Positions 1 through 64,000 of a DNA stretch of 64,000 bases are shown here, in pieces. Made by a program: the position numbers and the translations under genes. This DNA comes from Pyxicephalus adspersus. Taxonomy: Eukaryota > Chordata > Amphibia > Anura > Pyxicephalidae. Positions within the stretch are counted from its first letter, which is position 1; each line of letters begins with the position of its first letter. Below the pieces are notes generated by a model. It was not told the origin of the DNA, ran no database searches, and worked only from the letters and a program-made list of their open reading frames with translations. Location: the NCBI RefSeq assembly GCF_032062135.1, contig NC_092859.1, positions 123,990,663 to 124,054,662 of the forward strand, read 5' to 3'.

Positions 1-410
1 CTTTGGAATTTATTTCATGTGGTAGAAATTGAGATCATTCAGTGGTAGACAGTGATCATGCATGGATGCCGAAATCTTTCAAAACTGTAATTATTACAAG
101 TACCAAAGCACTGCTGCACTGCAATTCACCATAAAACAGAATCTTGCAGCTAACTGATGCAAGCCTACTCCCTATGGTCAGAGTTTTCTGGCAAAAGTTT
201 GAAAATCCTAAACTCAAATCCTGGTGTTTTCTGAAAATGAATGGTAGGGCAAACCTAAATCTCAGCTCTAATGCTTAGTTGCAAAGCAGTTAGAGTCAAA
301 GAGGTTAGAAATAATTATAAATAATTAGTCATAGAATTCTTATTACTTCATGTTGCCATATATTGGATGTAACCTAGAATTCAAAATGTATTTAAAAGTG
401 GTTTCCAGAG

Positions 411-1376
411 TTGCCAAAACGGAAGCGGCAAACCCAAAACAATAAAATCACACTTACCTTCAATTCTGTTGAACATTCTATCTGTCTGGAGTTTTCTTCC
501 ATCAAGTCCCGCGTCATTCCTGTATCCGTCTTCAGCCTGGAGCAGAGGGAGCGCCAGGTGCCAACATCTTCTTCTCTATTCTTCCTTGTTCTTTTTCCTA
601 TGTCAATCGATCTCGCACTGCAAAGGCACAAGATCAGGTGACATAGATTGGGAAAAAACTTGTCGATCTTGGGCATGTGCAGAAGGAGCAGCCAAGAGCC
701 TCCTGGGATGTGTGACGTAGGTATCCCCAGAGGTTGGACTAAGTTGTCACCCTTCAAATCTAAGTCGAGTCCCAAGTCATTGACACCAAGTTCCAAGTCT
801 CAAGTCACCAAGAATTCTTCCAAGTCAAGTCATTTCATATATCCCCATTTTTCGCCATATAGAAACAGAGCTCTGATCCTGTTCTTGAGCACAGGATCAT
901 ATTCTAAGTCCACAGCTTTCTATGCTGACAGCTTAAGGGGGAAGGAAGGAAGGCAGTGAGGCTTTTGTAACACAGCATTCGCCCTCTTCAGCTGTCAGAG
1001 GAGAAAACTTTGAATGCAAGAAAGGCGGGGAGGAAGGCAAAGTTGCAGAAGCCTCACTGCCTTCCTCCCTTCCCCCTTCAGCTGTCAGCAGAGAAAGCAA
1101 GTCACGATTTGAGTTGCAAGTCACTGGGGAAAACCCTGAGTCGAGTTGCAAGTCGTTCATTGCAAGTCAGACTTAAGTCCAAGTCCGGCGACTTGAGTTC
1201 CAACCTCTGGGTATCCCGGGAGCCTCAGCGCTCCCATTCATTCTTGATTGCGTAGGTTATCGAGAATAAAGGGGCTTAAGTGTTGCACTTAAAAACACAA
1301 TTTTTACTTTAAATAAAAGGGTTGTCTACCTTTTTTATGTAAAGTAAAAATTCTGAGTTTAGGTACACTTTAAAGC
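411..1376 (-). repeat. Frog MITE-like repeat (host of the nested hAT element)
   Basis: Read on the minus strand from 1376, it starts CTTTAAAGTGTACC and TTTTTACTTTACATAAAA, passes CATCCCAGGAGGCTCTTGGC and CTGCTCCTTCTGCACATG, and ends near GAATTGAAGGTAAGTGTG. The same order of motifs occurs at 51370-51870. It is split at 720-1217 by the hAT MITE. The left limit is approximate. Confidence 0.65.
728..1209 (-). mobile_element. hAT-type MITE (GACTTG-rich), copy 1, with perfect 8-bp TSD
   Basis: A 482-bp element with terminal inverted repeats CAGAGGTTGGA and TCCAACCTCTG, flanked on both sides by GGTATCCC (720-727 and 1210-1217). An 8-bp target duplication with CAGAGGT-type ends is the hAT signature. 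The interior contains many AAGTC/GACTT units and no transposase frame. It interrupts another repeat, and is inverted relative to 7463-7955. Confidence 0.88.
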
Positions 1377-2980
1377 AGAACTAAATGCTAAAAACTAAAA
1401 AAATGTGATCAGGCAGGTCAGCAGCTTAGGGTACTTTTTAAAAAAACTGCAAACATTGCCTGTCTCTTCAATAAAAAACTGCAACTGTCTGCTTGCAGTT
1501 TTTGATTGTAGAATTTTCTCCTCAAGAGGTCACAAACAGCAAAAATAAACTGACAGGCTTTTCAACCGTGTGCTGTGCTTTGCATCTCTCTGATGGGGTC
1601 AGAGAACAAAACAAAAGCACTCACTTGCCCAGTAGCAACCTTGCCCTCTCATTTCTTGCCCTGGTGTTACCAAGTTGGGATCTCCCTACCAAGGACATTG
1701 ACAGCATAAAAAAAAAATCAACAGAAGTTCTGACCTTTACCTACTCCATCAAAGCTAAAAGGAAAAAGCTCCAGTGGGAGTTAACTTGTCAGAACAAAAA
1801 GCACCACTTTCCCATTATGGGGGAAAATGGGTTGATAATAACCTAGAACAGAAAATTACATTAAAAGAATAACACTGAACAAAACAGTCAGCATCTCCTA
1901 TTCAACTAAACAATTGCCGGCTTTGCATACAAATCTACAAATGTTTTTTTTTACATTTATATCTAAGTCAGTTCATATTTTACATTTAGATTATTTCAAA
2001 TTTCTAAGACATTATTTTACAGGGATTTGAGCTATAGCAAAGGATAAAATTGTCCTTTTACTTATCAACATTGTTTTTTAAAATAAAACAGTAAAAAAAC
2101 TCAATTAAAGTTTTAGCCTCAATTTCTATGACAGAGTCTTTATACAATGTTTCAGCTTACACATATTTTGGATCCGGTGCTATTTCATTTATTGTTTTTG
2201 CTAAAAATAAATGCAAGATAGGTTTATTAAGAGGCTCACACTGATAGCGAGTACACGCATCCCTTGCAGCACTTCTGAACGGGAGAGATTAGACGTGATC
2301 ACATAGTGGGGGACAAATGGCATACTGAGGAATAGTTAAGTAGATAAATGAGCATCTCTCCTTCATCACCACATCTGTTTAGTTCTTTTTTCTTGCCTGT
2401 ACTGCTACCCCCTACAAAGATCCTGCTACGTGACGTTATCCTAATGCTTGCAGCAATGTGTTTTGTGCTTGTGGTGTCATCCTTGAAATAAGTCTCCTGT
2501 ATGCTAAACAGTATAGGAGGCCTAACAGGAATATTAATGTCTGCACTGCAGAGGTTAACATGATATTTCATAGATTGATTCAAGAATGCAATTACTGGTA
2601 ATAGTTATTAACAGTTGAAGTCAAGCTTTTCAATGGCTCACTTGTCATGCTGACATTTTTGATTGGTTAGGAGCATGCAATTACCCCTAGAAATCAGTTG
2701 TTGCAAATGACAATGCAGGCAACAAGGGGCTAATCTTTTGCTGCCTAATGATTGAAAACCTCAGGGGTGAATGAGCAAGTAAAGGGAATTTCTGCCTATA
2801 CAGGGCACAACAACAGGTTCACTTTAATATAAATTGTAGCTCTGATTCAGATGCAACCCTGCACAAGCTACAAGTCATTAGAGTCACATATTATACATTA
2901 TACGTTATTACATGCTCATCCATACCCAGAAGATCTGACTGGGCATTTTCTTTGGCTCCTATAGCTGGATAGAGCAGCAA
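1260..2980. other. Non-coding stretch with repeat ends
   Basis: A second repeat start (TTTAAAGCAGAACTAAATGC) abuts the previous element at about 1370. An open frame at 1493-1846 on the plus strand (117 codons) shows no recognisable family and crosses A-runs. About 2640-2830 resembles another MITE end (GGTTCACTTTAA). No gene seen. Confidence 0.4.
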
Positions 2981-3529
2981 GCTCAACATGAATATATGAT
3001 GCTGAAGATGGGAACATTCCTCTCAATCTTTTGGGAACCGTTATCTTATCTAAAAGACCCCAGATGCTCACATGATGGCATCCAACATAATGTGCTCATA
3101 TACTTTGCAATTCTTCTTCTTCCCAGTTGGCTAAACAGGCAGAGTATTTTCCATAGAGATGAATGGGGCTGCCTTCTAGCTCTATATAGTCTTAAAGTGC
3201 AGTTGGTCTTGAATAACATGACCTTGTTTAGTCACTTTATAGCAAAAACCTAATATTATTTGCAACGTAGTATGATTTGGATGTTGCACAAGCTAATTGG
3301 TAACAGCTATTCTTATTGCAATAAAATGTGTAGTTAGAGGTCTTTTTGTTGATACTTTTTTGACATAGAAGCAGGATCACCAATAAGCCACCTTTATGGA
3401 ATCCACCATCATCAAACTGAAAATTTGATGAATTTCGCTTTATTCTGTCTTAGCTGGATTTACAAAGTAATTGTTTTGCGGTAAATCGTAACTATACCTT
3501 CATTATAAACAATTGTGGCAAAAAAAGGC

Positions 3530-3810
3530 GCAGAAGATGTCACTGCAATAAAAAAAAACTTACCAGCTTTATTGCAATTTTTTAACTACACTCACCTTTC
3601 CACACTGTGTTGCAGGTGCTGCCATCTTCATCTGGTCCTCTTCTGGATGTCAAATCCTCCGCAATCTTGAATGGCCAGGCCGGGATGACGTAACTCCTGT
3701 GCATAGATATGGGAGTTCTTTTCATCCTGGCAGAGGGAGGCCAGGAAACCCAGGATATTCCATAATTCTTCACTGAGCTGGCAATATTATTTTCCAGGCA
3801 CATAGTAGAG
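3530..3810 (-). repeat. Related dispersed repeat fragment
   Basis: On the minus strand it contains GAAGATGGCAGCACCTGCAA and AAAGGTGAGTGTAGTT, motifs shared with the end of the 411-1376 element and with about 21060-21170 (GAAGATGGCC, ATAGGTGAGTAT). Probably a fragment of the same family. Limits are approximate. Confidence 0.4.
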
Positions 3811-4131
3811 ACAGGCCACACGTTTCATAATACTTTAATTCTTTAAATCTCAATTATTGTATTTCCTGGCTAGGAAAGCAAATTTATTGTCCTCGGTGCA
3901 TGTCATTTTATCCACAGGAAAGTAGGCCCACAACAAAAAATAGAAGAAATAGTCAAAGGGGCTGCATGATAGGGTGAAAGATGAATTACAGAAGGCAGTT
4001 AGGTGGCAATCACCTACAGGAGCTTTAGCATTTGGTGAGGTGCAATTGCCTCCAAGGCGGTGGGTAGTTGCTGGGTGACGGATCTCCGCAGAAACAAGGT
4101 GGATTGTTCAAAAGTCTCCATGGACCTTGAA

Positions 4132-4134
<3 letters not shown>

Positions 4135-4168
<34 letters not shown>
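4135..4168. repeat. (TA)n microsatellite
   Basis: An unbroken run of 17 TA units followed by CACA. Likely length-variable. Confidence 0.95.
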
Positions 4169-4172
<4 letters not shown>

Positions 4173-5886
4173 ACAACTTTTCTGTCTATACATTGTTTGC
4201 CAAATAATCCACCTGTGCGGGTAGAAAATGATTGCTTATAGCCAAGTGCACTAATATAACTAATATAAAGTGTATCTATTAAGCATTATAAAAGAATTCC
4301 AGCACATTTACATGACTTAATAAAATACAACTCATTATCCATAGAGACACAAGCACTCAGTTTATTTTAGCATTATTATACTACAGTTTACCTATTTAAC
4401 AGGCAATGGGGAATTCCAAATACATTGATTTACCTTCAGTGGTAACATTCATAGACTGGAGATTGAAGACTCTGCCCTATATTTGGGTAAATGTAATTTG
4501 TTCCAATCCATGGGAAACAGTTATATATTCTTGTCTTTGTGCCTATTAGGCTTTTTGTTTAGTCCTTGTCTAGCTCTACCAATAGGCAGCACATCTGCAG
4601 TGATCAGTATAAGTTTTATTCCTTCTTTAACCTTTCCTTTTCATTATCCTGACTTTTTACATGAAGCCATAAAAAGAGATCCTACAGCACTGAGAGCAAA
4701 CACCAACCCCTCTAGTCTTATACACATTACTGTTATGTGTTTGCTGTTTCCTTTCACAATCTATTTTCTCTCTATTTACTCCTCCACATCACAGGCTGTG
4801 TTCAATGTTCAATAAACTCCATACATGGGGAAAACACAGCATTCCAATCTCAGAATTACTTTTTTCACTACTACTTCATTTTATTATTAGATTTTATTAG
4901 TTTTTGGTTGGCCAACGGAGTCTGTGGTTGATTGTTACTTCAAGGAAAATCGAATTCAGATTAAAAATAGTCATTGCCGTGCAAAACAAGCAAGCTTCTT
5001 TATTTTTCTTACCTTCCTTTAAGCCCACCCAAACCTCTGGTGGCTAACAACATGGGCTGCTTGATGCAGATGAAAAGCCTTGTAAAATTAAAAATCACTG
5101 CTGAGAGTATTAATATGGGAAATTGGGAATACTCATAATAAATCAATGCCACCAAGCTGCAGCAATTTATGGAGAATTTATTGAATTGTTGTTGCTGTCA
5201 ATAAACATGTACGTAATTCATACTTCCAATACTTTCCTAGTGCTCTCATTTGAACACCAGTATAGCCATGCTTTCATTCTATATCTGTTCCATTATTATT
5301 AGGTATGCATGTGCAACAAAGAAACCATTGTCATTGCTGTCCACCATAGATTGTAATCACTGTCCAGCTGCAAAAAACACTGGATGCCAGAAGCAGATCA
5401 TTTCAGAACCCCTTCTTCTTAAAACCATCAACTTTATGCCATCAATGCCATTTTTACACTCTCACAACTATGCAAGGAAATTTTTTTTTTGCATTTTGCA
5501 TTTTTTTTGCATCATTGGAAACATAAATGTGGCTTTTAACCTTAAACAATGTGATCTGAAATTCAACAGAAGTCAGTCTACTCGAAACCAATTTTGCTAT
5601 CCTCAATTGGTTGTTCATAGATTAGACATGTTGGTAAATGACAATTAAAATATTGCATGTTGCACCATGTGTACAAATTATCAATAACATACAACTGACA
5701 TTACGGAAGGTCAGACATGTATGCAGAATCTAGAGACCTTTAACCAAGCGTAGTCACATTGCTTTAAAGAGTACTCACATGCAAACATAACCAAGCTTAA
5801 TATCCAGGGATCTAAAGAAAGTTACATTAGGAAAGGGTTTTACTAAAACTGTTACAAAAACCTATACAGTATTTCCCCTCTGCATA

Positions 5887-6342
5887 CCTGTAGTCCCGGA
5901 GTTAAGAACATCGGACATATGGACGACTCCTAGGACATCCAACATACGAATGGGGGATTCCCTGCTTGCTCGTGTGCAGGATGGAAGCTTGATGGGGGAA
6001 GGGGGGGCGGTTTGCTGAGCTGATCTGTAACATCTTGTAACTCTTTAATGACTAAGACAAACTCTACAGCTATTTCTTTTTGCATATCAAAGCACAGCTT
6101 GCTCCAGAAGTTGATAAATGTCTAGGCTCCACAACGTTTTCTTTTTTTTTGCTCTGTTTGTGATTAGCTCACAGTGAGGATTTTATACAGTAACTGACAA
6201 CACACTGCCTAACAATATGTTGAGACAAACATCCCTCCTAATTGCATTTATTAAAATAATGCTGTTGTTCTGACTTACATACAAATTCAACTTAAGAACA
6301 AACCTATAGTCCCTATCTCATACGTAACCCAGGGACTACCTG
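5887..6342 (-). mobile_element. Tigger-like (TcMar) non-autonomous element, copy 1
   Basis: Ends in AGGGACTACCTG on the right and the matching CCTGTAGTCCC on the left, each bordered by TA. The interior (ACTTAAGAACAAACCTATAG, GCTCACAGTGAGGATTTTAT, CAAAGCACAGCTTGCTCCAG) matches 23026-23492 in inverse orientation. CAGGTAGTCCC ends plus TA duplication fit the pogo/Tigger branch. No transposase frame. Confidence 0.78.
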
Positions 6343-6544
6343 TACTCTAATACATGAGCAATACAGCCTTCTTCATGAACAGCTATCAAAGCATCAGTAA
6401 TGTAAATTTTATAATAAAAAATGCTGTTGTGGGCATGGATTTGATTATGCAGAAGGTTAATGTGAGTTTTAATTTTGATCGGGTAGGGTAGGACCACGGT
6501 GCTAAAGACAAAAGGGGAGGGGTCTATTCTTCATTTTTTTAACC

Positions 6545-6840
6545 CCCTAACCGCTAAGCCCGTAATTTCTCGCACTAAATATTTTTGCTCTTTTGGTTAA
6601 GCCCGTATTTTTTCGCCTACACTAAAATCCCCACTTACCTGGTCCCGCTGTGCTAATCCAAAAAAAAAAATTTCATGAAAACCTGTGACGCTTTTGGAAC
6701 AGAAATCTAGAAATCAGTGTAACGCTCAGGTGGTTAAATAAAGTATTCATACAAAAACACAAATTTTGCTGAAGATAAAAGGATTACCTGCCTTTTTGTA
6801 TAAAGTAAAAAATCTGGTCATAGGTCTGCTTTAAAACGTC
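6545..6840. repeat. DNA-transposon remnants
   Basis: About 6546-6736 begins TAACCGCTAAGCCCG and ends AACGCTCAGGTGGTTA, an approximate inverted pair; it shares CTTACCTGGTCCC with the element near 46.7 kb. About 6737-6835 ends TAGGTCTGCTTTAAA, like the repeat start at 1376. No coding sequence. Confidence 0.5.
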
Positions 6841-7462
6841 ATTGTGCACATGATTGTGGTTATAAATATGGTTATAAACATTTACATTGTCTCCCTATCT
6901 ACTTCTTCAGGGATAATATTGATTTTTCTCTATAAAAAAATAAATGCTCCATAATCAGTTCCAACACATTGTGTTCTTTGATCCGAAAACTGTTCAGATG
7001 TAAATACTAGGGGGCAAAAAGACAGGAAATTTCTTCTTTTCAGTAAGCAGCATCAGTACCATGATGACATAGTGTACCAGGCATAAGCGCTGATTATAGC
7101 TATGATGAATTATTTGACAACCCTGAACATTTTTATCAGGGGTAAAACAGCACCCCAGCAACAAATGAGAAAAAAAAACAAAAAAATAAACACTTTTCTA
7201 AGTGCCGCAGCTCTGTTATACAGCAGCATCAGCACCATCTGTATCATCTTGTACAAAGCAGAGGCTTTTGGTAAAGAAAAACAGAACAAAACAAATTATT
7301 ATATTTATCTTTGTTTTCAGAGTGCAGCACCATTACAGCATCAGCGTCTAAAACCGAAAAGAGAAGCTGATTGCTACCAAACATGATTTTATAAATTCAA
7401 TTGCATTTTAGGAGTTGTTGAAGCTATTGCAGTGTTGTGGAGCAGATTTTACTATCTATGGT

Positions 7463-7955
7463 CAGAGGTGGAAATCGAGTCGTGGGACCTGAGCTTGAGT
7501 CCGACTTACGTCTCCTAATGAACGACTTGCAACTTGACTCGGAGTTTTCCCCATCGACTTGCAATTCGACTCGTGACTTGCTTTCTCTGAGGGAGGAAGG
7601 CAGTGAGGCTTCTGCAAAATAACACCACCTTCCTCCCAACCTTTCACACATTCTATGTTTTCTCGTCTGACAGCTGAAGAGGGCAGGGAGGAATGCTGCA
7701 TTACAGAAGCCTCGCTGCCTTCCTCTCTTCCCCCTTTAGCTGTCAGAGGCGAAATCCATGGACTTAGAATGCGATCCTGTGCCCAAGAACAAGATCAGAG
7801 CTCTGTTTCTATATGGGGACAAATGGGGATAAATGAAGTGACTTGACTTGGGACTCGCCTTTGAAGAATTCTTGGTGACTTGAGACTTGACTTGGTGTCA
7901 ATGACTTGGGACCCAACTTGGACTTGAAGGGTGATGACTTAGTCCAACCTCTCTG
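7463..7955 (+). mobile_element. hAT-type MITE (GACTTG-rich), copy 2
   Basis: About 493 bp, opposite orientation to copy 1, with the same GACTTG-rich ends and central CTTCCTCCC/GGGAGGAAG block. Flanks TCTATGGT (7455-7462) and CCTATGGT (7956-7963) form a 7/8 target duplication. The right terminus has an extra CT relative to the expected CCTCTG. Confidence 0.82.
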
Positions 7956-7963
7956 CCTATGGT

Positions 7964-10600
7964 TTGTTTCTTGGCTGAATGTTGCGTGTGTATGGAAGGA
8001 ATGTAGTGCAGAGGGCTGAGGTAATGCAAAAAGAGAGATGTTTGGTGTAGATGGTTGTAATTGTAAATTGGTGCACTACACAGATTGAAAATGTGATTTG
8101 TGATCATCAGCTGAATGTTTGAGTGAATTTGATTTTTATAACTCTTGTTTTGGGGTCCAGTTGGCACTGGTGGCGGTCACAGAAGCCAAAGCTCAAGGAA
8201 AAACTGCTATATAGAGCAAAGTACAATGTCTACAACAAATTGGTGGGTTGCATGAAGAAGTAATGTCCATACTTGGAGTAAGGGCCACTCTGGATAATAA
8301 ATAGGAAGCCATCAGAATGGAGAACAAATGAGAATTCACTTATTTTGCGGTGTGAAAGGCTCCAACTGAAAAAGCAACAGCTTACTACCAGCATTCAGGG
8401 ACTTTGATGAGGCCACTCAGGGTTTTGAGAATCAGTGTTACTTAATGTAAGTCCCAAAAAAGTAATGAGTCTGCCTGTTAGCTGGATTTCTGGATGAGAT
8501 AGTTGCTGAGACAAAAACAGTACTTTTATATTATGCAGCAATGCCAGAGTGCTACTACAAAATTTGTATTGCAATAAGAGAGGTTTATTCAAAATGCTGT
8601 CCTACAGGATCACCTTGGCATGTTGCAGGTGGCTGGAGGGAGAGCAGGCAATCTTGAGGATTATATGCTACAGAAAAGCATTTTCCAAAAGAAAAAAAAA
8701 TAGTAAATGCCTTGCAGAGATAAGGAAGTGAGTGGAAGGAAGCCTACATCCATTAAGACTTGTTTATGTACAGTTCCCCTCACAAACTAAATGTCCTCTG
8801 TCTCTTTTCCCACCACCATAAAAAATGGCCCTCAGAGTGTGACTCTGATCTGATAAAAGTATCAAACACTGCTAGACCTGTGGTTACACTGGACATATAC
8901 TAAACATTAATACTGTTAAGAGATAAGAAGGTTGAGCTTTGCAAAAAAAACTTTTTAGTATGTAGAGCCCTTGTTCACAGAAGATAGACTTTCTCCCATT
9001 ACCCGTGCATCCTGTTAACCCCAATTCAGCATGCATTCTTTCTGGAGTTTATATTCTCATTGGTCAACCAAAGTCAAGTCAACAGTGGTATTCAGGTTAT
9101 CAGAACACATAACATAAGCTACGTACATCACCACCTCAACCCAATCCTGGGTCCAAACCACTGTTTCTTCACTATGTGTGGGCCGGGACCAGGGGGCCAG
9201 GCTATGCAGGTCTCTGCAGAGGAGTACAGGCTTGTTATTCACCCGACAGGGCTGTGTATATCTTGTCAGCAGAAATAAAATTCTTTTGGAAATATGTCAA
9301 ATCAATGATATATTAAGCAGTTTGTGCTTTCACATTCATCTTTAAAGATCAGGACAAAGAAGCTTAACCATCAAACAAGAATGTCCAGTCTTTTTGATTA
9401 TAGTCAGGGTACAGAACAGTCACATTTTAATATTAACCCCTCCACTTCTCTTCTAGGCATAACAGACCTGGTTGTCTCTTATTTTCTATAGGTGTGCATA
9501 ATGAAATTCTTCTCGACCTGCCCTCCTTTTTTGGCAATACATATCAACTGCATAATTTTATGTTTGTTTTTAATCTACATAGTAATTTCCCATTTTAATA
9601 CATTCTGATAGAAACGTATGTGATGATGGAAACTAGTAATTTAGTCACAATCGCACGTAGAAGTCTAGTATTTGTGTATAATAACAGAGAAGCTTTTTTT
9701 TTCTTTGTTCCCTGACAATGCAATAAATACGTTTGTGAAATGTCATTTCTGTAAATATACATACAATTTTAAATCATACAGTTTATAATATTTTGTTGTA
9801 GACCGTTTGACTTTATGTAAAACGTAAATAATACTTCGAAACAACATTTTTGTGCGCAGTTCACATTTGAATAAGTAAATTAAATGTGTGGGCATGTTTC
9901 AGCCTTTGTGTTCTGTCAGAATTAGAGTTTATTTTAACAGCAGCTCTTTAAGCGATTGTATAGTCTTTTCAGATTTTTTAGCCATGCATGTAAAAGAGAT
10001 TAGCTTTATGTTGAATATCTTATTAAAGGGCGGTAATATTCTTGTTTGGATGTATAATTTGTAATTATATGTGTACATGGAGATAGCCATATTTGCTGTT
10101 TACTTACAAAGGATCTACAGCATCCATTACATTATTGCTTTAAAATGAATCGCAATGCAAGTCTATGAATTGACGTACATTGAAAACAATTTACCTTCTT
10201 GCTGAGATTTCTTAACAGGGAGCTCATGCCACAGAAAAGGAGTGAAAATGCTAAAAAGGAAAGGAAAATTAAAAAGAAAGGTATTAATCTTCCCTCTGCT
10301 TTGCTGACCTTCCTTGGCCTTTTTTAGTCACTTCCTGTCTATGTGCACATCATGCACTGGCTGCACATCATTCTTGCTGATCAGCTTCCTTTTGGTGACA
10401 ACACAAAGCCATGAATGTGCAGCATATTGGTACGACCACTTATAGTCTCAAACAAGGGTACATGTGGCACATGGCAGGAGAGCAATTGGTGGAGACCCAG
10501 TAAACGTCTGAACATGGACCTTCACAGAGGGATCACCAGATATTATTTTAAATTACAGACTTTTAAGATTAAATAGAATTTGTGCAATTATGGTAACATA
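7964..10600. other. Non-coding stretch
   Basis: No recognisable gene. About 9480-10200 is free of obvious repeats and has high local complexity; it could be conserved non-coding DNA, but I cannot test that. Short open frames at 8.4-9.3 kb have no family resemblance. Confidence 0.35.
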
Positions 10601-10605
10601 TAAAG

Positions 10606-10882
10606 CAGCGGTCGCCAACTGGTGGTCCGCAAGAAAAATTTAGTGATCCGTGGCTCTGGCCGGTGCACCCCCGAGCAGGGTAAGAAGAAGGACCCCTCTG
10701 GGGGTGGCACACCTGCCAGTGCCTTGGACCATATCTCCGACGTACAAATTGCAGGCTCAGGCCAGTGGGCGGGTTCTGCCATCATGACACCACTATGGGG
10801 GAAGTTCCCTCCCCTTTCAGTGACACCTGGCTCCCTGCGTAACTTTAGTGGTCTGTGGATCCAAAAAGGTTGGCAACCACCG
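10606..10882 (+). mobile_element. hAT-type non-autonomous element
   Basis: GC-rich block starting CAGCGGTCGCCAACTGGTGG and ending GGTTGGCAACCACCG, an imperfect inverted pair typical of Charlie-like hAT elements. Flanks ATATAAAG and ATAAATAG are a weak 8-bp duplication. The interior GTGGCTCTGGCCGGTG block recurs near 58.8 kb in the opposite orientation. Confidence 0.7.
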
Positions 10883-11013
10883 ATAAATAGGAATAATTAT
10901 TATTTTTAGGATTAGGCTTGATTTACCATAAAACATGTAAAACTTGAAATTCATATAAAAATTAAAATATAGTACATTCTACAATACTAGTTGAGAAAGT
11001 GAGATCTCTCTAC

Positions 11014-11292
11014 CAGTGTTTCTCAACCTTTATAACATGGGGGAACCCCATTAAATACATTTATTTCTACAGGCAACCCTCACTATAATTACTATATCCA
11101 CAGCTCACAGTATATTAGTGTGATGGTCATTGGGAAGAATTCCTTTACATTGCTAGACATTTGAAGAATATTACCCTTACAGATAGCCAAAAATATCAAT
11201 TGTCTTAGTTAAACAGACCTGAGAGGCACAAACTGCTCATTGCTCAAGGATCCTCTAGCAACCTCTGGAGGAACCCTGGCTGCAAAACACTG
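11014..11292 (+). mobile_element. hAT-type MITE, CAGTGTTTCTCAACC family, copy 1
   Basis: Starts CAGTGTTTCTCAACCTTTAT and ends GGCTGCAAAACACTG. Shares AACATGG, ACTATATCCACAGCT, AGATAGCCAAAAA and GCAACCTCTGGAGGAACC with the copy at 20631-20918. No intact target duplication seen. Confidence 0.8.
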
Positions 11293-12425
11293 GGGTTTAC
11301 AGTATAGGTGACCTCTGCATATATTGCTTACCTAAAACATGGCAGTCCCACTGCTCTCATGTGATCTGAACAATGCTATGGTTCTCTACATATAACTAAG
11401 TGTTGGACTATTCTAAAAATCCTTTTACTTGCTGAATGCTGTAGTAACAATATAAAAAATTAAGTATGAGTTTAGGGATTTTTTCTAATAGTGTACATAT
11501 ACCCTGTGATTAATTTAAAGTTCATCAGCCCCACTATATTTTATAAAGACAACAGGTGCACTTTTCAGAATTAAGTTCGGGTCCATGGGAATTATTGCGG
11601 TGTAATATTAGATGATACTTATGCTTTGCCATAGGCTTGTCATAGCAATAAGTTCTTACTGCAGTGCCCAATATCTTTATTTGTCTATAAGTAATAAAAA
11701 AGTCGTAACTGGGAAGCCAGTATATGGGATGTCTGTTCAGCAGAAATTTCATTTAGCCTTTTTCCCTCAACAATTATAATACCAGCCCTCAAGCCACTGT
11801 TTAATGAACATTTCACTCAGCTGCCACAGTTGTGTGAATTGGGTGGAATTCATTCTGGATGTTAACCCCATAGGACCATTAGCCATCTAGAACCGGTGGC
11901 TTGTTTTCTGTGTAGTTTAGTGGGAGTGAGCCATTATAAACTGTAATCCTGTGATTAGGTGAAGTTTAAAACCAATATGTGCTACATGGTAATGCAAAGC
12001 ATACACAGCAAAAGCACAGTTTCTTCAATACAAACTAATAACAAGCCAACCAAGTCCGTGTGTTTCTTGGAATACTTGTATATAGCAGTGGTTATGTAAC
12101 TATGTTGTGTGCAAGGAGTGGGATTCTATAAATTCTATTATGGTTCATTGCATGCATAGAACAATATATTACAGTTACCTTACTATACTCTACATATCCA
12201 AGTAAAACACCCATCCAGTGAAGTAGGGTTTGGTAATATATTCCCTTTGTGGCTATAGAAGGTATAATGAATAATGAACTAAGTGTTATGTTGATGTCTT
12301 TTTCATTGCTGATTGTAATACTATAACAGCACAACATTTTAAAACCAGAGACACATTGAGTGGGTGGTTATGTCTTGGCAGTCATAATGTGTTTCCTTGG
12401 CAGTAAATGTATTTCTAAACTTTAG

Positions 12426-12680
12426 GTGAGCAGTGCAAAAGGTTGCAAGCACTGCAACGCCTGGAGTAAATGCAGATTGCACACTTTATACCTCTCACCA
12501 ACCTTAACTACTGCTTCTATAGTCATCCTACGCCAACTACTTCTCTTGCACACTGTGTGCCCATTTCGAGCTCTAATCACTGCTCATCCCTGTACACTGT
12601 TAACCTCTCTCCATTCCTAACCATTGCTTACCTGTACACACTGTATAGTTCTCCTACCCCAACTAGTGCTCTGCACACTA
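12426..12680. repeat. Degenerate tandem array (CCNACC...TACTGC...TGTACACTGT)
   Basis: Imperfect repetition of CACTNTNTA, CTCACC/CTCCTACCCCAACTA and TGCTC blocks about every 50-60 bp. It creates spurious open frames on the plus strand. Confidence 0.45.
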
Positions 12681-12689
12681 AATGCCCCC

Positions 12690-12954
12690 ACCAGGAACGG
12701 CCCCTGAAGGAAAATCTCTCTTCTCTGCATTGCATTGCGGAGGAGAGGGATTTCCCATCAGGACATTTACCCTGGCGGAAATATTAACACCAGCCATGGA
12801 AAATAGGGGAGCCACAAGAGGAGGCTCAAGCTCCGGTGGCTCCGGCTGTGTTAGTTTGTTCCGGCCTTACGCCCCCTGGCCAATCAAGACGTTAGGCCGG
12901 AACAAACTACCAGCTAGGCCCTATCTGGCCTAAAGGCCGGAGTTTGCCGACCTC
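12690..12954 (-). mobile_element. hAT-like MITE with internal hairpin
   Basis: Read on the minus strand it starts GAGGTCGGCAAACTCCGGCC, a known hAT-type end. Internally AGTTTGTTCCGGCCTTAC (12853-12870) pairs with GTTAGGCCGGAACAAACT (12891-12908) with one mismatch. The other end is approximate. Confidence 0.6.
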
Positions 12955-12959
12955 TTCCT

Positions 12960-15780
12960 TATCTATTACAATGACCAATCCTAAAACATTACCTATTAAA
13001 AATGATTTACCCAATATTGGAATTGCCATTATTATAACACCTGGGAAGGGTAGGCTAAACTTTTTTAATGAACCTAAAGGCTACATATGCAGATGTATTA
13101 TGTTTATGTTTAATGTTAGGGCCATTAATATTTATTACATTGAATATTTTAATTCGAAACATATATATATATATATATTATTTATGTGTATGTGTGTACA
13201 TGTTTCTGAGGGTGCCGCCTAATTTCAATCACCTGCTTCTTCATGCTGTCAATTTTATTTTAATACTAAAAGCTGACACATTTTTCTGCAGTGTAAGACA
13301 TTTACTTTCTATTTATTTGAATGTTTTAATGGAGTAAAAGGGCAAATCTACATTTCACAAATAATTAATGTGCCTGCAGCATCAAATGCTTGTATTGTAG
13401 AAATGGTCCTTTTCTAGATGATTAATGAAACGACAACTTCAGGTTAAGGCAGCAAATCAAGGCTAGGGGCATGGAAAAGAGAAATGTTGTACTGTATATT
13501 AAACGTGAATATTACGTTCTTGTTTGCTCGTTACAGTCTAGAGAGAAATACAAATACAAGAACTGCCATAGACAACCTCTTACTAGCGGCCTGTTATTAA
13601 CTGATTATCGGCCTCAGTAATTCTTGGTTCACCAACCCAGGAACAAGTATTAGGACAGTCAGGTCAAAGTCTGAACACCTTACCTGCACACTTCATCTGG
13701 GTCAGAGACTTAAAGAGAGTCAATCACTATTCAATAATGGCAGCATCCACATTTCTGTAATGACGGGTTTATGTTATAGTTTATCTCCAGTCAGAACCAA
13801 AAACAGAAGCTTCCTTGCCACTCCTTTTACTAATCTAAATTTCCTGTTAATAATAAAATCATAAGAACACTAGTTACTCACACAAATCCATGCTCATGTG
13901 ATGTTGTTCAAAAGCATATTGGTGACCCACAGCCTATACCATGCTTTCTGATATTTCCATGTAGACCTCTACTTCTCTATTTCTCATTCAGTTTTTCTAT
14001 CCTAAATTCTGGCCTATAAATTACAGATCCAATAAAATAAAAAATCTGAAAGTAGCCCCACACAACTGCGAAAAATATGGTTTTCCAGAGAAAAGCAACG
14101 TAGCAATTCATCAAACTTTATATAGATGGGCACAAATCTCTACATTGTGATCTGTGATGTTGCAGGTTTGTATATTTGGTTTACTGTATATGTACACTAA
14201 GGTGCAATTCAGTGCTATAGCAAAATTTGCAGCAAGAAAAGTGCCCCAGTTCCCATAACCGTAACAAGTAATATCAAGATAAAACTGTTTGCCAATAATT
14301 TCAATTGTTTTTCTCTTTTTTCCACAATAATTAGGAAGTCAATTCCGTGTATATATCTTAGGAATTTATTAGGCCTGTAAATGTAGTATAAGTGAGCCAG
14401 AGCTGCATAAAGAGGATAAGTTAGCCAGGTACTTCCATATTTTTGGAAACACTGGTTCTCCTATTGCAGGGACTACCTTCACTTTCTGCTCTAGTCATGA
14501 CACAATCTTGTAGCTTGAACGTCTGTATGTGGTAAAAATGTCTGTATGTGGTAAAAATGCAATTTGCTGTTACAGATAAGATGTTGCTGCAGTGTAATTG
14601 TTTCCTATGAGCAGTCATGTGTAGAGTGCATATAAAGTGATTATATTAAGTTGAGTTTACTTTTGCTGTCAATCTGTCAATAACTATTTCCTCATCAGTT
14701 TTTTATCTTTTCTCCCAATACACTCCTTGTTTTACACTCATTTATGTTTTTTGTGACCTCTGGCACTATGGGCCTTTTGAGCTTCTGCTTTTTGTTAAAG
14801 AAGGATATTTAGATTATCGTTTATTAAATGTCATGCTTTACATTTATATCCAGCAACTTGAACCTGCGGAGCAAAAGTGGCATAGGTAAAATGTCATATA
14901 CACTGGATCATTATTACTACCATTTATTTTAAAAAATGTCAAGGCATATGGCAGCAAAGCAAGGTTATAAAACAGCAATTTAACACATAGTACAGCATAC
15001 TGTACACCAATATGTTAAAAAATAGGTTAGAAAGGAAATTTGCATTAATCAAATTGACAGTGTCAAAAATGATCATATCCCATTGTTGTCTGAAAAGTGT
15101 GAGAGCAAAGAATAAGTTATCCGAACCTCTGGCTGCACATATAGATATAAATATGAATCTTTTTACTTTTTTAATCAATTTAGTACTGTAGCAAGTGTTA
15201 CAAAAAAAATCTGTGCTGCCAGCCTAAAAGAAGGGTCAGACTATGGCACCCGCACACAGACTCTCCTATGGCCTGACCCTATTGAACACAGCTCTAGTCA
15301 ATGTCAGTCTCATCTACTGAGCAATGCTGTTGGTGGAGGAGAGGGTGTCAGACATCTAGGTTGCTGCTTGACAGTAGTTACCAGTTACCAATGTAACCTT
15401 ACTGTATTTAAAATAAAAAGAAATGTGTGGCTTAGTAATACGATTTCAATAAAGACATGTAAAAAGCAGCATCTAGACCAGAGAAAAGCAACCCTGGATG
15501 GGTGGAGATCTACATGAACAACACAAGGATTCAGTGATTACCAGGGTGTAGCTGGTTGGTCTGAGCTCTGCTCTGGTTGGGTTGAGTTCTGAGCTTGTTG
15601 GCATAGGTTCTAGCTTGGCTGAGTTCTGCCCTGAGTGGCATGATTTATGGCAGCTGGCACGATTTGGCCTGTGAGAGCAGTATACAATTTGGTCAGTTGC
15701 CCAAATAGTGATGCACCATTTTGCACAGACATGGAGATATGTACATGCACTCCCTCAACCATCTCTTCTTCAACTCTACT
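12960..15780. other. Non-coding stretch
   Basis: AT-rich, with an (AT)n tract near 13160-13178 and a 19-bp unit repeated twice at 14521-14558 (GTCTGTATGTGGTAAAAAT). About 15550-15670 has degenerate GTTCTGAGCTTGTTGGC-like repetition. No gene recognised. Confidence 0.4.
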
Positions 15781-15789
15781 GCCAACACA

Positions 15790-16262
15790 TTTGTTCCACC
15801 AATGTACTAACCCTTATATATCTGTTACACCACTGTACCACCCCTCCACACAACTGTTACACCAATGTATTTCTTGGACATCTGTTTAATCATTGTACCC
15901 CCTACACATTTGTTACACAACTGCACATGTTACACAACTGAACCCCTTACACATTGGTTACACAACTGCACCCATTAACATCTGTTACACCACTGTACCC
16001 CCTACACATTTGTTCTACTACTGTGCCCCTTACACATCTGTTACACCACTGTACCCCCTACACATCTGTAACCACTGTACCCCCTACACATCTGTAACAT
16101 CACTGTACCCCTTACACATTTGTTACACCACTGTACGCCTTACAGATCTGTTACACCACTGTACCCCCTACACATCTGTTATACTACTGTACCCACTACA
16201 CATCTGTTTAATCATTGTACCCCCTGTGTATCTGTTTCAAGACATGTATTACCAATGTACCC
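15790..16262. repeat. Minisatellite, about 28-bp unit
   Basis: Tandem imperfect copies of CACTGTACCCCCTACACATC + TGTTACAC, roughly 14-16 units, best preserved at 15990-16200. It explains the long threonine/tyrosine-rich open frame on the plus strand, which is not a gene. Confidence 0.92.
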
Positions 16263-16915
16263 CTATGTAAGTTTTCCTTGAGCTCCAGCAAACCACACCA
16301 CTGTCAGTCCTGTTCCTGCTCCCTTGACAGGCAACAAACCACTGCCATATATCACTTTCAGAGCTTCACCAGTTATTTAAATGTATATAATCAGGTGAGA
16401 TGTGTGTGTATACCTTCCAACAGCTCATTGTGTTTTCAAAGCCTCATGATATGCCAAACTAATTTGTAGGGATGCATACAGGTAGCTTTGTTGCTCCTTT
16501 ATAGGGATAATCAATACAAGGTGAAAAGTTAGAAAGGCCTCAGGTAAGGATAGCAAGGCTCTGGCTGCTATGTAACCTGGAAACTGTCCAGGGTATGATA
16601 TCATTAACTACACAAACACTGGGCAGCATAGCAAACATGCTTCGAGCTCTATTCATATCCCTTCTCCAGATGTGAATAATGTAAGTCTTAAGGCTATACA
16701 CATATACTGTACTTATATATATATATATACATTTTCTGCTCATTCTTGAGAAAGTCTGTTCTTTCCAACCCCTTGAACCCCTATGAACACCTCAGTGAGC
16801 TGTCAAGTCTCTGTGGTAAATGCAGCAAAAAGATGTACCACCTGTGGTTCCTTCTGCCATCATATGCTGTGCCCTTTGGCTGTTTCTCTAGAAAACTCTG
16901 CAAGCTCGGCCCTTC

Positions 16916-18200
16916 TTAGTTACATAGTAGGTTGAAAAAAGACATCCATGGCAAGTCCATCAAGTTCAACCGCTAGGGAAATAAACATATCCCAAATATA
17001 AAACCCTATAGGACATAGTTGGTCCAGAGGAAAGGCAAAAAAAAAACCCTAGTTAAATATGCTTGAACAGGGGAAAAAATCCTTCCTGATTCCATGAGGC
17101 AATCAGATGTTCCCTGGATCAATGGTCTCTGTTATCTTCATCCAGTTTCATAAAACAATCTATAGTAGTTGCTGAAACTACTTCCTGAGGGAGCTGATTC
17201 CACATTTTCACAGACCTTACAGTGAAGAATCCCTTCCTTATCCAGTGCCTAAACTTCTTCCCCATCACTGCAGTTTATTCCTCTTTTGATACAAGAAAGT
17301 ACTTTGCTAGCTTTAGATATTGCAGCTTGGCATTCCATGCTGGTATTACGCCTATGATCTACCAGAACCCCCAGATCCTTTTCCATTTCGGACCCCCCCC
17401 CAACTGTATTCCCCCCAGACAGTATGAAGCATGCATGTTGTTAGCCCCAAGTGCATATTATCAGTTATCTGATTTAAATGTTATTTGCCACTTGGCTGCC
17501 CAATCAAACAGTACATCCAGGTTTGCTTGTAGATTATAGACATGCTGTATGGACCTAATTCCATTACATAGTTTGGTATCATCTCCAAACACAGAAATGG
17601 TACTTTCAATCCCAAACTCTATATCATTTATAAAGATGTTAAACAGTAAAGGTCCCAACACTGAACCCGGGGTACACCACTAATAACCTTAGAACATTCA
17701 GAGTATGAATCATTAATTACAACTCTCTGAGTGCGGTCCTTAAGCCAGTTCTCTATCTGTTTACAGATTGACTTTTCCAAACCTATTGACCCTAACTGGC
17801 ATAATAACCGTCTGTGGGGTACAGTGTCAAATGCTTTCTCAAAGTCCAAGTACACTATATAAACTGCTACTTCCTCATACAAAGAGAGTAAATTTGTTTG
17901 ACAACTTTGGTCTTTCTTGAAGCCATGCTGACTATCACCTATAATAATATTTTCTAGCAGAAACTCCTCTATGTGGTTCTTTATCAAACTCTCTAGGACC
18001 TTTCCAACAATGGATGTTAAACTAACTGGTCTGTAGCTACCTGGTAATGACTTTGCTACGTTTTTGTAGATAGGGACCACATTGGCCTTACACCAATCCA
18101 TTGCTACTATGCCAGAGATTAAAGAGTCCCACAAATGAGAAATAATGGCTAAAAATACCTGAGCTCAGCTCTTTGAGGACACGTGGATGTAATCCATTAT
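16916..18200 (-). mobile_element. CR1-like LINE, 5'-truncated, with broken reverse transcriptase
   Basis: Minus-strand element encoding the middle of a non-LTR reverse transcriptase, followed by a 3' UTR ending near CAACCTACTATGTAACTA at 16918, similar to the TATGTAA-type tails of CR1/L2 elements. No endonuclease domain or ORF1 is present, the usual 5' truncation. The 5' limit is approximate. Confidence 0.8.
17461..18134 (-). pseudogene. Reverse transcriptase fragment of a CR1-like LINE (frameshifted)
   Basis: The upstream frame (18134 to 17628) shows SYRPVSLTS, HGFKKDQSC, YLDFEKAFDTVPH (motif A with catalytic Asp) and ISGVP. The match then jumps to another frame (LGPLLFNIFINDI) with FGDDTKL as motif C, the catalytic FxDD. 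The shift falls at about 17640-17670. The gene is dead in this copy. Confidence 0.85.
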
Positions 18201-18249
18201 CCATCCTTTTGTCTGTCTACAGTTGTGCTGCATGGGTCGGGCATGTCAG

Positions 18250-20330
18250 GCAGTATTACAGGGGTCATGATTCACCAATACCAGGACCATGATCCACTAA
18301 TAGGTCTTGATTTATCTATTGCCTATCCTGATCTAAACACTAGACTGGTTCCTTGTTTTGGGGCCAGTCTCTTTGCTGGGGTAGTATAATGGTATAATAG
18401 CATAGCATATAGCTATGCATATAATAGCATATAATGGCATTTCTTTATTGTCTAAACTTATGTTATAGTTTATCATTGTACTCTACTATAAATTTTATAA
18501 AAGAAACTGACACAAAAAACACTTTTTTGATCTTCAATTGGCCATGCCCTTTTGATTGTCTTCACAAAAAATCAAATTTTTACTAAATTATTGTTTTTTC
18601 TGTTTTGTTATAAACCACGAAGAGAGTGTTACTACCACAACTTAGGCCCTAAAATGAACATATACCTCCTAAAGTCTCCTAGAAGGGACTAAGCCATAGA
18701 ATTCAGGCAAAGATTATGCACCAGCTAGGGGGGGGGGGGGCTTCTATCATAGTCTTGTGATGAATTATGTCCTATGGGCTAATTTCCTTCTTCTTTATAG
18801 GACCCTGGCTCATGACTTAACGGCTGGAGCGCGTAGTTTAATGAAAATCTGATCTGCTGTCGTCCTTTTAAAGTAAGCCTAAAATGTAAAAGTCAACAAA
18901 AGGAGGGAAACAAGAAGAGGAACCAAAGGAGCATAGCAAATCATAACCCCCCCCCCAACCAGCTGGCATTTGCTAGGCTCCCTTGCCATTCCATATCATT
19001 CTGTTTGCCGTAGTGGAACATAAGAGTTGTTACAGAACGTAAACATTTACTATGATTTGTTTTTTTTAGTAACTTATATTTCCTTGTGAGTCTTCAGTCT
19101 GATCTTGTCGAGTCTACAATACAAATGGGTTAACCCCTCTTGAAAATGTTGATAAATGAAAGATCTCAGCCCAATTGCAGCCAGTAGTAATAGTACTAAG
19201 ATGTTCCTGGAGCGTGTCAAAATGCCATTAGCAGGCCTTTTTGAAGACCAGCAGTTAAGTCTAATCTAGGGTTACTTACAAACTGGTTGCTAGGCAATGT
19301 GTTCTCTACTTCAAAGCATGGTCTGCACTTTAACTGAGGCTAACAATTAGTTGTCTGCAGTAGTCTTCTTCAGCTTCTTATTTTAAGACTGTAATCCATG
19401 TGAGCATCTTGTGCTGGGTGATCATGTGTGTAAACAGACAATGCTTATCTGTTTTAGCACTGCCAATTTCTTAAAATATAGTAAGGCGCTAAAATCCATT
19501 TACAAAGATAGAAAATGGCATCCTAAAACACCTTCACAAAGATAGTGTCACAAACAATCCCAATAGATCAGAATAGGGAGCTGGTTGGAGCCGACTGCCC
19601 CAACCACCAGCAGCAATACTTCACATGTATTGGAGTTACTTCTTGTGTAGACTGGTGCGGTCTCTACAGACAAAAACCTAGGATCATCTCATATGAATAA
19701 GTCTTTTTGTTAGAATACAGATTAGGTGGTTCCAGGTAGGTATAGGTGATTTTTCATTGACATTCTATAAAAGCAAGTCAAAGGCACAAACGAGACTTTG
19801 CCAATAATATAAACCTTCACAGACTGCAACAAGAATTTCCTATTATTCTGGTTATTATTGTCTCAAATTAATTGAAATTACATAAAGGATTACATACATA
19901 TTCTGAGATTAAAGCAATTATATGTACATATTAACAATATTTGTTATCCTTCTGAACCATTTGCAGCATTCATCAATACATACACTCACTTCATATCATT
20001 TCTTTGCAGAATTGCTTTAGGCCAATATTAGGAGTAGGACTGGAAACATTACTCAAAACATTCCCCAGAAGTATTTGTCTGCTTCTTCAGGAGGTTTATA
20101 TTAAGACTGTAAACAACCCAACCATCAGGCATGGCATCCACAGCAAGGGTAGGGATCTATGAAGTGAATGGTGATATAATAGGCAGCAGATGGTTTTGGG
20201 AGTGTAGGAGGCTAACAAATATTTAAATGTATTAGAATATGTATGTATTCCTTTATGTATTTTTTTTTTTTATTATTAGATGTTAATAAAAAAATAAGAA
20301 GTTATGTTGGTTCTAGTCTATGAATGTATT
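18250..20330. other. Non-coding stretch
   Basis: Holds a 13-base G run (18728-18740) and a 10-base C run (18947-18956). No exon, RNA gene or clear mobile element recognised. Confidence 0.4.
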
Positions 20331-20331
20331 T

Positions 20332-20443
20332 CATACAGGTAACATACATTTATGCTTTTCATACAGGTAACATACATTTATGCTTTTCATACAGGTAACA
20401 TACATTTATGCTTTTCATACAGGTAACATACATTTATGCTTTT
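20332..20443. repeat. 28-bp tandem repeat, four exact units
   Basis: Four head-to-tail copies of CATACAGGTAACATACATTT + ATGCTTTT, with no mismatch seen. Recent expansion or collapse is likely. Confidence 0.95.
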
Positions 20444-20630
20444 TACTTGTTTTATAGAAGGTCAATAAAAAACGGCAGATGGCCTCCTGAAACCACCTAA
20501 TTTGTATTTTACCAATTGACACACTTCAAATAAAGTGAATCCTGGCTTTTCCCTTAGAGGATAGAAGAGCCTGAGGTTCAGCTTTTAATATAACCCCCCA
20601 AAACAATGTCTTTGACAGCACCATCTAATG

Positions 20631-20918
20631 CAGTGTTTCTCAACCTTTTTAACATGGAGTAACCCTTGAAATTACTTTCATGTCTTCAGGGAACCCCTTC
20701 TATAATTACTATATCCACAGCTAACGTACAGTTGGTGGTCAGTGGGAATAATGCCTCTTACATTGCTTGCCAGTGAAAAGAATGTCACCCAGCAGATAGC
20801 CAAAAAGCTCATTGGTGTAAGATAAACTGACAGGCACAAACGGCACATTGCTCAAAGAACCCCTAGCAACCTCTGGAGGAACCTTAGGGGTCCATAGAAC
20901 CCTGTTTGAGAAACAATG
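20631..20918 (+). mobile_element. hAT-type MITE, CAGTGTTTCTCAACC family, copy 2, with perfect 8-bp TSD
   Basis: A 288-bp element with ends CAGTGTTTCTCAACC and GTTTGAGAAACAATG. Flanked by ATCTAATG on both sides (20623-20630 and 20919-20926), confirming a hAT-type insertion. Confidence 0.9.
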
Positions 20919-20999
20919 ATCTAATGTAAGTTACTAATGTAAAACTGCAAATATGTTGCTTCTTCTGCAATAACTGTTCTTACCTGATCACATCCCAGC

Positions 21000-21175
21000 T
21001 GTCAAAATTTATCCCGGCTTCCCTTGTGCATGCTGAGAATGAATGTTACGAAGATTACGTCATATCAACAGGACCAAACATGATAGCAGAAGATCATCTA
21101 CAGGAAGAAAAGAAGAAGGAAGATGGCCATGTGACGCAACAGAGATAGGTGAGTATCACTGATTTACTTCTGCAT
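21000..21175 (+). repeat. Related dispersed repeat fragment
   Basis: Contains AGAAGAAGGAAGATGGCCAT, GTGACGCAACAGAGATAGG and TGAGTATCACTGATTTAC, similar in order to the ends of the family described at 411 and 3530. No coding capacity. Confidence 0.35.
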
Positions 21176-21179
21176 TAAT

Positions 21180-23020
21180 ACTTTCTGATTTATTCACCCA
21201 GAATGAGGAGACAGCTGGAATGTCCATTGGAGCTATCTGCATGCTTGTTTCAGGTGGTGACTGAGACTACTAAAACCAGAATATCAGTTTTACATCGAAT
21301 CAGCATTCTTTAGAATGAGATCAGCCATGGTGGCTTACATCATCTCTCAGTGATACGTTCACTTTAAATGAATATTGTTTTTCCTCTATGAAGAATATAT
21401 TTAGTGCACATTTTTATAAATAATTGCAAACAACAGGCAAGAATGGAAAGAAACTGATTTATATTTCTCATATTTTAGATTCCTTGGCAGTTTATTTTTA
21501 TCAGCCTTTTTTATTATTGGAGACCCTTTTAGTGGAAGTGATTGAGTGTTCTTGCAGAGGTTTTTGTGAGCGGAAGAATTAGAAGAGTGAATTGTGACTT
21601 GAGCTCTTTTCAAGCAGCTATACAATGTAAGAGAGCTTCGTGTTTATCACTAAAGTAATCTCTTTTCTGAGAGATCTAGCTTGATCTGATTTTTTAATAA
21701 AGACTGTTGTATGCTCTTCTTTTTCCAATAGCATATTTCCACATTTTTATGGGAAATATGACAGCATTCATCCCCCGCTGTCACTTGTAAAAGAATAAGT
21801 CATCAAAATCAGTCAGACACCACATCCTATTACGGAAGAAATACACGTAGATCTTCCATTTTGTACTAACTCATATCTTTTGATTTAGATAAATACCTGT
21901 CTTCCTTTTATCAAGCACAGATAAAATGAAAGACCAACCAACTATTGTAGGAAAGGAGCTATAACCCATTTTATTACCTTTTATTGGGCTACAGCTCCCA
22001 CTGAAATCAAGGCAACCTTAACTTTTATTAGCCTTGTGGTAGAAATAATGAGGGTTATTAATTGGAATGCCTGATGAGGCCTCAAGGACAATTTAATACA
22101 AAATGCAAGAAGGGGGCAAGTGTGTTAACTTACTCAACATATCTTGTAAAAGGGTCTCTCAGGAACCGGATGGTAACCAAGAATAAAAGGGAATAATAAA
22201 AAAGACGAGCAAAGGTGGTCAATGCTAATGAATTATTTGCTGCTCTTTAGAGAAGAAATTCTTTAGAAGTGTTTTTTATGAAAGATGTATACCGATGAAT
22301 CCTAATTTTTGTCATTTTTCCATATCTACTTTCTTAAAGGGACCCTTGTCACTTTGCAGTACCTGTGTTATGATAAGCTGTTTATTGATACTTCTCTCGG
22401 GACACATCTCTCCAGAAATCCTTAGGTAGCAGCTATGGAAACTCTGAAAATCAGACTTTTAAAGGTAAAGTCAGTTGGTGCCAGTGTTAATAGGCTCCTA
22501 ATATTTTATAACTACCTCTCTCCCCATTTAATATTATAGGGATGTAAAAGCAACTTGAAGAAAATCAAATGCAGCTTAGCTGTGGGAACAATGCACTCAC
22601 AATTAATTCCTATTAATCTCAGAAACATTTTAAACTGATCTCCAAACATCACCGGATTTTCCATAGTAGCCTGTTGACACCAACCCTTACACAATACCAA
22701 TATTGTCAGATCAGCGAATAAAAAAAATGTCAATGAAGGATAGGTGAAGAAAATGCAAATTAGTTAGGTGAAAATTTTACAAAATTTTGCAGATTCTATC
22801 TAGAGATTGCTAAAGAATTAAAGTGATATGAGAGAACAAGCAACAAAAAGTTTACAATGGCCTCAATTCACAAATAGCATTAGATGGAAGAGAGAAAAAG
22901 CATAGTTGGACTTTTAATGCTCAAAGCCATTTTTCAAGGGTCCTACACACACAAAAACTCTGCATAACAGAGGTTTGAAATTTATATACTTAAATGAAGG
23001 CTGGGTTTTTAAATATTTCC
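21180..23020. other. Non-coding stretch
   Basis: AT-rich sequence without a recognised gene; short open frames lack domain resemblance. Confidence 0.4.
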
Positions 23021-23025
23021 TTATA

Positions 23026-23492
23026 CAGGTAGTCCCCAGGTTACATACGAGATAAGGACTGTGGGTTTGTTCTTAAGTTGAATTTGTATGTAAGTCGGAA
23101 CAGGTACATTATTTTTATAAATGCAAATAGGACAGATGTTTGTCTCAACATATTAATGGGCAGCATGGAGTCAGTTACTGTATAAAATCCTCACTGTGAG
23201 CTAATCTCAAAAAAAAAAAAACTGTATGGAGCCTAGACATTCATTAACTTCTGGAGCAAGCTGTGCTTTGATATGCAAAAAGAAACAACTGCAGAGTTAG
23301 TCTTGTTAATTATTGAGTTTCAAAAGCTTGCAGAAGAGCTCAGTCTCTGCTATATTTAGCAAAAGGTTTCTTCTACAAGTCATGCAAACCGCCCCCCTCC
23401 ACGGCTCCATCCTGCACACGAGGGAGCAGGGAAACCCTATTCGTATCTAGGAGTCGTCCGTATGTCAGATGTCCTTAACCAGGGACTACCTG
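23026..23492 (+). mobile_element. Tigger-like (TcMar) non-autonomous element, copy 2
   Basis: Begins CAGGTAGTCCCCAGGTTACA and ends CCAGGGACTACCTG, with TA on both sides. Inverse of 5887-6342 with moderate divergence and small indels, so the two inserted independently. Confidence 0.8.
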
Positions 23493-24831
23493 TATGTTTT
23501 TTTTAAATGCCATGAGACCAAACAAGCACAGTATTTATAGCCTACATCTATATGGTTACTGCCAAGTTAAGTTACTTGCATCATATACTCGTATATATAT
23601 ATATATATTGGAAGTCCACTGTGAGATGCCCACAAGAATATCTGGTTCTGCCCTGCTTTATTAGCTATATCAATACAATACAACTCGGGCAAGGGGGGAT
23701 AATGCTTTTAAAACTTAGTTTGAAAATCATTATTTTACTAATTAGCAAACATGAATGCAACATGCACAGGAACATTGCAAGGATGCAACATGCTGCAGAA
23801 TTTTTGGTTAATCTAAGCCAAAAACCAAACCAAACCATTGTGGAAAGAAGACTGTACTTTGCACATTGCAAAGTATTCACTCACTAACAGTTGTTATGAA
23901 TTTCGGTGATACCGTTATGTGACAATCCGCCTGTAAGTGTACACTTTGTCATAACTATCAGATAAAATACATCCACCAAAATGCTGGGAAACAACTTTCT
24001 GAAACCTGGTATCATCTATATATATTATCTATATTTCTGTAGCACAGGATAAGCGATATTGTTTTGAAGTTATATCATGCTGGCACTAATCTCATTAGGA
24101 GCACTCATCAATATTTATGTCACCATGGAGATAACAAGTGTCCAATCACCTCCACAGTTTATTCTTATAACTCATCCAGAAAGGATGCATTAGCATCAAA
24201 CATAATGAATATTATGTCTGCATGATTATACTATTATTTATAGTCCAATAGGTCATTACATCATTAGCACAAATAAAAGAATTCTTAGAGGAAAATGTCT
24301 AGTAGGGGTATTGGCTTTTTTTCTAGCACAATAGATCTAATTCTGCACTGAACAGAAGAGGTATAACAAAGGAAATTTAGCAATTTGAAAATATATCTCC
24401 AGGGTCATAATGAAATATTGCTGCAAAGTTTAGGACTAATAAAGTAAATTGGTGACACAGCACCTGTTTGAAGAATAGGATAATGCATAAAAATTGTAAA
24501 TGTCAGCATTGCATGGATTTTACACCAAAATTACATGTTATAAAAAACCAAACCTGAAAACTGGGAGGCTGCCATTGCTGATCTTTTCATTTTAATAGTG
24601 CACAGCAGAAAGAATGCAGGATTACCTATTTAGCTGGTTGATTTTAGAGAAACCAAAGCTCAAAATATTGGCATTAGCAAAGAAGAAAGCAAGACCCATG
24701 CCCAGACTGGCGTCCTAACGGAAAAGTGGGGCTTTTATGGGTTGTTGGCAAAAGAATAGCTTTACATACAAGTATACAACAAAACATGAATTACTGTACA
24801 TTTTCAAAGAATCTGAGCAGAGTTCAATGGC

Positions 24832-25484
24832 TGTCACACTTACCTCTTCCTCATTAAAGCGCAGGTGTCTCTCTCCTGAGCATGTGGGAAGTTCTGACTC
24901 TGGGCGTGCCTGTGCTCCTAAGATTTATTAGTTTTGCCCAACCCGCTGGCCAATCAGGAAGTAGCCTCTTTATCATCCCTGGCTATTTAGCTAGTCAAGG
25001 CACAGCACTCAGTGTTCGTGCAACGTGTCTCCACTGGTGCCGAGCCCCTAATTCTGTTGAGCTAGTTCCAGCCAACTTCCCTGTGCTGTTCCAGTGTTCC
25101 TGTCTGTCTGTGGATATCCTTGAGTCACCTGTACCTCCTGTTGCTTCCAGTGTCTCCTATGTTCACTGTGTCTGCAGTGGCCCCTGTGTCACTCGTGTCT
25201 GTCTCCTGGATCCCTGGCAATCTATTGCTGGCTTATGACCTGATCTTGCTTGCTTGTTGACTGCCTTGACCCCAGATTTCCCTGACAATTCTTCTGCGTT
25301 GTGATTTGGTACCATGCATTTCCTGTCCACCCTGGTATGCCAGCAGCGCAACATCCTCACCACTAGAGGCTCTGGAGAAGACCTGGTTACTGCTTAGACT
25401 CTGCACCTTGGCCCTTCTCAGGGCTGGCAACATTTTTGTGCAATCCATAGTGCCCCCTAGTGACCCTCTCTCCCCATTGTGACA
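24832..25484. mobile_element. Solo LTR with 5-bp TSD
   Basis: A 653-bp block starting TGTCACACTTACC and ending CCCCATTGTGACA, so the ends are short inverted TGTCACA/TGTGACA repeats with TG...CA termini. ATGGC flanks it on both sides (24827-24831 and 25485-25489). No internal gag-pol sequence adjoins, so it is a solo LTR of a retroelement, family undetermined. GC content is clearly above its surroundings. Confidence 0.87.
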
Positions 25485-25489
25485 ATGGC

Positions 25490-28400
25490 AACAATCAGTC
25501 CATTTAGACAACAAACTTTGGCAACATGGTTGGAATATTTTAGAAATTCCTAGTTTCTAAACACGTTTTAATGCATTCAATTACTAGCTGAAATCAGTAC
25601 GCAAATATTTCTAAATGACTCAAAGAGGTAGGTCAGTATTCAATTAACAAGCATTTTCAGAAGGTGATCAAGGTGCCATTTTATGTTAGTCAAGGACAGA
25701 GCTTGAAGCTAATCTAATGACAAATAGGACAAAAAAAGGGCAGACAGTATTTATTGCTAATTACTTACTATTTTGGGAAAAGGGCCTTTGAGAAATGACA
25801 TCTTTAGGAAAAGCTTTTGGGAACAGTGTGACTATTAAGCAAGTGAAATCACAGCAATTATTCCAGCAGTTGTTTCCATTGTTTCTAATCAATTTCACTT
25901 GCTTTCTCATTTTTGGCCAAGAAACTGGACATTTGGACAGAAATGCCCCAGTATACCATACTTTTGCTGTCTTTTCCACTAATATGTGTCATGTTTGAGT
26001 GAGTTTACAGTGCAGCAGTTGGAAACGTAACTCCAAAGCAGACTGTTGTCTGCTTCCATTGTGTAGTGATTGAATCATTAAAAATTCATCAATTCTAGGC
26101 CAATGATAAATTTCAAACACCTGCTCCAGATGCCACAGAGTAATTGCACCACCAACACAACCACCACCAGCACAAATAGAGATTAACTGATCCAAAATAT
26201 GGATTTAGACTCCTGTCAATGGTTTCTAAAACTGTCTAAAAAAACCATTCATAGAAATTTTTTAATAAAAAATGGTAATTTTTTTAAAAAAAATGTGAAT
26301 TCCAACTTTGGAAATTCTGAATTCAGTTGGACTTTGAGGTATCCACTCTAGTATTCACCTTCATTAATGATTAGTCTATATATTTTCCATAAATATTTAG
26401 TGCTCTATTTATAAAACATAAGGGAATGTATAAGGGAATGTCAAATTCCCTGTTTTACAAATAGAGTCTCCGGAGTCTCCGACAATAGCAAATAGGTTGT
26501 TTACAAACAGGCTGAACCCTAAGTGATCATTGATGAACATTAGAGGGAACTTAAGGCCGTTTATAAACATTTGTACAGAATTTTATTGGGGAAAAAACAG
26601 ACAACAAGTTCCTAACACTTACATAAAGGTTACAAAAGAATGATATTGCCTTTTTCTGCACATTAATTAGTAAATTTTTTAGCTCTGATGTAGAACACAG
26701 CATTAACCAGATGCAGATATATTTTCACAATTTCATTAAGTGTTTGTTTTTCCCATGATTGTGTTAATAAAAGCCAATATAATAATTCCATCTGTTAGGC
26801 AATTTCCTCTTTGCAAGTAATTCTGTGCCAACTGCATGGCCTTTAAAATAAGACTGAATGCAGTGCATTATATTAAACACATAATTGGAGATTTACAGAT
26901 TGCAGCATGAGTTTTGCTGCTGTTGTGAAAATATCTTTAAAAAAAAAACAAACCGTTTTTTGTTCCATTTGCAGACCTCAAAAGAGGTTCATTAGAATAC
27001 TACTAATTCATCTAATGGAGCTTGCTTTTTCTCAACTATGCAGAAAAATACTATAAAGCATTAAACTGGGCTACAATATTATTTCTATTTTATCTATTTT
27101 TTAAGTTGCTTAAAGTTTGTCTTGTTTTTAGAGATTTGGTGAAGATTATTTGAGGCTAACAACGTTATAGTTTAAAGTATTATGGGGAACTTCAAATACA
27201 GGAACTTGCTGCACACATCAATATACCCAAATCTTGTTAAGCCAAAAATATTACAGTTTGCCAGCTAATACCTAAACAGTTTCAGGCATCACCAAAGCAC
27301 ATATATCGAATACCCTGGTCTATGCCCACATTTGCCGCAAACATCAGTTTCTATCAAGGTGGCTTGGTATGATACACTACTGGTCCATAACAGTCCCCAT
27401 GCCTAAGGGGCAAAGGTATGATCTGAGGGTTGTTTCATTTGGTCAGGTCTACGTTCAGCAATGTTTTGTGCTCAAACAAATAAGGTCTAATTACCTGAAT
27501 ATACCTCGATATCAAGTCAATATGGGGAGTGCATTAGAAGCCTGCAGGGAGACAAGCAGGGCATATAATAAATATAAAGATTTGGGAATTCCAAAAAAAC
27601 ATGACAAGTAATCCCAAGTGAACTATCCCTTGCAGTGATAATACCCAAATCGATTTTATTCCTTCTACCCCATTATGTAGAAGGAAAGTTCTGATCTGCA
27701 GTAGTTAGATGCTAAAAAAAGACTTTCATTGTTTGCCCAAGAGACTCTTTTATCAAAATAATTCAAATTTGAAAGAAAATACAATATATAAGTGTGATTG
27801 TTGTATTAGTTCCACTTTTACTTGGAGGTTAAGCTCCTAGACCAAAAGGAGATTTTACATTCGGTCCATGTCATAGTTGCAAATCCTAAATGAAGAATGT
27901 GATGAGTGTTCATTGCTACTAGTGATACTATTACAAGGATTCATACACTAACAGGTTTATTAATTATTGAATACAGCTGTGCACGATGTGTAGTTTAGCT
28001 ATTAGACCCAGTTAGGATGGGTGTCAACGAACCTTTGCGTTAGGGTGCATATTGAAAGCATTTCCCATATTTGTCCAAATGCCTTTTTAATTCTGAAGAT
28101 TCTGTCCCTTGCAATTTGCAAACCTTTGGGCAGATTTTTGCTGCATGCCCATTAACCTGAATTTAGGCAATGCACATTTTACATATATTGCACACAGCTC
28201 ATTCTAAATGTAAAGTATAGGCACTGGTTTTTCAAAGCATTTGAAAAGTTTCAGTAAGATAATTCCAACACCTTTTCTGTATGCCCATGTAAGGCCTAAT
28301 TAATACTTGGACTACTGGCCATAAAGTAGGACTTTGCTCAATAACTTTTCCAATTGTGGTGCTTAAGTAAGGCTGCAAATATGCAAGCTAGCCAAATATT

Positions 28401-31285
28401 TGACATGGAAAGTTTATTCATAAAGCCAGGTACTTGACACAGCCAAGCCCCGGGGGTCCAGTTCAACCTTTACTGAATTTCCCAGATAACTTCCCTAAAA
28501 CATTATTTTAGGGGAAAATGTTTATTGGAGCATATGAAAAAGAGAAGTTGAGGTTAATTTGCCAACTATAGATTCTCCAATAACTCTTAGGTACACCTAA
28601 TTTGACTGTATTTCAGTAAGGGTTCCTAAGCCAAGTGGCATCAATCACAAGCAATTGCAGGTATATTAATGTGCAAGGCCAAACATGTTATAGCAGATTG
28701 TAAGAGAAAGACAAATGGCAGAGAAGTCTTCCTAATTCATAATTAAATGTTATTTTCAAAGAATGTGCCCAAGAGAAATGGGGATATCACGGGTATAAAA
28801 TGCCAGATTTTTTTTCCTGCTGTTCTCATTTCTCACCTGATCACAGAAGTAAACGTTTTAATGCTACTGCAAAGGTGAAAAAAGTTAGAAACTACCTAAA
28901 AAAAAAAAAGAAGGCCATTCTACACTATCAATGTTGTAACACAACCTTTGGTTGAAATTGTACTGCAGTGCAGCAGAAGTAATGTTAGCATGCTTAGCAT
29001 CATTTTTAAGGGTACAAAGCATGGGGAAATGTGAATGTATTGCAGAGGCGCAAATTTATTTTTGTTATTTTGCATAGACATACAATTTAAGGTGAACGTG
29101 ATGTGATGACTATAGCAAATGACACAAGGATTTAAATTAGTCTATAGCATTCAAGTAAACCTCATCATTAAATCATACATAGAACTAGGTAAGGGGCCAC
29201 TTTCTAATGTTTTAAATTTATGATTGGCAGTCCACCTACCTCTTGAGCAGTTAGTTTTTAAGGGAATGTGTTTCGGTAATGAAGGCACTGAAGCAATTAT
29301 AAATTACTGAGGATATTGTAGTAAGGGTGGTCTTGTTAAGAAAAGTCTCCATAGGTTATTTTCAAACACATAGGAATAGATTTTCCAACATAAATGCTTG
29401 GGATTGAATTACAAGCAGTGTTTGACAAAGAAAGGCTGGGTTTGATCTGATTAAATGAAATGGGATTTTAATGGTCAGTGTTCCAGGTGGGTTCTAAAAA
29501 CAGAAAACTGCAGATGTGAACACTTAAGCTACGTACACACGCTCAATAATTGTCATTGGAAAGGATATTTCATGAAAGAAAATATCAACTGTCATAGTCC
29601 AACCTTAGGGTTACTTTATATATCATTGTTGTAACCCAATACATCCACTATGAAAGATTAAAACAAAAAAAACATCATCTGCAAGTTTAACAGACCCAAC
29701 ATATTACATAATGGATTTCTATCTAGGTATAGATAATAAATAAGAAGGAAAGATGAAAATTAAAAACAAAAATGCTATCAATGGGCTGGGTGTCTCAATC
29801 TCTAAATACACTCTCAACCTACTGAGGTGTCATTATTGCATTCTCCTGTTGTAATTATGGGGATATCATCTTTGTTCTAAATACATTTTCAAAGGTGGGT
29901 TTGCACTTCTCCCAAATGTCTGTAAATATATATAAAGTAACAGTACAAAATCAGTTTAAATATACAAATCTACAGTACTTTTCTACTATGGATTTTTTTT
30001 ACCAAAGAAAGAACTGTATAGCTGTATGAATAAAAGTACTGATCTCTCTAGAATATGGGGAACAGAATGGCTGGAAGTTGTTTATGTTGCAAACATTCTG
30101 AATACAGTTGCTGTATCGAGTTGTCTATTGCAATTATTAGATTGTTAACTCTTTTCTTGCAGATTTTGTCATTTGCAAGCCTATTTTATGTATAGTGCTG
30201 CATATTATTTACAGTGAATGAAACAGTCTACTGTGAACCCTTAAAGCAAACCAATCATCACATTAATATTATACAAAAGTATAATTAGTTGCTAGTTCAG
30301 TTAACTTATATACACAAAACAGTTCTGTTCCTGCTGGTACCCATTTTTTAAAACTCATATGTATTTTTGAAACCCCTCTTCTATGGTTTGCTGCAAAGTT
30401 CACTAAAAATAAAAGTAAAAAGAAAACTGTAAGCATTTTTCCTAAAGGAAAAAAAAAATATATAAAGAAAACCAGATGTCTTTCCATCTATATTCCTGCT
30501 TTTTAAAAAGGGATAACAATGCACACCTCTACCAACAAGGGTACACAGATGAAGAGATTTTATGAAAGGCATTGAACTCCAGGAGGATTTGTCTCCTCAA
30601 TGGGTTACATAGTCCCTTACATTGTGCACTTTCCTCCAAAATCAAATACCTCAGTAACTTCATTTCTGTAATATTTTATTTTTGTTATCAAAAGAACTTC
30701 AACATACTGCACAGGGTCACCTGTATCAGAATAACAGAATGGAATCACATCTCCAAGACATTCTGGGTCAGAGAATGGCATGGAAAAAGGAATCAATGTC
30801 AGCAACATAGTATTTGGATAAAGTTTCCAAGGCAGAATTCTTTGGATTTTCTCGTATCTGGGTAAAAAGGCTACTTACGAGTTAATTTTTATAAATCCTT
30901 TGAATAGGAATTAGTGGTAGGGATTTTTGTTGAATAAACTTACAAAGTTTTAGGTTTTTCGATGAATAAGCAAGTAAACCTTATGCTAGTTTTCATCTCT
31001 TTTACCCAGCAATAGATTCCTACTTTTTCACAAATGCTAGTTTTAAAATGGTTAATATGTTCCTGAACCTATACTGAAACCTTCTGTGTTGTTAGCATGG
31101 ATGCTTGCTGAAAACCAGGAGAATATGTTAACAAGACGTTTTGGATTTTCCTGAATACTTATTTGCATATTTCTCTGAGCTACAAAGGATACCTAATATA
31201 GAACTGAATGCAATTTCTTTTTTGACAAGTCACTAGTAAAAGACCTTAAATGTTACAATGGAGCAAACCGGTGTGTATGATTAGC
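25490..31285. other. Non-coding stretch
   Basis: No exon recognised on either strand. About 26640-27130 is repeat-free and rich in ATTA/TAAT-type motifs, possibly a conserved non-coding element. At 29525-29600 a fragment GCTACGTACACACGCTCAAT ... ATTGGAAAGGATAT resembles the palindromic MITE at the right edge of the window. Confidence 0.4.
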
Positions 31286-31289
31286 CAAG

Positions 31290-31515
31290 CCGTTCTCTTT
31301 TTAAAATGGAGGAATGCTTGAAATAACTTTCAGGTTTTGGGGAACCCCTGCTATGATTCCACAGCTCAAAGTACATTGTGATGGATAGTGTAAAGAATAC
31401 CACACTTGCAGATAGCCAAAAAAGATAATCTGTTACCTGAACTGAGATGTCCAAACTGAATATTGTTCAAGGAACCCGTAGGAACTTCTGCAGGAACCCT
31501 GGCTGGGAAACATTG
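31290..31515 (+). mobile_element. hAT-type MITE, CAGTGTTTCTCAACC family, copy 3 (degenerate)
   Basis: Retains TTTTTAAAATGGAG, GGGGAACCCCTGCTATGATT, AGATAGCCAAAAA, GGAACCCTGGCTGGGAAAC. The left end is decayed and no target duplication is clear, so it is probably the oldest of the three. Confidence 0.72.
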
Positions 31516-33908
31516 GTTTAGCTATACCTAAAGCTTATTAATGCCTGGATTTGCAACTTAATCTTTTTTTTTTTTTTTGTTTTATCAACCCCCACCCTTC
31601 ACCAAGTTCTACAGACCCATACATCATATGGAAGGAAATCATCGCACAGGCTGGACCTGAAACTTACTTGGACCAGGACCCTTCAGGTTATGAATGGGAA
31701 GACCTGGCGGGGATATTACTGAACTCAGCTCTTATGCACACTTTCATCCCCTGATGTACTATTTTAATGCCAACTCCCCCAAATTCATATGCAAAATTAA
31801 TACAAACCACAGACTGAAGCAATATTTGATTTATTTTATTTTAAAACCAGTTTTATTTGTATATTTAGAAATGTGTAATTTTTTTTTTTAATAACTGCAA
31901 AGAAAAAAAAAAATAATCAGCCACACGTGAAGAACTAATAGTTGATTAGGAGAATGCAGTGCTGTATCTTCTACTGAAACCGTGCGTATGTGCCATAATA
32001 AATTGTCTATTAGTAAAAAAATACATTTTAGGGCACATTATACAGAATCCTTATCACAAATTGCAGCAGGGATACTTTAAAGATAATAAACTAGAGAATT
32101 CTGAGGAGTTATGCTCAGCATTTATATATAATCTATTTTAGGGAAGACATAGTACATAAGCCACAGTGATCACATTAGCATTGTTATCACACGATTATAT
32201 AGTAAATAAAAATTATTAACATAGTTCAGATAGCACAAATAACCAGTCACACAAAGTCTTTCATTGCTTTCACTCAAATTAACATATACAGATCTAATGT
32301 CTAATTGGTTGATGTCTCTTAATAAGCTTATAAGACCCTTTTTAGGTCAAAGAGTTATAACAAATCAAATATTGGTGCAAAGTTTAGGAAAAATCCAGAA
32401 ATTTCTAGGGGGAAAAAGTTGCATGGCTTTGGCCTATCACAATCCCTGAAAATGATAGGAGGGCGAAAATAGGGGGCGATTGGGAAAAATCTTAGAAAAT
32501 CCATTGATATCAAACTATGTAAACCTGAAAAGTGATACCTGCATCCTAGGGATGAATACAAATGTACTAAAACATTGAAATGTTCAACTACTTGGCAGCA
32601 GAACGTGGATCCACAATCACTGTGTATTTGGGAGCTAACCCTGTCAAATTTAAAGTCTGCAAAAATAGGCTGCAAAAGTAAAACTGTTTTTACTGCAACA
32701 ATGTAGGGTTACCACCTTCTGCTAGAAAATTTGATTCTACAAAACCTTTCCTATTGTGCCTTGGTTGTTCCAACAACATCTCTGGCTACTCTGCAAAAAA
32801 AGGGTGACAATGCCGATGTGCTATTTCTCTGCAGAACAAACAGTTTTGTCATCCACTGACCTAATGTCAAAATCAACAGGTAATGAAACAATGTTATGGT
32901 GTGACTTATTTTACTTATAGCTCCAATTTAAGTCCTTTAAAAGGTAATACCGTATTTACTATTTTTTCAAGACACATTGAATTCTCTCGGTACAAGCACT
33001 CTGAGGCACACCACACCACACGCATGTCTGCACCCAGTGTTTAATCCATAGGAAAAGAAGTGTGAGAGTATTTTAACTTAGATTGAATCTCCAAAACAAA
33101 CCAAAACAATTATTAAGAGAGGTTTATGAGACAGTACAGGTCATGCAAAAATAAGGCAATAAAGTGCTTTAATTTCTTAGGTAATTATCTGAAGTCCACA
33201 TATTCCTGTCCATTTGTGCCCTATAGTAATGGCATAGATAACCGCAGGAATAACTTTTTATTGTAGTTATTTGCTGTAGTCATTTACTCCCTGGGTTAAC
33301 TAAATTAATTTAATTGTATTAAAGAAATGTAGGAGCCAGCCTGTAAAAGAAACCACAACCAGCATTTAAAAAGTATTCTTTGTTACAGATTTACAGGTAT
33401 TTAAGCAGCCATTTCATTATTGCATTTCAGCAGTAACAATTATTTATAGTTAATAGTCTAGCGGGGCAACTGAATATACACTGCAGTGTATAATAGCTTA
33501 TACAGACCACTATAGTGTTTTTTTTTTTTTTCGTTTTTTTAATGGAAACTATCTAGGTTTATATTCTTGTATTTTAAAAGGAAAATGAAGAATCCTACAC
33601 TATAAATTTGGCAAGGTAGAAATAATTATATGTTTTCTACTTTAAAGAAAGATTGTAAGTTTGCCAATTAGTCTTTGCCAGCTTGTGCTTAAGAGTATCC
33701 ATACACCTGCAGTGTATGATTTCATTACAAACTCATGTGACAGCACAACACGTTAGAGAAGCCCCATCTTCCCAGCACACATTAGATAAGAGCAGAGTCA
33801 CAAGTACAGCTTTCACACATGAGGTGCTACGTCTTTCACTGCAAAGGGTCAGGATGTAGGTGCAATGAAGAGGTCACAGAGAGACAAGTGCAGCATGTCA
33901 GAACGTAC
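31516..33908. other. Presumed TJP1 intron (or downstream) sequence
   Basis: Runs from the last TJP1 exon found toward the left. A T run (31553-31569), AT-rich DNA and no exon. If TJP1 continues as in other vertebrates this belongs to an intron longer than 33.9 kb. Confidence 0.4.
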
Positions 33909-34133
33909 TTGGAGGGGTAGCTGTTAAAGCTAACTTGGCTCTGAGACTGTCCAGGTTTAGCAGGTTCAGGGAGGATGTTTGCAGGAATAGCAGTAGTGGG
34001 TTTTTCAAAGTTTCTACGATCAAAGTAAGACAGCTGCTTCCGGTAATATTCCTCATCTTCTTCAGGATCGTAATTGTTAGCACGAACTATGTCTTCTGGT
34101 GGCTTCACTTGAGGTTTCTGTGGTTCAGGTACT
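33909..34133 (-). CDS. TJP1: TJP1 coding exon: tail near the actin-binding region; last exon found
   Basis: This 225-nt exon encodes [20 protein letters not shown], then [20 protein letters not shown] and a Ser/Gln-rich end ([13 protein letters not shown]). It belongs to the ZO-1 tail in or near the segment where F-actin binding has been mapped in mammals. Acceptor GTTTTAG, donor GTACGT after two bases of a Lys codon, so at least one more coding exon is required. That exon was not found in the 33.9 kb to the left. Confidence 0.96.
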
Positions 34134-37100
34134 CTAAAACGAATAACACAAATAATGACATATGCTAATTTCAAGATTCTTCAAAGTGTCCTAGTATTGA
34201 AAAACACAAAACCCATATATGTGTGTAAAAAAAATACAAGCAGTGCCTGTGAATTTTAGCACTTAAAATTAATTATTCCTACCAAAGTTTTAGGATAAAC
34301 ACCACAGTCATTTATAAAAGGAGGATCTTTGTTATGTTGCCCATGGACAGTTAAGGGCTAGGTGTAATTCAGGCCTGTGAAGATAATCAAGTGAAGGAAG
34401 ATCCTGCACCATAAAATCACACTCTGCATGTATCCATGCTGTAGATCTTGCAAATGTATCCTTCTTAGAAGGGCCAGCTGTTGTGTAGGTCTAGTGAGTA
34501 ACTCACAATACAAGTTAGGCACTGGAGGATATATAACAAAGTAGAAAGCAAAATATTCAATAACCTTTCTTGAGGAATGCCTTTATTTGTATTAAAAAAA
34601 AAAAAAAACTTGCACGACTGTATAATGCATAAATTGCACTATTCTATAACGTACCAATATATGGACAATTATGCAATAAAAAAAAACAATTGATCAAGTG
34701 TATCCATTAATAAAAATATAATTGCTTGTGTGATGAGCAACTGAATTTACAGTCACCCTTGACAGAAATATAGGTTTATACAGCAACAGTAGAAAGTAGA
34801 AAAGAGATACTTATCAAGCAAGCATGAACTCCCTTTAGTGGATCGCACATTCAATTAGCTGGTGAGTGATCCCTCCATAGTTCCCATAAGTCACATAGGT
34901 AAAAAATATCATTAGCAGTAAAAAACAAAACAGTTAAAGCATATGCATTTATGCTTCTTCAGCTATTTCAGTTAAATAACACTGTAAATGTGTGACAACC
35001 TGTATTTTTCCTTACCGATAAGTTGACTTTTCTTGATCATATAGAGGCAGTGGAGCAGCTTTAGATGCAGTTACTGGAACCGTTATAGGTTTGGGTGCAA
35101 CTTCTGGGGCCTAGAATAGAAAGATAAAAAGTAAATATGTGTTATTTAAATTAACTTGCCAAGTCAAAGATAAAAACAGAAGAAAGTTTGTTGCCATGTT
35201 TTTTTCTGTGGGATCAGTTAGCATTTTCCAAAAAAATAGGTTCTAATGGAAGAGCAATTGAAAGCCCTATTATACACAATTCTTGCAGAATTCTGTTAAA
35301 GAAAATAAAGCGTGCAAATGTCCACTGAACTGACATGCAGAGCAGAGATTCCGTTTTGTATTATTTTTTACTTAAAAGCTTTATTTTCTGTCTAAAAAAA
35401 ACAAGGTAAACAGTGTACATATGCCAAAACCAAATTTTAGTTCCTTTTAAGTTTTTTTTGTAACAGATGCTATAAAAGTGTCTCATAAAAATGCATAACT
35501 AATTAAAGTGGGTACCTTTAAAACAGATACATCATTAACGTCCTTGTTCTTTTCTCCTTGAAGCGTTCTTTTGTTCTCAAACATTTTGACTCTGGTAAGG
35601 ACAGACTGTGGTTTCATGGCTGGGTCATCATCATCTTCACTTACAGAGGCTGGTGCAGGAACAGGCTTACTGTTGGTTGGCAGAAGATCAGACTTTATCT
35701 GAGTTGGAGGAGGCATGGTTTCTGCTCTAGGAGAAAGATCATATTGCCCTTGTTTTGTATTAAATCCCTGGGAAGGACTATGGTCATAGCCTCTTGGATG
35801 TTGATCAAAATAAGGTTTTGTTTCAGCAGCCCTTGAGGTGGGCACAGAAGGAAAGCTTTGAGGCTCTGGTTTAAAACGGATATGCATATCATATTCTGTA
35901 GGAGGGGGCTCCTCATAATGTACTTGGGGTGCTTTGTAGTTTTTAGCTGGTCGAGGTCGGTTGTCATAGGCAACAGGAGGAGCCTCTTCAAAACGGGGCT
36001 GTTGTGGGAAATAGCTGCGTTCAAGGCTTTCTTCTGATTGCTGCCTCACACTGAAGTCCCTATGCTTACCATCAAACTGTGACCTGGATGAATACGGCTG
36101 TTTATCATCATAGTAACCCCACTGATCATCATAAGTAGGCACGTGATCATCACTATGTATTCGAGGGTCATAACCATGAGGGTACTGATCCACGTATTCT
36201 GAAGCAGATTCATATCTGTAAGTCGAATCATACTCTCTATTCATTGGTTTTTCTGCATAGGATGGAAGGGCATCAAAGTTCAGGGAGCTTTCTTTCTCTG
36301 GCCTCTGATGGCTAAGCACTTGTTGTTTCATCAAGTAGTTGTGCCTAGGATTATCTTCTATGGAATATGGCTCTTTTCTATAAACCTGGATGATAAAAGA
36401 AGGCTCTTGGTTAATATTCAGGAAAAAAATATATTAATATAGGATAATGGAAATGAAGTCAATTCAAAGCAGTGGCCACAAGATGGCAGCAAACAAGCAG
36501 TATTTGCATTCTCTAAGGATGAAGCAGTGCTGGACACATGGAAGAACACTTCAAAGTTTTGTTTTCAGCAATGTGATTTTTTTTTTTTTTTTTTGCAACA
36601 TAAAAGACAACATTTATAGTGAGTTGGTTGATATATGAAGTTAGAAAGGAAAGCATGCAGTACTGGAAAGCCATGCAAGAAAAAAGCAAAAGTAAACCCC
36701 CAGTTGATTTAGATGCAGCATAGTGAACTGCTCCAAATTTCCAATGTCTGACTACCTTTGTTACTGCAGGCACCTGACCAAAACGTTATCATGGTTCAGG
36801 TACTTGCAGTAAGGCAAGGTTGAAGAAGAAGGTGTTAAAGAAAGAAGAATCTCAGATGCAAGTATGACTGGAAGTAGAACAGACTGGTGCAACAATGTAG
36901 CACAGGTACCTTTGCTGGATCTATGTGCACAGGTAAAGATGAAGGCTCTTGGTCTCTTAGCATTATGTGAGCTGCCTCAGTGTTTGGTGATCGCATTGGG
37001 CCAGCTTGTGCTTGGTAAGAGCTGTATGGGGCAGGGTTGGGATCCTCCAATCTGACATTACTTAGATTTACATTAGGATTTACAGCAGCGGTTGAACTTG

Positions 37101-40100
37101 CAGTGTTTGTTTCAGACGGCAGAGAAAGGTAAGGGGCAGCAGGTAAGGCGTCTGCTTTCTGTGGAGTGTGTAAAATAATGTGTTCACTTTAAACAGCACA
37201 AAATAAAGCAATCCAAACGTCACAGCAGTCTTGTAGGAAGTGCTTTAAAACTACTGATCTAAACAGCTTACACTTTGTAAAAGCATGCACACAAAGAAAG
37301 AAAAACATCTAATTATTTTACATATTACAATACAACTAAGCTAGCCAAGCATAATATAAATTTAGAACATAAAAATTGTTAACATGTACAATATTGAAGT
37401 GTTTACAAATACAGTTTAACCCTAAGGAAAATACATTTGCCAGTCCACAAACACAATAAATACCATTCAAATTAGAGCATTTAAGTATCTGAATGTCAAT
37501 ATTTCCCACGTTCTTTACATTCTTTAACCTTAACTAGGAAAGCTCTCTTACTAAAAATGTTGGTTGCCTATTACATTGGTTCAAACACTTTTTGGCTGAA
37601 TTGACATGAGTGCTCACAAAGGATCTAGCTGGTGGCTGCTCTGCCCCTGTAACACCAGCTATTACAAGCAGCAAACATTTACACCCCTGGATGAATCAGA
37701 GCTCTTTCCACTAATGATGGCAGGGAGTAAGAGCAGCTGGAAAGTAGTAGGTATGTAGATGCTCCACGTAAATCACTAATCTGAAACAAGTGCACATAAG
37801 GGCATTTGATGATCCTCTGACTTGACTATTCGCAGGTTTGTAATGAGTTTACAGTATTGGGGGATTGAGATTATTAGTATTGAGATTAAGCAAATTTCCT
37901 TTTTGTTTTTTGCTTCCTTTCTTCATATTTCTCCCTTAGTTCAAGAATTTATTAATGGAATGCAAAGGAAAACAGTGCCTTGGTGGAAAGGACTACTATT
38001 CTTTTATAATAATAAAAAAAGGGAGAGAGAATACATGGGCACGACCCCATTCCTTCATGCAAAATTGCAGAGTTTAGCCTGGTTTCAGAATAGCCTGTAA
38101 AATAACAGACTACAGAAGACAAATTAAGGACCATGCAATGCCACTTCAGGAAGACCTGAACCCTGACTTGTTTGGGGTTAATCCAAAAAAACAGAATACC
38201 AATACAGTGTTCTCTTCAGTCCCTTTTAGCGGGGTGCAACCACCAACAGCTTTAAAAAAAATTCTGGGGAGAATACTGCAATACATTTTTTATTAAGTCT
38301 ACATGTCATGATATGGCCTACTCTAAGTCATAACCTATGTAAGTAAGACCTAATGGGGTGTGACAAAATCTACCCAATATCTATTTAGGAAAATCTGCAC
38401 TCACAAATTATGATAAAATGTTAGAAATTAGCTTCGAGGTATAGTAGATGCTACGGCCTATGTGTGAACCTTAGGAAAGAGCCACTACTTTTTTACCAAT
38501 TCCTAGGTAAGGTGGTTATAAGTTATGTAAAACTTTTTTTTTTTTTTTTTTTTTTTACCTTAGTTACCTAAACTTCTACTTTTCAGATGTTTTAAATTAG
38601 AAGTAAATACCATGTATCAGGCATACTTGTGCATTAAAGAGAAGAGTAAGACTTAGGCACTTTATTCATACTCAAAAAGAAGCATGCACAAGAGCTAAAC
38701 CGGACCTACCTGTTGAGATGGAACATTTTTATATCCCGGAGAATCAGTTCTGATGATCGGCTGTGGCTGCTGTGGGAAAGATGGGTAGGCTTGGTTTTCC
38801 TGATGTATTCCCGAACTGTCATCCCGGACAGGTTCAGACGAGCGAGTAATGGCAGACTCTGGGGGAGTCCCTGCCTCGTCATTGAGCGTCTCATCCAGAT
38901 CTTGGTCAGTGTAAGCCCCTCCTTCTGTGTCTGTATCTTCATAGTCTGAAGTGTGCCTGCTATCAGTACTATACATTGAGTACTCACTACCTGGAGCTGA
39001 TAAGTAGGATAGACGGTCGTCATGCAAATCAAGATCATCATCTGTGCCACCTTCTGCCTGCACCGAATGAAGTCAAGTTAGACCAAGTTAGTAAATCTAC
39101 ATCTGGAATCCTTGCTGGAGAAATCCAGGATTTTATTTACTTTATAGATAGCTTTCTAAAATCCACACGGATGTCTGGACATCTTTTCTTACTAATGAAT
39201 GTGCTGCAAACTATACCCAGCCCTCAATATTATTCCAACAAATCATGGCTACATAGTGTTTCATTGTATGTACAGCTATTGGAATATATGATGGTTCTAA
39301 AGGTTTAAAACATTTGCTAAACACACAGGAATATGTTCTTGTCAAAAATTAAAACACCTTCAGCAAGACAGTGTTAAAAGTTAAAAAAAAACACTTAAGT
39401 GTCAGTTTTACTGTGCATCACATCTAAATCAAAGGCCATATGAGCGGTTTCATACATTTGCAGCTTCTGTAAAGTGAATTCCAGGCACTGCATTCTAGTG
39501 AGTATGCTGAAAACATTGCCACAAACTCATGCACTGATTTAGTAAAACTGGGAGAAAATCTTACTTTGCCTTCTGAGACCCAAACCAGCTGGTTCTGTTG
39601 TTGCTGTACAGCTTCCTTCAGGGCTCCATACCAGCCATCATTCATAGAATTAAGATTAATGTTTGCTGTCAAACAAGACGTGAAAAAAAATATATATAAT
39701 AATAAATAATAGAAATAATTAGGTTCTATCAGAACTGTGTATCATGCCAAATAAATCTTAAAAATCAAAAAAAAAAATGTAAATTACTAAATGTAAACAA
39801 AAGTAGCATATGTAGGAAAGCACTGCAACACTGATTTTTTTTTAAAACAATTAGGATTTGTAATAAAATGACATTTTTATATTTCAATAGAAACATCAGG
39901 ATTAACAAAAATATTGAACAACAAGAATTAGGTTGATTTCATGCTGCTTGCATGCAACTTGCATGTATGGCCTAGTAACATCATGTGACCAGAAAAGATG
40001 TCTGTCCAGATAGAAATAAGGGTACTTGCTTGTTGTTAGTGATGGAGGCTGCCATCCTTGTCTTTGCTTTACAATTACACATCAGAAACATAGATGTGCA

Positions 40101-43100
40101 TAACACATGTGTGACACTTCACTGGTTGCATACTTCACTGTAAAGTGAAGGATGGATGACAGTTCTGTAGCAAGCACTTCATAAATAAATTAGCAATAAA
40201 GCCATATTTCTATCTTGATAGGTTCTATTTAACAAATCACTATTTAGTGACCATAAATAATTTTTTTTTGTAATAGTAAAAGTAGCTCTCTATAAAAAAT
40301 GTAGGGTTGCATTAGAAAGCTCATGAGCCATACCACACTGTAAATATATCAAGAATGTGTTACATCCAGTTTTCATTTGCAATTATTTTTTTACTTTTTT
40401 TCTCTTTTACTTATTTTACTTTACTAGATCAAAAATTCTGAAGAAGTCTTGCACCTTCAAAGTTTTCAATGTAAAGTTTATCTTGTACTTACTTGTAAAA
40501 AGGTGATGATTATTTTTGCGTAGTTTATGTGAACGTTCATAAAGTTTTCGGGCACTTTTGCGGGATTCCGGGCATAACCTCATTCGCATAGTTTTCACAC
40601 CCTGCTTGGAGTCAGGGTTAAGGAACACTACAATTGGATACCACTGTGCATAGTTCAGGCGATCTACAGCATTTGGGGTAACATCCAGAAGTGCATGTTT
40701 ATCCTTTAAAAACAACAACACTGCATGATTTCAACAATCCCATTTTATGAAATAACAAATAAATGAAAAGGTACAACAATGGTATGGTTTGCTTTCAGAG
40801 AATATATCTTCAGTACATATTAGGATTTTCAGGTAATGCCTTTACCTCTTAGCTGGCATTTGGAAAGCACAGGCAAATGCACAGGAAGAGAATCTCAGTA
40901 CAGACCAATTTCTTTACAGCATTTGATACAATGTTAAAATCAATTCTCTGTTAGATTTAAATGCCTAATCAGCTAGCATCAATCTTACACAGGCACTAGT
41001 CAAACTGTCCGCTTCATTTGAAAGATGACTAACTCGAGCTGTATTTCAAAACATCCTATTGTATCAATCACTCACCCTGTCAATAATCTGTTTGATTGTG
41101 TGGAGACGAATGATCCCAGAGCTGCGCTGGTCGGTACCGGCATCTCTTGGTTCACTTCCTAGAGAAAAATAAAGGGAACTTTGATTATGTAGGTATAAAA
41201 GGATAATACCTATTTCTGGATCATGGTTGTGGATTAATACAGTTTACATTTTTTCCTGCGAGAACAGATCATATAAAGTCTGTGTGTGTGTGTGTGTGTA
41301 AAGTTGTATTTACAGATTATTCCTTTCTTTTAATCTGCCTGGAGGTCATCTTTAAAATTATGTATGTTTGCAATACAGTAATTTGATACATATCTTGATT
41401 ATTTTTAAGTTTTACTGAACAACAACCACAAGAATGGTTGACATACTCAATATCAGTCCAGGTGTTATTAATTTATAATACAATGTGTGATTACTGGAAG
41501 TTTTGTCACCAGTAGTCATGACATCTTGGGGATATCCACACTACATCACCATTTTTTTAAATGTTAAAGTTAAATAAGAAAACTACTGTAAAATTTCTGA
41601 CACTGGGACCTGATGCTAACCATTGTTAAAACTGAGCAAAGAAAACTAAATACGTAGGTTGGTGAAAATTTCTAAACAATGAAAGACTGCATACTTACTT
41701 GCCACTTCATAAATATCAGGTTCTTCTCTTGCCAGCTTCTCTCGTGCAACATCAGCAATGGGACCAAAGATAACAACAGGCCTGAGGAATCCAGCTGGAA
41801 GAAAGAAAATGTTTATCATCCAGCTTGACCAATGAAATGCAATAAGGCAAATGGGAACTTTGAGACAATTAAAATAAAATAGGCACATTTATTAAACAAG
41901 AAATTCACATTAAAGTACATCAATCAACTGAAAAATTATTTTGAGTCTTTAGCACTTTATGGTTTGCCAACCTGGAGTTGCTTGCTATTTATTAGCAATG
42001 CATGTGCTCAATACTTGCTACAAAGGCAAGTGTTCTATGCCACAGCACAAAACCTTACAGGTGACTTCCTTGTACTAGCTGGTCAGCTGGAGCTGGACAG
42101 CTGCATATAACAGCTTCTTAGCTCAGACTGTCAATCAGAATCCCTGCTGCATGCAGATCCTACCTCACATAGCAAACAGGAGGGATGAATTATTTGGAAA
42201 ATGGAGGAAACTGAAGCAGTTAGTCGTATGTATTTTAGCACTAACAATGCTAAATCAGTGCTTGGCCACATTTAAAACCAAGTTTTTTTTTCTTCTTTTT
42301 CTGAAAAAGGTAAAATGCTACCGAAAGTTATCAAATTCTTAATTTAATATTACTCACTTGAAGGCTATGTGTTTTCCAAAGCTAATTACACTTTAGGTAA
42401 AATGGTCTTTTTTAACTGAATACAGCCTAATTGGATGAAGCAGTCAATAAAATAACAGGTAAGGAAAAAACATACCTTCTCGCAACACGACTCTTTCGTA
42501 TGCAGGAAACTTTGTTTGAACAGGTTGGGCAGAGAGATCTTCTCTGCTTTTCCTGAGATTTCGCTTAGAACTTCGGAGGCCTCTAAAACGCCAAAAATCA
42601 GCTCGATCGCCACCAGCGGTTTTAGGGAGAGTGTACTGCACACTGGCAAGCTGCTCAGCTCTAGGAACAGAAATACAAATGACACCCAATTAGAAAAGCA
42701 TGCAAAATGTGGTGCAACATTAAATTGAAGAACATCATTATTTCCTCTCAGTAAAACACTATAAACAGTATCAAAACACTGAACTGTGTGACAGAGCATA
42801 AGTAAAACTTACATAAATTACAAAGTACCAAAGGTGAGTACATAAAACATTTTCAGAATACCTGACAGGAATTATAAATAAAGAAACCACTGCTGCAAAT
42901 TAATAATGCAAACAGACGCAAAAATACATATAGATGTTTTGGTTACGGTTTAGTATTCATTCGCAAAGCAATTTAAAAAATGGCCTCTGAGGAGCAAACA
43001 CATTTTCCTACCTTATAAGCAACAAATTTAGTGGTTTATTTCCTTTGTTATCACTATTTTACAATACAGATTGTCAACTGTCATACTGGAAAGATAAGAT

Positions 43101-46100
43101 CAACTATGCTTTTCAATGTAAATATAGAGCATACATTATTGTTATAAGTTATTTTTTCTGTATATATTTAATATGTAGCTGTGCTTAAGCAGTTTTCTCT
43201 TACCTGTTCTTGTTTGGAATAATCCCTCTTTCCACCTCCTTATGGTTCCTCCCAATTCTAATAGCCAGCCATGATCCCAGTTTCCCATTGTACAATGTAT
43301 CCACCACTCGGAATACCTCTCCTTTGTTAAAACTTAGTCCATAAGGTGATTCCTTTTCATACTCAAAATGCGTTCGAATATAGAAGGAATCCCCAACATC
43401 TGACTCGACAATGCGACGATAAACTGAAAAAAAGCAAAAGTAAACAAGCAATTAAAACCGAGAAATCACAACTAAGTAGCTAAGACAGGAGATGAGTACA
43501 TGGACAATAGTCCATAATCCTTTTTTAAATTTGCACAGTGGTACGCTTCTAGAAGTATACCCTATTCTTCTAGGTCCAACTAGTACTGCTACAGAGGTTT
43601 CACTTTAAGCATAGTTACATGAGGAACACAGACACCATCAGATTGCAATTTAATTTGTACTTAGCCAAGATGTGGCAAAGTATACAAAGATGTTGCACAG
43701 AAAGTACCCAGAGAGGTACCACAAAGATGCTAGTTTTTACTTTACCTGTGCTCCACCATCAGCCTGAGCAAAATACACCTTTATCAAGGGAAAAAAGATG
43801 ACACAGCCTGACATAGACAATTTAGTGTCAATTGTCTGATCAGCCAATCAAACCTCAGCTCTGCCATGCATGAGAGCAGGAGAAGTTTACTCTGTTCTGT
43901 GCAAAGCAATAAACTTAAAAAAAAAAAAACAACTAAAATGTCCAAAGTTTCCACAACATTACAATGAGGTGGCAGGGAATCCTAATAAAGGTAAATAGAA
44001 AGCTTTGTGTGTCAGATATGTTTCCTAGTCTGAGGACTGTATATGTTTACCATCTCTTCCTGTAGTAAAGGAACAAGCTATAGCCATGTAATGCAATAGT
44101 TATAATAAGAATATTTTGAAAGCTTTAAAATACACTAGGACTTTTTCTTTCTACTGATCACTAATTTATAGATTGAGGTTATTGTTCTACAATCTATAGG
44201 CAAATAAATGAATGTTATCTCAATATTTGTTTTAAAACGCACCCCAAACTGCATTCAATTATATTCATAATGTATTCCAATACAATACTTCTAGACCAGA
44301 AAATTAAAACATATGTCTTTTGCCAACACTAACCATCTTTCTTTTTCTGAGCCAGAATTGTGACTTCTTCTCCTTTTGGTAGATCAAGCAGGAAAAGGAC
44401 AGCTTCTTCCCTTATAATATTCGTAAAGTCCACATTGTTTACCTGTTGAATACAATTTTATTTTACACGGCAATTAAATGTTAGGCATTCAATAGGAGTT
44501 TTTACAGACCTCATCTTTTTGGACTCTATTTTACTCTATCCCAAATTCATTAGGGTAGAGAATCAGAAAGAAATGGGATGAAAAAAATGAAAAAAAGTTT
44601 GTGAAACATACTTCCAAGGATTATTCCAACAGATAACTTGCTTTAAAACCGAGATCATATCTTCCTACTCACCCATTACTGTCTAATACACCCTACTCTG
44701 TAAAAGTGCCACAAGCTTGGAAACCCCTACAAACTTCTTTGTAGATAAATATTTTGATCAAAGCGCTGCAGGATGGTGCAGAAACTGAAAGTGCTCTTGG
44801 CAGCACAGATAATCTAATATGGGCAGACCTAAATGATGATACACAAGTGCGTTGGGCAGTGGTAGGTCAATAGGGAACAGCCTACACTTAAAGTAGATTA
44901 TTTGTTAAAAGAATGCTTGAAAGTAAATCTATTTTGTAATTGTATCATATTTCTTGCATAAACATTATTATTTATATTCATTGGTAAGGACAGTTTAAAG
45001 TATTTACAGGGACACAATCTCTAAAATATCTTAGACATACATAAATAACATACATAAATGTGAAAAAGGTAGCAAAAAAAGTGAAATTGGCAATGATGTA
45101 GGAAAGCAATGTTGTAATGTCTCCTCAGTTCCCATAATTTGCACTGGTTCTACCAAAGGGCATTAGAGAGCTTGAAAGAGATGGTAATTACAAAATCTAA
45201 TTATATCTTTTTCATTAAATTAATCCAGAAATCCTAATTATAGGGAGCTGTATAATTAACCCTTATTAAAAAATATCAACGACAGAGGGAGTTTACAGAT
45301 TTTAAAATACCCATTACACTTGAAGGATAGCTAAATTAAAGACATTATAAACTAACACAGGTGTTGGTGCACCAGCTGCAGTGCTTTGTAGTATATTACT
45401 AGTTGACTGCCCGACTTCCTGGGCTACCCCAGTGATAAAGAGACTCTGCTTCCGTAAAATGTTTGGGGTGTGTCAGATGCTTGGCCATCTCCCTATGTCA
45501 TTATGTAGCGGTCAGCCGGAGGTCTAGGAATTCAACATCCTAAAGTGTCCAATGCAAAAAAGAAAAATCAGTGATATCTCTCTCTACTACAAAGCAATCC
45601 AGCAGCGCTAGACAGTGCTAACAATGGACAGGCAAGTGTTAAAATACTTCTCGTTCATGAAGAATTTTTTTTGATTTTTTTGATGAGATAAGAGTGTCTC
45701 GAAAATGTTTTGGACCCAAACTAAAAAGAACAGCAAGGTTTTACAAGCGAAAAAAATCTGCAAACAAAAATTAAAAACAACTCCCCCCGCCCAACTTACT
45801 CTAAGAATCTGATCGCCTTCTTCCAGTCCTTCTTTAGCTGCAGGGCTGTCATCCAACACACCAGCAACAAAAATACCCACATCATTTCCTCCTGCAAGAC
45901 GTAGACCTACACTGTCTCCTTTTCTAAACTTCACAAGTTTCATGCTGGGCCTATGGGATATAAAAAAATTACACTTAAAACGCCTGAAATATTACATTTT
46001 TGCACTACATTTTTTTCTAAAATTAGGTCCCTAAACATGCAAGTACGGATCCTGATCAATTTTTTCATAATGTGACATTTTAATGTGACCAGTGTCCATA

Positions 46101-49100
46101 AATCTTCACATAAAACAACCATGCTGTTACACAAGGCCAAACCGAGACTTTTATCTTACTAGAGATGGGTAATATTTGCTATATTAGCTATATAGAGGGT
46201 TGTAAGCATGGGAGGGAACAGCATGGGGCATATTTATCAAAATGTTACATGGTAATCAAAAAAGAAAAAAAAGAAAAAAAAAGTGTGAAGTGAGATGGGC
46301 AAATAAACGTAAATATTAGGAGATTGGCTTATGTACTTCAAAGGCATTAAGAAGACATTGGTGAAAGCGGAGATATTCTAGTTTAATAGTGGGTGTCACT
46401 CTCAACTTGTCCACCAGCTGGTTCTGTGCTCATTTTTTATGCACAATAAAAACTAGTGGACAAATTGAGAATGAAGCCCACTATAAAATTATAATGTTTG
46501 CCCATGTCCACTCTATTCTTTTTAGGTACATTAAAGTACATTCGCCTATCTCAGCCCACACAGAATGCCAAAGCAAGGACTTGTATTCAATTATTCAGAA
46601 CTAGATTTATGTATAAATCTACCCTATATATTGCAATTATATCATTGTTTAACCTTTGCAATTATATCATTGTTTAACCTATCATTGTTTAACCAGCGGT
46701 AACCTCGAGTCACACCCGGGGTAGTTAAAAAAACAAAAAAAACAAAAAAACAAAAAAAAAAAACACTTGCCTGGTCCCATCAGTATCCTACGGCGTCCTC
46801 CAGGCTCCTGCCATCCTCTTCCTTCGATCTGTCCCCCGGCGACTGCACTGACGTTCCCCATGAGTTCCTGGTGACGTTGGTGCGTGCATCGCTAGGGGCG
46901 CAGCAGGAATTTTAAAATATTTTGTATTGCATTCAATAAAAAATAACTGTACTGAATGCAATACACTGAACTTCTATGTCTAAAAGTGGTACATTGTCTT
47001 TCATGAAAATGTATTTTACAGTAGAATATAATAGTATGAGTACAATAAAGTTTGAAACACAAAATCATGTCACAGTTTACTATTAAATGTATTTATTGTT
47101 TTGACATGATTTTGTGCTTCAAACTTTAATATACTCATACTAATATATTATACTGTAAAATACATTTTCATGAAAAACATGAAACTGAAAAATGTACCGC
47201 TTTTAGACGTATAAATCCAGGCAGAAATGAACCGCCCAGGAGGCTAACCTAAAAATTAGTAGTGGCTGATTTAGTTTGGATATTTATGGAATTAAGTTAT
47301 TATTAAGATGTATATAGGAAGAATAAAATTTGCCAGGCTAAAATGCAGGCTACTAAAATAATAATAGCTCACTGAAAGCACAAGATGCATATAAATATCA
47401 CAACATTTTAAAGTAAGGTTAGGAGACAAAGCACCATCACATTTTAGGTGAATATTACAATAAAGAATACAGACAGTGACAGGCAGTTGAAACAGTCTTC
47501 TCGGTCACAAGTACAAGTCAAGACCTCTTGTGGGGAGCTAAATAGTATGACCCCCTTCTGTATCATGGCATATCAACATAAATATAAAAAGAACTACATT
47601 CCCGAGGTTTCTTGTAGTGACTACCAGCTTAGGAGAAAAAAAAAAGCTTCTATAGATGTTTTATCATTTCTTTAAAAAGGTTAAGCCAGCAAAGTGAAGA
47701 AAGAAGATGCTATGGACTTTTATATCCCTGCTGACTTGTTCTTTTCCGTAGAAAGGCAGCACTGACAATACCAGCAGCTGGGAGTTACAGCAGTGCAAAG
47801 CATCTAAGATATATTTGCTTGTGGAACCCATTTGAAATGTAACTTTTTTTTATTAGACAGGATATCACTTACCGTAGCATGCCATCTTCATGTGTGGAGT
47901 TAGGAAAAGGTCCATCGGATGGACTGACAGGTAGGTCTACATCTGGCTGTCCTGACTGGGCATACACAGGTTTTGGTTCTAAAAGTGAAAAAAATGTACA
48001 CATAACCAGTATAGATTTCCACTAAAATTATATCAAATACAGTGTTCCTATAATTAAATGTAACATAGAAGAATTGAATGAAACAGATTTAGACTTGAAC
48101 ACTCCCATCTTTAACCTGTGCAATGACTGCATTACAGTTTGTTTTTATTTTGTGTAATGGATACAACAAATAGTAAGTACAGTGATAACTTGTCTAACGA
48201 GTGACCCTGCTACCAAATTTTTCGGCTAACAAAGATTCTTTCCCGCTGTTCTTTGGATTCGGTAAACAAATGTTTTAGTGGATGCGTGTGCTAACATAAC
48301 ACAGCCGCACTGAGCTGAACTTTCACATCAATCATCTTCAGAATCATTGTTACTCGAGCCTGGTGATTTATCCCCACCTCAGAATCACTACGCTATACGC
48401 GAGTATTCGTTTTCAGTGCACACAGTAAGACTCTTAGCATCAAACTGAATAGTCGGGCCATTCTAGGAGCTGTTCATCTCAGTCTTTGGTGAGTTTTTGC
48501 CCTTTTTTTATTGTGCTTTTTCATATTTTATAAAACCTATCTATAAATTGTGGGTTAACTTATGGTGTGAAATCCTAAAATAATGTTGATGTGAATCTTA
48601 AAAATTAGAAGATTTGTAAAATGACAAGCATTGTATATAGTATATAATAGTATGCTCATTGTCATCTGTTTACCATTTAATTACACGCATATGGTGAAGT
48701 GTGCAGGATATCAGCGTTGAGGCTTACCTATGTCCGAGAGCTCATACACAGTAGAGCACAGCCCTCAACTACATAGTGACAGGTGCCACAATGCATTATG
48801 GGATGAGCTGGGGCAGGTCCCACAACTGACCCTTCTAACACCCAGAAATGGTATGTGTTCCCAGGGAACATTGCAGCAGCAGATCTTGAAATCCAGCAAT
48901 CAATACTGGAGGTGCCAAGTCTGCATTGCTGACTTATAAAAATTGTTTTGTAGGGTAGAACTCCCGATAGGTTTGCTTACATTTGAAGAACTATCTTTCT
49001 GGGATTAAATGGAATACTACTTGGAAGTGACTAGTTGTGATCTTGGTGCAAAAAATTAAAAAAATTAGTAACTGAAAGCAAATTTCAATTAAACAAATCT

Positions 49101-52100
49101 ATTACTTTTAAGCTATAAATTATTTAACTTAACCACTCTTAGCTAGAATCCCAAGGACAAAATAGCACATAAATCATTAGATTAACTTCAGAACATTATG
49201 GTCTGACCTTGACACGCCAGATCATTCCAAGCCTATTTAAAGAGAACTACTTCTAACACAGTAACAGCAGCACTACTTCACTGCTTTAACAGCTGGAACA
49301 TATCTGCAAATATATTAGCCTGGGACATTCACTGGCAAGAAATATGAGCACTGAATACATCATTCTCCATTGTTTTGATTTACAATGAAAGTTAAAAAAT
49401 AAAAAAGTGCATGTTTTGTAAAGCAACGTTATAAGGATTATTGGCTAAATGTGATTAAGACCAATAAAAGGCCTTTGAAGGTTTTGGAATTTTAATTTTT
49501 TTGGAAGTGGTGACTTATAAGTCCACTGCAGAAAAAAAGACAGGCTCGAATGTGAGCACAAATATGTTTAAGTAATGTTTTTGAATGAAGCTGCTTTGAG
49601 ATTTTAACCTTGTTCCATGACACAGAAATTATTGAGGCTGATGGTAAAGTTGAAACAGTAAAAAAAAATAAAATAAAAAAATAACTGCTTTCTTACCTGG
49701 TAAAGGAGGCGTTTGCTTTTCTCCTTTATCAAGATCATCTGTTGCTGCTCTGGATAGGGTCGCGCTGTTTGTATTCTTCACAGGTGTGGATACTCCAGGC
49801 TTTGATACCCTATCATCTTCTTTACTCCGCGTGCTAAAAAATTGAGTATGTGTGTTATTATGAAAGTCAAAGTCTTTACTAAATTACTAAATGTTTTAAT
49901 TATTATTACACAGTATTTATATAGCACTGACATATTGTGCAGTGCTGTACAAAGTCTATAGTCAAGTCACTAGCTGTCCCTCAAAGGGGCTCACAATCTA
50001 ATGTCCCTACCATAGTCATATGTCATTACCACAGTCTAAGGCCTATTTTTGGGGAAGCTAGTTAACCTAACCCCATGTTTTTGGATGTGGAAAGAAACCA
50101 GAGTACCTGGAAGAAAACCCACACAAACACAGGGAGAACCTCCAAACTTTATGCAGATAATGTCCTGGCAGAGAGTCAAACCTGGGAGCTAGCGCTGCAA
50201 GGGCCAGAGTGCTAACCTTTAATAAGGCAAATTCATATCACAACCTACCTAGACTGGGCCTTGTTTTCTCCTCCCTTGGGAACAAAACCGCTACAAAATT
50301 GCTTATCTGTTTTACTTTTTGTTTGGCAGTATGGACTGTTGTCGACTGGAATAGTGGAATATATTTTGACAGAAAGTCCAAAAAATCACTAGGAAACCAA
50401 AGGGCTAGGCAAATTGGTAAATCTCAGATGATCGCCCAGAAAAACAAGTTAGGAAGACCGAGACAACCTATAAAAAAAACCTCTCTGCTTCAAGAAAAAA
50501 CTAGGAAACGTATCTAAGTACAAATCATGACATCTTACCATTTCCTGAATAAATCTAAAAGTGTCACTTTTCCACAAATACCTTTAAAATCCTGTACAGA
50601 CACATGATGTGCATGTTAAATTTAAAACAAACTCTAGCTTATTCAGCTGTCCTGTCATAAATAAGATTTGATGGTACAATCACAGTTAAAACCATAAGGA
50701 GGGGGGGACTCCGCAGTTACACGGTGACAAGGCTGCCAATCATTTGCACAAATTTGCTTTCATATCCGTCACTGCTTCTTCACAATTGAAATGCAATACA
50801 AGGCTCACAATGCCATAATTCTGGAAAGACAGCTCGTAACCTTGTAGTCCTTTATTAACTATAATTACAGGAAGCATGTTCCAGAAAAGATAACAACATT
50901 TTTCTAGTCAGTCAGAGTCAATAGGGAACGGGCCTGCTTGGAAAGATAAAACCAGAGATTTTTTTTAAACATGGGTGGAATGTTTTGTATGATACAATAG
51001 GCTGGCACATGAATACACTGAAAATTGTAATAAAACCACTTACATAAAACATAAAAGGCCAGGAAAAAGCAGGAATAAATCTTTTTTTTTCCCTAAATAG
51101 AGCAAAAACATGATTGTGTTTTTCCCCCTTATTTCTTGAGTTTATTCTACATTGGAAACGTGAATCAAAAATCACTGCACACAGTTATGTAAGGAGCGGT
51201 TCTCCCCCCCCCAAAAAAAAGCAATCAGGTGCTGACAATTTTCATTAGCTGTGGTGAAAGGTGTGAATAGTGAATCAGGGGTAAACATGTTCATGTGTTG
51301 CTTATTGTAATGTGTAATAATGAAGCTGAAATACACTTCAGGGCAACCTTTTCAAGCAGGCCAGTGTATTAGAGGTGATCTTAAAGTAGACCTATCACCA
51401 GGGTTTTTACTTTACATAAAAGAGTTGAACAATAAATTTATGCATTTTTAAAAATTAAAAAAAAAAAAAAAAAAGCGTAGCCCCCTCCACTGCAGCGATA
51501 AAGTCAGAAAGGGTTCAGAGCCTTCAGGAATGCTCGTGTCACACATCCCAGGAGGCTCCTAGCTGCTCCTTCTGCACATGTCCAATCTCAGGCATGCGCA
51601 GAAGGGGCTTCCTCTTCAAGGGAGACTAAATGCCAATCTCCCGCATGCATGCAAGATCAGCGCTCTTTTTCTCATTTACAGAGGGCTACATCAGCTGATC
51701 TCATGCCTGCGCAGTGCGAGAGCAAGTGACGTAGGTAGATGCCAGAAGATAAAAAAAAATGGTGGCGACCAATGCTTTCTTTGGACTCGAGATACCGAAG
51801 GAACAAAACTGGATGGTGCAGAATCTAGGAAACCTCCAAGGGGATCAACAAATCTCAAACAAATTTAAGCCTTGAATTTTATTTTTATAACATTAAGGGC
51901 AATAGATAAAAATCAAGAAAAAAAAAATTAAGTTCATGGGCAACTTATTTTGGCTTCTCTATAGCAAATGCTATAGAGAAGTGTGTCCACAAGCTGGACA
52001 TAAATTCAAATTCATTCAAATTCGTTCTGTGTTGAAAAAAATGGGAAATTACCAAACTTAACCATTGTCTTCTCTCATTTAGAATCTGACAAAATCCCAA

Positions 52101-55100
52101 GCTCATAAATAACCAAACTAAGCCTAGAAAACAGTGAAGGTGAGACACAACATGAGTGGAATGCAGAAGTGTTTGGGAGGCCTTACAGCCATCTGGATTA
52201 CTTCTAAAGACATCCCACATGGAGGAAAAAAAAGTCTCTGGTTTGTAGCCATCTCTAGTAATCAGAGATTTTTCCAGATAGTGGTGTAACTTTGATTAGT
52301 GCTTTCCTCGCATGAGAAACTACCTGAGAGGATGTAAATTTAGAGTGATGAAACACACAATGAACCATAAAAAACAATATGCTAAAAATGTGAAGAAATG
52401 ACTGCAAAATTCTTCATAGAATGCTAAACAATGGTGCCACATCTGATTAAAATGACATGTAGCAAGAATAAGGGATAGAGGCCTTATAGAATCTAGAGGC
52501 AAGGTTTGCTGCAGATAATAAAGTCAGGGTAAGGGCTGCATACCAGACTATTGCAGGATAGAATTCTGTTCAAGGTTAAATATTCAGTTGTGAACAGTAA
52601 ATAGAAGAATATCACCTCCTGAATGTGCAGGAATTATGTGGGGCTAAGCTAGCAATCTGTCTTTGTTTCTAGGTGACAACTTGCACAAAATTATAGCTGC
52701 TTTTCCCATGAGTCATGAAAGGTGTTATTGCAGCAAGTGTATGTGTTCTGGCAATGTGCTTAGATTCCCAACATCTGTGATATGTCAGGATGATGTGTTC
52801 AGTATGGATAACACCATAGCAGAAATTGTACATTTGCCCCATAGTCAAAATCAGCATATTAGATTCAGCTCACCTTTACCCATTAATCATTTGTTTCTCA
52901 ACTTCAACTAAATACACAACAAAACCACAATATTGTATGATGAGATTTTGGATAAAAATTAAAATATTTGATAAACAGGTTATATAAAAATATATGCTTT
53001 AAAACCCCCAAACACAAAACAAATACAAAATGTATATTAGGAAGTGAAGCCATCACCTGCTGTTACTGTGCTGTTGTGGAGAATGTCTGGAATGGTCTGA
53101 AGGCTCCGATCTTTGGTCAGGAGACCGTGAACGGCTGCGGCGGGGCCGGTCATGTGAACGGTTGGAATGATCTGATGTCAGCGACTGAATTTCTGAGATG
53201 TCTGTAACATAAGATAATCATCTCCTTAGGATGGGAAGGGAAATCTTTCCATTATGGATAAAGAAAAATAATTTAAAAAAAAACAGGGAAAGAGTTAGCG
53301 CTGCTGAATATATTTATTACTGTCTGTGTCTTTCTGTCTTTGTGACACCAGCTGATGTCAGACAGGAAACAAAAGAAAAATCTCCCCAATGGAGACACAG
53401 GTAGATATGAAATTATTAAACAGATTTATATAGCGCCAACATATTACGCAGCACTGTACATTAAATAGTAATTAAAATGCATAGGCTTAGACATAAGTAA
53501 ATGCCTGATTTCATCATTCATTTTAGCAATGTTACCATACCATCTCTTTCTGAAGCATTTGCAGAATGAAGGCTGTCATCTAGATCTGGGACATTCAGTA
53601 GAGTTGCTCGCTCATCCCTTTGAACTACCATTTTTAATTTGCCCTTTGACCTTTCTATTAAAGTTTTTGCATCGGACAAAGACATGTTTTCGGTGACTGT
53701 GCCATTAATCTGCAAAACAACAATGGACGGATTACTGGTTATTCATGCTTAGCGTAAATTACTTCTAAATGATTGAGTGACATACACAAAAGCCTAGATG
53801 TATTTAGTCTGTACCAAATCCTGCAAGCAAAGCATGATTCACACCGCTATCTAGAACATTGCAAATAATGTGTTCGGAAGAATGGTCTTTTGCCTTAACC
53901 AACAAATCAGTGTAGAGTCAAAATAATTCATAAACGTTAGCATGACATGAAAACAAACTAGTCCGCCTTTAAAGAAAGTTACATATTATATTAAACAAAT
54001 AAACGTTTCAAGAAATCTTCTCTGCAATCAAAAATTAGATGATGCATTTCTTTACTACGTTGCTGCAAAATAGTGTTTCCTACACAAATCTCTTAAATTT
54101 AGGTATTGGAAAAACACATTACAAATTACATGAATTTACAAATATCTCTCTTCATCAAACCCTTTTTGAAATGTCTGTTGGATTGTAACCATTGGGCTTT
54201 ATTGAAAACTGCTTGAGGTCTGGGATTTCCTGAAAGCCAGAGGTAATTATACACACCGGTATTTTCCCAATAAAATATTGCTGTTATAAGGCCTCAACTG
54301 CATGGAAAAGTCTGCAGTTCTCTTACTACAAGTGAAAATAGTCCTTAGCCGCCTGTATCGGACATTGGAATTAGGCACCAAATGCTGTGTGGTGAAGAGT
54401 TCCTGCAATATTCAGCAAAAGTTCCTGAATGAGACAAATATCTTCATTTATAGGAGGTCCCTTGTCTTTTCTAGCAATTCAGATTTATAGGGATTAGCTG
54501 TTAATCCTATACCTAACTGCACAATAAAAAAAGACCAGATTCTTAACCAAAAGGAGAACAATGACAAAATCAACCATGCCATAAACCCAACATGTAGTAA
54601 AATTACCCTACATTATGTATTCTCTATGCAGAAGATCCCAGTAAGAAAATATCAGTTTATCATTTCCTTGTGTAAAATGCTGCAGTCAGCTAATCTCCAG
54701 CCTAAAATCTGACCTCTGATAAATAGGCCTTAGGGGCAGGTCCTTGCTCTAAGTAAAGATGATATATCCCATGCCAAGGCACAGGTCATGTGGTCCAGCA
54801 CCAGAGGCAGGACAAACGAGGTGTTTAAATGAGTCCACTCAAACAGAATCTGTGTTTAGTGGCAATAAATTGATTTTGAATGTGATGAACATCTCAAAGC
54901 ATTGAAGAGCCATTCCTCATATATAGTAGCTGGGTTATCTCTGTGATATAAAGGACTGCAACTTCATGAATCTTAGCTACTGATGTGAAATCATTTTGAA
55001 GCAGGACACAGCGAGTCCCACATCAGCAGTTTTATTCCTACATTTTTCATCCATGAATGAGAGAGCTCCAGATTCCAGTAGTGCAGAAATGTAAACTCAG

Positions 55101-58100
55101 CTAGTGGTATTGATCAACATCCCTAGGAATTGTTGAGCAAGCGTCACTGCAGAAATGAAAAGACAGGCAGAGCTGTGAAACAAAGATTGCCAATAAACCA
55201 AAAGTACCCAACAAGCAGAAAAAAAGAGAAGGTGGCTCTTGTTAGCAAATAAAATGATTGCCTCTGCTTTCACCCAGTGTTAGTCAGATTTTCCAGCTGA
55301 ACTATTCACAGCATAACAAATCCTACATGCACGTATCAGATCAGATGAAGGGTATAATGATTTTCACAAGTGTAACAGCCATCAGTGTCAGGTGTACAAG
55401 ATTTCTCACAAAACGAGTATGAAGATCATAACATGGATGGGTCTACCCAGCAGGACACCAACTCTGTGTACCATACAGATGATGATTGGAGTGTAAATTT
55501 TAGTATCATTGCACTTCTGTATACACAAGCAGCCAGTTTATTGCTAATCTACAAAATATATGAGAAAAGCTTACCTTAAGCACAACGTCGCCTTCCTGAA
55601 TATTTCCATCTCTCGCTGCCAGACTATCTTGAGAGATTTCCTTTACAAAAATATGGCTGGCTAATCTTAAACCATATTCTATGAAAACAAATCATACACA
55701 AAACTGTTATTCAAAAGGTATAATAGTATAGGAATGCAACTTTAAAATGATGCAGAGGGACAATGTGGACTTCTAAAGAAATTTTTGTATTTACATCATA
55801 ACACATTTCTTGACACGTTTCGCAAAATCAGCTTCATGAGAATAACATTTTAAGGAGACTTCATATTAATTATCTTTTTCAAAAACATCTTCATATCAAT
55901 TAAATATATTCTCATCAACTTTCATTTTGAGACACTCAGTTTAAACCAACCATGAGAGTGGTGGAAACCGATATGTGCCAGTGGAGATGTAGGATTTTGT
56001 AACTTATCCACCTCTTATGTTTAACACTCAAAAAACTCTTATTCAGTTCCAAGGAGGGCTGTGTCATTCGATGAAATCTTGAGTATATGCACTTATTATC
56101 CCCTCTAAATCTCCAATAGCTTTATGCCTCCATCACTCCTTTAGCAGTAGTAGGTTTTTATATGTATATATTTTTTTATATGTTTATAGATTTTGAACTA
56201 AAATTAAAATAAAGTAAAATTAAAAAAAAAACCCTGTAATGAAACCTTTTAGGTTTGGAGAAAAGAGATAGATGTGAATTGGGTGTGGTACAAATTCACA
56301 AATCCTACCTTGAAACGTAACTAAAAAGAAAAGAAAAAAGGACAAAAGAACTTTGAATTTTTTGTTGTAGTCCCCCATGCCACTTAAGTGTGCTCATGGA
56401 GACAGAACAGTGCTTAGAGCTAACATGGTGAACTATACCACTGTTTATATTAGGAAATACAACATGAAAACCTTTTGAACATTGATCACAATCATAGTAT
56501 ACATGTTATAAAGTATTTACAAGCTTCTAACAAATCATCCCAAATTTTTTTTCCTGCAGAGTGCCCCACAACTTCCTGTCTTCTAGAAAATCAATGTTGT
56601 GCAATTAGCCATACAAGTGCTGACGACAAGAACAATTATTTAGGAACATACCTTCATTTTTTCTAGATTTCACCAAGGTCACTTTGGTAGGTTTTGGAGG
56701 TTGACTGGAAGCGACAGATCTTCTGTCTGATCTAGGCGACAAACTTCTTTCTCTGCTGGCACTTCTGTCCCTTACCCAGCTCTTCTCACTCCTCCTGCTG
56801 GCACCAGGGCCACTCTGGGCACTTCTCTGGTCAGGCACCTCATCCTCATAACTGTCCTCCTCATTTTCAGAGGCTGGCTCTGGGTCAGGACGAACCACAG
56901 GAAGCTGGACTTTTTTCTTCCGTCGTATAGTCTGGAATAGGTTGACGAGAATGGTGAAAAAAGATGCCAAGTTTCATAATATAGGAAGCTGAATTGTAAT
57001 ACAATTACTAGTTGATCCATCAACCACTATGCAAAAAATATGTGGAAAGATTAAATTAGGTGTGTTAAGCAATTTGTTTCAATGAAAATGCTGATCATAC
57101 AAATTTCAGATCAATCTGAAGCCGCAAAGCCAGTCTCATAAAAATGCTGTCAGGGTGCCCAACTCTGAACAATGAATAAAATGATGCTGAATTTATGAAT
57201 TGGCTTAAACACTGTATGTATGGTATGTATGCCAAGTTAAAATATGTACCCCTGACATAATAGACATTTTAATCTTTAAAGTGGCAAGTTTAAAGCAACC
57301 ACATAAATAACTAGAAATCAATATCTGACCCGAGCAGACACTGTCTACTTAATGCTAAACATCTCTAACAAGCTTTTCAGGAAAGGCCTAAGTAAATCTT
57401 GGACTGTCGGCATAGGCTTGGGTCAAGACTCACAGCATAAAGAAATGACAGTAAACTGAAAATTGAGGAAATAAAATAAAGAAAAAGCTACTTACAATTT
57501 TGGCATTTTTACCACTCTTTCTCAACTGTTGAACAGCAAATGCATGTTCAACGTTATCCATTGACACTCCATTGACCATTGCAACACGGTCATTTTCCCT
57601 ACAAAGACAATATAGAAAGTGTTATTATTGTTAAATATAGTTTAGTTTTAACTTTTATTGATGCATTGCAAAGGCTTTCTGAGGTACAATGAACATGCAT
57701 TTTGGCACAACTTATACAAAGGCCCCTATAGATAATACAAGAAAATGAAGCTAACAATTAGCAATTAAGTGATCAAAACCAATTAAAAAAAAACATTCCT
57801 AACAATTTCTATTTTACCAAAAAGGAGGACCTTACTGGAGTTTTTCAATACCATTATCTAAGCTTCTCCACAGGTAAATATAACAATTAAATTCAATTTG
57901 AGTATATGGCCCGAACAGCACACAGACGTTAGATCTGTCTAAAAGCAGTGGAAAAGTGTTTGCACAGGCCCCTAGCTAACCTAATTTTTCCACATAGACA
58001 TAGACATAGGCTATGATCATACTGGCCATGAGGTTGTGGTGAGGTTATCACTTCCTCAGTGTTGTTGGTAAGTTATCTAACGGCTGACAATGCAAGCTTA

Positions 58101-61100
58101 CAGGGTTGTGCTCAGGTGCACCTGGGAAAGGTGTAAAGGTGCTCTTAAGGCAGAACTAAAGTAAAAATAAAACACTAGGAAGTAGTACTATTTGGCAAAG
58201 GACACATGCAATGCAGAGCCAGCAGCCAGGGATAATTTAACTCCTGTGCACGTTACATCCTCCAATCCCGAGAAGCCTCCATGAAAGCCCACTGTGGAGC
58301 CAGCGGTGAAGCTGGAGCCTTCCATGTGTGCACCAAGAACAGGTCCTGGACCTGTCATCTATGCATCACAACTGCATAGGATAAGAATGTGCTCAACACC
58401 CATCAACAGGAGTTCTGCTCTAAGATGTTGAAATATTGTTGCTTGAAATTACAGTTACGGGTAACATTTTTACACACGATAAATCAAGCAGCGTATTGTT
58501 TTATGGAGAAAGAAGAGGGGATGATGAGGAGGTGCCCCAATGTGGGCACAACAATAGTCCTCTGTAGCAATTGGTCATTTAGTGCAGGTCGCAGACCACT
58601 AAATGCACAAACTCCAGACCGCGCATGCGCGGGGAGCCGTGTGTCACTCAAAGCGGAAGAAATTTCCCCCCGAGTGATGTCATAATGCCAGAACCCGCCC
58701 ACTCTCCTATCGTAGGTCTGAGCCTGCGATGGGACAGTGGGCAGGTTATGTCCTGACAAACAGCCTGCCCACCGCCCTGAGCCTGCCATGTCACCGGGAG
58801 ACGTGGTCTGTGGCTCTGGCTGGTGTGCCCATACCCTCCAAGTGGGGTCCTGGGGGTTGGGGACCTCTGGTTTACAATGATGACAATGATGGCAAGACAT
58901 TGCTATGCAGTGTGCAGCTTCTCCTTCCAACAGTGCAAGGTGGATAAACACCATACTGGCCAATTTTATGCATCAAATTGTTCACTATGATGACTTTGGT
59001 AGTACATAAATTACAAGCAGACTGCAGAATCTCCTAAAATGTCTTTGGTACTCTAGAGCTAAAATGTGTCAACTTAAAACAGGTCTGTCCAACTCTAATC
59101 AGAACTTTTTAGATCAACCAGGTTGGCCGAGACTCCAAGGTAAGGCAAGAAGAACTAGGAACCCTTGGGTGGTCAACTCTTACCATGGATAAATCATCAG
59201 CCTTTACTAAAAAGTGAACCTTCAACAAAGCAGCTCATGGGGTCAACAAATAAAAAAACATGTTATTGATCATCTAAAGCCAAACATGGACTGTTTGGAT
59301 ATTGATTTAATCTTCCCACCACTAATAAAAAACAACAAGAGTGTTTTTTTTTTTTTTTTTAAAGCGCTATACCACTGTTTATATTAGGAAATACAACATG
59401 AAAACCTTTTGAACATTGATCACAATCATAGTATACATGTTATAAAGTATTTACAAGCTTCTAACAAATCATCCCAAATTTTTTTTCCTGCAGAGTGCCC
59501 CACAACTTCCTGTCTTCTAGAAAATCAATGTTGTGCAATTAGCCATACAAGTGCTGACGACAAGAACAATTATTTAGGAACATACCTTCATTTTTTCTAG
59601 ATTTCACCAAGGTCACTTTGGTAGGTTTTGGAGGTTGACTGGAAGCGACAGATCTTCTGTCTGATCTAGGCGACAAACTTCTTTCTCTGCTGGCACTTCT
59701 GTCCCTTACCCAGCTCTTCTCACTCCTCCTGCTGGCACCAGGGCCACTCTGGGCACTTCTCTGGTCAGGCACCTCATCCTCATAACTGTCCTCCTCATTT
59801 TCAGAGGCTGGCTCTGGGTCAGGACGAACCACAGGAAGCTGGACTTTTTTCTTCCGTCGTATAGTCTGGAATAGGTTGACGAGAATGGTGAAAAAAGATG
59901 CCAAGTTTCATAATATAGGAAGCTGAATTGTAATACAATTACTAGTTGATCCATCAACCACTATGCAAAAAATATGTGGAAAGATTAAATTAGGTGTGTT
60001 AAGCAATTTGTTTCAATGAAAATGCTGATCATACAAATTTCAGATCAATCTGAAGCCGCAAAGCCAGTCTCATAAAAATGCTGTCAGGGTGCCCAACTCT
60101 GAACAATGAATAAAATGATGCTGAATTTATGAATTGGCTTAAACACTGTATGTATGGTATGTATGCCAAGTTAAAATATGTACCCCTGACATAATAGACA
60201 TTTTAATCTTTAAAGTGGCAAGTTTAAAGCAACCACATAAATAACTAGAAATCAATATCTGACCCGAGCAGACACTGTCTACTTAATGCTAAACATCTCT
60301 AACAAGCTTTTCAGGAAAGGCCTAAGTAAATCTTGGACTGTCGGCATAGGCTTGGGTCAAGACTCACAGCATAAAGAAATGACAGTAAACTGAAAATTGA
60401 GGAAATAAAATAAAGAAAAAGCTACTTACAATTTTGGCATTTTTACCACTCTTTCTCAACTGTTGAACAGCAAATGCATGTTCAACGTTATCCATTGACA
60501 CTCCATTGACCATTGCAACACGGTCATTTTCCCTACAAAGACAATATAGAAAGTGTTATTATTGTTAAATATAGTTTAGTTTTAACTTTTATTGATGCAT
60601 TGCAAAGGCTTTCTGAGGTACAATGAACATGCATTTTGGCACAACTTATACAAAGGCCCCTATAGATAATACAATTTATTTCAAATATTTTACATGCCCT
60701 ATAAAGCTATAATAAGTAAACCTGAACCATGAAAAACACAAAGTATCTCTGTTCAAAAGGTGTTAATGTAGCGTTCGTACATTTTCAGCTAGCCATGCTA
60801 ATGCAGTTAAAATAAAACTAAGTGTGAACTGCATATGCATGAATTACACAATAACACCTTTCCTTTTAAAGACAAGTTTTTTTCTTTACAGGTTGACACT
60901 GCCTAACTTCAAACTGCAAAGGGAACCCTGCTTTAAAGTTTGAAATGAACAGAGGCAGCATGAAGTGTTATTGCAAAATCACTAAACGAAATCAGAGCAG
61001 ATGGCAGAGGAAAGCCAGTAAAAGAAAACCATGATGCATATAGTTCTTAGAAGGTGAAGAAAGTCCGCAGATATATTAGCTGAAATAACCTTACAGAGCT

Positions 61101-63087
61101 GCACTCTTCATAATGTTTCACCAGACAAGCGGCTTTTGGCGCAGGTTCCATAGATAAACAGTTGAGATCAGAAAGTTTACTTTAGTTCTGGGGAACTGCT
61201 CTGTTCACCTATCCTGACCAGCTCTCATCTAAATTAGTATTAATAATAATGTTCCAACAGCATGTGAGGAAGAACGAAGCTTCACAAGAAAAGAGAACAC
61301 CATTTAAACAAACTGCTTCCAACATGAAATGCAAACAAACCCAGGAATAACAGATATAACAGTTCTACTCATAGCACAAATAATCATATATCAAAGCAGA
61401 CCTTAACAATTCAGATGTAGAGAGTCAGGATAAAGGGATAGTAATACGTAAACAACAATATTAGGGGTCTGCTTAACTTAACCTAACATCTTCAGTTCCT
61501 TTCATGAATATAGAATGTAAAGCAGGCCCCTACAGATGTCACAGAATTGTTACTTTAAATGTTCTGGATTTTAGTTTCCAGTGACAGATAAACAAAGTGA
61601 TAAAATGGGCACTGTACACACAGCGTCATTCTGTTCAATGAAAGGGGACTGGGAGGGAACAAGTGGTACCCCGCTGTGCTCTTCTGTCTGTGCGGTCATT
61701 TATCAATCGTTTACCACACAGGAAGAGAAAGGGGAACTCACATTTTCCATTAGTAGAGTAAGGGGAAGGCTAGAACCCCTGTCAGATTTTATTTTGCTCT
61801 GTGTGTTTTGCCTAATACGCAGATTACATATATTTTATTATTGAGTGACTCTCTTGCTATCTTAACTTTTGTTAAGCAAGGCATACATGTAAAAGCAGAG
61901 TACCTGTGCTTCTTCTTCTACCAACCACCACTCTAATCATGAGAAATATTCCTCAAAGTCTGATGAGAAACAGGCAATTTTGAGTGTTAATCTGCTGAGC
62001 CCCCCACAGCTTCCATCAGAGGAACCAGTGATCTGAAATGTTTCCAAGCCTGCTGGGGCCACGAACTGGAGTGGAATTCGGAGGCACAGAGAAGCAGAGG
62101 TAACGTATGAGTACTTTTACTGATATGCCTTGTTTGAAAAACTTTAGCAATAGGTTCCCTATAAATGACCCAATCACCATATGGTCTTTATTGAACTGTA
62201 ATAATCTATAATAATGTGAAGAAAATAAGTACCAAGGGAAAGAGCTGCTATAGCCGACATCAAACAAATGGCTGTTTGGTGGGTTGTCTCCGGCTACATT
62301 ATTGTCAGCATCTTGAATCACTGGCCGAATACAAGGCCCCTGACCAGGAGCAAATACACCCCAAGCTAGATTAAAGGAAAATCTCTGACCAACAAGTATA
62401 CATCAAGTCAGGGTAGAGCAAAATCACTAGACAAGGAAAAGCATTTACATAGCAAATTCACTGGAAAGTCCCGACCATGAACAAATACAAGCTAAGCTGC
62501 TTTGGAGCTGATCAAAAACTAATATTCCCCAAGTTAGGGTAAAGAAAAATCTCAAACTGGGAACACGTAGACCTCAAACTAGGTGACAGCAAAGGATTGA
62601 AGATTTCAAATTACCACTTTTAGAAAATCAGTTATTTCTTGCGTTGTGTGGTATTGCCATTTCAAATTTCAATTTTAAGTAACAGCTCAGAAACACAACT
62701 ACATATAATGATAAGCATCAGACTTTGCAGCTCGAGAAACAAGCTAAATATAGAGGACTATAGGACCATGCTTTACAATTATACCCAAACTGTTCAATAC
62801 TAAATATATATAAAAAAAATACAAAAGCAAATAATACTACAATACATAACCCATTATATGGAAATAAATGACTGATTTATCTAAATGTAAATAAAAACAA
62901 AGTCCATGTGAAATATATATCCTTAGGCAATATCAATACAGAAAGCAAAACAGAAAACATACTGCAGCAGGCCTTCAGCAGGTCCTCCTTTGAGCACATC
63001 GGAGATGACTATTGATGTTTCTCCACTCTGGAAATGGGGGTTGTCTCTACCTCCAGATATTGCGATCCCAAATCCAAATCCTGGGGC
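33909..63087 (-). CDS. TJP1: TJP1 / ZO-1, partial gene (21 distinct coding exons; 5' and 3' ends missing)
   Basis: ZO-1 is the MAGUK scaffold of tight junctions. By established knowledge PDZ1 binds claudin tails, PDZ2 dimerises with ZO proteins and binds connexin 43, PDZ3 binds JAM, the GUK region binds occludin, and the tail binds F-actin. The exons listed separately encode, in order, most of PDZ1, a basic/acidic linker, PDZ2, an RS-rich linker, PDZ3, SH3, a GUK-like domain, an acidic region, the alpha motif and a Pro/Tyr-rich tail. Every junction has AG/GT sites with matching phase, and the concatenation is 4112 nt with no stop. Identity to vertebrate ZO-1 is very high throughout, so ZO-2 and ZO-3 are unlikely (both also lack the alpha motif). 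The first exon here starts mid-PDZ1, so upstream coding exons lie past the right edge. The tail and ZU5 exons were not found to the left. Two exons are present twice. Confidence 0.97.
35016..35110 (-). CDS. TJP1: TJP1 coding exon: tail, short exon
   Basis: This 95-nt exon encodes [20 protein letters not shown] and LYDQEKSTY with two bases of Arg carried over. Acceptor TATTCTAG, donor GTAAGG. It matches the ZO-1 tail segment before the EPQKPQ motif. Confidence 0.95.
35516..36385 (-). CDS. TJP1: TJP1 coding exon: long Pro/Tyr-rich tail
   Basis: This 870-nt exon (290 codons, phase 0 to 0) starts [20 protein letters not shown] and ends with [20 protein letters not shown] and DVNDVSVLK. Between lie repeated acidic/Tyr motifs ([20 protein letters not shown]) and proline-rich stretches. 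It is more diverged than the PDZ/GUK exons, as expected for the disordered ZO-1 tail, but both ends are strongly conserved. Acceptor CATCCAG, donor GTACCC. Confidence 0.97.
36910..37158 (-). CDS. TJP1: TJP1 cassette exon: alpha motif
   Basis: This 249-nt exon (83 codons, phase 0 at both ends) encodes [20 protein letters not shown] through [20 protein letters not shown] to [20 protein letters not shown] and DPAK. It corresponds to the roughly 80-residue alpha motif that mammals include or skip, giving ZO-1 alpha+ and alpha- isoforms in different epithelia and endothelia. Skipping here would also keep the frame. It is three codons longer than the mammalian exon as I remember it. Acceptor CTCCACAG, donor GTACCTG. 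Confidence 0.95.
38710..39057 (-). CDS. TJP1: TJP1 coding exon: acidic U6 region
   Basis: This 348-nt exon (116 codons, phase 0 to 0) encodes an acidic Ser/Tyr/Thr-rich region: [20 protein letters not shown], then [20 protein letters not shown] and [20 protein letters not shown]. Its end ([14 protein letters not shown]) matches the ZO-1 segment just before the alpha motif. The many Ser, Thr and Tyr residues suggest phosphorylation. A 28-base T run lies about 150 bp downstream in the intron (38529-38556). Confidence 0.97.
39565..39665 (-). CDS. TJP1: TJP1 coding exon: end of GUK and start of U6
   Basis: This 101-nt exon encodes [20 protein letters not shown] followed by [13 protein letters not shown]. 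It closes the GUK domain and starts the U6 region reported to regulate GUK-occludin binding. Acceptor GTTTGACAG, donor GTAAGA in phase 0. Confidence 0.97.
40493..40703 (-). CDS. TJP1: TJP1 coding exon: GUK-like domain, part 3
   Basis: This 211-nt exon encodes [20 protein letters not shown], then [20 protein letters not shown] and [20 protein letters not shown]. It completes most of the GUK fold to which the occludin coiled coil binds. Acceptor TTTAAAG is unusually purine-rich at its end but in frame; donor GTAAGT. Confidence 0.97.
41076..41158 (-). CDS. TJP1: TJP1 coding exon: GUK-like domain, part 2
   Basis: This 83-nt exon encodes [20 protein letters not shown] and IKQIIDR. The split first codon reads Arg (A + GA) where mammalian ZO-1 has Lys. 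Acceptor TCTCTAG, donor GTGAGTG, phase 0 exit. Confidence 0.96.
41279..41299. repeat. (TG)n microsatellite in a TJP1 intron
   Basis: About ten TG units between the exons at 41.1 and 41.7 kb. Confidence 0.85.
41699..41794 (-). CDS. TJP1: TJP1 coding exon: GUK-like domain, part 1
   Basis: This 96-nt exon encodes [20 protein letters not shown] and [11 protein letters not shown]. The segment FGPIADVAR sits where true guanylate kinases have a nucleotide-binding P-loop; the Gly/Lys pattern is absent, as is usual for ZO proteins, so this is a binding module rather than an enzyme. Confidence 0.97.
42476..42660 (-). CDS. TJP1: TJP1 coding exon: SH3-GUK hinge and start of GUK
   Basis: This 185-nt exon encodes [20 protein letters not shown], then [20 protein letters not shown] and [14 protein letters not shown]. 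It contains the basic hinge (U5 region) between SH3 and GUK. Acceptor TTCCTAG, donor GTATG; it enters with one base and leaves with one. Confidence 0.97.
43204..43423 (-). CDS. TJP1: TJP1 coding exon: SH3 domain
   Basis: This 220-nt exon encodes the SH3 domain of the MAGUK core, from [20 protein letters not shown] through [20 protein letters not shown] to [20 protein letters not shown]. Known work places binding of partners such as ZONAB here and an intramolecular link with GUK. Acceptor TTTTTTCAG, donor GTAAGAG. Confidence 0.97.
44334..44442 (-). CDS. TJP1: TJP1 coding exon: PDZ3, last part
   Basis: This 109-nt exon encodes [20 protein letters not shown] then [16 protein letters not shown], completing PDZ3. 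It leaves one base for the following Val codon. Acceptor TTCAACAG; the donor is GTTAGTG, which deviates from consensus only at the third base. Confidence 0.97.
45800..45950 (-). CDS. TJP1: TJP1 coding exon: PDZ3, first part
   Basis: This 151-nt exon encodes [20 protein letters not shown] and continues [20 protein letters not shown] to DQILR. GLRL is the ligand-binding loop of PDZ3, which binds JAM tails and packs against SH3-GUK in known structures. Donor GTAAGT, phase 0. Confidence 0.97.
46638..46694. repeat. Short tandem repeat (ATATCATTGTTTAACC)
   Basis: TTGCAATTATATCATTGTTT followed by AACC occurs twice and then a partial third ATCATTGTTTAACC. It directly precedes the MITE at 46.7 kb. 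Confidence 0.75.
46680..47255 (-). mobile_element. MITE-like element with long internal inverted repeat, in a TJP1 intron
   Basis: Read on the minus strand it starts TTAGCCTCCTGGGCGGTTCA and CTGCCTGGATTTATACGTC, a start I recognise as common in frog genomes, and ends near CCGCTGGTTAA. It contains the foldback at 46977-47210 and the CACTTGCCTGGTCCC motif shared with 6.6 kb. No coding sequence. Confidence 0.7.
46977..47210. repeat. Inverted repeat with arms of about 95-105 bp
   Basis: The left arm (46977-47072) carries TCTAAAAGTGGTACATT, TTCATGAAAATGTATTTTAC and GTTTGAAACACAAAATCATG. The right arm (47102-47210) carries their reverse complements, with a few mismatches and a short insertion, around a loop of about 30 bp. 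RNA from either strand would fold into a hairpin. Confidence 0.88.
47873..47978 (-). CDS. TJP1: TJP1 coding exon: linker before PDZ3, continued
   Basis: This 106-nt exon encodes [20 protein letters not shown] and then [14 protein letters not shown], a well-conserved ZO-1 segment just ahead of PDZ3. Acceptor CACTTTTAG, donor GTAAGTG. It both enters and leaves within a codon. Confidence 0.96.
48180..48490. repeat. Possible DNA-transposon remnant in a TJP1 intron
   Basis: GC-richer block starting CAGTGATAACTTGTCTAACG, reminiscent of Tigger-like ends, with no coding frame. Family assignment is uncertain. Confidence 0.3.
49697..49833 (-). CDS. TJP1: TJP1 coding exon: linker before PDZ3
   Basis: This 137-nt exon encodes a low-complexity, poorly conserved linker ([20 protein letters not shown], later [10 protein letters not shown]). 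The flanking KPGVSTPVK and KQTPPLP match vertebrate ZO-1, whereas the middle ([14 protein letters not shown]) looks lineage-specific. Acceptor TTTTTTAG, donor GTAAGA; frame continues on both sides. Confidence 0.93.
49905..50215. repeat. Dispersed retroposon-like repeat in a TJP1 intron
   Basis: Contains TTTATATAGCACTGACATAT, GGGGCTCACAATCTAATG, ACCCACACAAACACAGGGAG and CGCTGCAAGGGCCAGAGTGC, a motif order I recall from a widespread vertebrate repeat. The first part recurs at 53425-53480. Confidence 0.65.
51370..51870 (+). repeat. Second copy of the frog MITE-like repeat
   Basis: Starts CTTAAAGTAGACCTATCACC, then TTTTTACTTTACATAAAA, a run of A, CACATCCCAGGAGGCTCCTA and GCTGCTCCTTCTGCACATG. It matches the element at 411-1376 in reverse. 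It lies in the TJP1 intron between the exons at 49.7 and 53.1 kb. The end is approximate. Confidence 0.65.
53057..53201 (-). CDS. TJP1: TJP1 coding exon: RS-rich linker between PDZ2 and PDZ3
   Basis: This 145-nt exon encodes [20 protein letters not shown] followed by [20 protein letters not shown]. The Arg/Ser-dense sequence is the known disordered linker of ZO-1 and a likely phosphorylation region. The exon is locally GC-richer than its introns. Donor GTGATG leaves two bases that pair with the single leading base of the next exon. Confidence 0.95.
53425..53480. repeat. Fragment of the same dispersed repeat
   Basis: TTTATATAGCGCCAACATAT followed by TACGCAGCACTGTACATTAA matches the start of the copy at 49905. 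It sits in the short intron between two PDZ2-region exons. Confidence 0.6.
53541..53709 (-). CDS. TJP1: TJP1 coding exon: PDZ2, last part, and linker
   Basis: This 169-nt exon begins [20 protein letters not shown], the C-terminal helix and strand of PDZ2, continues [20 protein letters not shown] and ends in the linker SANASERD with one base carried over. Acceptor TTTTGCAG, donor GTATGG. Confidence 0.97.
55575..55678 (-). CDS. TJP1: TJP1 coding exon: PDZ2, first part
   Basis: This 104-nt exon encodes [20 protein letters not shown] and the following [15 protein letters not shown] is the PDZ2 carboxylate-binding loop. By known ZO biology PDZ2 mediates domain-swapped ZO dimers and connexin binding. 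It ends in phase 0 with Lys at donor GTAAGC. Confidence 0.97.
56652..56931 (-). CDS. TJP1: TJP1 coding exon: PDZ1-PDZ2 linker (copy A)
   Basis: Exact duplicate of 59586-59865, encoding the same basic/acidic/RS-rich linker with the same acceptor (CTATTCCAG) and donor (GTATG). Its exit phase matches the PDZ2 exon at 55575-55678. It could be joined to either copy of the preceding PDZ1 exon without breaking frame. Confidence 0.87.
57496..57598 (-). CDS. TJP1: TJP1 coding exon: PDZ1, last part (copy A)
   Basis: Exact duplicate of the exon at 60430-60532, with intact splice sites (acceptor TTTGTAG, donor GTAAG). It requires two carried-over bases. If spliced directly after the copy-B linker exon, which carries over only one, it is read out of frame and reaches TGA at the 26th codon. 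A functional mRNA can use this copy only if both copy-B exons are skipped. Confidence 0.85.
58141..58424. mobile_element. MITE-like element in the duplication spacer
   Basis: Begins CTCTTAAGGCAGAACTAAAG and ends GGAGTTCTGCTCTAAGATG, an imperfect inverted pair. The start resembles TTTAAAGCAGAACTAAATGC near 1370. No coding sequence. Confidence 0.55.
58555..58869 (-). mobile_element. hAT-type element fragment in the duplication spacer
   Basis: On the minus strand it starts CAGAGGTCCCCAACCCCCAG, the classical end of Charlie-like hAT elements, and contains GCCAGAGCCACAGACCACG, related to 10606-10882. The 159-codon minus-strand open frame over it is not a protein gene. The left limit is approximate. 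Confidence 0.65.
59586..59865 (-). CDS. TJP1: TJP1 coding exon: PDZ1-PDZ2 linker (copy B)
   Basis: This 280-nt exon starts in phase 0 ([10 protein letters not shown]) and ends after one base of a split Glu codon at donor GTATG. It encodes the flexible linker between PDZ1 and PDZ2: a basic start, an acidic patch ([11 protein letters not shown]), then Ser/Arg-rich sequence ([19 protein letters not shown]), the kind of region heavily phosphorylated in ZO-1. It is identical to 56652-56931. Confidence 0.9.
60430..60532 (-). CDS. TJP1: TJP1 coding exon: PDZ1, last part (copy B)
   Basis: This 103-nt exon encodes [20 protein letters not shown] and the end of PDZ1 ([12 protein letters not shown]). 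It needs two bases from the previous exon and ends in phase 0 at GTAAG. It lies inside the right-hand copy of the exact 1308-bp duplication and is base-for-base the same as 57496-57598. Being nearer the preceding PDZ1 exon, it is the copy a spliceosome would meet first. Confidence 0.9.
60675..62962. other. TJP1 intron between the two PDZ1 exons
   Basis: No exon seen. Holds the degenerate tandem repeat at 62341-62600. About 62030-62130 (CTGCTGGGGCCACGAACTGG ... AGGTAACGTATGAGTACTTT) resembles the tail end of a dispersed repeat. Confidence 0.45.
62341..62600. repeat. Degenerate tandem repeat, about 45-bp unit
   Basis: Four to six imperfect units with the recurring order ACAAATACA/AGTATACAT, CAAGTCAGGGTAGAGCAAAA or CAAGTTAGGGTAAAGAAAAA, TCTC/TCAC. 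It lies in the TJP1 intron 3' of the PDZ1 exon. Confidence 0.5.
62963..63087 (-). CDS. TJP1: TJP1 coding exon: PDZ1, first part
   Basis: This 125-nt exon begins in phase 0 after a TATAG acceptor and encodes a peptide starting [13 protein letters not shown]. The GFGF stretch is the carboxylate-binding loop of PDZ1, which binds claudin C-termini. It ends with two bases of a split Gln codon at donor GTATG. The residues GGPAEGLL fall where mammals have GGPAEGQL, a small substitution. It is the most upstream TJP1 exon in the window. Confidence 0.96.
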
Positions 63088-63675
63088 CTATAAAAAAACA
63101 AAAAAACAAACGGTGATTATAAAAGGGTTACTAAATATGCAAAAAAAAAAAAAAAGTCAAACTATATATTTACACACACACAAACTATATATATAAGCCA
63201 AACTATCCTAATCAGTGTAAACCTCACATTTGAAGAAATGTACCTTTCTACAGTGGAGAAAGCAATGTCCTTGATAAATGAACACATGCTGTGCAGTGTG
63301 AAGATATAGGGAGAGCAGGGACTGAGGCTGATAAAGCTTTATTGTCTTGCAAAGCACACACAAAAGGAAAGCATTTCCATGCTCTGCTATGAACAAAATT
63401 TGTATGGAGCCCCTTGCCTTAAGTGTAAACTGTTTATATTCAATTGTCAAATATTTTTTTCTCCTATTTTAGATCCTGTATATTCAATCATCAATGGGTC
63501 TCTGACTTTCCTGTGTAATTAAGGCAGATCATTTCTAGAGGAATAAGGTGGGGGAGACGAAATAATGGAGACTGACAGCTTCCAAAGCAAACAATGGGAA
63601 GTTTGCAGTGAGAAATCAGAGAAGCAATTTCAGTACAGGAGAGGGAGTCTACAGCTAAGCAAAGCTGCAAATAAA

Positions 63676-64000
63676 GCTGCGTACACACGGCAAATTTTTC
63701 TCGCCCGATAATCGGTATCGGCCAATTATCGGGCGAAAATCTGCCGTGTGTACAGTCGGTCGTCGTCCATCGTCCGACGACCGTCCTGGCGGATCCATGG
63801 ACGATGGACGACGACCGATCCTAATGAAAGGGAAGGGGAGAGCGCGCAGCAGGGTGCCGCTCCGTCGCTCTCCCCCTCCCCTCTCCATAGAGCATGAACG
63901 GTGCTGTATGTACAGCACCGTTCATGCATCGTGCAGTCTTTTCTCGTTGGAAAGGATCGTGAAAGATCCTTTCCAACGAGAAAAATTGCAGGTGTGTACG
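63676..64000. mobile_element. Compound-palindrome MITE, running to the right edge
   Basis: The ends GCGTACACACGGCAAATTTT and, inverted, CGTACACACCTGCAATTTTT form terminal inverted repeats (63679 onward and up to 64000). Inside are four successive hairpins: 63681-63753, 63756-63818, 63892-63927 (17-bp perfect arms) and 63941-63982 (18-bp perfect arms, 6-base loop). No open reading frame of note. The right end is cut at or just past the window. It lies in the TJP1 intron upstream of the PDZ1 exon. Confidence 0.85.

Follow-up and report, generated by a model that had tools for sequence, protein, structure and literature searches.

An exact 1308-bp repeat of two predicted TJP1 exons is probably an assembly artefact

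Introduction

In a stretch of 64,000 nucleotides of the Pyxicephalus adspersus genome assembly (the whole stretch analysed, called the window in the following) a block with two coding exons is present twice. This raises the question of whether the genome of this frog holds two copies of the exon pair, or whether one of them was generated during assembly. Assemblies are known to gain exons falsely inside a gene, and gaps between the copies are named as a typical mark of false duplications (Genome Biol. 2022, PMC9516828). A limited literature search met no published report of the present duplication, a result on which we base no claim about what is in print.

Results

An exact, locally confined repeat

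Comparison of the window sequence with itself showed that positions 56433–57740 (copy A) and 59367–60674 (copy B; no strand is assigned to either) are identical in 1308 of 1308 bases, introns included, at an offset of 2934. This confirms the original prediction, which had claimed a match of these two segments without any mismatch. The match is maximal, as it cannot be extended by a single base on either side, and its ends are abrupt: beyond the block edges, over the 200 bases compared per side, identity is 20–55% per 20-base bin. A search of the whole assembly (1,440,300,668 bases, 1.44 Gb, in 8082 contigs) found the 1308-bp block at two places, C2:124047095-124048402 and C2:124050029-124051336, both within the window. 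The exact direct repeats listed for the surrounding 264 kb include six others, with lengths of 83–120 bp and spacings of 28–372. Apart from the block, none in these 264 kb is as long as 200 bp, which puts the 1308-bp match far beyond chance.

Exons carried by the block

Judged from its sequence, the gene carrying the block is TJP1/ZO-1, read from the minus strand. The exon at 63087–62963 (minus strand) matches solved ZO-1 PDZ1 chains, with 2h3m as the best (E 1.6e-22), and a weaker match was obtained for the Tjp2 chain 2csj (9.3e-18). Six open frames were compared to Pfam, and four of them match the PDZ model. Two of these are above the curated cut-off, namely the block's 103-nt exon (copy A, E 7.4e-6) and the exon following the block, at the start of PDZ2 (9.6e-6), and two further frames reach 22.6 and 22.7 bits, just below the cut-off of 23.2. 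No Pfam match was found for the linker frame (copy A) or for the frame 53053–53217.

Each copy of the block contains two exons with intact AG/GT splice sites, the PDZ1-end exon of 103 nt and a second one of 280 nt, all on the minus strand. In copy B these exons are located at 60430–60532 (the PDZ match was obtained on the identical copy A) and 59586–59865, in copy A at 57496–57598 and 56652–56931. The 280-nt exon is named as the putative PDZ1-PDZ2 linker from its position and frame and from the ZO-1 sequence. The preceding exon (62963–63087, minus strand, start of PDZ1) ends with two bases carried over, and the next exon after the block (55575–55678, minus strand, start of PDZ2) is entered with one. 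The exon pair itself is asymmetric in phase, with two carried bases in and one carried base out. Both the exon content of each copy and the carried bases had been given correctly in the original prediction.

Consequences for the reading frame

With a single pair in use, the exons follow in normal order and frame from PDZ1 up to where PDZ2 starts. We translated eight splice paths, each ending one base short of the end of the next exon, at 55576. Three of them are open over 203 residues and encode one identical protein: the path through the B pair, the path through the A pair, and a mixed path that joins the PDZ1-end exon of B to the linker of A. Due to the phase of the pair, a path through both pairs in order meets a stop codon 26 codons past the join. 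This path has seven stops, the first at model residue 195, in agreement with the TGA at codon 26 that had been predicted for joining the copy-B linker to the copy-A PDZ1 exon. Stops are also present when the PDZ1 exon is used twice (16), the linker is used twice (12), the linker is used alone (6), or both pairs are skipped (2), and none of the eight paths yields a new open product. A duplication at this position could thus be neutral, provided that one of the pairs is skipped, or damaging.

The original prediction had offered either a block duplicated by the assembly or a real duplication of recent date, with skipping or exclusive use of one pair as its forced consequence. These were the right alternatives and the frame argument behind them holds, but the mixed path was missed. 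Exclusive use of one pair is indeed in frame but would have no consequence at the product level, because the three in-frame paths lead to the same protein. Exons duplicated in tandem and spliced in a mutually exclusive manner are a known system, and a functional duplication of this kind has a symmetric phase, or exclusive use with a distinct product. The two TJP1 pairs resemble this system as nearby homologous exon copies within one gene, but they differ from it in that they lack divergence, have an asymmetric phase, and give no alternative product.

Spacer, flanks and junctions

The spacer between the copies (57741–59366, no strand assigned) and the right flank (60675–62300) each occur once in the assembly as a whole, in searches that skip very common words. 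The spacer shows no substantial similarity to either flank. Its matches to them are short and low-scoring, the best covering 15–20 bases on the right and 19 on the left, so that the layout does not represent two divergent alleles side by side. An arrangement of allelic contigs was rejected on these grounds, and the 0 differences in 1308 bases together with a spacer that is not allelic to the flanks likewise do not fit a false duplication of the heterotype kind. We also considered a haplotig elsewhere with the single-copy layout; the block is present at its two places only, and the searches with spacer and right flank gave a single full-length location each.

Within the spacer, a short dispersed repeat with an internal palindrome (58583–58851, no strand assigned; MITE-like is our label) is 80–85% identical to other genomic copies. 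It accounts for at least 46 further matches, the best 40 of 6819 candidates having been scored. Short dispersed stretches in the right flank give at least 42 further matches (best 40 of 208 candidates scored). The right-flank intron contains a short dispersed sequence at 61532–61689, pieces of which (about 70–155 bp, 69–84% identical) have copies on many contigs.

Of six comparisons between edges, one has 2 bases in common and the other five have 0. At copy B no target-site duplication of 3–15 bases was found at offsets 0–3, and together with the 0–2 bases shared by the edges this gives no sign of a homology-driven join. A short resemblance across the edge between right flank and copy B proved no better than that of random pairs, 491 of 996 of which reach its score. 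A T17 run (59344–59360, plus strand) is located 6 bases from the junction of spacer and copy B. Four A/T runs of at least 17 bases were counted in the 264 kb (36577–36594, 38534–38556, 51457–51474, and 59344–59360), all inside the 64-kb window and none in the 200 kb of flanks.

Gaps in the scaffold

Seven N gaps of 112–1904 bases are present in the 264 kb, and a further 50 kb of the same contig contain two (1507 and 83 bases). With nine gaps in 314 kb the scaffold is a gapped draft. The window is free of Ns and the block is part of about 84 kb of uninterrupted sequence, the gap nearest to copy B being about 6.6 kb to the right. No long homopolymer was found at the edges of the seven scaffold gaps. 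The locus shows complete coding exons duplicated within one gene, as in false exon gain; a gap between or around the copies, which is a typical mark of this class and not a strict requirement, is absent. The 250 kb read outside the window gave no exact direct repeat with a length of at least 200 bp and thus no sign that errors of this type are frequent in the assembly, although a sample of this size sets no useful limit on how often exact local duplicates occur.

Discussion

We consider it likely that the genome has one PDZ1-end/linker pair and that the second 1308-bp copy, which may be either A or B, is an assembly error of the false exon gain type. A small contig, or a fill of the block stretch, would have been placed again next to where it belongs when contigs were joined or gaps closed, leaving no Ns. 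This view is favoured by the lack of any difference in 1308 bases including introns, by the confinement of the block to this locus in 8082 contigs, and by the draft state of the gapped scaffold. It is further favoured by sharp edges that bear no sign of a homology-driven join, by the block-spacer-block layout, which is not given by a single tandem duplication, and by the damage to the frame of a conserved gene without any new open protein among the eight paths. The size of the block, which is typical of false duplications, and the existence of false exon gain as a described class point in the same direction. Contigs tend to end at long homopolymer runs, and the T17 run close to the spacer/copy-B edge was counted for an artefact, a match that was noticed after the fact; as no long homopolymer was seen at the seven gap edges, this argument gets no support from the scaffold. 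What speaks against an artefact is the lack of Ns at or between the copies, whereas gaps are typical of false duplications. In addition, a single-copy block would require two false junctions among the four, the spacer is not a divergent allele of either flank, and no second case was met in the 250 kb outside the window.

Comparison to published cases shows likeness as well as differences. In the false exon gains of PMC9516828, coding exons are duplicated within one gene of a draft assembly, as observed here, but gaps between the copies are typical there and the TJP1 copies have no Ns between them. The false segmental duplications by mis-assembly, in the form of duplicated contained contigs, that are treated by Kelley and Salzberg (2010, PMC2864568) are likewise small blocks near their origin, mostly below 2000 bp. 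There, however, they are ascribed to haplotypes and separate contigs, with a median identity of 98.1% and few above 99.5%, while the TJP1 block is 100% identical and gap-free. Its full identity is thus not what would be expected if the alleles of an outbred diploid had been split.

It is possible but rather unlikely that the two-exon block was really duplicated, very recently, and then most likely as a variant that is rare or that the sequenced animal carries in heterozygous form. Transcripts with both pairs would then be frameshifted and probably degraded, and those that skip one pair would give normal ZO-1. The gap-free sequence through all four junctions fits such an event, as do the intact AG/GT sites in both copies and a spacer and right flank that resemble ordinary intron, each present once as a whole. 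Zero differences, however, would demand a very recent origin, and the two-in, one-out phase, which stops tandem use 26 codons on, would make fixation costly. A plain tandem event would moreover give a second spacer, so that the observed layout calls for either a dispersed copy or one further event. From the sequence, which alone cannot decide, we infer that the artefact is to be weighted above the real event.

All readings other than an artefact or a real, young, probably unfixed duplication have together only a small chance. We regard it as very improbable that a real recent duplication of the TJP1 pair, segregating or fixed, provides an out-of-phase second pair that acts as an automatic poison cassette, the skipping of which tunes this tight-junction scaffold gene. 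The chance that copy B is a piece of an unspliced TJP1 transcript, retroposed into the upstream intron, is slimmer still. Retroposed copies are recognised by a poly(A) tail and a target-site duplication. On the sense strand CGCTTT and then A17 follow the end of copy B and look like such a tail, but the six bases before the A run are absent from the parent copy, a target-site duplication is lacking, there are no differences in 1308 bases, and the intron between both exons is retained together with parts of the introns that flank them. Least probable of all is a fixed duplication serving as a regulated cassette, with the pairs mutually exclusive or one of them a poison cassette for the TJP1 level. 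The three in-frame paths and the premature stop of the linear path would allow it; the in-frame paths, however, encode the same protein, regulatory sites within the block cannot differ between identical copies, and there is no sign of age.

If the second copy is an artefact, as we favour, gene models of TJP1 and copy-number calls based on this assembly would be in error at the duplicated exons, and the locus would be an example of gap-free false exon gain that is missed by gap-based filters. A real duplication would offer a natural experiment on the way in which cells splice past conserved coding exons that are duplicated out of phase.
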